Source: Flammula alnicola
Lineage: Eukaryota; Basidiomycota; Agaricomycetes; Agaricales; Strophariaceae
Reading direction: 5' to 3'
Assembly (NCBI GenBank): GCA_015499995.1
Contig: JADNRV010000086.1
Location: forward strand, 165,477 to 229,476
DNA length: 64,000 nt
Numbering within the stretch: position 1 is the first letter of the stretch; each line of letters opens with the position of its first letter. Positions 1 through 64,000 of this stretch are shown in pieces. Both the position numbers and the translations under genes were made by a program. The notes beneath the pieces were generated by a model. The model was not told the DNA's origin. It saw nothing but the letters and a program-made list of their open reading frames with translations, and did not search any database.

Positions 1-844
1 CGAGTAGTTTGAATGCGGAGATGTGTTCATCAATTGATTTGTTCCCTTGTCTGATTGTGTGGAGCTGTTCAAAAGCATCGCCTTTTTCGTCCGAGATTTC
101 AAAGTCTTTAAAGAGTTTCTTTAGGAACTCTGCCCAGGTTCCTAGGGTCATGTCTTTTGTGGTTTCATCAACGTGAGAGTCGAGGAATTCCTCTCTCCAG
201 GTGGCGGCTGCCTTGTCTGCCATGAATGACAGGGTGAACCCTATCATTTTTTCATCTGTGTCGAAGACTTTCTTGTTGATATTCAGGTAAAGCAAGACTG
301 CTTTCATCCATGATGCGAACTTGGCATTTTCTCCATCGAAGACCTTGGGTCGGTTTAGGTTTAATTCTTTTGGGGATGGGGAAGAGGTTCCGGTAGATGT
401 TTCATCCATATTTTCTATGGCGGTGTTGATTTCCCTTGTGAGGGTTTCGACTCGGGTTTCGGAAGGAATGTTGATTGATCGGGTTTCCGAAGCGTGTTCG
501 GAATTAAATGTGTCAAGTGTTGGTTCTGGTGTCGGATCAGGTGACGGTGCTTCTAGGGGTAGGAAAGTTAAAGTGTTTCCTGATCGTGTTTCTTCGGAGA
601 AGATACTGGCAGAGAGTAATTCTTCTGGGTCGAGGCCTTCAGTTGTTTCGTAGAATTCTTCGTTCGATGATGGAGATACAGAAGTTCTTCTTTCTGTTCT
701 TCCTACTCTGGTGTATTGCCTAGCAGTAGTTTCTGGGTGTTGGGTGGTAGTATCCTCAACAGGTCTTTCGGGTTCTGGACTGGGGGTTGCACTGGGTGCC
801 CTGATAGTTCTTCGGGACGTCGTGGTGTCAAGATGGGGTGATCG
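1..844 (-). CDS. Gag polyprotein (retrotransposon capsid), partial
   Basis: The minus-strand frame is open from an in-frame stop at 845-847 to the window edge, about 281 codons. The first ATG is at 409-407; the stretch upstream is Ser/Thr/Pro/Glu-rich, so the true start may use an upstream exon or the leader may be translated differently. From about base 345 leftward the product reads like a retrotransposon Gag core: an FDG motif followed by a W-rich block, including FASWMKAVLLYL, then a segment with TWAEFLKKLFKDFE and an EQLHTIRQG block. Gag packages the element RNA into virus-like particles in the fungal cell. No zinc knuckle or protease is reached before the edge. Confidence 0.75.
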
Positions 845-887
845 CTATGCTAGGTAGCAAGCGAGGTATAGAGGTAGCTAGATCTTT

Positions 888-1343
888 TGTTACGACTTGA
901 CAAGCAATAAGGTATCCAACAGGATAAATAATGCCTAAGTCGTACTTCAAGACTGAGATCGAGGTTCGAAGTCACTTAAGCGTTCGCAAACGTCTTAGAG
1001 TGTTCAAGAGAGTTCAAGGTGTACTAGGTACTCGAGATATGATTCTCAAGATCTAGCTAAAGAATACATCGTATGCTACTCTAGTATTTATACTAAGTAG
1101 CGAGTCCGGAGTAATAGATAGAACACGTCTCAGACGTGTTATGATACTTGTAAGATATCCATCGCGAAGCCGATGGATGTAAAACAGATAAAAGTGAAAC
1201 ATATAACAGAAACAGGATATGGGGGAGAGCTATGCGGCAAATGATGGGATCGGGAGTGGATAGAAGGTGCATAGCTAGCGTTAGTAAAGAGAAAAAGTAC
1301 GTGCGTACGAGCGTGCGTGCGCGAACCAGGTGCGATCGTAACA
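888..1343 (-). repeat. 5' LTR of the Ty3/gypsy element, 456 bp
   Basis: On the minus strand the repeat starts TGTTACGA and ends TCGTAACA, giving the canonical TG...CA ends inside an 8-bp perfect terminal inverted repeat. The right edge matches the break in homology with gene D. The partner LTR is outside the window, so LTR identity and age cannot be judged. Confidence 0.8.
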
Positions 1344-2006
1344 ATCTGGGCACTGGTGTGCAAGGGAGGCCTAGTTCTCTGCCCGTAAGTAAATAGTTTT
1401 TCTCGGTAAGTGCACCACTGACACGTACCTGGTTCTCAGATTGTCCCTTACGCTGCTTCAAATTCCTGGAGTCACCGAAAGCACTCTTGCGCGCACGTCG
1501 ACAATTGCGGCTTGTGTCTGTAGCGGTAGCGTGTTCCTTCTGAGCGCAGTGTTCATCAGTATGGAGTCCAAGTTAAATCGTGGACAAATTGCCCACCTGT
1601 GGGTTGAGGTGCGCTGACTTTCGTGCTGACCCAATCCACCAGCAGAATTAACCGAGCTATGACTCTGTATTTTGCAGGCGTCATCGAGCTTGTCTGCATC
1701 CAAGGCTCTTACCTTCTGGACAACTCTAGTGTCTCCGATGTCATACTTGATCTGGTTAGTTATATTATGGTACTCGCATTTTATGAAATATGATACTCAC
1801 CATTCACCAGGTCCCTTCTCTTTTGTATCTTGACGTTATTGGTCGTCTCCTGGAATAGATACATCGGCGGAGGTCCCACTCCCGATGGCGGAAATTCCGC
1901 CGACACCAAAGCGGCCTTCATCACGAGCGGCGTGTTCCTCACGAGCTTGATTGTAGGAACCGTCGTCCAAGTTCGTCGAGCCATTTCTCTCGTCCAAGGG
2001 CAATAA
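1344..2006 (+). pseudogene. Membrane-protein family member A, 5'-truncated by the gypsy insertion
   Basis: Retains the last part of exon 2 (to 1381/1382), exon 3 from 1440, exon 4 and the terminal exon ending TAA at 2006. All retained introns keep GT and AG ends and match gene D in place and length. The hydrophobic segments of the C-terminal half are preserved, but relative to D there are substitutions, including loss of the basic C-terminus (ending VQGQ). The 5' half is separated by the retrotransposon and lies outside the window. Likely dead, although the reading frame of what remains is open. Confidence 0.75.
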
Positions 2007-2400
2007 CGTTGCTCACGCAGCCACATCGATACCCGTTGCGAAGCTCGGTGGAAACCTTAGATATTCCATTCGAGCTCGGTCTGTGTTTTGAATTCCACAT
2101 TTGCTATCAGTTTCCGAATCACTTTGCTTTGCTGTTTTCATATGTATGCTATTGTTCTGCTTTTACTTGAAGCTTCCTTTTTTTCCCCTCTCCTCTGAAA
2201 TGTCGCTGTGTATGTAGCTCACATCACAGTTTTCGTTTGCAGGAAATAACATGTACTTACCATTGTCATTGGCCACTTAGGCTGGTTGATGGAAGGCTTG
2301 CGAGAACAGCACTTAGCGTGAACTATGCAACGACGAAACTGATCAAAGGGTAGGTACATGGTCACCACTCTCTACGGTAGACGTTCTTCCTAATGTGCCA
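2007..2400. other. Conserved downstream flank of the membrane-protein family
   Basis: No gene is seen. The segment is shared with the 3' flanks of B (7616-8000), C (reverse, 10640-10990), D (14014-14441) and E (reverse, 30240-30568). Recognisable pieces are a C/T-rich run, the phrase GTAGCTCRCATCAGAGTTTT, and a block near 2281-2340 about a tract with TTGCGAGAACAGCACTT. It marks how far each gene copy was duplicated and may contain the shared 3' end and polyadenylation region. Confidence 0.6.
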
Positions 2401-4200
2401 CTAGCAGAATCCATTATGTGGAAAGCCCCTCGTCGTCCATCGGTTCGGATTTGACGACGACGATTTGAGCCTCACTCTGGTCTTGTCGTGGTCCTGTGCA
2501 TGCGTTTGTGTTTGGATTGGGCCTCGCATCCGACTTTGCCTGCGAGCTTGGTCCGGGGGCGGAGGTGGAGATGTTACAGGACTCTGCGAGGGGGTAATGG
2601 GGACGGATGGCTGGCGCTCCGGCTGGGATGGGATGGGGATTGGCGTTGGATTTGGGACTGGGGCTGGGATTGGAAGTAGCGTTTCCATGGGGGAGGCGAC
2701 GCATCTTCCTCCTGCTCGTACTCTGTCCGTCAGCGTTTCCGCAGCGACCCTTGCACGCGAATGCATTCCGGCCGGTGCGGTGCGTCCTCGCCTACCAGTG
2801 TCGCGTTCTCGCCATGTATACTCTTGGAGGCGAAAGCCACAGGAGATGTGAATGGTGCATGAGAGCGCGAGCACGTCGAGGACAACGCCGATGCCGATGA
2901 GGAGGTAAAGACGGATGTGGAGGTGGATGCTGATGTGGAGAGCCGTGTCAGTGCAGGCGCCCCGGAGAGTACTTGTGGGGACAACGTACGTTGTGCATGG
3001 GTTTGGTCCTGGAGCTGGCACAAGGAGAGCTGGCCCGGGTGGCCGTGGTATTGCGCTAAAGCCACAGATGCAGTGGCAGCGACGGCGACGGTGTGTTAGT
3101 GTTGGTGCGGAGCGTGTTGGGTTTGGGGTGCTGACCGGGCCGATGAGCGTCTAGCCTACATGTCAAAAATACGCGCATCGAGAGCACATGAACGCGCCAG
3201 CGCTTCGATGCATCCCACTCGTCCACGTCCACAGGCTGCGTATTTACCCTGCCGCCGCACACGCCCGCCGCTCCGCCTCGAGGGCGTGCGCGTAGTCATG
3301 GTGCAGTGCGACAACGGCCTGGCGCACGTGCAGACTCGAGTGCGTCGCACACGGCGCGGATGGTGGCGTCGGTGTGCTCGACGACGGAGGCGTCTGTGAG
3401 GGACGGTCGTCGTCGTCGTTGGAGGTGAGGGCAGGGGTGTTGAGAGTGCGGGTGGGATGGTGATTGGCGTTGGGAGGGTCTGGGATGGGGCGCTCCTTGG
3501 AGATGCGGTTGCAGTTGGCAGGGTCATTGGGGATGGGGTCCTTGAGGTTGGGGGTGTTGGGAGAGAGGATGGTGTCGCGAGAGTCTTTGGAGATGGGGAT
3601 GGGGTTGTGAGGGTGGCTGGGAAGGTACATGTACCGATGGTTGGAATACCGGTTGGGAGTGGCGATGTGCGACTGCCGGAGGTGAGTTCAGAGGCATGCA
3701 GTGAAGGGATCCTGCCTCAGCCGCACTCATCCATCGGGTATGTGAGGGGTCTCGAATAGGCTGCAGTGGTGATGGCGCCGGTGAAGGAGGAGAAAGGGGC
3801 TGAGGCTGAGGTGCTTGATGGGCGGCATAGGGAACGGGATGGACAGGAGCGTAGTGATGTTGTGGTTGGGGTGCGTAGTGGTGCCGATGCTGGCGGCCTT
3901 GGTATTAGCGGTATAAGAAGCAGGAGATTGTGAGTACTCGTGCCGACAGACGCTCGTTGCTCGGGTGGGGGTGCAGGTCCATGGCCAGGCACGTATTCAA
4001 GTTGGGGATAGCCTTAGCGAAAATGAAAACGTCGCGAATGGCGTACAACAGCTGAGAAGGGAGGCTTCCGTTTCACAAACAGTCAGCTTTCTATTATAAT
4101 AATATTCTCGTAGGCACTTATTTATGTATGTACCATCACATCGCACACTGCAGCACGGACATGTATGGCTCCAGTTCAATATGGTCTCCACTCTCGTCAT
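2401..4200 (-). pseudogene. Degenerate proline-rich / coiled-coil protein locus, copy 1
   Basis: Homologous to 14442-16283 and in part to 9515-10638, all read from the minus strand. Recognisable minus-strand peptide pieces include the C-terminal block with VVVKSEPMDDEGLST (near 2401-2470), a basic SLRKRRR-type tract, and Pro/His-rich N-terminal blocks. The pieces lie in several frames, and no single set of plausible introns joins them. The coiled-coil segment of copy 3 is absent here. The high GC content produces many overlapping chance open frames on both strands. I do not recognise the family; possible decayed regulatory or structural protein. Confidence 0.4.
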
Positions 4201-4866
4201 CGCTTAACGTTAATCCGTGGCGGCTTCAAAAGCCACGCAGAGCAAAGAGGGTTTGATGCTTCTCACATATCCAGTTATGTTCCATATGCACCGGTGCTTT
4301 CTCAAGATGACAAACACCGCTGAAGGTGTGCTGACTCGGATGCGCAGCACATTGACACATATACTAGGAATTTACATCGTTGCATGCGGTGTAACGTTAT
4401 ACTAACCCTGCGCCAGACTTGGCGTGCTATGACCACCCATTGAAATACCCGTCGAGAAACCGAGACAGTCGGATCTGTGGCTTTACTGCGATATATCATT
4501 CCACAAGTACACCTGTACTTGACATGTGTTCGTCACACGGCCTTGGTGCTTGCTTCCAAATGTATAACACTACCAAAGCACCGAGCCTTGAACTTGAACA
4601 AAGGCAACCGCCCCTAGCCGCCCCTGCCTAGTGAAATCCTTGCGCACCCCGGTATAATTATCCCTAAAATTCTCTAAATCGAAAGGCCTGAGTTATGGTC
4701 CTCTTCCGCAAACCGTTCCTCGAGCCTTGAAAACACCCAACTTATTTCTACCAATTGGAGATCATGACGAGTCCTCGGCTCGTTCTCAAGAGTATTCAAA
4801 TTTTCAGACTGACTCTCACGTTGTCAGAATCATCTGGCCGCGAAATGCTATGTAGACTTTGTTCCA
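4201..4866. other. Intergenic, duplicated; no gene seen
   Basis: Matches 16380-17040 with small indels. Short open frames differ between the copies and are not conserved, so I treat it as non-coding, possibly containing the upstream region of F1. Confidence 0.5.
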
Positions 4867-5646
4867 TTGATTCTAGATTGTACGTATGATTGGAAAGGCT
4901 CTTCCGATACAGCGAGTAATCGATCTATCCTGAGCTCTTTGTATACCAACGTAAGACCCTTTCTAAATTTAACTCGTCCCTCGGGATCAATGTTGCGAAT
5001 GTATTTCTCGTGCACGCCAAGTGGCGTCGTACCATACGCATGCGTAAATTATTTATACTGGCAACCAACTGGCAACTGCTTTATATTTATAACTCCAACG
5101 CAGACTCTCGATTGTGTTCCTTCAGCTTGATTCTGTCATCAACAACGTGCCTGGGCGAACAACTGTCATTTGGGCATTTATCTTCTCGAGCGATGGCCAT
5201 GCTTTAAGCTGCCTATTTATTGCATCGAAATCCACATTCAACGATAGAAATTTTCGAAACAAGTGGGTTGAGGTATGTACCTTCCTCAATAAATATGCAT
5301 GTTCGATGTTTCAATGGTCCTTCAGGCGTCTCGTAGCGGACTTCAGACGATGGAGGCAGTCGAATTCTGGGCGCTTCTCGCGCTACCACTTTCCTCGCTG
5401 ATTTGGTGAGTCGCGGCCTTATCATCTCTAGAAGGGATTGCTAATCTGGCGTTCAAGGTCAGTTTTGTTCTGCGTATCCACAATCCTGTGGTCTGGACAG
5501 AACAAAATGGCGGAGGTGTCCCGAAAAATGGAGATTATAACGTTGGACAGGCCACTTTTGTATCGAGCGCGAGATTTCTCATGACATTGACTTTGACAAT
5601 CATCGCTCAAATATATCGAGCCGTGAAAATGTTCAGACAGCCTTGA
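4867..5646 (+). pseudogene. F1, divergent relative of the membrane-protein family, deleted
   Basis: The 3' exons match F2 (17160-18011) closely: an exon ending at AAGTGGGTTGAG before a GTATGT donor, an exon that ends at a GTGAGT donor after the LIW position, and a final exon ending TGA at 5646. The last exon carries the family signature of a GGG turn followed by a hydrophobic segment. In the upstream part, two stretches present in F2 (the first transmembrane segment and about 60 bases before the next intron) are missing, which removes the N-terminal half. Probably a pseudogene. Confidence 0.6.
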
Positions 5647-6526
5647 CTTAAGAGATAAATTTCGGTCTTTCAATTTTTTCAATTAGTAGATGCAATTGTC
5701 GCTTTATTATTTTCTTCCCGCATCTTTCAATGATGTTCTCCAGATTTGAGATGAAAATAAACAAGTATTCTGAAAATGTTCAGGTTTGTACTACAGGACA
5801 GTACTACGTATAACAAGCGCTCGTGAACTGTAGAAATTCGAGTTTTGTCAGTGGTCACAAACCATAGGCCCCCAAACATGATGCCTCAAGGAGATGAACT
5901 GGGTCACTTCAAGTAGCGAGCATCTATCAGCTTCTGAGGTGGGGTAAAACATGCAGGAAATTGATTGGAAATTGACTATGCTCACTGCATTGCGTATCGC
6001 GCTCTGCAAGAACACCTGTACCTTCTGGTCCTTCAATACTGGCCAATGGGCTTCGAGAGTGGATAAAGCGTTGAGTTTTTGATCTACATAGGTTTTCAGT
6101 CTAAAACGGTCATCTCATGAGAAAATGAGAAAGAGATAACATGAAATCCAATGCACAACGAAATTGCAATCAACTTGGTCCACCATAGTGAGTCATCAAT
6201 TGTTCATCCAGCAAGGCAGTCAATGCATATGAATTGCCCGAATACATAATCGTGGAGATGTTTGGCGAGGCAGATCCAGGCCAGATCTGTCGATCTCGGA
6301 CAACCACTCCAAATATGGAAAGGCAGCTAGATGCGTCGGTCGTTCCTTATCGGGTGTCTCATTTTCCTTTTCCGGCTTCGCTGGCGCACACTGCCTTACG
6401 CACAGCGGCACGATGAACATCTATTAATAGACTGATGAGTGTAATACATAAATCCATCGAAATAACCCTATTTAATTTGTCGCATCGTACAAGTTCTTCC
6501 TCCACCAAAAACTAAACCTATTACAC
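5647..6526. other. Intergenic; duplication boundary and upstream region of gene B
   Basis: Bases 5800-6035 are nearly identical to 25619-25855; after 6035 the two copies diverge abruptly, marking the end of the direct duplication. The part from about 6420 contains a short tract (AATAGACTGATGAGTG) also found in the central spacer of the C/D palindrome (about 12502-12520). No gene is seen. Confidence 0.55.
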
Positions 6527-7615
6527 ATGGGAAGTCATTGTGAGCAGTACAACCCTGGTTCCCTCACTCCTTCAATAACTTTATACACCCACGGAATGGT
6601 CGACGAGAATTCACAAGTCACCGCTAACAATCCAGGGCCTCAGCCATCTTGGATTCAAGAACAACTTCGGTCTCTCCGTGGCATCCAAAGGTTCTTTTAT
6701 TTCTGCTGACTTGTTGAACAACTTGAAACTCATCTCCTACATACTCAGTGAACTGGGACAGAAGATGAAGAACCTGAACACCAGGCCCACCATTTTCATT
6801 GCTTTATGGACAACCCTGACACTAGGTCTTCTTCCCGTCTATTACGCCGAATATCGAGCAGAGACGACTGGCGCAGAAACAGCATCACTGCCCCCACCAG
6901 CCGACACCGAAGTCCGATCCTGGAAGGCTGTTGCAAGAGACCTGACCAAAGTCTGGGCACTGGTATGCAAGGGAGGTCTACTTCTCTGCCCGTAAGCCAA
7001 TGGTTTTTCTCTTGATAAGTGCACCACTGAGGCGTACCTGGTTCTCAGATTGTCCCTTACCCTGCTTCAAATTCCTGGAGTTACCGAAAGCATTCTTGCG
7101 CGCACGTCGACAATTGCGGCTTGTGTCTGCGGTGGTAGCGCATTCCTTCTGAGCGCAGTATTCATTAGTATGAGGTCCAAGTTCAATCGAGGGAAAATTG
7201 CCCACCTGTGGGTCGAGGTACGCCGACTTTCGTGCTGACCCAATGCGCTGGCAGAATTAACCAATCTATACTTCTGTATTTTCCAGGCGTCACCGAGCTT
7301 GTCTGCACCCAAAGCTCTTACCTTCTGGACAACTCTAGTGTCTCCGATGTCGTACTTGATCTGGTTAGTCATATCATCGTACTCGTGTCTCATAAAATAT
7401 GATACTCACCACTCACTAGGTCGCTCATCTTTTGCATCTTGACGTTGTTGGTCGTCTCCTGGAATAGATACATCGGCAGAGGTCCCAGTCCCGATGGCGG
7501 AAATTCTGCCGACACCAAAGCAGCCTTCATCGCGAGTGGCGTTTTCCTCACGAGCTTGATCATAGGAGCTGTCGTCCAAGTTCACCGAGCCATTTCTCTC
7601 GTCAGAGGGCCGTGA
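6527..7615 (+). CDS. Multi-pass membrane protein of unknown function, family member B
   Basis: Five-exon model: 6527-6598, 6660-6991, 7049-7217, 7287-7363, 7420-7615, giving 281 residues. All junctions keep phase; the first intron (61 nt) has a weak GTCGAC donor but a good CTAAC branch site, and it links the ATG frame to the conserved long frame. If that intron is wrong, the ATG at 6765 (MKNLN) would start a 222-residue product. Hydrophobic segments lie near residues 67-87, 125-147, 160-180, 200-230 and 252-272, so about five membrane spans are likely. A short turn with GGG/GRG precedes the last span. No signal peptide or known domain is recognised. The best-preserved single copy outside the palindrome. 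Confidence 0.7.
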
Positions 7616-8240
7616 TGTTACTTGCGAAGCTACATCGATACCTGTTGCGAAGCTTGGTAGAAACCCTTAGATATTCCATTCGAGCTTGGTCTGTGTTTTG
7701 AATTCCACATTTGTTATCAGTTTCCGCATCCCTATGCTTTCCTGTTTTCATGTGTACGCTAATGTTCTGATTGTACTTGAAGCTTTCTCCTTTTTTCTTT
7801 CGTCTAAAATAGCGCTGTGTATCATACTAGTAGCTCGCATCAGAGTTTTCGTTTGCAGGCAATAACATGATGAAGCTACTTACCATTTTCATTGCCCACT
7901 TAGTAGGCTGCTTCGACCTGGTTGATGGAAGGCTTGCGAGAACAGCACTTCAACCTGGCGTGAACCTGAGCGTTAACGACAAACTGATCAAATGCAGAGG
8001 GTAGGTCACATCGGGTCGCACGATCACGCACTCTTTACCGCAATCGACGATCATCCTTATGCCAGTGGGCCTCCCACCACTAGCAGAATCCATATATGCT
8101 CAGCACAGCCGAGAACATAACTCCACTTGACACTCGGATCGACTCGAATTGAAGGTCCCTCCTGGCCCTCCCCAGGCAAAGTTTGAGAGGCACGCGCGTG
8201 ACCCCTCGACGCTGGTTATCTACTAGAGAGAAGCAGCACT
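7616..8240. other. Conserved 3' flank of gene B, then unique sequence
   Basis: Bases 7616-8000 match the 3' flanks of A, C, D and E. About 8000-8240 shows no gene. The match ends shortly before a dispersed repeat that leads into a URB1-derived fragment. Confidence 0.5.
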
Positions 8241-8420
8241 GCTTGTGGCGACAACACTCAACTTCGTAATAGGTTATAGCGCCCTTTTGTTTGACTCTAA
8301 CCTTTGACTATACGCTCAACACTGCTACAGGGAAAGAGAGCAAGCCCACAACGAGGTTAATCGCACAGGAGACTCGACAGTGTCTGGCGTCGGACGCTGG
8401 CATTAAAACTGTTAATCGTG
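8240..8420 (+). repeat. Dispersed repeat, copy 1 (partner about 33870-34075)
   Basis: Both copies share an ordered set of landmarks: ACAACA(C/T)TCAAC, a GGTT(A/G)TAGCGCC tract, and an ending with GTGTCTGGC followed by GGACGCTGGCATTAAAA. The copies differ by many substitutions and small indels. The nature of the repeat is unknown; it has no open frame of note and no clear terminal repeats. Confidence 0.55.
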
Positions 8421-8454
8421 TTCCTCTTGCCACGTTGACATCTGCTACCATTTA

Positions 8455-8915
8455 AGCCATCCGCGCCGCGCTTTCGACTGCTCTCCAGCATATTCTTTCA
8501 CAAAGCATTCCATTTCAGGAGGACCTCCATGAACTTGACCTCTGGCTACTGGCCCTCCCGAAACGACACGTAGCGTATGTCGCTCTGCGTCGACGATTTT
8601 GTTCACCCCTGCTTGAAGACACTGTCTCTACGTCGAAGCCTTAAGTGCACGCGCTCGGCCATTATTCAAACACAATGCCCGACATCATCGAACACATGGA
8701 CATGTATCCGAGCCGGCTCCATATGACGGCCATCGAGCAACTGGATACGAAGATCAACACCAATTCACTTGCTTCACACCACCGCGCCGGCGTCATATCG
8801 TTCATCCGTAACTTTTGGTCAACCTCGTTAGCAAGCCCTCGGATTTGCTCTTTTTGCGCACCTCAAATTCGACAAGCTCTGCGCCTTCAAGTAGTTTTTC
8901 TTCGAGAAAGATGGG
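8455..8915 (+). pseudogene. URB1-derived fragment (middle region)
   Basis: The plus strand encodes broken but clear similarity to the URB1 exon at about 59150-59714 (minus strand) of this same window. Shared pieces include ALGH(Y/H)SNT, DMYPS, MT(A/V)IEQLD and GVISF(I/V)R. The frame is interrupted around 8560-8650 and shifts again after 8810, and neither the URB1 start nor its end is present. The copied part is a single exon in URB1, so it is not possible to tell a DNA-level from an RNA-mediated copy. Non-functional as a ribosome-biogenesis gene. Confidence 0.8.
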
Positions 8916-8935
8916 GTCCGGATACCGCAATGTGA

Positions 8936-9181
8936 ATGGGTATTACCGAGGTTTGTGCGATTTCAGTCTCTTATCTCTTGCAAGTATTGCTGATCTGAAT
9001 GTCCTAGATCCTCGCAAATCTGACTTGCAATGCTCACCCTGCGGTATCTTTGAATCCATTCGAACGCGAAAGCGAAATTGAACAATATCTTCATCGTCAG
9101 AAATCCCAACAGGCCGAAATGTCCACAAACGGATATTGGCCCACCGTCAGTTGTAGATATGATGTTGGCGTCGCTTTGTAA
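8936..9181 (+). CDS. Possible small two-exon gene fragment, unknown
   Basis: ATG at 8936 begins MGITE; a 57-nt GT-AG intron (8951-9007) then joins a frame that stays open to a TAA at 9179-9181, giving 62 residues with a Glu/Gln-rich middle (ESEIEQYLHRQKSQQ). The intron join is convincing, but the final TTGTAA could be another splice donor (GTAAAG), so this may be the start of a longer captured gene whose remainder (9182-9480) is decayed. No family recognised. Confidence 0.3.
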
Positions 9182-9514
9182 AGGTAGAGTACATCTGATA
9201 TACATCACACAGAGGGACTTAGGTATAACCGTTGACTGGCGAAAAACTGTAGACGCGATCAAGAACCAAAAGATCGAACATATACGTCCTCGTCACCTTC
9301 GTCCATCTGCCCCCCACGACCCCGTCCGAGGCAACTAACCGCTGCTTTATCTCCACAATCTGCGCTGGGCCAAGGCTTTTCGCGGTGCCCGACGAGGGCC
9401 GTCCAGAGGGCCGTTATGGCGAAGGTATGGAGTGGTGGGGGAGGGGAGCGCTTGGAGGATTTGGAGCGCTTGGAGCATCGCGTTCTATCGCATTGGACCG
9501 TTATTTTTTAAATT
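9182..9514. other. No gene supported
   Basis: GC content rises towards 9500. A plus-strand frame near 9410-9500 contains a Gly-rich then Leu/Glu-rich stretch that could be a decayed exon, but it lacks a start and splice signals. Confidence 0.4.
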
Positions 9515-10638
9515 GTGGGTAGGGTAAGAGAAAGAGAGACCAGAGACTCACAAGCATATCCGACACACCAGCCTCCCCTTCCGCGTCCCCGGCGGCGGCG
9601 GTTCCGTCTTGTACAGCAGGTTGATGCCCAGCTTGCAGGTGGGTTTCTGCTTGTCGCCTATTTCCGAGTCGCCTGCTGGCCCATTCGTTGTCGCAGGCTT
9701 GGGCGAGCATGGATGTACAAATTACACTGGCACGCGTCGTCATCGGCTCCGACTCCGGCTTAGGACACACCTCACCCTCCTCGTACTCCACCTCCATACC
9801 CGCGTCCACCTGCATCTGCGCGTCGAGGGCCGCAACGAACCTTCTTTCACGACTGCGTGTGTGTTCGCTGCGACAGACGCCGAGGCAGAGGCTAGTGAAG
9901 ACGAAATTCTGGCAATAGGTTTCGGGTCAACGACGACCTCCATCTGCGTCGACGCGGACGCACGAGATGGAAATCCCCTCATCGTCAGCGTCCATAGGTT
10001 CGGGTTTGACGACGACGGCGGTTTGATCCTCACTCTGGCTCTGCTCGTGGTCCTGTGCGGCGTTTATGCTTGTATTGGGCCATGAGTCCGACGTTGCCTG
10101 TGAGCTTGGTCCAGGGGTGGGAGCAGAGATGGTACAGGGGTCAGCGAGGGGGTGGGGGTGGTACAGGGCCCAGGGATGGATGGCTGGGACTTGGATTGGC
10201 ATCGGCGCTCCATGGCGGACGTGACGGATATTCCTCCTGCTCGTACTCTGTCCGCCGGCGTTTCCGCAGAGGCCCTTGGACGCGAATGTATTCCGGACAG
10301 TGTGTTGCGTCCTGGCCTACTAGTATCGCGTTCTCGCCATGAACATTCTTGGAGGCGAAAGCCATAGTAGGAGATGGGAAGAGTGTACGGGAGCGCGAGG
10401 ACGTCGCCACCAACGCCGATGTCGATGTCGATGCGTATGAGAGGTAATGGCGGATGAGGAAGGCCGAGTCAGCGCAGGTGCCCCAGAAAGTACTTGCGGG
10501 GATGAAGTGCGTCGTGCATGTGAGCGGGCTTGGGCTTGGGGCTGGGACAAGAGAACGGTCCGTGTAGCCGTGGTCCACTGTAGAGTGTGTGAGCGTGTGA
10601 CCCGATGTGACTTGCCCTTTGTATTCACTCAAGTTCAC
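9515..10638 (-). pseudogene. Degenerate proline-rich / coiled-coil protein locus, copy 2
   Basis: Minus-strand similarity to copy 3 (14442-15101) includes a block with GENAILVG, an IRVQGPLRKRRRTEYE tract, a DPCTISAPTPGPSSQA tract and a C-terminal VVVKPEPMDADDEG block. The basic RKRRR run and the acidic SUMO-like KPEPMD motif are conserved between copies, which suggests that a real ancestral protein existed. Frames are interrupted and the N-terminal Pro-rich part of copies 1 and 3 is missing. Family unknown. Confidence 0.4.
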
Positions 10639-10990
10639 GCTTACTCAAGCGCTTACTGTTCTCGCAATATTCTGAGAGCCTTCCATCAGCCAGGTCGAAG
10701 CAGCCTAAGCGGGCAATGAAAATGGTAAGTAGCTTCATGACGTTATTGCCAGCAAACGAAAACTCTGATGCGAGCTACATACACAATGACATTTCAGACG
10801 AGAGAAAAAAAAAAAAAAGAAAGCTTCAAGTACAAGCAGAACATTAGCGTACACATGAAAACAGGAAAGCATAGGGATGCGGAAACTGATAACAAATGTG
10901 GAATTCAAAACACAGACCGAGCTCGAATTGAATATCTAAGGATTTCCATCAAGCTCCGCCACTGGCATCGATGTGACTTCGCGAGCAACA
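10639..10990. other. Conserved 3' flank of gene C (reverse orientation)
   Basis: Reverse complement of the flank seen after A, B and D, including a long A-run at 10805-10820. It marks the outer edge of the inverted repeat on this side. No gene seen. Confidence 0.55.
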
Positions 10991-12129
10991 TTACCGCCCT
11001 CTGACGAGAGAAATGGCTCGGCGAACTTGGACGACCGTTCCTACGATCAAGCTCGTGAGGAACGCGCCGCTCATGATGAAGGCTGCTTTGGTGTCGGCGG
11101 AATTTCCGCCATCGGGAGTGGGACCCCCGCCGACGTATCTATTCCAGGCGACGAGCAACAGCGTCAAGATGCAAAAGATGAGCGACCTGCTGAGTGGTGA
11201 GTATCATATTTTATAAAACACGAGTACGATGATATGACTAACCAGATCAAGTACGATATCGGAGACACTAGAGTTGTCCAGAAGGTAAGAGCTTTGGGTG
11301 TAGACAAGCTCGGCGACGCCTGCAAAATACAAAGGTATAGGTCGATTAATTCTGCCAATGGATTGGGTCAGCACGAAAGTCGGCGCACCTCGATCCACAG
11401 GTGGGCAATCTTTCCACGATTTAACTTGGACCTCATACTGATGAACACCGCGCTCAGAAGGAACGCGCTGCCGCCACACACACAAGCCGCAATTGTCGAC
11501 GTGCGCGCAAGAGTGCTTTCGGTAACTCCAGGAATTTGAAGCAGCGTAAGGGACAATCTGAGAACCATGTACGTCTCAGTAGTGCACTTGTCAAGAAAAA
11601 AATATTTACTTACGGGCAGAGAACCAGACCTCCCTTGCATACCAGTGTCCATACCTTGATCAGGTCTCTCGCAACGACCTTCCAGGATCGGACTTCGGTA
11701 TCGGCTGGTGGGGGCAGTGACGCTGTTTCTGCGCCAGTCGTCTCTGCTCGATACTCGGCGTAATACACGGGAAGAAGACCTAGCGTAAGGGCCGTCCATA
11801 AAACGATGACGATGGTGTGCCTGACATTTAGGTTCTTCATCTTCTGTCCCAGTTCACTGAGTACGTAGGAGATGAGCTTCAAGTTGTTTAACGAGTCAGC
11901 AGAAATAACAGAACCTTCGGATGCTACGGAGAGACCGAATTTGTTCTTGAATCCAAGATGGCCGAAGCCCAGGATTGTAAGCGGTGACTCGTGAATTCTC
12001 GTCAACCATTTCGTGGGTATACAAAGTTGTTGAAGGAATGGGGAAACCAGGGTTGTAATATTCAGAATGAATTCCGATGTGTAATAGGTTTAGTTTGTGG
12101 TGGAGGAAGAACTTATAAGATACGAACAT
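10991..12129 (-). CDS. Multi-pass membrane protein of unknown function, family member C
   Basis: Exons on the minus strand at 12007-12129, 11614-11945, 11389-11557, 11243-11319 and 10991-11186, exact mirror positions of gene D. Every junction keeps GT-AG and phase. The ATG used in B is ATC here, as in D; the nearest in-frame ATG is at 12129, with another at 12198, giving about 298 residues. Hydrophobic segments and the GGG turn before the last span are as in B. The N-terminal half is almost identical to D, while the last exons differ at several residues. Probably expressed, but the start is uncertain. Confidence 0.6.
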
Positions 12130-12874
12130 GGCACAACTCAAGTGACTATTAATAGATGCTTCTCGAGGAAAGGGTGTTGTTATTATTCGCCGCATCATAA
12201 CGTTTCTCGGGCCTACTTAACATGATCATTATTCGATTCGGTCTGACTTACAGGTACCGCTGATAGGATCTCTACTCTATATATTCTTGTCCGCTTTTCG
12301 GGGTCCTCCCTTCCTCTCAAGTCTGTCTCGGCTTCCCCGTCTTTTCGCTGACAGAGCCCTTGCAACAATCCAGCATCTACTTGTCCTCTCATCTTATCGT
12401 CCCCCTACCACCTGCCCTTCGAGTAGGTGTCAAATTTGCTCATGTCCTGCTCACGTCTTTCAGAACGGCCCGTTAGTGTCAAGCATTAAGAAAACAGCTA
12501 TAATAGACTGATGAGTGCAATACATATTGTTCACTTCATTTGTGCCCTCAAATTGCAGTTGTCAATGTGAAAACGGGAGAAAGGAAGGGCAGGTGGTAGG
12601 GGGACGATAAGATGAGAGGACAAGTAGATGCTGGATTGTTGCAAGGGCTCTGTCAGCGAAAAGACGGGGAAGCCGAGACAGACTTGAGAGGAAGGGAGGA
12701 CCCCGAAAAGCGGACAAGAATATATAGAGTAGAGATCCTATCAGCGGTACCTGTAAGTCAGACCGAATCGAATAATGATCATGTTAAGTAGGCCCGAGAA
12801 ACGTTATGATGCGGCGAATAATAACAACACCCTTTCCTCGAGAAGCATCTATTAATAGTCACTTGAGTTGTGCC

Positions 12875-14013
12875 ATGTTCGTATCTTATAAGTTCTTCCT
12901 CCACCACAAACTAAACCTATTACACATCGGAATTCATTCTGAATATTACAACCCTGGTTTCCCCATTCCTTCAACAACTTTGTATACCCACGAAATGGTT
13001 GACGAGAATTCACGAGTCACCGCTTACAATCCTGGGCTTCGGCCATCTTGGATTCAAGAACAAATTCGGTCTCTCCGTAGCATCCGAAGGTTCTGTTATT
13101 TCTGCTGACTCGTTAAACAACTTGAAGCTCATCTCCTACGTACTCAGTGAACTGGGACAGAAGATGAAGAACCTAAATGTCAGGCACACCATCGTCATCG
13201 TTTTATGGACGGCCCTTACGCTAGGTCTTCTTCCCGTGTATTACGCCGAGTATCGAGCAGAGACGACTGGCGCAGAAACAGCGTCACTGCCCCCACCAGC
13301 CGACACCGAAGTCCGATCCTGGAAGGTCGTTGCGAGAGACCTGATCAAAGTCTGGGCACTGGTATGCAAGGGAGGTCTAGTTCTCTGCCCGTAAGTGAAT
13401 ATTTTGTTCTCGATAAGGGCACTACTGAGACGTACCTGGTTCTCAGATTGTCCCTTACTCTGCTTCAAATCCCTGGAGTTATCGGAAGCACTCTTCCGCG
13501 CACGTTGACAATTGCGGCTTGTGTCTGCGGCGGTAGCGCGTTCCTTCTGAGCGCAGTGTTCATTAGTATGAGGTCCAAGTTAAATCGTGGAAAAATTGCG
13601 CACCTGTGGGTCGAGGTGCGCCGACTTCGGTTCTGACCCAATCCACGCGCAGAATTAACCGATCTATATTTCTGTATTTTCCAGGCGTCGCCGAGCTTGT
13701 CTGCACCCGAAGCTCTCGTCTTCTGGACAACTCTAGTGTCTCCGATGTCGTACTTGATCTGGTTAGTTATATTATGGTACTCGCATTTTATGAAATATGG
13801 TACTCACCATTCACCAGGTCGCTCCTCTTCTGTATCTTGACGCTATTGGTCGTCTCCTGGAATAGATACATCGGCGGAGGTCCCACTCCCGATGGCGGAA
13901 ATTCCGCCAACACCAAAGCGGCCTTCATCACGAGCGGCGTGTTCCTCACGAGCTTGATTATAGGAACCGTCGTCCAAATTCGCCGAGCCATTTCTCTCGT
14001 CAGAGGGCGGTAA
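12875..14013 (+). CDS. Multi-pass membrane protein of unknown function, family member D
   Basis: Exons 12875-12997, 13059-13390, 13447-13615, 13685-13761 and 13818-14013, about 298 residues. The B start codon is ATC here, so I chose the in-frame ATG at 12875; 12806 is an alternative. The exon 2 frame is conserved in sequence in B, C and E well before the MKNLN methionine (13164), which supports an upstream start. About five membrane spans are likely; no enzymatic motif is seen. It is head-to-head with C, about 745 bp between the chosen starts, so the two may share the palindromic upstream region as promoter. Confidence 0.65.
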
Positions 14014-14441
14014 TGTTGCTCACGCAGCCACATCGATACCCGTTGCGAAGCTCGGTGGAAACCTTGGATATTCCATTCGAGCTCTGTCCGCGTTTTAAAT
14101 TCCACATTTGCTATCAGTTTCCGAATCACTTTTGCTTTGCTTTGCTGTTTTCGTATGTACGCTATTGTTCTGCTTTTACTTGAGGCTTTCTTTTTCCCCC
14201 TTCTCCTCTGAAATGTCGCTGTGTATGTAGCTCGCATCAGAGTTTTCGTTTGCAGGCAATAACACGTACTTACCCTTGTCATTGGCCACTTAGGCCGGTT
14301 GATGGAAGGCTTGCGAGAACAGCACTTAGCGTGAACTATGCAAGGACGAAACTGATCAAAGGGTAGGTTACACGGGTCACATGTCACATGGCCACCACTC
14401 TCTACGGTGAACGTTCATCCTAACGTGCCACTAAGAATCCA
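14014..14441. other. Conserved 3' flank of gene D
   Basis: Matches 2007-2400 closely. No gene seen; contains the T/C-rich run and the block with GCGAGAACAGCACTTAG. Confidence 0.55.
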
Positions 14442-16283
14442 TTATGTGGAAAGCCCCTCGTCGTCCATCGCTTCGGATTTGACGACGACGATTTGAGCCT
14501 CACTCTGGTCTAGTCGTGGTCCTGTGCGCGCGTTTGTATTTGGATTGGGCCTCAAGTCTGACTTTGCCTGCGAGCTTGGTCCAGGGGCGGGGGCGGAGAT
14601 GGTACACGGGTCTGCGAGGGGGTGGTAGTGGGGACGGATGGCTGGCGCCCCGGCTGGGATGGGGATTGGCGTTGGATTTTGGACTGAGACTGGGACCGGC
14701 GTAGCCATGGCGGACGCGACGCATCTTCCTCCTGCTCGTACTAGCTCGTACTGTGTCCGCCGGCGTTTCCGTAGCGGCCCTTGGACGCGAATGCTTCCGG
14801 CCGGTGTGGTGCCAGGTGCGTCCTCGCCTACTAGTATCGCATTCTCGCCATCAGTACTCTCGGAGGCGACAGCCACAGGATATGTGAATGCTGCATGATA
14901 GCGCGAGCACGTCGATGCCAACGCCGATGCCGATGAGGAGGTAAAGGCGGATGTGGAGGTGGATGCTGATGTGGAGAGCCGAGTCAGTGCAGGTGCCCCG
15001 GAGAGTACTTGCGGGGACAACGTACGTTGTGCATGGGCTTGGGCCTGGGGCTGGCACAAGGAGAGCTGGTCCGGGTAGCCGTGGTATTGCGCTAAAGTCA
15101 CAGATGCAGTGGCAGCGACGGCGACGGCATGTTGGTGTTGGTGCAGAGCATGTTGGGCTTTGGGTGCTGACCTGGCCGATGGTCGTCTCTAAGCCTACAT
15201 GTCAAAAAGTCAATATATGTGCGCATCGAGAGCAAATGAACGCACCTCTTCCAACATCCTCACCGCTCCAACTCCTTTACTGTCTGCCTCAGCCGCTCAT
15301 TATTCTCCTTTCGTGATGCGTCCTTCTCCCTCTTCACCGCCTCTTTCTCCTTCCGCAACGCGTCGTTATCCCTGCTCGGCATCTTATTCGCCGCCACCAC
15401 TACCTCACTCTCCTTCTTCAACGCCTCGTTCTCCCCCAATTCTCCACCCTCACCCGGCGTTTCGACAAATCCCACTCGTCTACGTCCAAAGGCCGTGTAT
15501 CTGCGCCGCCGCCTGCGCCGCACACACCTGCCGCTCTGCCTCGAGGGTACGCGCGTAGTCGTGGTGCAGCGCGACGACGGCCTGGCGCACGGTGTGCGCG
15601 AGGAGGTTTCATGCGGACTCGAGTGCGTCGCACATGAGGGGCGGTCGTCGTCGTTGGAGGTGGGGGTCTGGGTGTTAAGAGGCGGGTGGGATGGTGATTG
15701 GCGTTGGGAGGGTCTGGGATGGGGCGCTCCTTTGAGATGTGGTTGCAGTTGGCACGGTCATTGGGAATGGGGTCCTTGAAGTTGGGGGTGTTGCGAGAGA
15801 GGATGGTGTCGCGAGAGTCTTTGGAGATGGGGATGGGGTTGGGGTTGTGAGGGTGGCTGGGAAGGTACATGTATCGATGGTTGGAATACCGGTTGGGAGT
15901 GACGATGTGCGACTGCCGGAGGTGGGTTCAGAAGCGTGCAGTGAGAGGATCCTGCCTCAGCCGCACTCATCCATCGGGTATGTGAGGGGTCTCGAATAGG
16001 CCGCAGTGGTGGTGGCGCCGGTGAAGGAGGAAGAAGGGGCTAAGGCTGAGGGGAGCTTGATGGGCGGCATAGAGAACAAGATGGGCAGGAGCGTAGTGGT
16101 GCCGATGCTGGCGGCCTTGGTATTAGCGGTATAAGAAGCAGGAGATTGTGAGTACTCGTGCCGGGGGTCCATGGCCAGGCACGGATTCAAGTTGGAGATA
16201 GCCATAGCGAAAATGACATAAAGCTGAGCAAACACCTCACGAATGGCGCGCACAACGGCTGACAAGGAAGGCTTCCGTTCCAC
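14442..16283 (-). pseudogene. Proline-rich / coiled-coil protein locus, copy 3 (most complete)
   Basis: From right to left on the minus strand: an N-terminal Ser/Thr/Pro segment (MDPRHEYSQSP region near 16170), Pro/His-rich blocks, an ADTRPLDVDEWDLSKR-type block, a strongly charged heptad-like segment (15260-15450, rich in KKE, RKE, KRE) that should form a coiled coil, and a C-terminal part with a RKRRR run and VVVKSEAMDDEGL. A splice-like GGTGAGG follows the coiled coil at 15240. Frame changes near 15950 and 15480 without good introns make me doubt that it is intact. Possibly a nuclear protein from its basic tract. Family unknown. Confidence 0.4.
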
Positions 16284-17159
16284 GAATAGTGAACTTTCTA
16301 TTATATTCTCATAGGCTTATTTAATTTTATTTATGTACCATCGGTTCGCGCACTGCAGCACGGACATATATCATTATGGCTCTCCACTCTCGTCGTTAAT
16401 CCGCGGCGGCTTCGAAAGCCACGCAGAGCACAAGGGGTTGATGCTTCTTACATATTCAATTATGTTCCATATGCACCAGTCTTATCAAGGTGACAGACGC
16501 CGCTGAAGGTGTGCTGATGCGCAGCACGTTGACACCTGTTGACACACATACTAGGAATTTACACCATTATGCGGGGTGTAACGTTATACTAGCCCTACGG
16601 CAGACTCGGCGTGCTATGACCACCCAAATACCCGTCGAGAAACCGAGACAGTCGGATCTGTGGCTTTACTGCGATATGTCATTGCACAAGTACACCTGTA
16701 CTTGACATGTGTTCGTCACACGGCCTTGGTGCTTGCTTCCAAATGTATGGCAAAGCACTGAGCCTTGAACACAGGCAATCGTCCCTGCCTAGTGAAATCC
16801 TTGCGCACCGCGGTACCGGTATAATTATCCCTTGAGATCTAAAATTCTCTAAATCGAAAGGCCTGAGTTATGGTCCTCTTCCGCAAACCGTTCCTCGAGC
16901 CTTGAAAACACCCAAATTTCTACCAATCGAAGATCATGACGAGTCCTCGGCTCGTTCTCAAGAGCATTCAAATTTTCAGACTGACTCTCACGTTGTCAGA
17001 ATCATCCGGCCGCGAAATGCTATGTAGATTTTGTTCCATTGATTCTAGATTGTACGTATGATTGGAAAGGCTCTTCCGATACAGCGAGTAATCGATCTAT
17101 CCTGAGCTCTTTGTATACCAACGTGAGACCCTTTCTAAATTTAACTCTCGCACAGGAAT
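16284..17159. other. Intergenic, duplicated; possible upstream exon of F2
   Basis: Matches 4220-4930. A short frame starting MTSPRLVLKSIQIF (about 16936) could be an N-terminal exon for F2, but no junction can be proved. Otherwise no gene is seen. Confidence 0.4.
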
Positions 17160-18011
17160 GACCTCGTCGGAACGGGTATACCGTGTGGACGGCACTTACT
17201 CTTGGCCTTGCTCACTTTTATTACACAACGTGGCGATTAGGTCAATCCCAATCAATGACCAAAAATCCTTCACCAGATAGGTCAGCCTCGTCCCTCGGGA
17301 TCGACGTCGCTAATGTATTCCTCGTTTACGCCAAGTGGTGGGAGCTGATGAGAGTCTGGAAACTGGTGCGCCTTGGGTGTGCACTTCTACCAAGCTTCTA
17401 CTACCGTACGCATGTGTAAATCATTTATACTGGCAACTGCTTTATATTTATAACTCCAACACAGGCTCTCGATTGCATTTTTTCAGCTTGATTCTGTCAT
17501 CAACAACGTGCATGGGCGAACGACTGCTATTTCCGCGTTTATCTTCTCGAGCACCGGCCTTGCTTTAAGCTGCCTATTCATGGCAGCGAAATCCACATTC
17601 AAAGATAGAAATTTTCGAAACAAGTGGGTTGAGGCATGTATCTTCCCCAATAAATATACCTATTCGATGTTTCAATGATTCTTCAGGCATCTCGTAGCGG
17701 ATTTCAGACGGTGGAGGCAGTCGAATTCTGGGCTCTTCTCGCGCTACCACTTTCCTCGCTGATTTGGTGAGTCGCGGCCTTATCATCTCTAGAAGGGATT
17801 GCTAATCTGGCGTTCAAGGTCAGTTTTGTTCTGCGTATCCACAATCCTCACTGTGGTCTGGACAGAACAAAATGGCGGAGGTGTCCCAAAAAATGGAGAT
17901 TATAACGTTGGACAGGCCACTTTTGTATCGAGCGCGAGATTTCTAACGACATTGACTTTGACAATCATCGCTCAAATATATAGAGCCGTGAAAATGTTCA
18001 GACAGCCTTGA
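17160..18011 (+). pseudogene. F2, divergent relative of the membrane-protein family
   Basis: Shares the family plan: a first segment with WTALTLGL and FYYTTW, an exon ending TGGGTTGAG, an exon ending SSLIW, and a last exon (to TGA at 18011) with a GGGVPKNGD turn and a final hydrophobic span. The donor after TGGGTTGAG is GCATGT, while F1 has GTATGT, so splicing would have to use a GC donor. The ATG at 17158 reads a different frame from the transmembrane segment, and an in-frame stop precedes that segment. Either an upstream exon is missing or the gene is dead. Confidence 0.5.
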
Positions 18012-18173
18012 TTTAAGAGATAAATTTCGGTCTTTCAATTTTTTCAATTACTAGTAGATGCAATTGTCGCTTTATTATTTTCTTCCCGCATCTTTCAATG
18101 ATGTTCTCCAAATTTGATATGAAAGTAAACAAGTATTCTGAAAATGTTCAGGTTTGTACTACAGGACAGTACT

Positions 18174-18286
18174 TCTTGGGAATATACTCGGACATTCCAC
18201 GCGGCTCGATTGACTCAAGCGCTCACCGAGCGTTTATCTCGCTGACTCAAATCTGCACAGCCGCTTTATTATTTCCTTACTTAGTA
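18174..18286 (+). repeat. 5' LTR of the copia element, first part
   Basis: Bases 1-113 of the 221-bp LTR, beginning TCTTGGGAATATAC, match 25398-25510. The rest continues at 21013 after the inserted element. Confidence 0.9.
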
Positions 18287-18299
18287 CTTGTGTTAGTGG

Positions 18300-18317
18300 G
18301 CCACCGCTTTGCGTGGC
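18300..18317 (-). repeat. Stem-loop near the 3' end of the Helentron-like element
   Basis: GCCACCGC-TTT-GCGTGGC on the plus strand forms a 7-8 bp stem with one mismatch. Its location 13 nt from the element end fits the replication terminator hairpin of Helitron-type elements. Confidence 0.5.
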
Positions 18318-18465
18318 AGTACGACTCTTTTCCTTTTTGATATTTTGATGTTTTTATTTTTATTCTTTATATAACTTAATTTTACTGATAGTATGTCTAC
18401 TTGAACAATAAATAAATTTTATTTATAAATTTATAAATTATTATTTAATTAAATAACACCATGAT

Positions 18466-18505
18466 TGTTTATGTCAGCACTTTTTTCGAAGTGCTGACAT
18501 AAACA
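18466..18505. repeat. Hairpin with 17-bp arms
   Basis: TGTTTATGTCAGCACTT is followed after 6 nt by its exact reverse complement. A related single arm (TGTTTATGTAAGCACTT) recurs at about 18761 in the same orientation as the left arm, so the hairpin may derive from terminal repeats of a small deleted element. Confidence 0.6.
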
Positions 18506-18585
18506 CTCAAATTTAAATTTATTATTTTAATTAAATAATTTAAGTTATGTGATTTAATATGTGAGACATAGAGGAGCATCTGGGG

Positions 18586-18614
18586 ATCTCGAAGCCTTCA
18601 GAAGGCTTCGAGAT
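18586..18614. repeat. Near-perfect 29-bp palindrome
   Basis: ATCTCGAAGCCTTC and its reverse complement are separated by one base. Function unknown; it lies inside the Helentron-like insertion. Confidence 0.6.
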
Positions 18615-18855
18615 GGCGGGAATGATCAAGTCTATTATTAGATGCTACATATTGGGTGATATCCGCATTTTTCAGGCCAAATTTTGGCCTGAAGGATCGG
18701 CCTGAAACTCTATATAAACCACACAAGAAACCGAGAAACAGCCAGGTACTTCCTACATAGTTGTTTATGTAAGCACTTTATTGAACATAGAAAGACTATA
18801 ATAAACTAATAATGCATAATTAGACTCCATCAGCAGCTGTGCACGGTCTTGTGTA

Positions 18856-20394
18856 TAGTGTTGCCGAAGTTCAGTTCAGTCCGGTTCTTAGCGCTCTTGG
18901 CCTGAACCGAGAACTGAACTGTTAGAAAATTTGCGGGACTGAACTGGACTGGACAGAACCGCTTAGAACCGGTTCGAACTGCTGAACTGGTAAAAAAAAT
19001 TGAAAAGCAGAAATAAATTAACTGTAAGTTCAGAAGATGTAAAATAAACTCTTTCTCAGTCAAAATGTAAATATTTCTTCTTTTTTTGAGGTGTTCTGTG
19101 GGCAGAAATTAGAAATGTCGTGAAGATTTGCATGTTCGGCATTAACCGACTACTTTTAAACTCCGGAACACATGCCGTGAAGCTTCTCAGAGAGCGTGTT
19201 TTGGCGTCTTCGGAGGTTTTCCACCCATAGTACTGGGTATCTGAAAGAGGAAAAAGAAAGAAAAAAAGAGAAAAGAAAGGGGATAAGGAGAGGTTACTGT
19301 CTCAGATGGCGCATTCAAGACAATGTGGTTAATAGGCTAATAATAATAGCATATAGCAGTATTTAGTAGTAGTACTGCTATTTATTCACAGGTGCAGCAC
19401 CTGCAATTGTCTACACCTCAGGCACCTTAAATTGTCTACACCTCAGGCTGCATCCTTCTGTCCTTTCACATTTTTTGCACAGAATGGCTGCGCGAGTCAG
19501 AGTTGAACATTGAACGTTGGATGCTCAACCTTTTGTCTTCTCGTGAGGGCCGTGAGTGGGAGAATTGGATGTGTTTGCTGAATTAGACGTGCTCGCCTCC
19601 ATAAGCATTTAACGGGGGAAAATGATGATAACCCAGCGATTGACGCGCATAATATACGTTCATCTAAATGGAGGCGTGAGAAATGGTGGACATATTGGGC
19701 CAATGTTATCAGCCATGGCTGATAACATTGACTGTGGTCGATAACATTGGCTTTTTTCGCGCCATTTTTAGACTCAAATAAAAAATTCTAAAGAGACAGT
19801 TCTCACCTTTATGGTCTTATCTACATGTCTGCAATATTTCATAGTTGGAAACTAAAATTTGATTCCAAGAGAGCACCTAACTTCAACATGGCTGATAACA
19901 TTGGCTGGTGGTCGATAACATATTGATTTTTCACGGTTCGTCAAGCCCTTCAAAAAAATTTCCAAAGTGACAGTTTCCATTAAAATGTAAAGGTCTACAC
20001 TGCTACAAGGTTTTGTAAAGAGAAACAATCATTTGCGTCTAGGAGAACAGCAACAATATTCTCAAGACATCGAAATTGTGGCTGTGCATGGCTGATAACA
20101 TGCCGTGGCTGTGCGTGGCTGATAACATACCCAGCACTATGGGCCATTAACCTCTTCGGATGATTTGTACTTTTCTCTGTCATTTCGCAGTTGATTTCCA
20201 AGATTTTTTCTTATTCTTGGAGGTCGGTTCTGACCGGTTCACAATCGGTTCGGGCATTTTAGCCAAATGTCCGAACCGAGAACCGAACTGACAACAGAAA
20301 TTTGAGAACTGAACAGGACTGAACTGAACTTTCAGTTCGGTTCTGTCGGTTCCAGTTCTCTGCGTCAGTTCAGAACTGAACTTTGGCAACACTA
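18856..20394. mobile_element. hAT-like element, non-autonomous, nested in the Helentron-like insertion
   Basis: Ends are TAGTGTTGCC (18856-18865) and its exact reverse complement (20385-20394), followed by further inverted similarity (AAGTTCAGTTC). A perfect 8-bp target duplication CTTGTGTA lies at 18848-18855 and 20395-20402; 8 bp is the hAT size, and TIRs of the form YAGTGTTGCC are common in that superfamily. Length 1539 bp. The subterminal zones (18866-18990, 20210-20384) are packed with CAGTTC/GAACTG and GGTTC motifs in both orientations, typical of transposase-binding repeats. No transposase frame is visible. Confidence 0.85.
19701..20132. repeat. Perfect 30-bp palindrome and dispersed GATAACAT motifs
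   Basis: Bases 19701-19730 equal their own reverse complement (centre CCATGG). Copies of the half-site GGCTGATAACAT or GGTCGATAACAT follow near 19740, 19893, 19913, 20092 and 20116. They may be internal binding sites or the remains of an older insertion in the hAT-like element. Confidence 0.7.
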
Positions 20395-20827
20395 CTTGTG
20401 TACCAGCGTGTCTCCTTGTCTGACAGATTCCACTCTTTGCCTGTGACACTATACCACACAGTGTGCTTGACGCATATCTGAGCTCCTCCTTCCGAGCGTC
20501 TGGTCAGATTGGACTGCTCCAATGGATGTCCTGAAATCACCATGCATATCAAATTGCATGGTTAGTGTGCCAGAAATCTATGCAACTAAAAATAGATGTA
20601 ACTACCGCGATGCCCTGCCGGTCCGGTTTGCCATCACCGCATGAACAAAAATAGCTATGTCATCCAGACTCAATAATGGATCCACCCTTTCCCATTTCCT
20701 CTTGCATATAAAAGTGGTATCATTCTATTCAGAAATACAAGTAGAATATGTATATGTAATTTAATTGAGGCCAAACCGTTCCGTGCAGTATCCAGCAGGC
20801 TGAAAGCTGTAAAGCTATTTTTAAATC

Positions 20828-20927
20828 ATGAACAGCATGGCAGCTGCTTACAAATGTGATGCCATCAAAGATAAGGGCATGAACAGCATGGCAATGCTTA
20901 CAAATCTGATGCCATCAAAGATAGGGG
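20828..20927 (+). repeat. Tandem repeat, two units of 51 and 49 bp
   Basis: Each unit begins ATGAACAGCATGGCA and ends with ATGCCATCAAAGATA plus a G-run. Located between the hAT end and the Helentron-like 5' end. Confidence 0.8.
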
Positions 20928-21012
20928 ACCAACAAGGTCGCTGCAAACCTGTTTTTTTGCTGGTTGCTGTAGATTAAAAGAACTCCCTTTTACTTACGTA
21001 AAAGAGTCGTAA

Positions 21013-21120
21013 TTTTGTAGTACTCAGTAGTATATTCTAGATACTATGTAAAAAGGTATATATACAGGTCTCAGAGAGGCTAATATATTTTTTTACAAGT
21101 TTCTATCTACATTGTCAATA
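21013..21120 (+). repeat. 5' LTR of the copia element, second part
   Basis: Bases 114-221 of the LTR, ending TTGTCAATA. It holds a TATA-like GTATATATA tract (about 21056), so the insertion separates upstream LTR sequence from the likely core promoter. Confidence 0.9.
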
Positions 21121-21212
21121 GGTTATGGGCCCCGAGCCAAACTAATCTCATTAAAAGAACGACCTCTGCTGCTATTTTCGCCCTCATCTATCTTTAACTC
21201 ATTCACACGACC

Positions 21213-23891
21213 ATGTCGGAAGAATCAATCACATCCGGATCATACCGAATTCAGCTACTGAAGGCCGACAATTGGATGCCGTGGAAGCGCCGAATGCTTG
21301 CGGTACTCACCGACCTTGGACTGGAGGAATATATCCAAAAGGAAGCCAAACCTCCAGAATCAGCCGATCCCAACAAACCGACACCAGAGGAGCAGGAAGC
21401 GCAGAAGAAATGGCGTGAGAAAGACGTCAAGACACGTTGCCGAATTGAGCTCGCGATCAGTGATGCCGAGATGATACACATCAGCGGCGCGACAACGGCA
21501 CGACAAACGTGGGAGCAGCTCACCACAGTCAAGGAATCCAAAGGCCGACTCGGAGTTTTGGCCACTCGGCGCGCGTTGTACAGGGCAACGGCGGGAGACG
21601 GATTTGACATGGTGGAGCACATATCTAAATTACGCCAGCTACAGGAGGAACTACATGTCATGGGTAACATGGTACCAGATGAAGACTTTGTAATGATATT
21701 AATTACATCTCTTCCGGAATCATGGGATACCTACACTACATCCTACCTCGGCTCAAGCGGCAACAAGCCGCAATTATCCTCTCACGAATTGGTTGCCATC
21801 TTATTGGAAGAAGATCGGCGCCGCAAAGCTAAATCAAGCGATCAGAATGCCGGCACCTCACTGCAAGCCCGCGGAAATAACAAAGGCAGTGGCGGACGAT
21901 TTACGAAATCGGAAAATGCGGACAAGGAATGTTATAATTGTCACAAGAAAGGCCACATGTCAAAGGACTGCTGGGCCAAGGGCGGAGGACGTGAGGGACA
22001 GGGACCCAAAGGCCGGCGAGGACCAAATCGGGCAGGACGCGCACATCAAGCTCAAGACTCGATCACATCAAACCTTAATGATGTGTCATATATGGCATTA
22101 GCGCCCGTTGATCAAACACGCGAATTCTCCAGATATGACTGGATACTGGACTCAGGCACAACATCACACATTTGCACAACACGAGAGGCATTCATTGATT
22201 ACATGCCGCTGAAAAACTCGACAGTGCAAGGCCTTGGGAGTCCAGCAATTGCAGAGGGACGCGGCACTGTTATTGTTAACTTTGCCGTGGATGGAAAGAC
22301 CCTATGCCACCAGCTTCGCGATGTATTGCATGTCCCTAATGCACCTAATTGTTTATTATCAATTAGCCGGCTTGATGACGCCGGAGGGCATGTAAAATTC
22401 ACCAAGGGAGAATGCTTCCTACAAGATTCCAAAAATAGAACGATCGGCAACGGCACGAAGACTAACCGACTGTATCTATTATTGGCACGCGCCCAATTGC
22501 CCGACAAGGAGAAAGCAAATTATGCTTCGCCGCAGAAGCTCACCTGGGATCAATGGCACCGGAGATTCGGACACATATCAATGTCGTCACTACAGCAACT
22601 TAATCGCGAGAACCTCGTTAACGGAATGATGATCGATCAAACCTCTATTCCATCACAGACCTGTGAAGCTTGTATTCAAGCTAAACAAAACCATAAACCC
22701 TTCCCGAAGGAAGCCGAACATCGATCAGAGGTTGCGGGAGAAGGTTTAATGAGTGACGTCTGGGGACCTGCTGGAGTGAAGTCAATTGGAGGCTTCAAAT
22801 ATTATATATCATTCACGGATGATGCCTTCCGCTTCAGCACAGTCAAATTTTTGAAGGACAAAACAGAGGCCACCCAACGGATCAAAGATCATGGCGTAAT
22901 GATCGAGCGCAAATTTGGAAGGTTCCCAAAATGGATGCGCTTCGATAACGGAACGGAATTAATTAACGCGGAAACGAAATTGTGGGCCGCAGAGCGAGGA
23001 ATCGAAATACAGGCCACTGCACCCTATTCACAGTCACAGAATGGTGTAGCTGAGCGCTTCAATCGCACACACTTGGAATTAGCACGAGCAATGCTAATTT
23101 CGAAGAAATTACCTGATTTTTTATGGGATGAAGCTGTCTCGCACGCGAATTACCTTCGAAATAGGGCGCCTACACGGGTGCTAAAGGGTCGCACACCTTA
23201 CGAGGCTTGGAATGGCTACAAACCAGATGTAGCTCACCTCAGAGAATTCGGATGCGATGTCTGGGTACTGGATGAATCCGAAAATCGCTCAAAGTTACAC
23301 CCAAAATCACACAAAATGATATTTGTGGGATTCAATGATGGCTCAAAATCTATCCGCTACTATGATGCCACCCACAGGAACATCAAATCCTCACGAAATT
23401 TTACCTTCAATGAGAATGAAGAACCCCGAGAACTCGAAATAACAACCGCTTTACCGGGTTTGCCATCCGAGGGGGAGCCAGAGGCAATTCCGAATGTCCA
23501 AACCCCCGAGGAAAATAAAATCGAAGACCCCATTGAAAAGCACCAAGAAAAGCGCCAATTACGCGAGAGGACAACTAGAATTGACTATTCTAAAGTCCAT
23601 AACCCACAATCTCGGACCTCTTCATCCAGATTTAATTCCCCAATCCCAGTTCCACTTCCTCCACCAGATATTACTCGTCCCACTGAATCCTCAAAGGCCA
23701 AGCAATCAGAACGAACCAATATTGCTATAAATGATGAAGATGATGAATTTACGCACCTCCTCAAGACGGCAAAGTATCCACCGGAAATTTCGATGCTATC
23801 CTCAAAGGAGAAGATATTCCAGCAAATATTGATGAGGCACTCAATGGACCGGATGCTAGGCAATGGAAAGAAGCTATTGACGAAGAATTAG
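21213..23891 (+). CDS. Copia Gag-protease-integrase polyprotein (first open frame)
   Basis: 892 codons from ATG 21213. In order: Gag; a CCHC zinc knuckle (CYNCHKKGHMSKDC) near residue 243; an aspartic protease site LDSGTTSH near residue 313; the integrase zinc-binding HH-CC region (HRRFGH and CEAC, about 447-490); and a DDE integrase core with the catalytic Asp in DVWGPAG (about 515), Asp in FDNGTE (about 577) and Glu in VAERFNRT (about 613), spaced 35 apart as usual. The C-terminal GKR-like and acidic segment follows. From about 23762 the correct frame is 2 downstream, so the last 43 codons are out of frame and the polyprotein is cut before reverse transcriptase. Confidence 0.95.
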   Translation: MSEESITSGSYRIQLLKADNWMPWKRRMLAVLTDLGLEEYIQKEAKPPESADPNKPTPEEQEAQKKWREKDVKTRCRIELAISDAEMIHISGATTARQTWEQLTTVKESKGRLGVLATRRALYRATAGDGFDMVEHISKLRQLQEELHVMGNMVPDEDFVMILITSLPESWDTYTTSYLGSSGNKPQLSSHELVAILLEEDRRRKAKSSDQNAGTSLQARGNNKGSGGRFTKSENADKECYNCHKKGHMSKDCWAKGGGREGQGPKGRRGPNRAGRAHQAQDSITSNLNDVSYMALAPVDQTREFSRYDWILDSGTTSHICTTREAFIDYMPLKNSTVQGLGSPAIAEGRGTVIVNFAVDGKTLCHQLRDVLHVPNAPNCLLSISRLDDAGGHVKFTKGECFLQDSKNRTIGNGTKTNRLYLLLARAQLPDKEKANYASPQKLTWDQWHRRFGHISMSSLQQLNRENLVNGMMIDQTSIPSQTCEACIQAKQNHKPFPKEAEHRSEVAGEGLMSDVWGPAGVKSIGGFKYYISFTDDAFRFSTVKFLKDKTEATQRIKDHGVMIERKFGRFPKWMRFDNGTELINAETKLWAAERGIEIQATAPYSQSQNGVAERFNRTHLELARAMLISKKLPDFLWDEAVSHANYLRNRAPTRVLKGRTPYEAWNGYKPDVAHLREFGCDVWVLDESENRSKLHPKSHKMIFVGFNDGSKSIRYYDATHRNIKSSRNFTFNENEEPRELEITTALPGLPSEGEPEAIPNVQTPEENKIEDPIEKHQEKRQLRERTTRIDYSKVHNPQSRTSSSRFNSPIPVPLPPPDITRPTESSKAKQSERTNIAINDEDDEFTHLLKTAKYPPEISMLSSKEKIFQQILMRHSMDRMLGNGKKLLTKN

Positions 23892-23905
23892 CAACATTAA
23901 AGAAG

Positions 23906-25390
23906 ATGGGAACCTGGGAACTCGAAAACTTACCACCCGACAGAAACCCAATAGGATGCAAATGGGTATTTAACAAGAAGCACGATGGAGAAGGGAAAAT
24001 AATCAAGTTCAAGGCTCGCTTAGTCGCACAGGGTTTCTCGCAGAAGCCTGGAACTGATTATAGCAATGACGGCACTTTCGCGCCTGTCATGCGCTTCGAA
24101 ACTTTGCGAGCGCTTATTGCACTTGCAGCAATTTACGGCTGGGACTTACGGCAACTCGACATCAAGGGAGCCTATCTAAATGGCTACATTAAAGAGGAAC
24201 TATATATGCGACAGCCACCCGGTTTCGACGATGGTTCAGGGCGTGTATGTCGACTTAGACGCTCGCTTTATGGACTCAAGCAAGCCGGCAATGTCTGGAA
24301 CAAAGAATTCGACACTGCGATGAAAGATCTTGGGTTCCAGCGTCTCAAGGCCGACTACTGCTGCTATAAACGACATAATGGCGACGATTTCGAGATACTA
24401 CTCGTCTGGGTAGACGATATACTCTCGATTGCGAACTCTAGCGCCCAGAACGACCTCGTGGAGCAACAACTCAACCAGAAGTTCGAAATCAAATCGCTCG
24501 GAAGACCTTCTATGCTCCTAGGCATGAAAATCACTCAGGATGAAGAAAAACAAACCATATGTATCTCACAGAAGGCCTACATCGAACAACTACTCAAGAA
24601 ATTCGGTCTACAAGACTGCAACATAGTCTCAACACCTATGGACCCAAATATTAATCTGGATAACTTCAGCAAACCTCAAAACGAAAAAGAAGCGCCCAAC
24701 GAAGCATCTGCAAGCTATGCAACGCTTATTGGATCCCTAATGTATCTGGCACACGGAACACGACCAGATATCGCATATGCTACGCAGAAACTCGCTCAGT
24801 ACACGAAAAACCCGCAGCCAGTACATTGGACCGCCGTCAAACGAATATTTCGGTACATCAAGGGCACACGCGAGTACGCGCTTACTTACGGAGGCTCAGA
24901 CGATGAATTAAACGAAGACCTCAATATTTATTGCGATGCCGATTGGGCATTTGACGCCGACCGCAAATCAATCAGCGGATATGTATTCAAAATCGCAGGA
25001 GGCGCCGTCGCATGGAGCGCAAAGAAACAAACCACAGTAGCTCTATCCACGGCCGAAGCAGAATATACAGCTGCTACTCACTGCGCCAAACAGGTACTTT
25101 GGTACCGCTCTTTATTCACAGAGCTAGGAATTCATGTTCCTACGACTTCAACTATTTTCACGGACAACCAGGCCGCCATCTCGATCGCGCACCACCCGGA
25201 ATTCTATTCAAGAACGAAACACATTGACATTTCGTTACACTTCCTACGCGATCTCGTACAGAACGGCACTCTCAATACTGTCTACATCAATACTGAAGAC
25301 AATCTTGCGGATCTATTCACCAAGGGATTACCTCGGACAACACATCAAGATTTCACACACGAAATCGGACTTTTGGACATGTCCGACTAA
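23906..25390 (+). CDS. Copia reverse transcriptase-RNase H (second open frame)
   Basis: 494 codons from the first ATG; the frame is open from 23762, where the protein continues the first frame. The reverse transcriptase starts with WELENLPP and GCKWVFNKK, and has QLDIKGAYLNG (catalytic Asp) and LLVWVDDIL, a variant of the YVDD box. RNase H follows with the Asp in YCDADWAFD, the STAEAEY Glu and the downstream DNQAA Asp. It ends in the usual place just before the purine tract and 3' LTR. Without frameshift repair or ribosomal slippage it could not be made as part of the polyprotein. Confidence 0.95.
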   Translation: MGTWELENLPPDRNPIGCKWVFNKKHDGEGKIIKFKARLVAQGFSQKPGTDYSNDGTFAPVMRFETLRALIALAAIYGWDLRQLDIKGAYLNGYIKEELYMRQPPGFDDGSGRVCRLRRSLYGLKQAGNVWNKEFDTAMKDLGFQRLKADYCCYKRHNGDDFEILLVWVDDILSIANSSAQNDLVEQQLNQKFEIKSLGRPSMLLGMKITQDEEKQTICISQKAYIEQLLKKFGLQDCNIVSTPMDPNINLDNFSKPQNEKEAPNEASASYATLIGSLMYLAHGTRPDIAYATQKLAQYTKNPQPVHWTAVKRIFRYIKGTREYALTYGGSDDELNEDLNIYCDADWAFDADRKSISGYVFKIAGGAVAWSAKKQTTVALSTAEAEYTAATHCAKQVLWYRSLFTELGIHVPTTSTIFTDNQAAISIAHHPEFYSRTKHIDISLHFLRDLVQNGTLNTVYINTEDNLADLFTKGLPRTTHQDFTHEIGLLDMSD

Positions 25391-25397
25391 GGGGGAG

Positions 25398-25618
25398 TCT
25401 TGGGAATATACTCGGACATTCCACGCGGCTCGATTGACTCAAGCGCTCACCGAGCGTTTATCTCGCTGACTCAAATCTGCACAGCCGCTTTATTATTTCC
25501 TTACTTAGTATTTTGTAGTACTCAGTAGTATATTCTAGATACTATGTAAAAAGGTATATATACAGGTCTCAGAGAGGCTAATATATTTTTTTACAAGTTT
25601 CTATCTACATTGTCAATA
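25398..25618 (+). repeat. 3' LTR of the copia element, 221 bp
   Basis: Starts TCTTGGGAATATAC right after the purine tract AAGGGGGAG and ends TTGTCAATA. The exact termini could shift by one or two bases. Followed by the GTACT target duplication. Confidence 0.9.
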
Positions 25619-25855
25619 GTACTATGTATAACAAGCGCTCATGAACTGTAGAAATTCGAGTTTTGTCAGTGGTCACAAACCATAGGCCCCCAAACATGAT
25701 GCCTCAAGGAGATGAACTGGGCTACTTCAAGTAGCGAGCATCTATCAGCTTCTGAGGTGGGGTAAAACATGCAGGAAATTGATTGGAAATTGACTATGCT
25801 CACTGCATTGCGTATCGCGCTCTGCAAGAACACCTGTACCTTCTGGTCCTTCAAT
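25619..25855 (+). repeat. Continuation of duplication unit 2 after the copia element
   Basis: Nearly identical to 5800-6035, then diverges sharply. No gene in it. Confidence 0.85.
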
Positions 25856-26455
25856 CCCAGTGAAAAGGGCTTGAATCCAAACAGAACCACATTGATGCCA
25901 ATTATAGATTCTATACGTCGATTCCGATCATGCCATATCTGCCTCCAACCAACCTCTCGACGACACGATCTAACCACACCCATCCTACCCAATCCATTGA
26001 TGCCTCCAAAGCAATTCCTCTGCGACTGCACGCGGTTCTACCTGCGAAATGGCGCTACACATCCCGTGCCCGTCAGTCGCGCCACGTGGTATGGCCATGC
26101 TCGATTCCTCGACTCCAACCAGCCTCGTCCCCCTCAATTAGAACAGTTTCTGGTACAACAAAATTATGTGCCCGATGCATCTCATGCAAACCAAGAACGA
26201 TAGCCGTCTCCATGCCCTCCAGGTCTCCGTGCCCTCCGGATTGTCTGCGCTCACTATCTCGAAGTCCACCCCACAAAAGACATATGTAGGACCGTTTCTT
26301 TGTCTGCGAGAAGATGGGACTCGAAGTTGGGTATCTTGGTGGCGTCTTGGTGGCGTCGAAGAGGATTTAGACAATTAAATGATCCATATGCGTAATCTAA
26401 GTGTATCTATAGCAAATACACTTTATTCTACCTACTCTATGTTATCTTGATTTTA
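25856..26455 (-). other. Possible decayed gene, minus strand; unknown
   Basis: Several minus-strand frames of 60-120 codons overlap, with protein-like composition (for example FVVPETVLIEGDEAGW near 26160 and YVFCGVDFEIVSADNPEG near 26290). They cannot be joined by clear introns and no family is recognised. It may be a pseudogene brought next to the duplication boundary. Confidence 0.25.
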
Positions 26456-26488
26456 CTTGGAGGGATGAGGGCCATTGCTTCGCATGGC
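26456..26488 (-). repeat. Candidate Helentron-like 3' terminus (hairpin plus CAAG end)
   Basis: On the minus strand the stem-loop GCCATGCGAAGCAATGGC (26471-26488) is followed by 15 nt ending CCAAG and then T, the same layout as the 3' end of the insertion at 18287. The rest of such an element would extend to the right, but I could not find its other end. Confidence 0.3.
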
Positions 26489-26994
26489 AAAACGAGGACC
26501 AGGTGGCCGCCCAGCCCATATCAAGTCTGAAATTTGCCGGAGGAGAGGTGAGTACCACTCTTCTCGGGGGCAAATTCTGGCCTCGGAAGTCACTAAAAGA
26601 TGCATTTATTATATTCTGAATACATTCCGATGATAATCTATGTATCTACTCATCACCTAACATCGTCCGAGACGCACTCGACGATGGGGACGAAAGGCGG
26701 GAAGTGCGGACCGGATTTCGGCTTTCCCCGAAATGCGATCAACCACACCCGGTTGAGTTCGGGTTGTCACCTTCGTCTCTAACCATCCAGCCCTGCCACC
26801 CCCTTTCTTCTCCTCTCCCTGCTACTACATGGGTGTCCAAGCAAATCGGAAGGAGGTGAGAGGTGAGAAGACGCAAGGGGAGACCCTGGTAGAGGGAGAC
26901 CCACCCAGTGCGCAACGAATCGAGTCATAAGACTCGATTCGTTTTCTGTTCTTCCTCTCCATCCCCTCACTTACCCGATCCACAGGCAAGATAA
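26489..26994. other. Repeat-like sequence with hairpin; no gene
   Basis: Contains a hairpin at 26916-26941 (CGAATCGAGTC, 4-nt loop, reverse complement) within a context (CCAGTGCGCA before it, pyrimidine-rich after it) shared with 32563-32588. Looks like part of a dispersed repeat family. Confidence 0.4.
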
Positions 26995-27860
26995 CGAGGT
27001 GACGACGACGACCGTTGAAAGGTCGTCATCTCGGTCCTTATTCCTCTGGCAGCTCCAACAGGACAATACGGCGATGGCGACGAGATGGAAGCAGCAGCAG
27101 CAGGATGACCCTGCTACTGCTGGTATACGGATCCGGCTATGACGACGACGAGGGCGGCGTAGCAGCAGCGCGACCGCTACTGCTCGTATACGGATCCGAT
27201 GATGATGAAAAGAGTGGAGCAGCACCAGCACAACTGCTGCTGCTCCCATGCGGATCCGACGACAATGACGATGACGACGAGGGCAGCGCTGCTGCTGCTG
27301 GTATGCGAATATGACGACGATGACGAGGGCGGAGCAGCGGCAACAGCACAACCGCTGCTGCTCGTATACGGTGACGGTGACAAGGTGGGAGGAGTACGCC
27401 AACGATGGCGAGGCGGCGGCAGCAGCGGCAGAGCGACTGCTGCTGCTGCTTGTGCACGACAGCGATGAGGTGGACACTGCAGCAGCTGCACGATGGCAGC
27501 TGCTGCTCATATACGGCAAGGACAACGAGGCGGGAGCAGGAGCATCAGCACCCACTGCTGCTGCTCAGATACGGCGACGACAATGGGGAGCAGCGACAGC
27601 ATCATGACCGGTGCTGCTGCCCGGGTGCAGTGCCGATGAGCAGGAGCAGGAGCAGCACCCATTGCTGCAGATACGGCGACGACGACGGGGTAGGAGCAGC
27701 ACCAGCACGACTGCTGCTGCTCAGATACGGCAACGACGAGATCGAAGCAGCGGCAGCGGCATCGCTGCTCCTGCTGTTGCCCCGTTATGACAGCGACAAC
27801 GAGGTGGGAGCAGCGGCAGCCGCGATACGACGACATGGAGGAGAACGAGAATAAGCAGCA
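26995..27860. repeat. CAG/CTG-rich degenerate satellite
   Basis: About 870 bp of imperfect units of roughly 60 bp. A typical unit contains a GCAGCA run, a CTGCTGCTGCTC run, the tract ATACGG(C/A)GACGACGA and a GGGAGCAG joint. All six frames are long and low in complexity (poly-Leu, poly-Ala, poly-Arg or Asp-rich), so the open frames come from composition and are not genes. The alternating CAG and CTG runs can form hairpins. Confidence 0.75.
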
Positions 27861-28080
27861 GCAGGAGAGGCGACGACGTGCATTGCTCACGTCGACATGC
27901 CCCCTCCTTGTTCGCTTATCCTCATTCTTGTATTTTATGTTCTTTATTGTATGCCTTATGACTAGTAGTATCACTGTTTCAAATATATTCAATGTTTTCT
28001 ATTTATTCTTTTTTACCTGAGGTTTTCGAGCACAGAGAACCGTGTCCATTTTTGAACATGAGCGTGGGATTGATCAAAGG
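27861..28080. other. No gene seen
   Basis: AT-rich sequence after the satellite. Confidence 0.4.
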
Positions 28081-28224
28081 TATCTAATCAATAGATAACA
28101 GAGACAGTCGCCGAGCATCTACATCTAAAAATATCAGGCTAGGGCGCTTTCTGGCTATCTAATCTATAGATAACGAACAACAAGCGCTGGCATCTAAAAA
28201 TATCACACCGAGGCGCTTTCCGTC
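28081..28224 (+). repeat. Tandem repeat, two units of about 75 and 69 bp
   Basis: Each unit starts TATCTAATC(A/T)ATAGATAAC, a small palindrome, and contains GCATCTA...AAAAATATCA and GGCGCTTTC. Confidence 0.75.
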
Positions 28225-28304
28225 TAATTTTAGACTGTCATCCACAGTCATCCATCTCAATCCACCCATCCCCGCCCCCCGTGAGATGCGCAGAGGGCCG
28301 CAAT

Positions 28305-28612
28305 GGGTAGCAATATATTATTGGACCCCATTGGATTTTTTTCCGCAGTCAAACTGCCCCACACGATGAGCGCAAGCAAAAATACAAGCCCGAGCATCAT
28401 TTCCTGCATTGTTGACAGTTGTTTGATAGCAGCCCAGCCCCAAATAGGAACATCATCCAAAGCCATTCTCCCGAGGTACGCAAAGGGTGGGGGCAGGTCA
28501 GAATATATTTATAGACCCCATTAGAATTTTTTTCCGCGCCCAAAAGCGCCCCCAACAATGAGCAGCCCCCAAAATACAGTCCCGGACATCATTTCTCGCA
28601 TTGTTGACCCCA
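28305..28612 (+). repeat. Direct repeat, two copies of about 115 bp
   Basis: Copies at about 28305-28420 and 28497-28612 share GACCCCATT(G/A)GAATTTTTTTCCGC-like sequence and end at GCATTGTTGAC. Not coding. Confidence 0.75.
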
Positions 28613-28767
28613 TGTTTACCATCACCTGCCCCCAACAGTGACCATATGTCCTGTCCCCCCAGCACACTGTATGTAGAAGAAGCGCATATATAATTCTAGC
28701 TTACAAGGCTGCAGTGGTGGCGGTGAAGGGAGGGTTGGCTGATTGGCTGAACCCGTCCAGTGATGGA

Positions 28768-28860
28768 TGCTGATGTGATGACATACAGTCATCATGTCCA
28801 GTCCAGTACATGCTGACGCGATGACATACAGTCATCATGTCCAGTCCAGTACATGCTGAC
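28768..28860 (+). repeat. 43-bp tandem repeat, 2.2 copies
   Basis: Units 28768-28810 and 28811-28853 differ by two bases; each contains the palindrome-like ATGACATACAGTCATCAT. Confidence 0.85.
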
Positions 28861-29226
28861 TGATAGAAATCACATCAGCATACCCGCATTCTTACCCACA
28901 TTTTGTCCTGACAGTTGGCCTACCACTGACAAGGATCCTTTGTCCTGGACTGTCTCATCTCTTGTCAGGCCTTGTATGACAGTGAAACTACACATTTATT
29001 CAAATAAGCTGCACTAATCTTGCGACGCACTTTTAAGGTATTTTTGTACTTTCCAACACACATTTAGGTAGATCTTATTGTGAGTCAACTAATTCTCATT
29101 TGCACGCACATGTTAAGCTTGCGAGCTGAGCCACTTTCCAATGGAAGCCACCTTTTTCTTTAATAGTGCACTACATTACTTGACCAAGGGACCCAAATTA
29201 TATTACACAAGCTATATACTAGAAAA

Positions 29227-29302
29227 GTGAGCCTATTTTCTAAATGTGAGTTTATTTTCTAAGCGCAAGCCTACTTTCCAAATGTGAGCCTACTTTCGGA
29301 CT
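29227..29302 (+). repeat. 19-bp tandem repeat, 4 degenerate copies
   Basis: Units follow GTGAGCCTATTTTCTAAAT with up to five changes each. Confidence 0.75.
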
Positions 29303-29830
29303 AGCTAGCCCTGGTAGCTGGGTAAAGGCAATGTCAGATAATGACAAAGAATGTCCAAATGTGGGAAGTGTCTACAGTAATTCCCAAATTTCACATAGGA
29401 GGGTCTTTTACTAAGCTCCAAAATTATGATAAATGAATTCTACTCATCAATAGCTTTTGATTGAGCCCAAGATCTCCATCGTCCGAGCAATACTGCAGTC
29501 CTTTGCATATTTTTGTGAAAGTTTCTGCACATGGTTATGTGCTGATGGTGCCTCTGCTATTACTAGTTGCTAAATATACTCAGCAGATTCAGTGAATGGT
29601 CAGCGCTTCCCAATCTCTCATTCAGATTCCCCTCACTTTGATAGTTTTAAAGTGATAATATGCCTATCAAATTTAGTTGGCTCCTTGTGGCCTCTCAATT
29701 GCATAGATCATCCCAGTAAAGAAGTGAAAGAACATTTATTCATACTAGCAATAAGTGCCGCTTGTCGCCAACCTGCAGTTGGCTCCTCGCGGTGGGGACT
29801 GAGCATCCCACTTCCTGAACACACCAAAAT

Positions 29831-30081
29831 TGACTATAGATAAGATAAACATAGCCATCAAACAAACATGTACAAAATTTCCCTCAGTTTTGATGCCAAA
29901 GGGTCCTCTTTGCAGAGGTCCGGGTTATAAAAGAATTTGTACGCCGCTACTTTGCAAGGCTGACAAATATCACATGTTAATGCTCATGTGACTATAGATA
30001 AGATAAACCTGTCCATCAAACAAACATGTACAAAATTTCCCTCAGTTTTGATGCCAAAGGGTCCTCCTGCAGAAGTCGGGT
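29831..30081 (+). repeat. Direct repeat, two copies of about 93 bp
   Basis: Copies 29831-29925 and 29989-30081 share TGACTATAGATAAGATAAAC and a block ending AAAGGGTCCTC. Confidence 0.8.
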
Positions 30082-30240
30082 TAAAAACGAAGCCCCTAAA
30101 GGGTCCTCGTAATCTATGGGCTACAATATCCATATACTTGCCAAAATGTACTTAGAATTGGCAGACGCACACGTCACATGGATAACACTGTCACAGAGCC
30201 ATGTCTCCCCTTGACTCGGACGTGTTAGTGTCGTTACATG

Positions 30241-30568
30241 ACGCTCACGTTCACGCTGTGCTGTTCTCGCAATCCTTCCATAAACCAGGTCGAAGCAGCC
30301 TAAGTGGCAATGAAAATGGTAAGTACCTTCATCATGTTATTGCCTGCAAATGAAAACTCTGATGCGAGCTACATACACGCGACATTCAGACGAGAGAAAA
30401 AAAGAAAGTACAAGCAGAACATTAGGGTACATATGAAAACAGGAAAGCAAAGTGATGCGGAAACTGATAGAAAACGTGGAATTCAAAACGTAGACCGAGC
30501 TCGAATGGAATATCTAAGGGTTTCCACCAAGCTTCGCAACAGGTATCGATGTGGCTTCGCGAGTAACA
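30241..30568. other. Conserved family 3' flank (reverse), belonging to the fragment at 30569
   Basis: Reverse complement of the flank that follows B and C, including the A-rich tract near 30395. No gene. Confidence 0.55.
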
Positions 30569-30686
30569 TCACCGCCCTCTGACGAGAGAAATGGCTCGGT
30601 GGACTTGTACAACGGCTCCTATTATCAAGATCGTGAGGAAAACGCCGCTCGCGATGAAGGCTGCTGCTTGACGTCGAATGCGATAT
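30569..30686 (-). pseudogene. Extra C-terminal exon fragment of the membrane-protein family
   Basis: Minus strand encodes AAAFIASGVFLTILIIGAVV and the ending RAISLVRGR, nearest to B. It lies immediately downstream of gene E, whose own last exon ends differently. Apparently a remnant of another copy fused at about 30686. Confidence 0.75.
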
Positions 30687-31825
30687 CTACGGGTTTCCTG
30701 GAATCGGATGTGGAACGGCGACTGTAGCTTCGCGGGCAGCATTACCTCTAATGAGAGCAATAGCTCGCCGAACTTGGACGATGGTCTCGATTATCAAGGT
30801 CGTGAGGAATACACCACTGATGATGAAGGCCGGTTTGGCGCCTTCAGAATTGCCGGCATCAGGGGCGATACCTCCACCAATGTATTTATTCCAGGAGACG
30901 ACCAAGAGTGTCAAGACGCAAAAAAGGATTGACCTGATGAACAGTGAGTATTGTCTTTTATAAAATATGAGTGCGAGTATATAACTAACCATATCAAGTA
31001 CGACATCGGGGAGACTAAGGTTGTCCAGAAGATAACAGCTTCAGGCACAGACAAGCTCGGTGACGCCTGGAAAATACAGAGTCATAGGTCGGTTAATTCT
31101 GCTGGTGGATTGGATCTGCAGGAAGGTCGGCGAACCTCAACCCACAGGTGGGCAATTTTTCCACGATTTAACTTGGACCTCATACTAATGAACACAGCGC
31201 TCAGAAGGAACGCGCTACCGCCACAGACACAAGCCGCAATTGTCGACGTGCGCGCCAGAGTGCTTTCAGTAACTCCGTGAATTTGAAGCATGGTAAGGGA
31301 CAATCTGAGAACCAGGTACGTCTCAGTGTTGCGCTTATTGAGCAAAAACTATTCACTTACGGGCAGAGACCTAGACCTCCCTTGCATACCAGTGTCCAGA
31401 TTTTGATGAGGTCTCTCGCAATGGCCTTCCAGGATCGGATTTCGGTGTCGGCTGGTGGCGGCAGTGATGCCGTTTCTTCGCCAGCCGTCTCTGCTCGATA
31501 TTCGGCGTAATACACGGGAAGAAGACCTAGCGTGAGGGTCGTCCATAAAACAATGAAGATGGTGTGCTTGATATTCAGATTCTTCATTTTCTGTCCCAGT
31601 TCGCTGAGTACGTAGCAGATGAGTTTCAAGTTGTTCAATGAGTCAGCAGAAATAAAAGAACCTTTGAACGCTACAGAGAGATCGAATTTGCTCTTGAATC
31701 CAAGATGGCTGAAGCCCAGGATTGTAAGCGGTGACTTGTGAATTCTCGTCAACTATTTTGTGGATGTCCAAAGTTACTGAAGGAGTGAGGAAATCAGGGT
31801 TGTACTGCTCAGAATGACTTCCCAT
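30687..31825 (-). CDS. Multi-pass membrane protein of unknown function, family member E
   Basis: Five exons on the minus strand: 31754-31825, 31361-31692, 31136-31304, 30990-31066 and 30687-30933, 298 residues. The ATG at 31825 corresponds to that of B (MGSH); all introns keep GT-AG and phase, and lengths match the other copies. The product diverges from B-D at about a quarter of positions in places and has a longer C-terminus (IRGNAAREATVAVPHPIPG) in place of the usual RGR end, read through a junction with a foreign 3' end. About five membrane spans. Likely functional judged by open frames only. Confidence 0.7.
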
Positions 31826-32013
31826 GGTGTAATAGGTTTCGCTTTTGGTAGAGGAAGAACTTATGAGATATGAAGATGGCACAAACCAAGTGAGCAATAT
31901 ATATATTGAGCTCGCCAGTCTATTGATATATGTTTATCAACGTCCGTCGACAGGCCATTACATTTCAAAAATTGCGACCATTCTTCCTACCAGTAAGATG
32001 TCGACGAGAGCCA

Positions 32014-32114
32014 CCACAATTGATCCTAATTTGGTGGGTGTGAGTACGGAGCCACAATTGGTCCCAATTTGGTGGGTGTGAGTACGGAGCCACAATTGAT
32101 CCCAATTTGGTGGG
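32014..32114 (+). repeat. 38-bp tandem repeat, 2.7 copies
   Basis: Units start at 32014, 32052 and 32090 with CCACAATTG(A/G)TCC and contain TTTGGTGGGTGTGAGTACGG. Confidence 0.9.
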
Positions 32115-32562
32115 CTTGTCAAGAGAGTCTGGGACACAACCAACTACATAACCGGGACATTCATTTATAAATTTGGCTGGTACTTAGTGGTTCTTCCACC
32201 GTTTTTCATTGGAAGTTGACCGAATTTCATCACTGAAAATTCAGATCATTCTCTGTGAGAGCTCTTAAATAATCCTAGATACTCAAATATGTTTGCTGAA
32301 GGCTTGGAGAGGTGCAATAGACAGAACATTCGTGTATAGCCAACTCCATATTTATTAATATCATTTTTTCTACAACTTCAAAACAACGCCGCGGCGCCCC
32401 GCCCAGTCGCGTCCTCTGCTGCTCCTCGTCCTCTGCTGCTCCTTGCCCTTGCCTCACCCTGTCCCTGCAAAACCTCCGAACTCACGGTAACTCATGCATC
32501 ATGGCCGACTGGGGACTATAAGGGCAGGCGGTGAGGCCAATTTAAACCCACCAGGTGCGTAG

Positions 32563-32588
32563 CGAATCGAGTTGTATGACTCGATTCG
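32563..32588. repeat. Hairpin shared with 26916-26941
   Basis: CGAATCGAGT, a 6-nt loop, then ACTCGATTCG. Preceded by CCAGGTGCGTAG and followed by pyrimidine-rich sequence as at the other site, so both belong to one repeat family. Confidence 0.6.
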
Positions 32589-33869
32589 CCGCCTTCCACT
32601 TTTCTCCTTCCACCCATTCACCCCCGCCTACAGAAAGAATGCATCGATGGCGAGCACCGCCTGCAAGCCTCCAACCACCACCACCACCACCACCTGCTTG
32701 CCGACCCACCGACCCTTGCCGCCTCCGTGCTCACACCGCGTACAGGGAGACTGAATATCCCCACCACGCAGATTGGTCGACGCAGCCGCCATCGCTGTCC
32801 CTGCCTGTCAGCCACTAACCAACGCCGCTACCGGGTGGTCGACCACCCACGGGCCACCTATGCCCCCTCCTCCATACTGCAGCCGCATGCTTACATCAAT
32901 TTGCGCCGACTCGACCACCACACAGCCGCATCCCCACCTCCTGCCGCTCCACCGCCATGTCCAATAATTCCCAGACCCCGACGTCTCCCAGCTCGGCACC
33001 CAGGTTTTCCGTGAGCAACAATGCGAGGAGATGATGAACCGGCTTGAGGCGGCCAGCGGCCACTCAGATTTTGAAATTTCAGCTCGGCTCGCCAAGCTTC
33101 TTTTTCTTTGATGACCTATCGTTTTGAATCTGGCTGTAATATTCCAGCTAAACTCATATCGATAAGTTAGACCCGTTTCCAAAATCCGCGGCTTAGGGAC
33201 TTTGCTTACTGATGGGGCTCCTCCAAATAGATTCCAGCGCAGGATTGGCTCGCGAATATCGGCTCATTCGGCTGGAAACTTCCACAACCATTTGATGGAA
33301 AGGGAACAACGGTGCCGTCAACCCTGTATTTTTTAAATTAAAAAGGGGCCTATCGGCATGAGCTCAGCTGTCAGAAAAGATGGGCGCAAGTACACAAATT
33401 TCGTTATAGCTATGTAGAGGTTGTCATAGTTGAAGGTGTCAGCTAGTGATAAGATTTGGACTACAAGTACAGTTAATTCAGAACAAGAAAATCATTAATC
33501 ACTCGGACAAATTTTCTTCGCAGGGGATTGGAAATCAGAAATGCAGATCATGGTTTCTTACCAGGTGAGGTGCTTAAGGTTGGCTCAGTAGAAGGGCGAG
33601 TAAGAATCGGAATGCTTACGCATACCAGGTTCAGACAAATCCATGGTCGCGAAAGATTTTCCAGGTTCAGAAGAGTAATAGGTGACTCAGTCATGGCAAA
33701 ATACAACGTCTTCTTTCGAAACATTCATAGTCATTATCAAGATGGATGGTCTGATGGAAGTTTCAATCATAAAGGCGATGGGAATTGGGTAAAAGATGTT
33801 GCGTCGTGAAAGAGATGAAGAAGAATCACAGTCATACACTTCATTCATTTGATTGAGACTGTCAATTTC

Positions 33870-34075
33870 AGCGCTGCTTGTGGCACAACATTCAACCAGT
33901 TCATAATACTATATTTATAGGTTGTAGCGCCGTTATGTTTGATTCTCACCTTCGGCATCAACGGCTAACTATAAGCGGCTCGGCACCGCTACAACTCAAG
34001 TCTCAAGGAAGAAGAGCAAGTGCGCATGAGGCTCGTCAGTGTCTGGCCGGACGCTGGCATTAAAAATTAAAAAAT
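33870..34075 (+). repeat. Dispersed repeat, copy 2 (partner 8240-8420)
   Basis: Shares the ordered landmarks described for copy 1, ending GGACGCTGGCATTAAAA. Confidence 0.55.
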
Positions 34076-34619
34076 ATTCAATCGCGAAATGTGGAAATCT
34101 GCGTAAGGGAGACTAGTCACATACATCAATGCAACCTCATGGAGATGAAAACTGACATCGATATACCAGGGCATCGGGCGTTGGACTTGCATCGCGGACC
34201 CGAACACTAGCATCCTAGGGCGTACATTTTCTATAGCGACTAGCATTTGCGCGCTGCCTTCTCACTGGGATGCATAGATAGTTTATTCAAAATCAGAATT
34301 GGACGAGCTCTGAGAGCAAGTAATGTGGAAATAGGGACGCCACCTTATTGGCAATTGCTGCAGTCGTACCGTCCAACATACAGAGTCTGTGACAAAACAA
34401 CTGTTGACTGCAACTCAGCCTAATAGCAAAGGACCAGACATCTGAATGCTGGTAATCAACAGGAGTCCGACTCGAGATATATACATGCCGGAACAAGAAA
34501 AAAGATTTACTCTAATACTCAGTCGAATAAATTATTGCTTGAATACTTATAATCAGTCCTAAATTGCTCTGGTGACAGTAAGTCAAAAAAAAAGGAGTCA
34601 TCAACAACGATAGGCACAT
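34076..34619. other. No gene seen
   Basis: AT-rich intergenic sequence up to the MITE target duplication. Confidence 0.4.
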
Positions 34620-35166
34620 CAGGGGAGTCCCACCGGAAGATACCGAAACCGCCACTTCTCAAGACTTTCGTCCATCGTTTCAACTGGGGTCCTTGCCTGA
34701 TTCGGTAGTGCCATCAGTCCTCACTCTGGTCGCGCGGTCCATTGATTGTCCTCCACTGCGTCCTTCCCAAGCTCTCCCTCCTCGTTTCCTTCGTTATTCT
34801 CTACCCATTGTTGCATATATCATTATCCCTACTTACATTGTTCAGAATATGTATAAATATGTAGTAATTCATGCCTTTTCCACAGAATAACCAATCCATA
34901 ACCGCCCCCACTATGAGACTCCAAAGCAAGCGACTACACTTTGCTCAGCCCATCTCAAACAACCCCTTTCTGAAGGCCAGATGGACACACTTTTTCTATA
35001 TACCATTGAACTTCGAACGACGTAGTACTGTATGTAGAGTAGATTTATACCCAGTTTTGAGGCCGGACTGATGGCACCAGCCTATTTAGGCGAGGACCCC
35101 ATGTGAAACGATGGCCCAAAGGTTTGTGAAGTGGGTTTTTCGGCGTTTTCCGGTGGGACTCCCCTG
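34620..35166. mobile_element. hAT-like MITE with 8-bp target duplication
   Basis: Ends CAGGGGAGTCCCACCGGAA (34620-34638) and its reverse complement (35148-35166). The inverted similarity extends, with mismatches, over about 85 bp (a shared CCATCGTTTCA block). Perfect target duplication AGGCACAT at 34612-34619 and 35167-35174. 547 bp, no transposase frame. Superfamily inferred from the 8-bp duplication and the CAGGGG end. Confidence 0.85.
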
Positions 35167-35247
35167 AGGCACATACATTATCATACAATCGAAAGGTCCC
35201 ATTAGAGCGTTCGCTCAATTTCTATCTCATAGCCTTCTTTGGTTTAG

Positions 35248-37397
35248 CTACGGATCACGTTCCTCGTCGCGTTCCCAGCCTCCGCTGCTTCTTCTGACGT
35301 TCCTCTTCCAGCGCGACGCTGCAATCTTCTGTCGATCTCTATATCCGGCCCAAATGCTGAGCAGTATGGACAGGAAAGTGGCCCCGGCCGTTATGTAAAT
35401 CGTATCCACGTAGCACTTCAGGCCTTGCAGACATTGAGGCTTCGAGGTAATGCGGGCGACGAGCGTAGACTTCTCCAGGTTACTATCGTGTGAGTCAAGA
35501 TTTTTCCCAAAGACAAGAGAGAAGAAGTTCCCAGCGGCCATGGGTGACAAGGACAAGTAACCCCAATTTTCGGAGAAGTGAGCTGGTGGATAACATCAGA
35601 CACCGAAGTAGGAAAAGGAGGACAGGGCAAGAACTCACGCATGCCAAACCACTCGAGACAGACAGTAGGGAAAAGCGAAAACACGCTTCCGTGCGCGAGA
35701 CCAAGCAATGCGCTCGCAACCCAAAGATTCTCAATATGATCTTCGGTGGCCGCAACAACTTGAGAAACGAAGAAGAAAGAGGCGACTAGGACAAGACTGT
35801 AGGAACGTGGCATATCATATCTGTTCTTCGCGAAGTCCGACACCAAACCTGCGTAATAATCTGATGAGCAACTTAGGCGGATGTGAGCGAAGGCTTGACA
35901 GCACCTATGAAGATTCGGCCACAAAAGTTCATGAGGCTGATGGCTGATACTTGAGTGGCTTGCCAGCCGGATGCTTCAACTTCGTCATACTTGGCGTTCT
36001 TATATGCATATAAGGCTTGCGACATGGACCCGACATTGTTGATATCTATGAAAACTCGTCAAAAGACCATTCTAGACGTGATGATTTTTCCTGGACTTAC
36101 ACATAAGCCCTGTGCCACTGACTGAAAGTATACAATTAGTTACGTAGTAGTAGCTAAGGAAGAATAAGCTTACGAATCGAAAGAATGCTGAAAAGCAACC
36201 AAAAGTCCCCGCTGAACCATAACTTCCTACCATGCACATTTGGGGTGGTGTCAAGCACTATAGCTGCACCCCTGCTCAAGCTCCGAACGCGTGATAGTTC
36301 CGGGCCAGCGTTGTTTTCTACATGTCGCGCAGGACTGAGCTCCACTTCCTGAAAAGGTCTGCCGTACGATTCCTCTTCGTCGTTCTCTTGAGGCTCTACG
36401 CGATGAATATAGTGCGGATGATGAGGTTCAATGAAATCATGGTCAAGGAGATGTGTGTGGCTGGTGTTGGGGGGTGCCAAAGCCGATGTGATGGCGTCAG
36501 GGTCCTCATCTCCGTCTTCTACGATGTCGTAGCCTTCCTGTTCTGGTAAAGGAATGGGCCGGACAAGGAAGTAACCCATGATCATTGGGCAGGAGGTCCC
36601 TAGTGCGAGGATTAAGAGAAAGGCAGAGGTATTTCCGGCAAATAGAATATGCGAGATGCTTGAGAAGAAGAAGGCTGATAGTCCAAAGCCAGATATCACT
36701 AAACCCGTGGTAGATGCGCGCTGGGAAAGGAATGTTAATGAGTAAAAGCATATGTGGACTGCGCGCAGAACATACCGCTTTATCTGGAAAGGTTTTCGCT
36801 GTTGCGTTGACGGAGCTGACAAGACCCGCATTCCCCCCGGCGCCCGTCATGAAGCTGAACATGACGAGTATGCCAACGCCTATCGTCGACAGACTTACAA
36901 TACCATCTAAAAGGCCAGCGTCATACAGATAGCGGATGCCGGAGTAGCCTCCTAGCAGAAAGACAAACGCGCAGGCAAGAAGGATTCGAGGGCCTCGAGA
37001 ATCGACGATTTTACCCCAAATTGGACCACTGCTGTACACGCCGACTAAGGCCAGGTGTGTAAGCCTGCGACTCTGCGGGCGAGGACTGATTGAACCGCAC
37101 CATTTCCCGCCAATGCAACGATATTAAGTTGTGTATGCGATATTCCTAATCTCGCGCCCAGTTGAGGAGAGTAAGCTGAGACCTATCGTCAGCCCTACTT
37201 CCACCGCTCGCTTTCGGGATGTTTGGGCGCACCTGAGTATACCTAATGCCAGTGTAAGTGAAGTCGAATCCAGTTACAAAATAAAAACCACTCACATAAT
37301 TCGTTCCAGAGCTCAGCGCGACAATTAGAGAGGCAATCAAGGTCGTTATTCGGGGTACGCTGACCAGAGGAGGTGGTATTGGCGAACTGCTCTCCAT
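35248..37397 (-). CDS. Major facilitator transporter, Mch1/Nodulin-like family
   Basis: Multi-exon minus-strand gene; ATG at 37397 (MESSSPIPPPLVSVPR), stop at 35248, roughly 590 residues. The first membrane span (ITTLIASLIVALSSGTNY) runs via a 10-nt micro-exon into YSPQLGARLGISHTQLN, then SSGPIWGKIVDSRGPRILL (the MFS signature between spans 2 and 3). A long acidic, His-rich cytoplasmic loop (about 36250-36550) splits the two halves; the second half has SGTGLMYINNVGS and GLVSDF. This arrangement fits the fungal Mch1 group, predicted transporters of the vacuolar or plasma membrane with unproven substrates. Exon ends: 37296-37397, 37233-37242, 37101-37175, then from 37044; a 21-nt exon lies at 36101-36121. 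Confidence 0.85.
36101..36121 (-). other. 21-nt micro-exon of the MFS gene
   Basis: Flanked by TTTCAG and GTAAGT on the minus strand. It supplies the SGTGLM part of the conserved GTGLMYINNVG segment. Confidence 0.75.
37233..37242 (-). other. 10-nt micro-exon of the MFS gene
   Basis: Minus-strand GTATACTCAG is preceded by an acceptor (CATTAG) and followed by a donor (GTGCGC). Including it restores phase and gives NYVYSAYSPQLG, matching the conserved first loop of this transporter group; skipping it breaks the frame. Confidence 0.7.
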
Positions 37398-37933
37398 TGC
37401 AAGGAGTACTGGGATTGCGACGTGGCACAGATCAGGTAGAGGACGGTCCGCTGTTTAGCTGTCCCGCATCTGAAGCGAATAAGTAGGCGTCGTCGCGGCG
37501 GGTCAGAAAGTGTAACGGCAAGATATAAAGTCTTCAAATTCATTAGTTACCGTTGCTCCCACGGTCAGTAAAGGTCAAATGAAGAGACAAAGTGCCACGT
37601 CGGCCGACCTTACTTGCACAGGATTGGGATAACATAATGTAAGCGATAAGTAACTCGTGTCTATTTTGCGTCTATTAAAATTCTACAACCCGCGTAGCTA
37701 GAATAAGTATGGGAGGTAGAAGAAGAATACATGGGATAGAAGGGTGCATAACCAAAACAAAGTCCAATCGTAATGCTGAATGTTGGTGGTACAAATGGTT
37801 GGGATGCTCAATGCTGGGAATGGGAATGGATATCGATAATAGGAAGAGAGGAATAGGGTGGACCGTTGGTAGCTCGACCAACAACGCCCCGCTTGGAAGG
37901 AAAGAAGAACGCGAGAAAGGAAGGAAATCAATC
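37398..37933. other. Intergenic between MFS and 5-phosphatase genes
   Basis: Promoter side of the MFS gene and 3' side of the phosphatase. No gene seen; plus-strand short frames lack support. Confidence 0.5.
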
Positions 37934-40900
37934 CTAAATGAGCGCCTGGGTCACATAGAAAGAATTCAGAGCAGCTAACAATCGCTCCTGCTCCTCATTC
38001 CACTCCGCTTGGAGTACGGCTTTCGCTTTTTCTCTTGTCTCCTTATCAAAGGCCTTGAACGTAACAGAGAACGCGGCCGATATGGGTCGATGATCAGATA
38101 CGTTCGTCTCGTATCGTCGATAGTGAAGTTGGCGAACACGAGTAGGGACACGCGACCGCCACAGAATACGGTCGCACCAGGCAGGCGCACGGCGCTTTTC
38201 CGAGCTATCGTACTCGTTCGAGTGTGGGTCGTACTTGTACGTCGGGTTGAATGTCAGAAGGCCTTCCGCGAACCCGCGCAGCCGGCATCCGCGATTGAAC
38301 TTGATCTCACGAAGAAGTTGATCATGCAAGAGGATACTTGCAAGATCGCCATTATTAATAGAAGAAATGATAGCATCTCGTCGATGGTCAATCCGGTAGT
38401 TCATGTCGCCATTAAGCTGGGTAAGTCCGCGTCAACGAAAATAACTCCTGGGTACCATAGATGAGGACGCTTACAATGACGAACTCGTGATCGAGCACCA
38501 TTGACCCGTCTCCTCCACCTACATAGGCAAGCGGATGCTCCGTAGGCGCGAATACGGCTTTGTCTTCGAGCATTCCAGCAATATCGGCATTCCGGCGTCG
38601 AACAGCATTCTGACCCGCGGCGAGATGGCAATTGATAAAGCAAATCGACGAGTCGCCGACCACGAATCGAGCAACAATACCACCCTAAAGCATGATTGAG
38701 CGTGAAAATCTACATAACAGAAAGCCGATGTTACCTTGTTGCCGTATCGCCCACCCATTCCTCGTTTTATGGTCGTAATCGACACGTCATCAAACGACCC
38801 TCTCTCGGTGGTCTTCACAAAGATGCAAGTAAACAATCCAACCAAGCTCTCTGTATGAACCACACAGTACGCCAGATCCCTTGGCATCGCAGTTTTCACA
38901 GCAATAACCAGGCGATCATACCACCTCTTGTATGCGCCCGTCACTTTGTCAGAGAGGCCCCCGTCTTCTGGTTTCTTCTTGCCACCGAGCAAGACATTCT
39001 TGGCGACCATCTTCCGGCTCTCGAGGTCAATGACCTCTTGGAGCCCGAAAACGATAACATCTGGCGGGTGACCAACGCTGTGTAGAACGTCGTTAAGAAA
39101 GTTGAAGTTTTCAGGTTCGCCTGTAAGAGCATCTGGGCGCGCCGAGTCACAGTTCCACGAAACGACGAGTACAGTCAAATCATGGAATGAGCTGAACGAT
39201 GTTTCTGATTTCACGAGCTCCTTGTCTGTTATTATAAAAGAAGGACAAATAAGCAACGTTTAATGGAGAGAAAAAAGAGTAGAAAAAATAAATAAACACG
39301 CACCGATCCAATCCAACCCCAACAACCCATCCCAAAGCCTCATCTGCTCGTCGCGACCAATACTCGCCACACACAGCCTGCCAACCTTCCCAACCGCGAA
39401 ATGATTCACCGCCATCTTCATCACAGGCAGCCCAGGATGCGCGTTCCAGCAATTCGTCACCAACCACGGCTTCTGCGACACATCGTACGCCGAGATCATT
39501 CCGTTCCTGCTCCCCGCCCATAGACGGTTATTGACCCCTTCCAGACTGAGCACGTCGGACACGGAGACTTTGATCACCTCGACACAGAGTGGGTATCCAT
39601 CCTCCGTATCCAGCTCCCAAATCGAGATAAATCCTTCCTCGTGTCCAACATAGACCATCCGGGGCTGAGAGGGTATGATTGTCGCTGACGTCACAGGGCC
39701 GACGTGTTCAAGGGGCAACAAGGACCTGCCGGTGCTGGCTGGATTAAAAATGTCGTAAATTCGTATAATAGGCAGCTTCTGTGTCGCGGTGGTTCCATGA
39801 TGCTCCAGCCTCCCCGACGTCCAGAGCTTGCCGTCAATCATCTTCACGAAATCTTGCTTGTCCGTCGTTCGGAGAACGCGCGGTATGGTGTTGAGCAGCG
39901 TGATGTCTTCCTGATTTTCCGGATCAGGAAAGAATATGAGCACTTTGCCCGACTCATCGAGAGTGATCATTGATCGCCCATGTCGGAAGATGTACATGAC
40001 AGGATGCAGATGAGCAGCGTATTTGGTGCCGCGGACAGCACCTGTCCTGATATCAAGCTCGAAGATATGACCTTCCTTCGTACCAACCCACAACAAAAAC
40101 CCATGATCGGCATCGGATGTCGTAGGTCGAATCTCCATACAGGTAACCTTAGCTTCTTTAACCCCCATGTCCTTCGTGTCCAGGCTGAACACGGGCACCT
40201 CCGACAACGCAAGGTCATATATCTTGATATGATGGCCATGACCAACGACGGCGTACGATCCAGACAGTGCTACGCACCCCGCATGCGGGTGCACGTGGAT
40301 GCGCGGTTCCGAGTATCCATCCCGGAAACCGAGGGTGGGCGGTCGTCTAAAGGATGTACTACTATCCGGCATGAGGTCGACAGCTTGCACCTTCGGTTCA
40401 TCCTCTTCTCCCGATTCTTCTTCGTCCGAGGAAGGTGTGCTCGGACGCCTGGGCGGTGGAAGTTTGTCGCCCAATCCTATGATCCGTGTAGGTGGCGGTG
40501 GAAGTTTACTCGATCCAACAGGCTTCCTCTCGCCTGTGGTAGGTTCGTTGCCGTTAAGTGCTAACGTAACTTGTGAGCGGTTTGGTAGAGGTGGTGGCAT
40601 AGATGCCGGCGCCGTAGGTTCTTGGGGCATAGCGGTGCTCCGTCGGACAGGAAGCGGAGGAGGTGGGCTGGAGAATTTCGGATTGGGTACAGAGGACGGC
40701 ATGAAGGTGTGTCCTCCTTTGTTTGGAGAGACAGAAGGTCGTCCACGAGGCGGCGGACGTGGAGGAGGAACAATAATCGGACGAGAGGAACGCTGCGACG
40801 CGTCGCTGTCGCCGGAAACTCCGCTGGAGTCACTGAAGTGGGCTCCAAGTTTTCGAATGGAGTTACCGTCTACATTTCCGTGGGGTTGCTGCCTTGCAGG

Positions 40901-41611
40901 AATAGGCGGGGGAATAAATTTGGAGGTGAATGCCTCTGCAATCTCTTGCTCGTCCTCTGAAAAAGGACTGCGTGAAGTCGCGGGAGTATCATCAGGACTT
41001 GTTGTCTGATGTGAAGGGGCGAGGAAAGAGACAGGGCGAGGGGGAATCGCAGGCTTTGATTCTGGCTGAATACTTGAAAACGAGGTTAAACTTTGTCGGG
41101 GGCTTTGTATCCGGCTTGGCGATGACGGAGGGGTATCACTGAACCGCTATTAGAGAAAAATAAACGGACAGTTCACGAACGTGACGCACAATCTATTCTT
41201 CAACGACGACACACTAGGCGGTAGACTGAGATCCTTAATGGAAGAATTAGACGTCGGTGGAATAGGAACAGGTCGTAGCAGCGGTGAAGGAGATGGCGAA
41301 GGTAATGGAGATGGAATCACGGATTTGGAGCCACGGGGCGGGGGTGGTGGTGGTGGTACACGTTTGAGAGGTGCTTTCAAATCCGACGATGAGGAGGACG
41401 CCCTCAGATACAAGGCATCTGGAGGGGGCCCATCGACCTGCGAACTTGAGGTCGCTCGAGGTCGAGGACTTGAAGGCGCCGCCACTGCCAACAAGTCGCC
41501 GTTGCCGCTTACCCGTTGGCTGCTCACAGTCTCGGAAGCCAGCTTTTCAAACTTGGATCTCAGGCTCTTTACAGCATGCAAAGACTCTTGATCAATCTCC
41601 GAAGACTCCAT
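37934..41611 (-). CDS. WD40-repeat inositol polyphosphate 5-phosphatase
   Basis: ATG at 41611 (MESSEIDQES), stop 37934-37936. The N-terminal 450 or so residues are Pro/Ser-rich with SH3-ligand-like PPPP runs. A WD40-like beta-propeller (about 39300-40330) has repeats with HPHAGCVALSGSYAVVGHG and VGHEEGFISIWELD. The C-terminal catalytic IPPc domain shows SWNCD, FGLQEV, INCHLAAGQ, GDMNYRID, PAWCDRIL and SDHRPISA, so all signature motifs of Mg-dependent 5-phosphatases are present. It should remove the 5-phosphate from PtdIns(4,5)P2 or related phosphoinositides at membranes or actin sites. The WD40-IPPc order differs from yeast Inp51-53, which carry Sac1 domains. Confidence 0.9.
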
Positions 41612-42093
41612 CCTTGGCAGGCCTTGGCTCTTGTACACCCGTGGTATGGCAACCCGTGGTACACCCTCCAAACTGGTATCTTGGTGATAGACGCGCCGTT
41701 TTTACAGTGTAGTGTCTGGCCTTCCGAAGAAGCGAGGCGAGGCCAACAGTAGTATATAGCGATCCGCGGGATTGGCGTTAATATCGTAAGAACGTTGGCG
41801 TTGTGGACAAGATTTCAGTACCGAGTGCAGCGGACGGGAGGTGTAAACCTCGGTAAATAATATGGCCAAATAAAGTCGTTAATAGGGGCGTTTCGTCCAT
41901 CTAACTCAAAGTTGTTCCAAGTTTTGCAACTGCGCTAGGTCATTCAAGGACCCAAGATACCCCCATAAACCCTAGTCAAATACCTTTGCAGAGGTACATC
42001 CATTACAAGTTGCGTCGTCGTTCAGTACCTTCATCTGCAATAACTCCCTGAACGACTTGACTGACGTGAATTCCTATTGCTCTTCGCCTGCAG
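41612..42093. other. Divergent promoter region, 5-phosphatase / Costars
   Basis: Separates two genes pointing apart. No in-frame ATG for the Costars frame is seen here apart from an isolated ATGGCC at about 41862 followed quickly by a stop. Confidence 0.5.
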
Positions 42094-42524
42094 TGTCCCT
42101 CAACACTGCCCATGAAATTGAAATCTTGAAAAGTCAGTCAAAACCTGAAATATTTCTTTCATTTAATAACGATATACTGTCTTTGGATCTACAGAAGCGA
42201 TCAAGGACTATGGGTCGGTGAACGCGGATGGTCACAGCACCGTAGCATATGGAATCTTGTTCGAGAAGACAGCAGATACTCGTAAGTCGTCGGGATCTCA
42301 TTTTCAACCTTTTCTAATTCGTTATGTATATCGCAGTGGAGGCATTAAATGGAACTCTACGTGCTGCGAAGAGGCAGAAGAAGGCATGTAACCCGACAGT
42401 TATTCTAGTCCATCAATAATCATCATCTGCACGCTTTTTTGAACTCGTTTTACAGGTAGCTTTTGAGGCGGAACTGCTGATGATGCCGAGGGACAAAGAC
42501 GTCCATGTAGTGCTGCTAGAATAA
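42094..42524 (+). CDS. Costars (ABRACL-like) domain protein
   Basis: Four exon pieces: 42094-42132, one starting at AAGCGATCAAGG (about 42196), one starting TGGAGGCATTAAATGG, and a last one to TAA at 42522-42524. Joined they read HEIEILK, AIKDYGSVNADGHSTVAYGI, LFEKTADT, LEALNGTLRAAKRQKKV and a VHVVLLE end. This is the compact Costars fold (about 80 residues) linked to actin and Rho-type regulation in other eukaryotes. The third intron must use a GC donor (GCATGT). No start codon is found in frame upstream of 42094, so a first exon is missing from my model. Confidence 0.8.
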
Positions 42525-43377
42525 ATATGAAGGATCACTCCGGTCTGATAGATGTCCTCCATCATGGATCGACAGATCGTGCGATCCTATACTTATAGCA
42601 AGGGCAGCACGCACAGATCAGCATCCCATTTACACGCTCGTGATTGTTTGAAATTTGACTGGCCTTGCTAGTGCTAATCACGGACCATGGCCTGGGATAG
42701 CTCCTCCAAGGGCTCATAACTGCGTGCGGAGTGCCACACTTACATGTTTCGGGAATTGGAACATCTCCTGTATTCGATTGCGACTATACATTCCTTTGTT
42801 AAAATGTGTCTTCAAACACGAGCTACTGATGAATCTCACATAGAATATTCTGAACAGCATCGTGGTAAAGCGATTTGCTGGGTATAAGACTGGATTCCGG
42901 ATGACAGCTCGATGGGGCTATTGGATTAGAAATGTACTGATCCACGCATATTTTTTAAACCTGAGGAAGAAAGGGTCGAGAGGAAAAACATTGGAGAAGG
43001 GAATGTAATGCGCGACGTTTCTTCTCCGGACAATGTTTGTCGGTTATAAGCGCCCGATCACGTGACAGGTTGGGAATCACCGAATTCAACACTTTCCGAT
43101 ATTGAATCAAAATGTTCCTTGTTTAACAATGGGCTCTACCTTCACCTGACTTCGACCTTTGCGTTGCCTTCATGTTCGCCGCTCTCCCTTTCATACATCT
43201 TGTCAACCGTAACTTAGAGATTGAGCCTTATACCTCTGGGTTATAACGAAGTGTTTCGGGGTTGCTCGACATCCAGAGCGTCAGACGGCAAAACCGGTGC
43301 GTAACAATGTTGGTTGATTTCGGGAGCTTATTAGCTCACATAAATGTGCCACCAGATTCCAATTATCTTGGGCTGCT
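42525..43377. other. Upstream region of K1; duplicated from about 43060
   Basis: From about 43060 to 43377 it matches 48430-48745 upstream of K2, including the E-box. Before that it is unique; no gene seen. Confidence 0.55.
43058..43065. promoter_or_regulatory. E-box palindrome TCACGTGA upstream of K1
   Basis: Lies 320 bp before the K1 ATG. The same octamer lies 314 bp before K2. CACGTG is a bHLH-type binding site; conservation here is partly due to duplication. Confidence 0.35.
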
Positions 43378-45725
43378 ATGCTCTCTTCAGATGATCCTTT
43401 TGCATCAATCCTCGAGGACGCGGTAGAGTACAACTACCCGCCATTGAAAACTCGGCCAGATGTCCCTCAGGCCATTCAGAACCCCATTACCTTCTACGAC
43501 AGACACCTCGACTCTAATTTAATCCTCAAACATATCAAAGCCGCAACTTCTCTTTCCCAGGACCTATCCGCTAAATGGGACGGGATGCTTGGAGCCTTTA
43601 CCGCAGCTGGTCACCATTTCTATCGCCACGAGTATCTGTTTCCCCAAAATGACCCGGCCACCATGGACGATTCTCAACATGTAGGGGAGCAGTATTACGC
43701 GTGTGTGGCGCGTGCGTGCATTAGATATGCCTCGAAGCTTTGCATCCATCCACAGGAGGTGTCTTGGGCGTGCTTGTTTGGGTTTTCGACATTCAATGTC
43801 GGATATGACGACGAAGAAAATCTATTTCTAACAGAAGGCAGATTGTTCCCCTTTTATAAATCCCTCTCTTCCAACCCCTTTATACCCCAATCTTTAGTCG
43901 AATCCTTTGACAAAGCAACTTTTGACATGATGGAAGACTTTCCTCGAACGTTCCCTTGGCTAGCTGTGTGGTCTTTTTTTGCTCTTACGAAATCTGGAGA
44001 GACTCTTGTGACTCGGATGAAGGCAACATCTCAATTTAAATGGGAAGGAGCGCATACAACAGGATACCCAACAACTACCCCGTTATGTCCTCCGCTGGAC
44101 GCCCCAAAGGCGGTATTACCCAACGAGACTATGCCGAAATATCAACGATCCAAACGTGTCGTGGCGAAAGGACCCAACACCAAACGCGACTTCTCGGCTA
44201 CTTCGACAACATCTCATGTCGTCATCGCTCCAATCCATGATAAAAGTTCAGCACTCAAACCTAAAGTTGTCCAGGTTAAAGTACCAGGTCGGCGCGGGGT
44301 GACTCGCCGGAAATATCGTCCTAATGGAAACGATTACATCCAGCGCGTAAGTCACTACATTATCCTACAGATCACTATTGCATTAATTCCTTCCCAGACA
44401 TGGGCATCGGCTGTGAAATATGATGCCACGTTCATGATTTTCAACTGTGGGACATACGAACGCATTGGTATACGTCATCGAGCATCTCAAACCCTCTACC
44501 TCTCTAATGCAATCGACACCGTCCACTGCAAGAACCCAAAATACAGGAAGATTCATATGGGACTGCACGTAGCCATTTTGCAAGATGCGCTGGAAAGGTA
44601 CAAAGCAAAAAAGAGTACCGGCGGATCGCCTACTACTCCAGGAACTCCCACTCGCAAGCGGTCTACAGAAAACTTAGAAAGCCCTCCATCATCTCCTAGC
44701 AAACGAAGGAAAGTCAGTCCGCAGACTTTCCCAAGGGTGTACAACGAGGGCGGAGTTTACAAGGCAGACGAAGTAGGTCGTTCACGATCTAGTCTCCAGC
44801 TTTGCTCATTCATTTTCTGTAGACTGCGAAAGAGATCAGCTCGCGAGAATTGGCAATTATCAGGCTTGACTATGAACATTATCGATCGCCGGTGCCATCG
44901 TCTTTCATTCGTCAGGGCTCGAGCTGTGTTCCTGGTCTGTTCGATGACTCTTTTAAGGAGCCGGACAGGAAAGCCGTGTATTCTTCCAGCCACTTCATGA
45001 CGATCACATTGCAGGCACCCATCGGAACAGGCGCCGTAGGTGTCATCCATCGAGCAGTCATCGAGGTCGAGACAGATTCCGGCGAAAAACTACACCACAG
45101 GTGTTTGGTAAAATTGGGTTTCTCAGAGGCGCAGCAAACATCGATGCGAAACGAATACAATATGTACGCGCACCTGGCTAAGGTTAAGACCGTCGAGGGT
45201 GTCGTTCGTGTTCATGGACTCTTTCAAGATATCGAAACCGGCACTATGGCTTTGGTGATGGATCATGGCGGCAAGAGCCTCAGGACTAGGGAGCTTGAAA
45301 AGGATAGCAAATTCAAGAAAGATGAAGTATACGTTCCGCAGGTAGAAGTGTGAGTTGTCCAATTACCTGCCTCTGCTCTGATCTGACACTTTGCGATCTC
45401 TAGCGATGCATTTTTGCGAGCGCTCGAAGGGATTCATCGAGGAGGGATACTTCACCGTGACATTCGGCTGGATAACCTCTTAGTTAACGAAGATAATGAG
45501 GTCTCCGTCATCGACTTTGATCGCGCTGGGTTGTGCGCCTACGCTGAGGTGTTTGCACATGAATTAGATGAATTACGGGGTATTGTGAATTGCATTGAAG
45601 AGAATGAAGGACGCGGTAAAGAAGACAACGATGGTGAAGAGGCGCAGGAGGAAGGAACAGAGTCGACCGAAGACGATGAAACTGACGAAACTGATGACAG
45701 TCTTTCACCACAGCTGACACCCTAG
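43378..45725 (+). CDS. Large kinase-like protein K1, active-type kinase domain
   Basis: Exons 43378-44346, 44398-44772, 44823-45349 and 45404-45725; 730 residues, phases consistent. Residues 1-250 are a domain shared with K3, where the putative nuclease residues are replaced (E153, S199, F201). Next come a WASAVKYDATF...IGIRHRASQTLY domain (about 324-380), a linker with NLS-like SKRRKVS (about 424) and the kinase domain: Gly-rich loop GTGAVG (about 518), likely Lys in CLVKLGF (about 544), catalytic HRDIRLDN (H641, D643, N648), and DFD (D661) in place of DFG. An acidic tail follows. Probably nuclear. The kinase type resembles lineage-specific basidiomycete kinases; substrate unknown. Confidence 0.85.
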
Positions 45726-45791
45726 ACCATACTGTAGAGACTCATATGTCGACCCTAATTTTCTGGCTTATTATTTGCTAATACCAGACGG

Positions 45792-47006
45792 TTGTGGCGA
45801 CGTATAGGCGAAAAACCTGCCCATGGAAAACTTATCATTTCTCTCTTCATTTCAGGCTACCTAGATACCGCACATCGCGCGCTCCAGTTGGACGAAATTC
45901 GAAGTTCTCCGGAGGACACCTGGCCGCCGCTGTATTACCTTGCTTTTGATGCAAAAGGCAATTTCCTGGGAACGAATACGGAGCCCACTAAGAGCGAGAT
46001 TGATCTGGTGCGCAACTGTTCTTGTAATTTCTAGTCCCAATCAGTGACATATCATTGCAGAATTTACTTGGAGAGCTCATGTCCGAGAATGTTATACCGT
46101 GCAGTCTTCTGTTGCCTTTTGCACGGACTGATGCCCTTCAACCCTGTCGTCGCGCTAATGATTTACCACAGGCAGCAATGTCGGTAGCCCGTGAATCGAG
46201 CCTGCGCCTTATGGCTCGCAAAATGATCTCAGAGAAAGTCTGGGAGTTCGAGCTGAGCAGAGTCAACGACAAGGGGCGAGAGCATGAATACTATTCGTCG
46301 CAGATGATCATGAAATTTGCCAGAAACGAAACGGAGTTAGCTGCCCTACAGGTCGAATATGACAATTACCGCCACCTTCGTCGTATCGCATCGCCGGTTC
46401 TGGTCCGAACTTTTGGGATCTTCACGTTCGATGCCAATCAAGATCTGTATGGCCTTCTCATGGACCATGACGGTCTCAGGTCTTGGTTACTCGCTGCACC
46501 ACGACAAGAGCCCTACAACACATGCAAGTTTTCTGAAGAAGCATAGGTCAGTCGGCCTAGAAGGTCATATTTCCTTTCGTTTCCAGAATACTGACATTCT
46601 TATTTCCAGTGCTAAAATCACCCAAGCGTTGGATACTTTGCACGGAATTGGCTTCACGCATGGAAAGCTCCTCCAGGAGCATTTCGTGATCACGAAGAAA
46701 GGGAAAGTGTCGATAATTAGCTTGGGATCATGCAAGAAAATTCTTTCGGTCGGCTTCCCAGAGATCACAAACTGGCAACCCAAATATGCGCCTGCTCCAC
46801 GTCGGCGTCCCGTCAGGACGCAAAGCCAGACACGAAGCCCTGATATTGGTAGCGATGAACTCATAACGAAAAGACACCAGAACAAGGAACGTAAAATGCT
46901 GTTGGGGTGGGTAACCGGAGACCTTCAAGACTCGGATTCGCCGGCAGATCGGGACCTTGCGCCCGTTTTGGAGGAGGAGGAAATAATGGAGGTCGACAAT
47001 GAGTGA
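45792..47006 (+). pseudogene. P1, broken pseudokinase paralogue of K3
   Basis: Begins inside the segment equivalent to K3 residues about 480 (GYLDTAHRALQLDEI), so the whole N-terminal half is missing and no ATG lies in the right frame. Introns at 46010-46063 and 46545-46609 correspond to those of K3. Near 46470 the frame shifts by one base relative to K3, after LLMDHDG. The kinase-like part has THGKLLQEHF where HRD should be and ISLGSC where DFG should be, as in K3. It ends with an acidic EEEEIMEVDNE tail. Non-functional in all likelihood. Confidence 0.75.
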
Positions 47007-47164
47007 ATAGATTTTATTTCATGACTTATTGTGTTGTAGTTTCTATCGATATGCAAACGTTGATCCTTGTCTAAGTATATGGATTTATAGGAGAATCAGC
47101 CAAATCGATGTTAGACACGGCTCACATTCAGAAGGTATTTACGGCCTAGTTGACAACGACCAGG

Positions 47165-47345
47165 TCGTCCGAGCAACTAGCCGACTTTGTTAAAATTGGT
47201 GACAACCTCATTCCGCAGTATCCAGACTGGCATTGATCGTGCCACTCTGCTCGCTGGCGAGCCTCCTCCACAGCAAGATTCTACGGGTCAGCTTCTCCCA
47301 TGCAGCGCATCTTCGATCATCTACAGACATCGAAGCACGCCACAC
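47165..47345 (-). pseudogene. Relic of the URB1 3' end
   Basis: Matches 54985-55165, the last URB1 coding bases, at roughly 80 per cent by eye, with the stop-side block CAACTAGCCGACTTTG and ACATCGAAGCACGCCA shared. Shows that the ancestral duplication reached into URB1. Confidence 0.85.
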
Positions 47346-48431
47346 GTCTTACAACCAACAAATCACTTTATATTTAAGAAGCTGCTCGAACCGCAATGCA
47401 GCATTTATCACCGGCTCATGTCCAGCATATTATAGGCAGTAATGGGGATCAATGCGCAGACCAAGGCCATTGTCGGCTCAAATGCATGTTCTTTGACAAC
47501 TAACGACCCTCTCAACCCGTAGGTTTTTGTCTCTTTCCAAGGCGCAGATAGTGGTATTTATCTGCGATTTAGGAGTGGCACTGCCAGTGTGATATCTAGC
47601 AACTTCCAACAATTGACTCTGGTCAATCTCGGACTCTCCAGATTTAACACGCCACTCGCTTGTACTCTCGCGATCACCAACGGTAGCGAGGTCTTCGAGG
47701 TTAGCTTCGTATGTATATCCTATGGACGTATCTTAGTACTGACCGGGATGTCTTCAGCCACATCTCTGTTACCTCGGAAACGGAGCTCTTGGGGGCCATT
47801 CGACGGCCAGGTTCAAGAGCTCAGAGGACTAACCCTGCAACCAATTTTTGGCTAACAGGGAGTCTCGACGTTTTCGCAGATACGGCTGCGATTGGCACGC
47901 GCTGGGTGCTGCGATTGGCACGCGCTGGGTGTATGCCTATTCAGACGATGGATTACCACGAGGGGGCATCCACTGTCCAGGTCTGTCGACTCCGTCGGCT
48001 TGTATCACCCTATAAATATTGACACCAAATTCTCGCAGTGTATACCCAGGGTGGTCCTGTGTGCGAAATCGTCTATGCTGCTGGGTCAAATAGTTAGGCC
48101 GTGCACACCGTTAGCGCACCTGGGTGGTAGATCTCGAAATAAATCTCGAAATATATGTATTCTTGGCTATTGACCACGTCTTTTTTAGCAATGAGCTGTT
48201 TCAGGCCTTTTCATTCTGTATAGCCATGGCACCGTAAGCAAACCGTGAGGGCCTTCTGGATCCGATCCTTATGGAACTCGGACTTGAGCCTGTGGATCCT
48301 AGTAAGGCCAAAGGTGATAGTGACTTGTTTGCCATTCAGTTGATAATTCCGAGTCTCTGCGGTAGCATTGATCGGACGGAACAGCAGCTCGGTTGCCATT
48401 ATTTCTTTCGCGGACCGCAATCATGCCGAAA
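47346..48431. other. Between duplication units; decayed coding-like sequence
   Basis: A plus-strand stretch near 47530-47860 has protein-like composition with one plausible intron (GTATGT at 47710 to TTCAG at 47757), but I recognise no family. A 23-bp exact tandem duplication lies at 47886-47931. Confidence 0.3.
47886..47931 (+). repeat. Exact 23-bp tandem duplication
   Basis: Units 47886-47908 and 47909-47931 begin CTGCGATTGGCACGCG and are identical. Confidence 0.9.
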
Positions 48432-48439
48432 TCACGTGA
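48432..48439. promoter_or_regulatory. E-box palindrome TCACGTGA upstream of K2
   Basis: 314 bp before the K2 ATG, counterpart of 43058-43065. Confidence 0.35.
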
Positions 48440-48745
48440 CAAGTAGAAATTACCGAATTCAACACTTTCCAATATTGAACGTTGAACGTTCTTTGTTACC
48501 TCCTTGTCCGACCAATGGGCTCTATCTTTTGACCTTAACCCTTCATGTTCGCCGCTCTCCCTTTCATCCATATTGCCAACTGTAACCTAGACATCGAGTA
48601 GCTCTGGGTTATAGCGAAGTGCGTCCGGGTTGCTCAACGATCAAGAACTACATCAAGCTCCAACCTGGTGCGTTAGAAACTTAGCGCATTTCGGGAGCTT
48701 GTTAGCTCATAAATATGCCACCAGATTCCCATTGATTTGTCTGAT

Positions 48746-51084
48746 ATGCTCTCCCCAGATGATCCTTTTGCACCGATCCTCGAGGGCACGTTGGATTACA
48801 ACTTCCCGCCATTGAAAAATCAACCAGATGTCCCTCGGGCCATTCAGAACCCCATTACATTCTACGACAGACATATCGACTCCAGTTTAATTCTCAAACA
48901 TGTTACGGCAGCGACTTCTCTTCCTCAAGATCTGTCCGATAAATTCGACACGATGGTTGAAGCATTCACCACGAGTGGTCATCACTTCTACCGCGAGGGA
49001 TACCTATTTCCTCAAGATGAGCCAGGTACTATGCACTATTCTGATTCTGTTGGGGAGGAATATGATGCGTGTGTGGCATGTGCATGCATTAACTATGCTT
49101 CGAAGCTATGCATCCATCCAGACGACTTGACTTGGTCATCCTTATTTTCGTTTTCAACATTCAATCTCGGATACGACGACGAAGAAAACCTATTCCTGGC
49201 AGAAGGCAGATTATACCCTTCTTATGACTCTCTGTCTTCCGACCCCTATATACCACAGTCTTTAGTACAGTCCCTGGACAAGGCGACTTTTGACATGATG
49301 GAAGAGTTTCCTCGAATCTTCCCTTGGCTAGCTGTGTGGTCTTTTTTGGCTCTTACGAAATCTGGAGAGACGCTCGTGACTCGGTTGAAGGCTGCATCTC
49401 AATTCAAATGGGAAGGTGCACATACAATAGGATATCCAGCGACGTACCCATTACCGCCGCCTTTGGATGCCCCAAAAGGAGTATTGTCAAGCCGGATTAT
49501 GCAAAAATCACAACGTTCCAAACATGGTTCGACAAAACTCTTTATTCCCCATCTTGACCGGTCGACTCCTTCCTCGGCCATTCCAGCCACCGCTACGTGG
49601 GCTGTTCGACAAGACAAAAACCCCGCCCCAAAACTTAAAGCCGTCCAGGTTAAGGTGCCAGGCCGGCGGGGGTTAGTTTGCCGACAATATCGCCCTAACG
49701 GAAATGATTATATCCAACGCGTAGGTCTTATGGAATGTTTTCGGTTTACCGCGCGATACTAATATTTTTCCAGACATGGGCATCAGCTGTTAAATACGAT
49801 GCGACGTTTATAATATTCAACTGCGGAACGTACGAACGCATCGGCATACGTCATCGAGCATCTCAAACGCTTTATATCTCTGATCCAATTCACACCACTC
49901 AGTGCAAGAACCCAAAGTACAGGAAGATTCATATGGGACTGCACGTTGCCATTATACAGGACGCCATGGAAAGATACAAAGCGAAGAAGAGTGCTAACGG
50001 GTCGCCCGCTGCTCTCGAGACTCATGGGCGTAAGCGATCCGTCGAGCATCTAGAAAGTGCGGTATCGACTCCGAATAAGCGCCGGAAAGTGAGTCAGCAG
50101 GACTTACCTACGGTTTACAATGAAGGCGGTCATTATAAGGCAGAGCAGGTAAGTTATTCTGCATCTTGTCATCGGGTATGTCCAATCTGATTTGGCAGAT
50201 TGAGAAAGAGATTAGCTCTCGAGAAGTGGCCCTCATCAGGTTTGATTATGAGATCTATCGCTCACCGGCGCCTTCATCTTTTATACGTCAAGGTTCAAGC
50301 TGCGTTCCGAGTCTGTTTAAGGAAGCCTTCAAGCAGCCGGACAGGAGAACTAAATATTTTTCCACCCATTTTATGACCATCACTTTGGAGGCGCCTATGG
50401 GAAAAGGTGCCGTAGGTGTCATCCATCGCGCAGTGATCGAGGTCGAGACAGCTTCAGGCGACAAACTCCATCGTAGATGCTTGGTAAAACTAGGTTTCTC
50501 GGAGGCGCAGCAGAGATCGATGCGAAACGAATACAAGATGTACTCTTACCTGGCTTTGGTTGAAGCTGTTGAAGGGGTCGTCCGTGTTCACGGCCTTTTC
50601 CAAGATATAGAAACTGGGACCATGGCTCTAGTGATGGACTACGGAGGAAAGAGTCTCAGGGTCAGAGAGGTTGAAAAGAACAGCAAATTCGAGGAGGATG
50701 AGGTTGTCGTCGCAAAAGAGGAATTGTAAGTTTTCTATTTACTTTCGCTTCACCTTCTGACGGCCAATCATATGTAGTGATGCTTTTTTGCGAGCCCTCA
50801 AGGGGATTCATCGAGCGGGCGTCATTCATCGAGATATCCGGATCGACAACCTTCTGGTTAACGAAGATAATGAGGTCTGCATAATCGATTTCGATCGTGC
50901 CGGGTTGTGCCCAGACCGAGATGTATTTGCGAAGGAAATAGACGAACTGAGAGACATTGTGACTTACATCGAAGAAAATGAGGGCGACGAGGAGGAGGAG
51001 GAGGAGGCCTTTGAAAAAAGAGATCGAGGCGAGCATGACGAAGATGAGGGCGGAACTGACGAAAGTCCCTCACCTCTGCCATAG
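48746..51084 (+). CDS. Large kinase-like protein K2, active-type kinase domain
   Basis: Exons 48746-49720, 49774-50148, 50199-50725 and 50778-51084; 727 residues. I start at ATG 48746, which aligns with K1; an in-frame TTG upstream is ignored. Architecture as in K1: an N-terminal domain with AEGRLYP and WSFLALTKSGETL (no ExK), the IGIRHRASQTLY domain, NLS-like NKRRKVS, a Gly-rich loop GKGAVG, CLVKLGF, HRDIRIDN and IDFDRA, then an acidic EEEEEEA tail. It differs from K1 mainly in the 230-320 linker and the tail. Intact frames and phases in both copies point to selection to keep them. Confidence 0.85.
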
Positions 51085-52135
51085 CTGGACTTTTTATACC
51101 GTATCGACCAGGTAAATTATATATTTTTATATCTAGCCTTTTTGTCGGCCGCTTCTCCTTGACGGCGGCAAGCCTTACTCATTGTAACGTTGAAATCAAG
51201 TGATGAGAAGTTTTGATAAAGAAGCCAGCACATACAGTATCCTTATTATCGTAATTTAAATTCGTAGCAAGTTCAACCCCTAGCAATCCCTGTGCCCCAG
51301 GCTACACCGAAGATCTTTTTTGTTCCAGCTATATTCCAACTATATTCAAAACGATAGACCTTTTTTGGCCGACGTTCAAGTCAAGACGTTGTTCCTTGGT
51401 GGTTTGTTTGTTTGTACGCTTGTTTGTAAGTAGGTAGCTAGCCAAATAGTAGTCATCCCAATTTCAATTTGGGCCGTCATCGATTATCGTCGATCGAGAT
51501 CCCTGAGGAACTGAATCCCTGAAAGTTCAACATTCGTCTTTAGCTACGTTCCTCGCCAACCAGCTCTGTACTTCAGAACAATTATTATACTAGTAGGGTT
51601 GTGGTTCAAGTTGTCAAGGGGAATAGTACAAATCGTCCTGATCGGCACCTATTTGGCACCGTCTGATGAACAAAGTCAACAAACAAACCGCTGAGGAGCA
51701 ACGTCAACCTCAGGAAAACCATTGCATACATATATATTATGTTCTTGGTGCACAGATGGCGGTTGCCAAGAGGCCGCCACTGGTCGTTTTGTATTGTGCT
51801 TCACACAAAAGCTTCAGCGCTCAACATTCAAGCTTGGGAACAACCATTCCGAATCCAAGGTCGTCTTGTATTGCCGACAATTAAGTGCTGCCTTGTAAGT
51901 CTCCGTGATTTGTATCTACCTTGTCCCTAGTTGACCTGGTAACCAAACGTTAAGCTATTGCCAGTCATCAACTTTCCGGAAAGATGAACAATTGTAACAC
52001 CCAATTTTTTTTTTGTTTCTGCTATGCATGTCGATTAAGCTTTTCTAAGTGGGCCCACATTACCAGCACCACAAAGAGTATAAATTGCACCACCAATTCC
52101 ATAGACAAGAACGATTGTTAGTCCAAATCATCCAC
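51085..52135. other. Spacer between K2 and K3; no gene seen
   Basis: Absent from unit 1, where K1 and P1 are only about 70 bp apart. Contains TTTG microsatellite runs near 51400 and an upstream T-run (52006-52015). Probably the promoter of K3. Confidence 0.45.
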
Positions 52136-54827
52136 ATGTCTCATCGCACTATTCCCATCCTTGTTGGCACCCCACAATGCAACTCAACGACGCTGTTGGC
52201 ACCTGGCCCTAGCACCATCCCCGTCACCCAGGCGCCGGTCAGAAACCCTGTCGCAGCGATGTCGTCCTGGCAGGTTTCGTCATGCCTTTTGTCCGGAAAT
52301 CACGATGGTTCGTCTGTGAATCCTAGCATCACGGGGGCCACGTGCAGTTCTTCTCAACCTGTGGAGGAAGCTACTTCGGGCTGGACGACTCGCGATCATA
52401 TGCTGGATTTTTTCAAGTGGAAGCCGGCTACTTATGCCAAAGCAAAAGCTCACGGAGCTTCCTGTGGCACCAGGGCCCCGAGGCGCTTCGATTTACACAT
52501 GCACCAAGACCTACAAATGAAGAAGGTAGTAGTACTCGACGGTCTGGCTGGAGTGCTTTCAAGGCTTGGCAACGAGTATCTTCTAGACGAGCGTGCACCC
52601 TGGAACTCTTTTGAAGTTGATGTTGACAAAAATCTCTTCCCCCACGCCAAGCGTCGTGCAGATGTTCTTAAAAAAATCCCTAAAATAACGCGAGAAAGGT
52701 CTCTAGCGCAGGTCTATGGAACACAAACAGGGAAATTCTGCTCAGCCGTTGCTTCGAGCCTCATCTTCAAGTCGTCAGAATGGAACCGTGTTTTCAAATG
52801 GCGGATAGAACCGAGTAATCCCCAGCGCTTCGCCATAGCCGATGGCTTTCTGTCGATTGATGAGAAAATGATCGGCTGCTTGTCGAACGAAGACAAACTC
52901 AATGTGGAGGCAATAACACGACACGGTCTGGACAATTTTGCGCTTTGGGAATTTAAAAGTCTGACCGCCGGTACCGAAAACGTCATGAATGCGCTTGCAG
53001 CCCTTGAGGGCGACTTCGAGTGGATAACATGCCATTCCGTCAAAGACTTGGAACTCAGTGACGTCGAGAGGTGTGACCACACGCAACACGTTGTGAATGG
53101 GCGTTGGGCTTTAACCGGGAGTAGGGTTGGTCCCGATGCCAATGATCAGTGGATTACTGACGCCTGCAAGGAAATGGAATACCATGAAGACCTCGAAGCT
53201 CGAGCTGGATCGGCCGCTCCATCTGGTCAAACTACAACTTCGCAAGGCGGCCACAACATTGGCAAAGCACGAGGACCAGCGAAGACAAAGGCAAAGACCC
53301 TGAATAACCCGAAATCCTTGAAGAAGACTTTGATACAAAAACCCACGGTCTCGCCAAGGCGCGAATTCAAACTTAACGAGATACAGAAAGCGCGCCATAT
53401 CCTTCAACAGGTAATGCTCTGTTAACATCCCTTTTCTCGTTAATAACATCTTTCGATTCCTAGGGATGGGCGGAAGCGGTCTTAAATGATGCTACATTCA
53501 TTGTCTTTACATCCGGCAATTTAGAGATAATCGGTATTCGACACCGAGAACGGCAAACCCTCTACATATCTCCTCTGATTTACTCCACCAAAGAAGAAAA
53601 TCCTTCACACGGACAACTCATGACCTCCCTCTTCATTGCGGCCTACCGAGACGCCGTAGACCGCGCCATCCAGTTGGATGCAATCGGACGTTGTCCACAG
53701 CACACTTGGCCGGCTCTATATCGCCTAATTTTCGATGCGAACGGCAATTTCATGAATACGACTTCAGAGCCCGGCGAAAGCGCCATCAATATTGTGCGTA
53801 GCTGTTCTTGTGGTAACCATTTCTATTCAACGAGATAATATTATTAGAGCTTATTGCAAGAGCTAATGGCTGTCGACGTCATATCATGCAGCCTTCAGCT
53901 ACCTCCCCGGATTCCTGAACTACAACCCTGTCGTCGCCGCAGTATCTTGATAGGTACAACCCCGATTGAACATGACTCGAAGCTGCGCCTTCTCGCTCGC
54001 AAAATGATCACAGAAAAAGTTTGGGAGTTTTCTCTGTGCAGAGTCGACGACGACGACAAAGAGTGCGAATACTACTCCTCTCATTTGGTCGTGAAATTTG
54101 CGAGAGATGAAATGGAGTTAGCCGCCCTATTGGTCGAATACGACAACTACCGCCAACTTTCTGGTATCGCATCGTCGGTTCTGGTTCGGACTTTCGGAAT
54201 CTTCAGTTTTGACGCCACGGAGCATCTATATGGACTTCTCATGGACCATGGCGGTCTGAATCTTAGTCAGCGGCTGCAACGCTACAAGAAGCCTAAGACC
54301 CATGCAAAATTTCTGAAGGATAATAGGTCAGTCGGCGATCGCTGGATTCATTTAATACCCAGAATACTGACATTCCTATTTTCAGTGCTCAAATATTGGA
54401 GGCGTTAGATACTTTGCACGGAATTGGCTTTATTCATGGAAGGATCCTCAAGGAGCATTTCGTGATCACAAAGGGAAGAAAAGTCTCGATAATCAGCTTG
54501 GGATCATGCAAGGAAATTATTTCTGTCCTCTTCCCAGAGGTCACAGATTGGCAACCCAAGCATGCTTCCTCTAAACGCCGTCGCCCTGTCAAGACACAAA
54601 GCCAGACACGAAACCCTGTCCTTGGTAACGACGAACTTGTAACGAAGAGACATCAAACCAAGGAACGCAAAATATTGTCGGGGTGGCTAACTTTAGAGAC
54701 GTTCAAGGACAAAGGTTTGCGGGCAGACTCGAATCTTGCGCCAATTGAGGAGGAAGGGGAGGAGGAGGAGGAGGAGGAGGAGGAGGAGGAGGAGGAGGAG
54801 GAAACAATGGAGGTCGACCACGACTGA
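52136..54827 (+). CDS. Pseudokinase K3 with nuclease-like N-terminal domain
   Basis: Exons 52136-53410, 53464-53793, 53848-54326 and 54386-54827; 841 residues. Starts MSHRTIPILVG. The N-terminal domain (about 85-330) has IADG (D236) and LWEFKSL (E272, K274), which looks like the D...ExK core of restriction-endonuclease-fold nucleases. Then come a WAEAVLNDATF...IGIRHRERQTLYIS domain (426-470) and a kinase-like domain in which the catalytic loop reads IHGRILKEHF (H712, G713, R714; no Asp) and the DFG position reads ISLGSC. The tail carries a run of Glu encoded by GAG/GGA repeats (54748-54808). Intact despite losing kinase residues, so a scaffold or regulatory role is plausible. The nuclease call is inference. 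Confidence 0.8.
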
Positions 54828-54987
54828 ATAGATATCTCATAATTTATTGGGTTTTCCGATACGCAAATGTTATCTCGCTGTTTATGTATTTCCAGCAGAA
54901 TCTAGAAACTTGACACTAAATACTGCTCACGTTCAGAAGAAAGTACTGACAGGTACGGCATTGGCCAAATCTTCGAAGCTTAAGCAA

Positions 54988-57900
54988 CTAGCCGACTTTG
55001 CTCAAATTGACGACAACCTCCTTCCTCGCCCATTCCGCACTACCTAGACTAGCATCGATCATGCCACTCTGCTCACCAGCGAGACTCCTCCATAGCAAGA
55101 CTCTAGGGGTCAGCTTCTCCCAGGCCGCGCATCCCCGATCCACGGACATCGAAGCACGCCATAGCATCCCGATGACCCTAACCAAGACTTGCCGCGAGAG
55201 CGAGGGTGTAGGCGATTGACTAGGCAAAAGCCGCTGATGCAATGTGAGAGCATGATGCGGCGGCGAGGACATAAAGTTCAGGACCTCCTGTGGGCTAGAA
55301 TACGAGTCGAGGTGAACAGTGCTTTCCACTTGCTCCAAGCACTTCACAGCAAGGTCCAGCAATGATGGCAGGCTCGCCAACGCAGGTCCGCTCAAGGAGG
55401 CAAGGCGCAAGATAACGGGTACGGCATGGAGGAAATTTTCGGCTGTACTGGCTTTTGATCAACATAGCGTCAGCCGAAGGTCACTTAGGAAAAAATTAGA
55501 GAGAAACTCACGGCAAGTCTCGTCATCCAGAAGTAACGCTATACATCTAGAAATGATGGTGCGCCACTCTCCATTCGTTGATGCCTCGACCTTATTAGAA
55601 TCCACGATGACGACGATATTTTCGAGGATTTTGATCCATTCTACGCCTTCCGCTTTCGAGTTTGAATGCAAGAGCTGCATCTCTATCCATGGTAGAAGAG
55701 CAGATTTTAGAATCAAAGACATAGTAGCTTGAGCGTTGCACGTCAGGTTTGCTAGGACCTAAACACATTTAATTCAGCACTATTGCGTGAGACCGTAACC
55801 ATAAAAGCGCACGAACCTCTAAAACACCCATCCTTAAAGCTTTATCCTCGACCCCATCCGCGCTTTGGAACAAACTGGCCAATAAATCCCAAGTATGTCT
55901 TCTCTTCAAAACGCACCAATCTTCAGAGCCCATCATCCCATCCGCAAGGAATTTGACCATCCATCCTCGCTCTTTCTTCCAGTTTTCATCAGAACTACTG
56001 TAGAGCATCCCGTATAGCATCGGCACATCCGCGATGTCAAGAGAAGGCCTTTGGAGGAGGAAACGGGCCGTAAGAGGATATATGAAGTTGGATGGGCTGA
56101 ATATAGCACGGAGAGCGTGCATTAAGAGGAGAGTCGTGTATGTGGGCAGCCGCCGAGCGTTCTCGGAGGCTTCGCCAATGGTGGGTGTGGGCATGAGGTC
56201 CTTTAAAAGATTGAGGATATACAACACGTGGGGCTTTTCTTGAAGGTCTGCAGTCTGATTATGCCCGAGTTCAGTATCGGGACTAGGTTCAGGGATAATC
56301 GACTAACCTCCATCTGTTTCCATAACCCGATAATCTGACACAGGGCAAGATCACGCATCTGACCATCCTTCGAGGACAATGTCCTGATAAATAAAGAAGC
56401 CACATTGGTCCTGAATAGCTCAATCCAACCAAAGGCCGACGTTGGAGGCTCGTCGGAAAGCATTTGGCTGAAAAGGAGCATAAGGAAGACAGGATCATAC
56501 AGCGCAGCCTCTTGAGCATCCGCATTTAGTGCTGACTGATCTTCCACGCGTCGCCATCGAGGGAAATTCAAACATGTGCGAAGGACGACAATAGGATCCA
56601 ATGACTGAAGGGCTTCCAAAGTAGTCTGGGATAACGTGTTCGGGGTGGATGACCATCGAGAGAGAAGCGTTGTAACGGATAATTTCCGCTGGCTTTCAAA
56701 CAGCTGGAATATCGAGAGAATGCGGAGGTCGGAGGTCGACAACGTTCCTCGATAAATTCGGATGAGAGGTTCGATGTGTGTGATTTGGCAAGTGTTGTTC
56801 GGATGGAGATTAAATAGGCAATGCAGGAGTTCAACCACCGCATCTCGGATCTTGAAGCTTTCTGGTGACGAGCTTGCGCAAATTTTGAAGAAATAGCTGT
56901 GTTGGATGATGCTTTGCAGGTGACGATTGACGATCAGAGGCTAGAACAACGACTTAGAATAAAGCTTGGTAATTTGACGAAATGCACACCTTTAGCTGAG
57001 TGGTAGAAAGGCAGGCCACAGCAAGATGCAAAGATTCCACGCTAGAGAAGCGATTTTGGATGACGACCGATAGCAAGGTCTCCACCAGGTGTGCTTTAGA
57101 TATGGAGGCTTCCTTTATCAACGATGCTGTTCGGAGTTAATATAAGAATTAGCAGAGCATATGAAGAAGTGAAAGATCACAAACTTAAGTCTTCAGTCAC
57201 TTGTTTCGATTCGAGAGTCTCGCGTTCCTCTGCGAATCGATCAATGCACCACTGCATCCCACGGTCTACTAAGATTGAGACGACAACATGCGCTTTCGAG
57301 CCGAACTTGCGAACGAGCTTGCGACCGCCCGAGATCAACTCACGCGAGAGAGGTTGGGACAGTGCATTTAGTTCCTTCGCGATCGCGTCCAGAAGCTCGG
57401 AAGGATCGGCGGTGGAAGCCGCGAGGGCATTTAATAGGCAGTGTTGGGCTCGGATTCGTAGAATGGATGGAACATCTTTATCCGCGATCGTCTGGATGAT
57501 TTTGGGCATCAAGAGTAGACATGTCTCGTTTCTGATGGTGGACGTAGTTGATCCATCAGATGACGAGTCCAGGAAGGCATCAATAATCGGGAGGAGATGT
57601 TGGGCGCTGCGTTGCAAGCAATGTTCCGAGTTGAGCCATTCGGCCACTATCTGGCGACAAGAAGTTTGCCGGTAGAGAAGACCGGATATGATCTTGGCCG
57701 TCGATTCAGAAAATGTGTCCCGAGTCAGGAAGGAGCGTATGTCGATGTCGATCTTGAGTGGATGACCCCTTTGAGACCAACGACCTTCAGCACGTCTGAC
57801 GACAACGAGCAGATCCGATGAGCTGGAAGGTAAAACGGCCGGTGGGCATCCATCTAAACCAACAGGCAAAGAGGCTTCGATGGCAACCGCAATGACTTTT

Positions 57901-60900
57901 TCGAGTAGGGGTGAATCCGACATGATAGAGTTCAACGATATCAACTGGGGCAATCTTTGAACCAAAGCCCACTCGCCCTGCGATTCGAAAGAAGCCGTCG
58001 AACACAGAGCCTCCAAAACGGTGTTGATTGGCTGCAGTACCGAAACAGCGGCCATGTTCCGGGCATCCTTTTCGAGGAAATCGAGGAGCTCAAAGAGTTG
58101 ACTGGGCTCGAGGTATTTAATCCAAATGCAGCCAGTAGAGACCTAGAAATGTTTGTTAGAGATGAATTTCAAACAAATATTCACATTAACTTACGGAAGC
58201 TGGAGCTTGATGGCCGAGACCAGTTTTGAGAACGTTGAACCAGTGATCGCTGATTCCAGAAACTAATTTGCAGTCGCTTTCGGAGGAAGGCTTGACGGTG
58301 GATTCCAAAACGAGTTCTATACCTGTCAGGGCCTTAGAAATCATTCAAGGAGCGACGTCAACGGAGACATACTTTCGAGAACGTCTGAAGACGACGGCGA
58401 CATCATGATGTCCTTCAAAATGCCGGGCTGAACGAAAATGACCTCCTGGATAGTGTTCAAGTCTGAGGAAGATAGCACGGCACTAGCTGCCTTTAGGATA
58501 CGAGCCAGCAGAGAGATATGGCCCTTCAAGACTTCATCCTGCTGTCGAGCAGCCGAAACGGCGTGCATGACGAGGTAGACCGCTCGCGTTACATCTACAA
58601 GGGTTGGCCTCTGCACAAAAACTGAATTGGACAGAACAATTTGGTCGTGTTCATTGACGATCTCTTGAAGCCCCGAGTGGAGGTAGATCCATTGAAACTT
58701 AAACCTACGATATTATCAGATTGTTAGAGCATATTCTTTTTCGGAGCTAATGAGAACTAACGAGCGACAGTATTCGGAGAAGGCAGAAGCGAGGTCCAAT
58801 GCTGCCCACACGTCTGTCTGTCCTGGGATCAAATTTTCAACGATCGAAGGAAGCATCGACGGATCGAGCGTGGTGACTAGAACGATCAGGCGCCTCAGCT
58901 CGACAAGCCCTAATGGCTGGCTCAGAGTGCGCATCCAGTCGACCAACTGCGAAGCCGCGACAGTGCGCTGGCGATTGGATTCGGCTGCAATGATAATATT
59001 ATTAGAAAATAAGCCACTGGAAAGGGACGCGAACCTGGAAGACTCACGAATAGGTGCTTGTTCTGCGATGGCAATGTATGCCCCCATTTCAGGAGTGCCG
59101 CTCGTGGTAATTGGTGGTCCGAAGGATGAGAATGACAAACTCGCATAAAGAATGTCTACTTCTCGGCGAACGGCGGTAAAGAAGGTAGGCGAGGTCTGAG
59201 ATAGTCTTTCTTCAAGGAGAATCTCGTCGATTTTATGTGCATAAGTCCGCAAAAAATGTAAGTCTGAGGTCTTGCTTGCGAGGTTGACCAAAAGTTTGCG
59301 GACGAAAGAGATGACGCCGACGAGGTGGCCTGAACCAAGGGATTTGTTGTTGATTTTCGCATCGAGTTGCTCGATGACTGTCATGAGGAGCGGACTCGGA
59401 TACATGTCGAGGCGTTCGATGACGTCGGGGTTCGTGTTCGAATGGTGGCCGAGTGCGTGTAAGGCTTCGACATAGCGGTAGGGAGTCTTCAAGCAGCGCT
59501 GGACGCAATCATCGACGAATGAGATTACGCCTTCTGCCTCGCCTGGGAAGGTCGGCGTGTAAGCTCCGGCACATGCTGCGCGTCTCTTTGGAAGAGCCTT
59601 CAGCCAAAGGTCAGGCTCATGCGGATCCTCCTGGAACAGAATGCTTTGTGAAAGGATGTGTTGTAGAAGAGTCGAAAGGGCAGCGCGAATGGCAGGGATA
59701 GTGGAAGACGTCAACGCGGTGAGAAGGATGTGGAAAGGTGTATGAGGTAACGACGCTGAACGTAAAGATGAGCTTCAGGTTCTACATGAAGCCAGCCACG
59801 AGTTCACATACCTATTTTTCCAGTCCAAACGAACTGACCACTGTCTTTGAGGAGGCTCAACACATGGAGTTGTTGAACACGATACAGTCTAGGAGCTGCA
59901 TCGGGCGATTCTTCTTCTCCGTCGTAAATGTCTTGTCCGGAATTTTGGCCCTGTGCGAAAGTTTGAAGTAGTTTCCCAACATCGAACCGCGCCTCGGCGA
60001 CAACGGCGGGCAAACATCGATGATATAGCCAGAGCAGCCTCTGCGCGCTCTCCGCCAGCAATGCCACCTTGGTCTGATTGACCTGACCTTGAACGCTGGT
60101 GTGCTTTTGTTGGGAAAACCCGACCACGACCTGGAATTCGGGAACGCGACGGCGGACTTCGCGCTCGAGCTCTCGGCAACGTTTGTACCACTGGCCTTCC
60201 TCTTCATCCTCTTCTAAAGCCGCTGCGATCGTCCGGAATTGTTCGTCGATTGCCCGGTACTTGTCGAGACACCTTGATAGGGCCAATGCAGTGCAGTGCT
60301 GGACTAGCCCTGAGGGCGATTGGAGACCCTTCGAAAAGTTGTTCTTCGTGCCGACGGAGGGTAGGATGTTCTCGATGACAGTTGACAAAGGTGGTGGAGT
60401 AGGTTGGTAAAGTTGGGAGTTGGGCATGTAGAAAGACGACGATGGAACGGGTAGGGAGATAATGTTTCCAAACACTGCGATGTTTGCGATCCATTTTGAC
60501 GAGAGGCGAGGTTCGAGCGTCAGAGCTGCCGCCGACCAGTATCTGCAAAATGGTCAGAAGGAATAGCATCCGAATAAATATATACTGACCCAGCGACTAG
60601 TTCCGGACATGCCGATAAGATTTTGATCGCCAATTCCTGCTGCCGCGAGTCCTCGTTGACCTTGAGTGTCTTGAGAACATTTGCTAGAATTTTGTTGTAA
60701 ATCTTCCCACTGCTCCGTTTATTGTCGTACTCGTCCTTCGGTACGAGGTCATCAGCATCCGTCTCTCTCGGGTACCACGCTCTATCCTTGAAGCATATCC
60801 CTGCACCCGCACGAGTGCAGATGGCTAAAAGGAAGTGATGTACGAGATTGGCAGGGATGTGGTCGTCGTCATCGTCGTCCGACTGTGTGCGGTCGTAAAG

Positions 60901-62021
60901 TTTGAAGAGCTGGACAGCCGTTAGATCAAGAATAAAAATTAGAATGCAAGACATACGTGTCCGAGAGTTGTTTCGTTGAACAGCCCGACTTTGAGTGTTC
61001 GTTTCAGCTTTGCATCCGACCAGATCCCCGCCCAACACACCTCCAAAACCTTTCTCGCGAGCGTATAATGATCGTTCAAAAGACCCTTGAAAATGGCGAG
61101 GAATGGCTCCCGGTGCTGCTCCAGAAAAGTGGTCTTTGTTTGTGTTGGGTTATCGACGTCCACGAACGAAAGAAGGAGAAGAATATAGAGGGTTCGAATA
61201 TCTGATGGGTTTGTTAATAATTATAATTTACTTAGAGGACTTAAGCGACTTACCTGGCCGCAAGAGAGGATCGGTGGTATCGGTTTCTCCATGGGTCTTG
61301 CGTCGCATGTTCAACAATTTAGGAAGCGACTAAATCGAAATGAGAAGAGAGAAACGAAAGTCCACATAATACACATACCTTGATTTCCCAACCGAACCCT
61401 TCAAGGACTATCTTTCTATCCCGTCCACCAGCAAAGTTGGACATTACGTTGAACAGCTTTAATGTCACAATTATGAGCTCGTTGTGCGAACCGCCAATAT
61501 ACGAATTGAGCTGACGCAAACGGGACGGCGTCACGAGAACTTTCATGATAGGTTGTCCCAAAGCATGGTCTGTGTAGTGGGAGGATAATAATGATAGGAT
61601 CGAAGATAAAACGGATAAGACGAGCGAAATAAGTGAAGACGAGCGCTATTGAAAGGTCAGAAGACTTTTGGCATAAAAAAATATGTTTTACGCACAGGGT
61701 TTGCGTTGTCCCATACTGAAAACAAATCGTGTGCGCCAGGCGAACTTTGCATCCATTGTTTAGCGAGATTCAGCCTCTCATCTTGAGGCAATACGGAAGG
61801 CTCTTGAGCTTTTAAAGTCAACTGGTTTCGCAAAGCAGTGAGGGCTGTGGATCACATTGGAAAAGTATTAAGAAACAAAATGTCAAGGACTAACCTTCCG
61901 CCAACCCGTCCGGGCTATCTGTGCGCAATGCGAGTCGTATTTCGGATGGATCAGCGTAAAATTTCGATTTGGTGGTTGCCTCTATCCGAGGCCGTTTATG
62001 AGGATATTCTTTTGCCGGCAT
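54988..62021 (-). CDS. URB1: URB1/Npa1, pre-ribosome assembly protein
   Basis: Long minus-strand gene with many short introns, ATG at 62021 (MPAKEYPHKRPRIEA, with a likely nuclear signal), stop at 54988. About 1,900-2,100 residues. Family segments seen in order: YIGGSHNELIIVTLKLFNVM (61440-61500), TTFLEQHREPFLAIFKGL (about 61100), HHFLLAICTRAGAGICFKDR (60780-60850, the most telling Npa1 motif), LLQTFAQGQ (about 59970), and a helical-repeat C-terminal half. Urb1 is a nucleolar scaffold of early 60S precursors that binds with RNA helicase Dbp6. Convergent with K3, whose stop is 161 bp away. Fragments of this gene occur at 8455-8915 and 47165-47345. Confidence 0.85.
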
Positions 62022-62457
62022 CTTGTATGAACGACTAATTTTTTCACAAAAAACAAACTCTGGTTAATCAGGCTTCAATACGCAGCTGAAGGTCGACATA
62101 CCTTGAGTCCTTGACAATCAAGTTATGTGTTCTTTTGTCATATCTTGGCTCGCAGAAAAGGCGCCCTGGCGGAAGAATCGCGTGTCGGACGGTGCAGCCA
62201 AATGGCGACAAACAATTGCTCCTTCAGGCATTGAGTCCTTTTGGAGTCAACGCGACATAGCAGCTCGTCTTAGACTTGGTCGCCTCAGTGGAATCTTTCA
62301 ACTTTTCTGTTTCAAAGACTTTTCATCATTTGTGACTCGAAAGGTGCGCCTTTCATTGTTCGTTGAGCCGCATGTCGAAACTGTATGACTCATTCTCCAT
62401 TTATAAGACTCGGACGCGTAGACCGCACTCGAATACCCTTTCAACCCCTCGTTGAAA
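62022..62457. other. Divergent region between URB1 and SAMHD1-like locus
   Basis: Holds the URB1 promoter. A plus-strand frame at 62125-62388 has no known family and overlaps the promoter; not accepted as a gene. Confidence 0.5.
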
Positions 62458-64000
62458 ATGAATACCTCTACTCTCTTTGAAGACAACGATGAACAAATCG
62501 ACCACCCAAATGACATCTCGAACCTCTTTCCCCGTCTTATCAAAGACCCTATACATAACTACAGTAAGGAGATTTTCTTCACTTCTGTAAATTCAGACCC
62601 TGACTGCTACCCCACGAAGTCCCAGTGTGCTCGACGTTGTCGCGATTTATTGACACGTATGTATATTTTCCCATGTTAATTTTATTGCTCTGATGAATGA
62701 CGCGTATAGCAAGCAATTTCAGCGACTTCGCAATATTAAACAACTTGGGACGACACACTACGTTTGGCCTGGCGGTTCTCATACCCGTTTTGAGCACTGT
62801 TTAGGTGAGTCCTATTGACGTCGAACTGAGATATATGTGTTGACTTTGCTTTCAGGTGTTGCGTTTCTCGCTCGAACGATGGCCATCCATCTGAAGAAAA
62901 GTCAACCAGAGCTGGGATTACGGATCGCGATATAAATTGCGTTGAGATTGCAGGTCTATGCCATGTCTTGGTCATGGTCCCTGGAGTCATGTTTGGGATG
63001 GCCTTTTTATGCCTGAAGTCCTGTGAGTGAACTGCATATTGTTTCCCTCCGATGTTCATTTTGTAACAGGAAGAACTCGGACAAGACGTGGAAACACGAA
63101 GACGGATCGGAGATGATGTTCGATTATCTCGTCCGCGATAATGAGGTTCCTATATCTGCCGAAGACCAGTCGTTCGTCAAAGCCCTTATTGCTGGGGAGC
63201 CTTCACGCACGTGAGTTGACCCTAACTGTAAAATTCTGGAAAATGCATTGACCCCAAACCGTAGTCCCGATGAGAAAGCTTTCCTGTTTGATATAGTGGC
63301 GAACAAAGAAATGGTCTCGATGTCGACAAGTAAGTATATCCGAATATTCTCGACGTCGCTATATGGGCTAATGCATCGACAGGTTTGATTACATCCATCG
63401 CGATTCTCATATGATCGGTGACCCCATTCACCTTTCCTTGTTCGGTGAGTTTAACTAGCATTTTCGTCTGATCTATTATCCTAGACTTATATGTTTTAGT
63501 CTCGTCAACTCTGCTCGAGTACTCGACATCAGATATGCTATGATGTCAAAGATGCCAATCACATTATGAGATCTGTGTCTCGCGCTTCAAGTTGCACAAA
63601 ATATCTACAACCACAAACTGGTTCGTCCTCCTTATTAATATTATTTGGAATTCAACTTAACTGGTTTACAGCAAAGGCTATGAGTACATGATCATCGACG
63701 CCCTGATTGCCGCAGAGCCAGCCCTCCATATCGCTGAGAGCGTTTCAGCCCGGAAAGTTCCTCCATCTGACCGATATATCATGGCTCAAATTGAAGCCTC
63801 CGAAGATCCTGTAGTTACTTCTGTTTCCCTTTTAACAAGTCAATTTGACCATATTTCGAATGTAATATAGGAACTTGCGGAATCCCGTGCCATTTTTGAT
63901 CGTATCCATAAGCGTGATCTTACAAGTGTGTCGACTACAAGGTCATCGATTGGCCACTGCGTCAGCTTTTCCGACAGCACATTACCCCAAGCACATTGTA
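62458..64000 (+). pseudogene. SAMHD1-like HD-domain protein, frameshifted, runs off the window
   Basis: Starts MNTSTLFEDNDEQ at 62458 and reaches RLIKDPIHNY, the entry motif of SAMHD1-type dNTP triphosphohydrolases. Further on, [34 protein letters not shown], ANxxNGLDVDKFDYIHRD and LFRLVNSARV can be read with short introns, as in the family. At least four one-base shifts break the frame (near 62650, 62972, 63308 and 63520), and the HD motif reads CHVLG where CHDLG is expected, losing the metal-binding Asp. Most likely a decaying member of a fungal multi-copy family. The right end lies outside the window. Confidence 0.8.

Follow-up and report, generated by a model that had tools for sequence, protein, structure and literature searches.

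Kinase and putative nuclease residues are divided between adjacent paralogues in Flammula alnicola and related mushrooms

Flammula alnicola (Agaricales) is a wood saprotroph. A 64,000-nt window of its genome (the whole stretch of DNA analysed here) carries the neighbouring paralogues K1, K2 and K3, which raise the question of whether two activities, of a kinase and of a putative nuclease, have been divided between adjacent genes. The original prediction held that the neighbours had reciprocally lost one or the other set of residues, and linked them to Crinkler-type proteins.

Results

K1 (43378..45725, + strand; exons 43378-44346, 44398-44772, 44823-45349 and 45404-45725; 730 aa) and K2 (48746..51084, + strand; exons 48746-49720, 49774-50148, 50199-50725 and 50778-51084; 727 aa, the length of the annotated protein P0006) are 71% identical, and both join a live-looking kinase to a dead nuclease domain. 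K3 (52136..54827, + strand; exons 52136-53410, 53464-53793, 53848-54326 and 54386-54827; 841 aa) has a nuclease motif and a pseudokinase. All three were said to be intact and indeed are, each with four exons, GT-AG introns of 50-59 bp and no internal stop in the spliced model. In K3, IADG begins at residue 234 (D236, codon 52841..52843, + strand) and EFKSL at 272 (E272 and K274, ExK codons 52949..52957, + strand), and both HRD and DFG are gone: HGRILKEHF stands at 712, its HGR replacing HRD in a degenerate catalytic loop (54435..54443, + strand), and ISLGSC at 731. The K1 motifs are TEG at 152, WSFFAL at 198, IGIRHR at 346, KRRKV at 425, HRDIR at 641 (catalytic-loop Asp D643, 45459..45461, + strand) and IDFD at 660. 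The numbering first given for K3 was exact, the TEG and WSFFAL motifs of K1 were confirmed, and K1 and K2 do hold the kinase motifs without the nuclease lysine.

A fourth member of the array was absent from the original prediction. A 5′-truncated K3-class relic, K3′ (45806..47006, + strand), lies directly behind K1, and the order is therefore K1-K3′-K2-K3. Its pseudokinase and the last part of its middle domain survive, in a disturbed reading frame and without a nuclease domain or a start. At the deletion junction (45805..45806, no strand assigned) the 3′ flank of K1 runs directly into the interior of a K3 gene: positions 43032-45805 match K1b of C156 at 95.4% identity, and positions 45806-47093 match the 3′ half of K3b, also of C156, at 94.4%. 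Judged from these two flanks, K3′ is a K3 copy whose nuclease half went by deletion.

The same division recurs across relatives. In a motif table of 40 rows (29 K1-class, 11 K3-class), D236, E272 and K274, rather than varying freely among orthologues, are all kept in 11/11 K3-class rows, and the nuclease lysine is kept in none of the 28 readable K1-class rows. The HRD Asp, the Asn and the DFG Asp are present in 26/26 K1-class rows that reach these sites versus 0/6 K3-class rows, and no sequence (0/40, rows ending before a site being counted as lacking it) holds both sets. Since this class-specific pattern holds in 40 tabulated relatives, it is not due to chance. Some rows come from near-identical copies, C129/C778 and C67/C79 among them, so the row counts do not represent independent events. 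A single tree branch (support 100/99) parts the K1 class from the K3 class over Flammula, Agrocybe, Cyclocybe and Hypsizygus, and hhalign finds full-length homology between the classes (E 8.7e-54 over 541 columns). The reciprocal split between neighbours is real, old and recurrent.

One decayed K1-class copy (C848) is part of the table, which represents proteins P0006, P0008, P0009 and P0011 by gene models. The table and the counts built on it leave out proteins P0004, P0005 and P0016, 7/16 K1-class genome models (C156:18554, C156:23899, C156:54425, C156:60920, C797:7873, C507 and C685) and, among K3-class models and pieces, C156:20986, C156:34345, C156:57570, C67:81844 and K3′ of the window; the tree also omits the C67 K3 fragment. 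The rows left out are alleles, decayed copies or fragments, none with the opposite pattern where a site is readable.

Could one bifunctional family simply have lost domains at random, member by member? Some copies have decayed (K3′, C797:7873, C156:60920 and C848), and dN/dS between near-identical copies, resting on few changes, reaches 0.75 in the pseudonuclease for K1 and its C156 allele and 1.51 in that domain for C129 and C778, and 0.61 between the K3-class copies of C129 and C778, within a range of 0.6-1.5 in places. However, random loss would not yield 11/11 against 0/28 and 26/26 against 0/6, nor one separating branch, and the dead domains of diverged paralogues show dN/dS of 0.21 (pseudonuclease, K1/K2, with 0.07 in the kinase) and 0.39 (pseudokinase, K3/K3b, with 0.17 in the nuclease). 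On these residue counts, the branch and the dead-domain ratios we rejected neutral decay, which is very improbable.

The putative PD-(D/E)XK domain of K3, with the Cys/His set that follows it, spans aa 84-334 (52385..53137, + strand). An alignment-based AlphaFold2 model has a mean pLDDT of 68, with ten-residue means of 80-91 at model residues 101-140 and 151-190 and of 64 at 141-150. The predicted order is helix-strand-strand-helix-strand-helix, in which D236 opens strand 2, E272 ends strand 3 and K274 lies two residues further. The motif, the predicted order of elements and the places of these residues fit the fold first proposed, but Foldseek and VIA-align of the predicted domain gave no convincing structural match of any kind, and no significant match was found in Pfam, NCBIfam or PADLOC. 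The model is consistent with a putative PD-(D/E)XK-type nuclease. Each class retains some framework of the domain it has inactivated, a point in favour of the two-gene module proposed below: in the K1 class, 5 of 22 columns invariant in the K3 nuclease domain are kept by 75% or more of the rows (P115, D119, H121, L126 and D334). Other invariants are nearly or wholly gone (H106 in 2/27, R113 in 1/29, G328 in 0/28). With so many non-catalytic invariants lost as well, which counts against the module, the domain has been broadly rebuilt, not merely switched off, and this does not fit a targeted loss of catalytic residues.

B12 is the pseudokinase paralogue of the poxvirus kinase B1, and the vaccinia pair is not known to have a nuclease domain. 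Such kinase-pseudokinase paralogues, which in vaccinia have opposing effects (PMC6395007), resemble K1/K3 by analogy only, and they lend some plausibility to a reading in which the conserved D..ExK domain serves binding or a different enzymatic activity, is no nuclease, and the pair is a kinase-pseudokinase signalling complex. The lack of a fold or family match is in its favour. Against it, D, E and K are invariant at predicted strands 2 and 3 and the lysine has gone from every readable row of the live-kinase class, and we consider this reading unlikely.

The kinase of K1 and K2 is eukaryotic-like, with its catalytic Asp near the C-terminus (D643 of 730), a feature of the K1 class only. Pfam Pkinase matches K1 (E 2e-13) and K2 (E 5.7e-15), and K3 only under the cut-off (E 0.012). 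The Kdo family (cut-off 21.3) is reached by K2 (23.9) and not by K1 (18.5), and 14/20 K1-class members match it with E ≤ 10, the lowest value being 6.1e-8. With the same limit, FunK1 (Pkinase_fungal, PF17667) is matched by 6/20, the lowest E being 0.00038; we rejected it as the identity of these kinases, as K1 (13.4 bits) and K2 (13.7 bits) fall under its cut-off of 24.1 and K3 is unmatched. The K3-class pseudokinase retains the beta-3 Lys (8/8) and the alphaC Glu (7/7). Between the two ends lies the middle domain (IGIRHR...QTLY; 53464..53685 in K3, about 44398-44628 in K1 and 49774-50004 in K2, all + strand), which K1, K2 and K3 do share: 18 of its columns are at least 90% conserved across both classes.

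Comparison with known systems

A secreted Crinkler-type effector acting in other organisms would also couple the two domains. In CR (Crinkler-RHS-type) effectors, which are nucleus-directed, a kinase is coupled to a restriction-endonuclease-fold domain, a combination found in roughly one in six CR C-termini, and the kinase is proposed to regulate the nuclease (PMC5289972). Those effectors, however, are one gene with a header domain, whereas K1/K3 are two genes. The link was not supported: Pfam matches of K1, K2 and K3 (E up to 1) include no Crinkler header, the N-termini are neither hydrophobic nor secretion-like, and the host is a wood saprotroph. We rejected this origin and regard it as scarcely credible.

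By analogy, the SPOK spore killers are the closer functional parallel. Compared by published description, SPOK of Podospora and Fusarium, like K3/K1, combines a eukaryotic-like kinase with a putative PD-(D/E)XK nuclease that precedes it, its kinase catalytic Asp is near the C-terminus and its copy number varies. In SPOK, nuclease K240 is needed for killing and kinase D667 for resistance, the kinase being ELK-like and likened to Kdo kinase (PMC6660238); the tie of lysine to killing and Asp to resistance recurs (PMC6660238, PMC9972908, PMC12693581), and the way in which the SPOK kinase gives protection from the nuclease of the same protein awaits explanation (PMC12693581). The differences are that SPOK, in Ascomycota, holds both activities in one protein, whereas the Agaricales genes are two adjacent paralogues that share a strongly conserved middle domain unlike SPOK, and that killing is described for SPOK alone. 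The SPOK-type C-x3-C-x13-C-x5-H-x7-H cluster before the kinase was found in 0/40 sequences with an exact or a loosened pattern, and homologue searches gave no match named SPOK among the matches listed.

CifA is not known to be a kinase. Wolbachia CifA/CifB is a bacterial two-gene toxin-antidote module in which the toxin has a REase fold and inactive REase domains also occur (PMC11342252), and is like K1/K3, by analogy only, in layout and in these inactive domains.

Our best explanation, held at a little under an even chance, is that K3 and K1/K2 form a two-gene SPOK-like conflict module in which old paralogues have each taken one of the two activities. The poison would be K3, a PD-(D/E)XK-type nuclease whose dead kinase domain is kept for docking or regulation, and the antidote K1/K2, an active eukaryotic-like kinase whose dead nuclease domain still offers a surface for the partner or acts as a decoy. 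Contact between K1/K2 and K3 would run through the middle domain that they share or through the nuclease-like one, and killing would be blocked once K3 or its target is phosphorylated. We infer nuclease activity for K3, kinase activity for K1/K2 and action in the nucleus, where they may form a complex with a defence or effector role. In 28/29 K1-class rows the linker holds a basic patch, in a loose definition, which we counted for the module; the pattern tried finds such patches in only 6/11 K3-class rows, which we counted against it. It is possible, though less likely than not, that Agaricales hold a nuclear poison-antidote system of two genes, old and polymorphic, in which a SPOK-like bifunctional nuclease-kinase was duplicated and its copies split the work, K3 cutting DNA and killing nuclei or spores that lack K1/K2, with the dead domains as a lock-and-key interface. 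If true, the pair would be a candidate killer driver that extends SPOK-like logic into mushroom-forming fungi, and a natural split in which each lost half is kept as a dead domain would make poison, antidote and contact surface separately testable. In a literature search, mostly outside subscription papers, the listed titles and abstract openings included no prior report of a split nuclease-kinase gene pair.

Genomic pairing and loss of K3

Surveyed at other loci, the paired pattern recurs in the Flammula genome and in related mushrooms. A K1-class gene lies within 8.2 kb of 10/10 modelled Flammula K3-class genes, and within 2.8 kb for 9/10, while 4/16 K1-class models lie on contigs that lack K3, two of these models on contigs 228 kb long or longer; these counts include alleles and relics, and search counts are lower bounds. 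K1-class neighbours exist for 3/5 K3-class proteins outside Flammula: Agrocybe g1615 lies by K1-class g1617 and g1619, Hypsizygus 003555 is paired with K1-class 003546 (contigs of equal length, near locus tags), and Cyclocybe P0002 is one gene model of K3 followed by K1. For the other two, P0001 and P0030, no K1 neighbour is visible. Seven species (6 genera) with K1-class matches have no K3-class protein among the matches listed, through true absence or poor gene models.

K3 has been lost or broken with K1 kept, which supports the module. The C67/C79 locus is polymorphic for K3: an element has inserted at C67, and the C79 haplotype lacks K3; a K3 allele of C156 has a one-gap frameshift, which may be an assembly error; and the K3′ deletion broke K3 beside K1. 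These losses, the K1-only loci and the haplotype differences in copy number are more typical of poison-antidote systems, and also of recognition loci, than of a non-selfish host pair for defence or quality control, directed at transposons, at mycoviruses or at the foreign nuclei of a dikaryon, with the K3 nuclease as a regulated effector that the K1/K2 kinase restrains or sets free. This alternative, which we find somewhat unlikely, draws on the age and breadth of the pair in the tree, on the low dN/dS between diverged paralogues and on the nuclease regulation by kinase proposed for REase-kinase proteins (PMC5289972). Furthermore, K1-class copies decay too (C797:7873, C156:60920 and C848) and 6/10 K3-class genes are apparently intact (K3d of C129 is full length), so a host-useful function fits as well.

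Two further observations in Flammula fall outside the modelled set: an extra K3 N-terminal fragment at C156:53373-53600, and weak kinase-only matches on C212.

An array of four paralogues

Searches covered the 74 Mb Flammula alnicola assembly (861 contigs), in which the window corresponds to G000:C845:165477-229476. It holds a head-to-tail array of four family members, in the order K1 (43378-45725), K3′ (a broken K3 copy, 45806-47006), K2 (48746-51084) and K3 (52136-54827). The array is flanked on one side by a stretch that matches phosphatase and, weakly, WD40 (38-41 kb of the window) and on the other by a NopRA1 domain gene (55.8-56.3 kb). In the spliced gene models K1, K2 and K3 have four exons apiece, with short GT-AG introns, and K1 and K2 are 71% identical. 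Comparison of the alignment profiles of the K3-class (K3 and its relatives) and the K1-class (K1, K2 and theirs) shows homology over the full length, the N-terminal domain and the kinase both included (probability 100, E 8.7e-54, 541 columns). Between these two domains lies a middle domain common to both classes (IGIRHR...QTLY; window 53464-53685 in K3), which matches no Pfam family and is also contained in P0032, a 150-aa metagenome fragment; 18 of its columns are at least 90% conserved across both classes together.

Reciprocal loss of kinase and putative nuclease residues

The original prediction was that neighbouring paralogues had reciprocally lost kinase and putative nuclease residues, and our alignment of 29 K1-class and 11 K3-class sequences bears this out. 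D236, E272 and K274 (K3 numbering) are invariant in all 11 K3-class rows. The nuclease lysine is missing from every K1-class row having the site (28/28; F in 16, Y in 8, L in 3, G in 1); the Asp is retained in 4/29 and the Glu in 10/28, and all three occur together in none. Conversely, all 26 K1-class rows that reach the kinase sites have the catalytic-loop Asp, the next Asn and the DFG/DFD Asp; none of six K3-class rows has any of them, and His invariably takes the place of the Asn there. A further K3-class gene outside these six, K3d of contig C129, likewise reads HNG and ISL.

Each dead domain survives in part, and the losses extend beyond catalytic residues. Five of the 22 K3-invariant columns of the nuclease domain are retained in at least 75% of K1-class rows (P115, 28/29; D119, 27/28; H121, 28/28; L126, 22/28; D334, 29/29), and those lost include, besides D, E and K, non-catalytic positions such as H106, T112, R113 and G328. 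The K3-class kinase domain keeps the β3 Lys (8/8) and αC Glu (7/7), the majority of the remaining kinase invariants being gone. Furthermore, a Cys..Cys..His set following the nuclease motif (K3 aa 299-318, ~53030-53089), possibly metal-binding, is invariant in 11/11 K3-class rows and mostly missing from the K1-class.

Predicted fold of the K3 nuclease-like domain

An alignment-based structure prediction for K3 aa 84-334 gave a mean pLDDT of 68, with ten-residue means of 80-91 over residues 101-140 and 151-190 and of 64 over 141-150. In the numbering of the model, helix 104-127 is followed by strands 137-141 and 153-158 (D236 being residue 153), helices 160-165 and 168-179, strand 184-189 (E272 being 189 and K274 being 191) and helix 198-206. 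This order of elements and placement of D, E and K are those expected of PD-(D/E)XK enzymes. Searches of structure libraries with the model yielded no convincing match, and no family in the family libraries recognises the domain. The PD-(D/E)XK assignment, part of the original prediction, is therefore likely rather than established.

Pairing of the two classes

Each of the ten K3-class genes modelled in the genome (with alleles and both K3′ relics, and the two C67 pieces counted as one) shares its contig with a K1-class gene 81 bp to 8.1 kb away, and for nine of them the nearest lies within 2.8 kb. A K3-class neighbour accompanies 12 of the 16 K1-class models; of the four without one, two lie on long contigs (C79, C848) and two are contig-end fragments (C507, C685). 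The copy counts of both classes are lower bounds. The adjacency originally noted in the window also recurs outside Flammula, where a K1-class neighbour was found for three of at least five K3-class proteins. Agrocybe g1615 lies near the K1-class g1617 and g1619 (contigs equally 45,698 long), Hypsizygus 003555 lies near 003546 (contigs both 317,311 long), and Cyclocybe protein P0002 is one gene model with K3-class followed by K1-class sequence. For Agrocybe g8927 and Cyclocybe P0030 the searches made no K1-class neighbour visible. Among the matches listed, Hebeloma cylindrosporum, two Psilocybe, Gymnopilus junonius, Pluteus cervinus, Mycena filopes and Armillaria gallica have the K1-class only; in these seven species K3 may be truly missing or unannotated.

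Age and selection

Because a single branch (100/99) of a maximum-likelihood tree of 39 rows parts the classes, each of which contains Flammula, Agrocybe, Cyclocybe and Hypsizygus, their split is probably older than these genera. Partner clades are roughly parallel on the two sides. On the K1 side, two Agrocybe copies join Flammula K1/K2 (89/88); on the K3 side, two from Agrocybe and one from Cyclocybe join Flammula K3 (93/94), and support for both groupings is moderate. The genes of contigs C129 and C778 form a separate clade in each class (100/100). Estimates of dN/dS (NG86), all rough given synonymous distances of about 1 or more in diverged pairs, are low for K1 against K2 (pseudonuclease 0.21, middle 0.08, kinase 0.07) and for K3 against its C797 paralogue (nuclease 0.17, middle 0.12, pseudokinase 0.39). 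Near-identical copies, with few changes, give higher values in places (pseudonuclease 0.75 for K1 against its C156 allele and 1.51 for C129 against C778; whole K3-class gene 0.61 for the latter).

Comparison with SPOK proteins

REase-kinase proteins in conflict are already known as Crinkler-RHS-type effectors and as the SPOK spore killers. As two papers describe (PMC6660238, PMC9972908), SPOK killing damages DNA and requires the nuclease lysine, and resistance requires the kinase Asp. Among the titles and abstract beginnings listed in literature searches there was no report of the two activities split over neighbouring paralogues and none of a SPOK-like system in Agaricales; a search for Spok in Agaricales gave no paper.

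Like those of SPOK, the K1-class kinases are eukaryotic-like, with the catalytic Asp near the C-terminus; K2 passes the Pfam Kdo cut-off, K1 falls below it, and 14/20 K1-class members have a Kdo match with E no higher than 10. Unlike SPOK, the pair does not unite its activities in a single protein and lacks the SPOK Cys cluster, and for want of these two defining features we do not class it as SPOK. By analogy, we propose that the pair works as SPOK does: K3 would be the poison and K1/K2 the antidote, joined to K3 via the shared middle domain or the nuclease-like domain, and phosphorylation of K3 or of its target would stop cutting. Basic patches, loosely defined, in 28/29 K1-class linkers and in 6/11 K3-class rows would be compatible with a nuclear location, as weak evidence. 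The main rival to a SPOK-like pair is that the same biochemistry is useful to the host and not selfish.

Haplotypes and broken copies

Four of the ten K3-class genes are broken (both K3′ relics, the C156 allele and the C67 copy), and decayed K1-class copies are also present (C797:7873, C156:60920, C848); every apparently intact K3 adjoins an apparently intact K1-class gene. K3′ arose by a deletion that took out the nuclease half of a K3 gene and fused the remaining second half to the 3′ flank of K1. Left of the junction (45805/45806) the sequence matches a K1 copy (95.4%); right of it, the match is to a different K3 copy over its 3′ half (94.4%). On C67, K3 is split by a 7.5 kb insertion (C67:83271-90816) with frames that, judged by eye, are reverse-transcriptase-like and RNase H-like. 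Its matching haplotype, C79, retains K1 and has no K3 (1.7 kb, versus 11.8 kb with K3 on C67), and C129 carries two K3-K1 units versus one on C778.

Contig C156 represents the window's other haplotype (piecewise identity 95-99.9%), and one gap in exon 1 of its K3 allele causes a frameshift. It is longer by 7.2 kb between K2 and K3 (C156:26697-33941 versus window 51548-51732), a stretch whose longest stop-to-stop frame is 206 aa. The K3 block (window 51733-54790 versus C156:33942-37000) is 99.87% identical, against 98.9% and 97.1% for the blocks beside it, a hint that it was converted or has spread recently. C156 also holds a second set, an inverted K1-K3-K1 array (C156:54425-63259), which is seen as well at C797:1381-10178; in one haplotype it lies near the first array. 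Between the two arrays the K1 copies agree at 95-96%, perhaps through conversion. Elsewhere in the window, the K3′-K2 spacer contains a short tandem duplication (47885-47931, two copies of GATTGGCACGCGCTGGGTG), and 21213-25390 is occupied by a Copia-type retrotransposon, whose matches to gag, integrase and reverse transcriptase fall in two adjacent frames.
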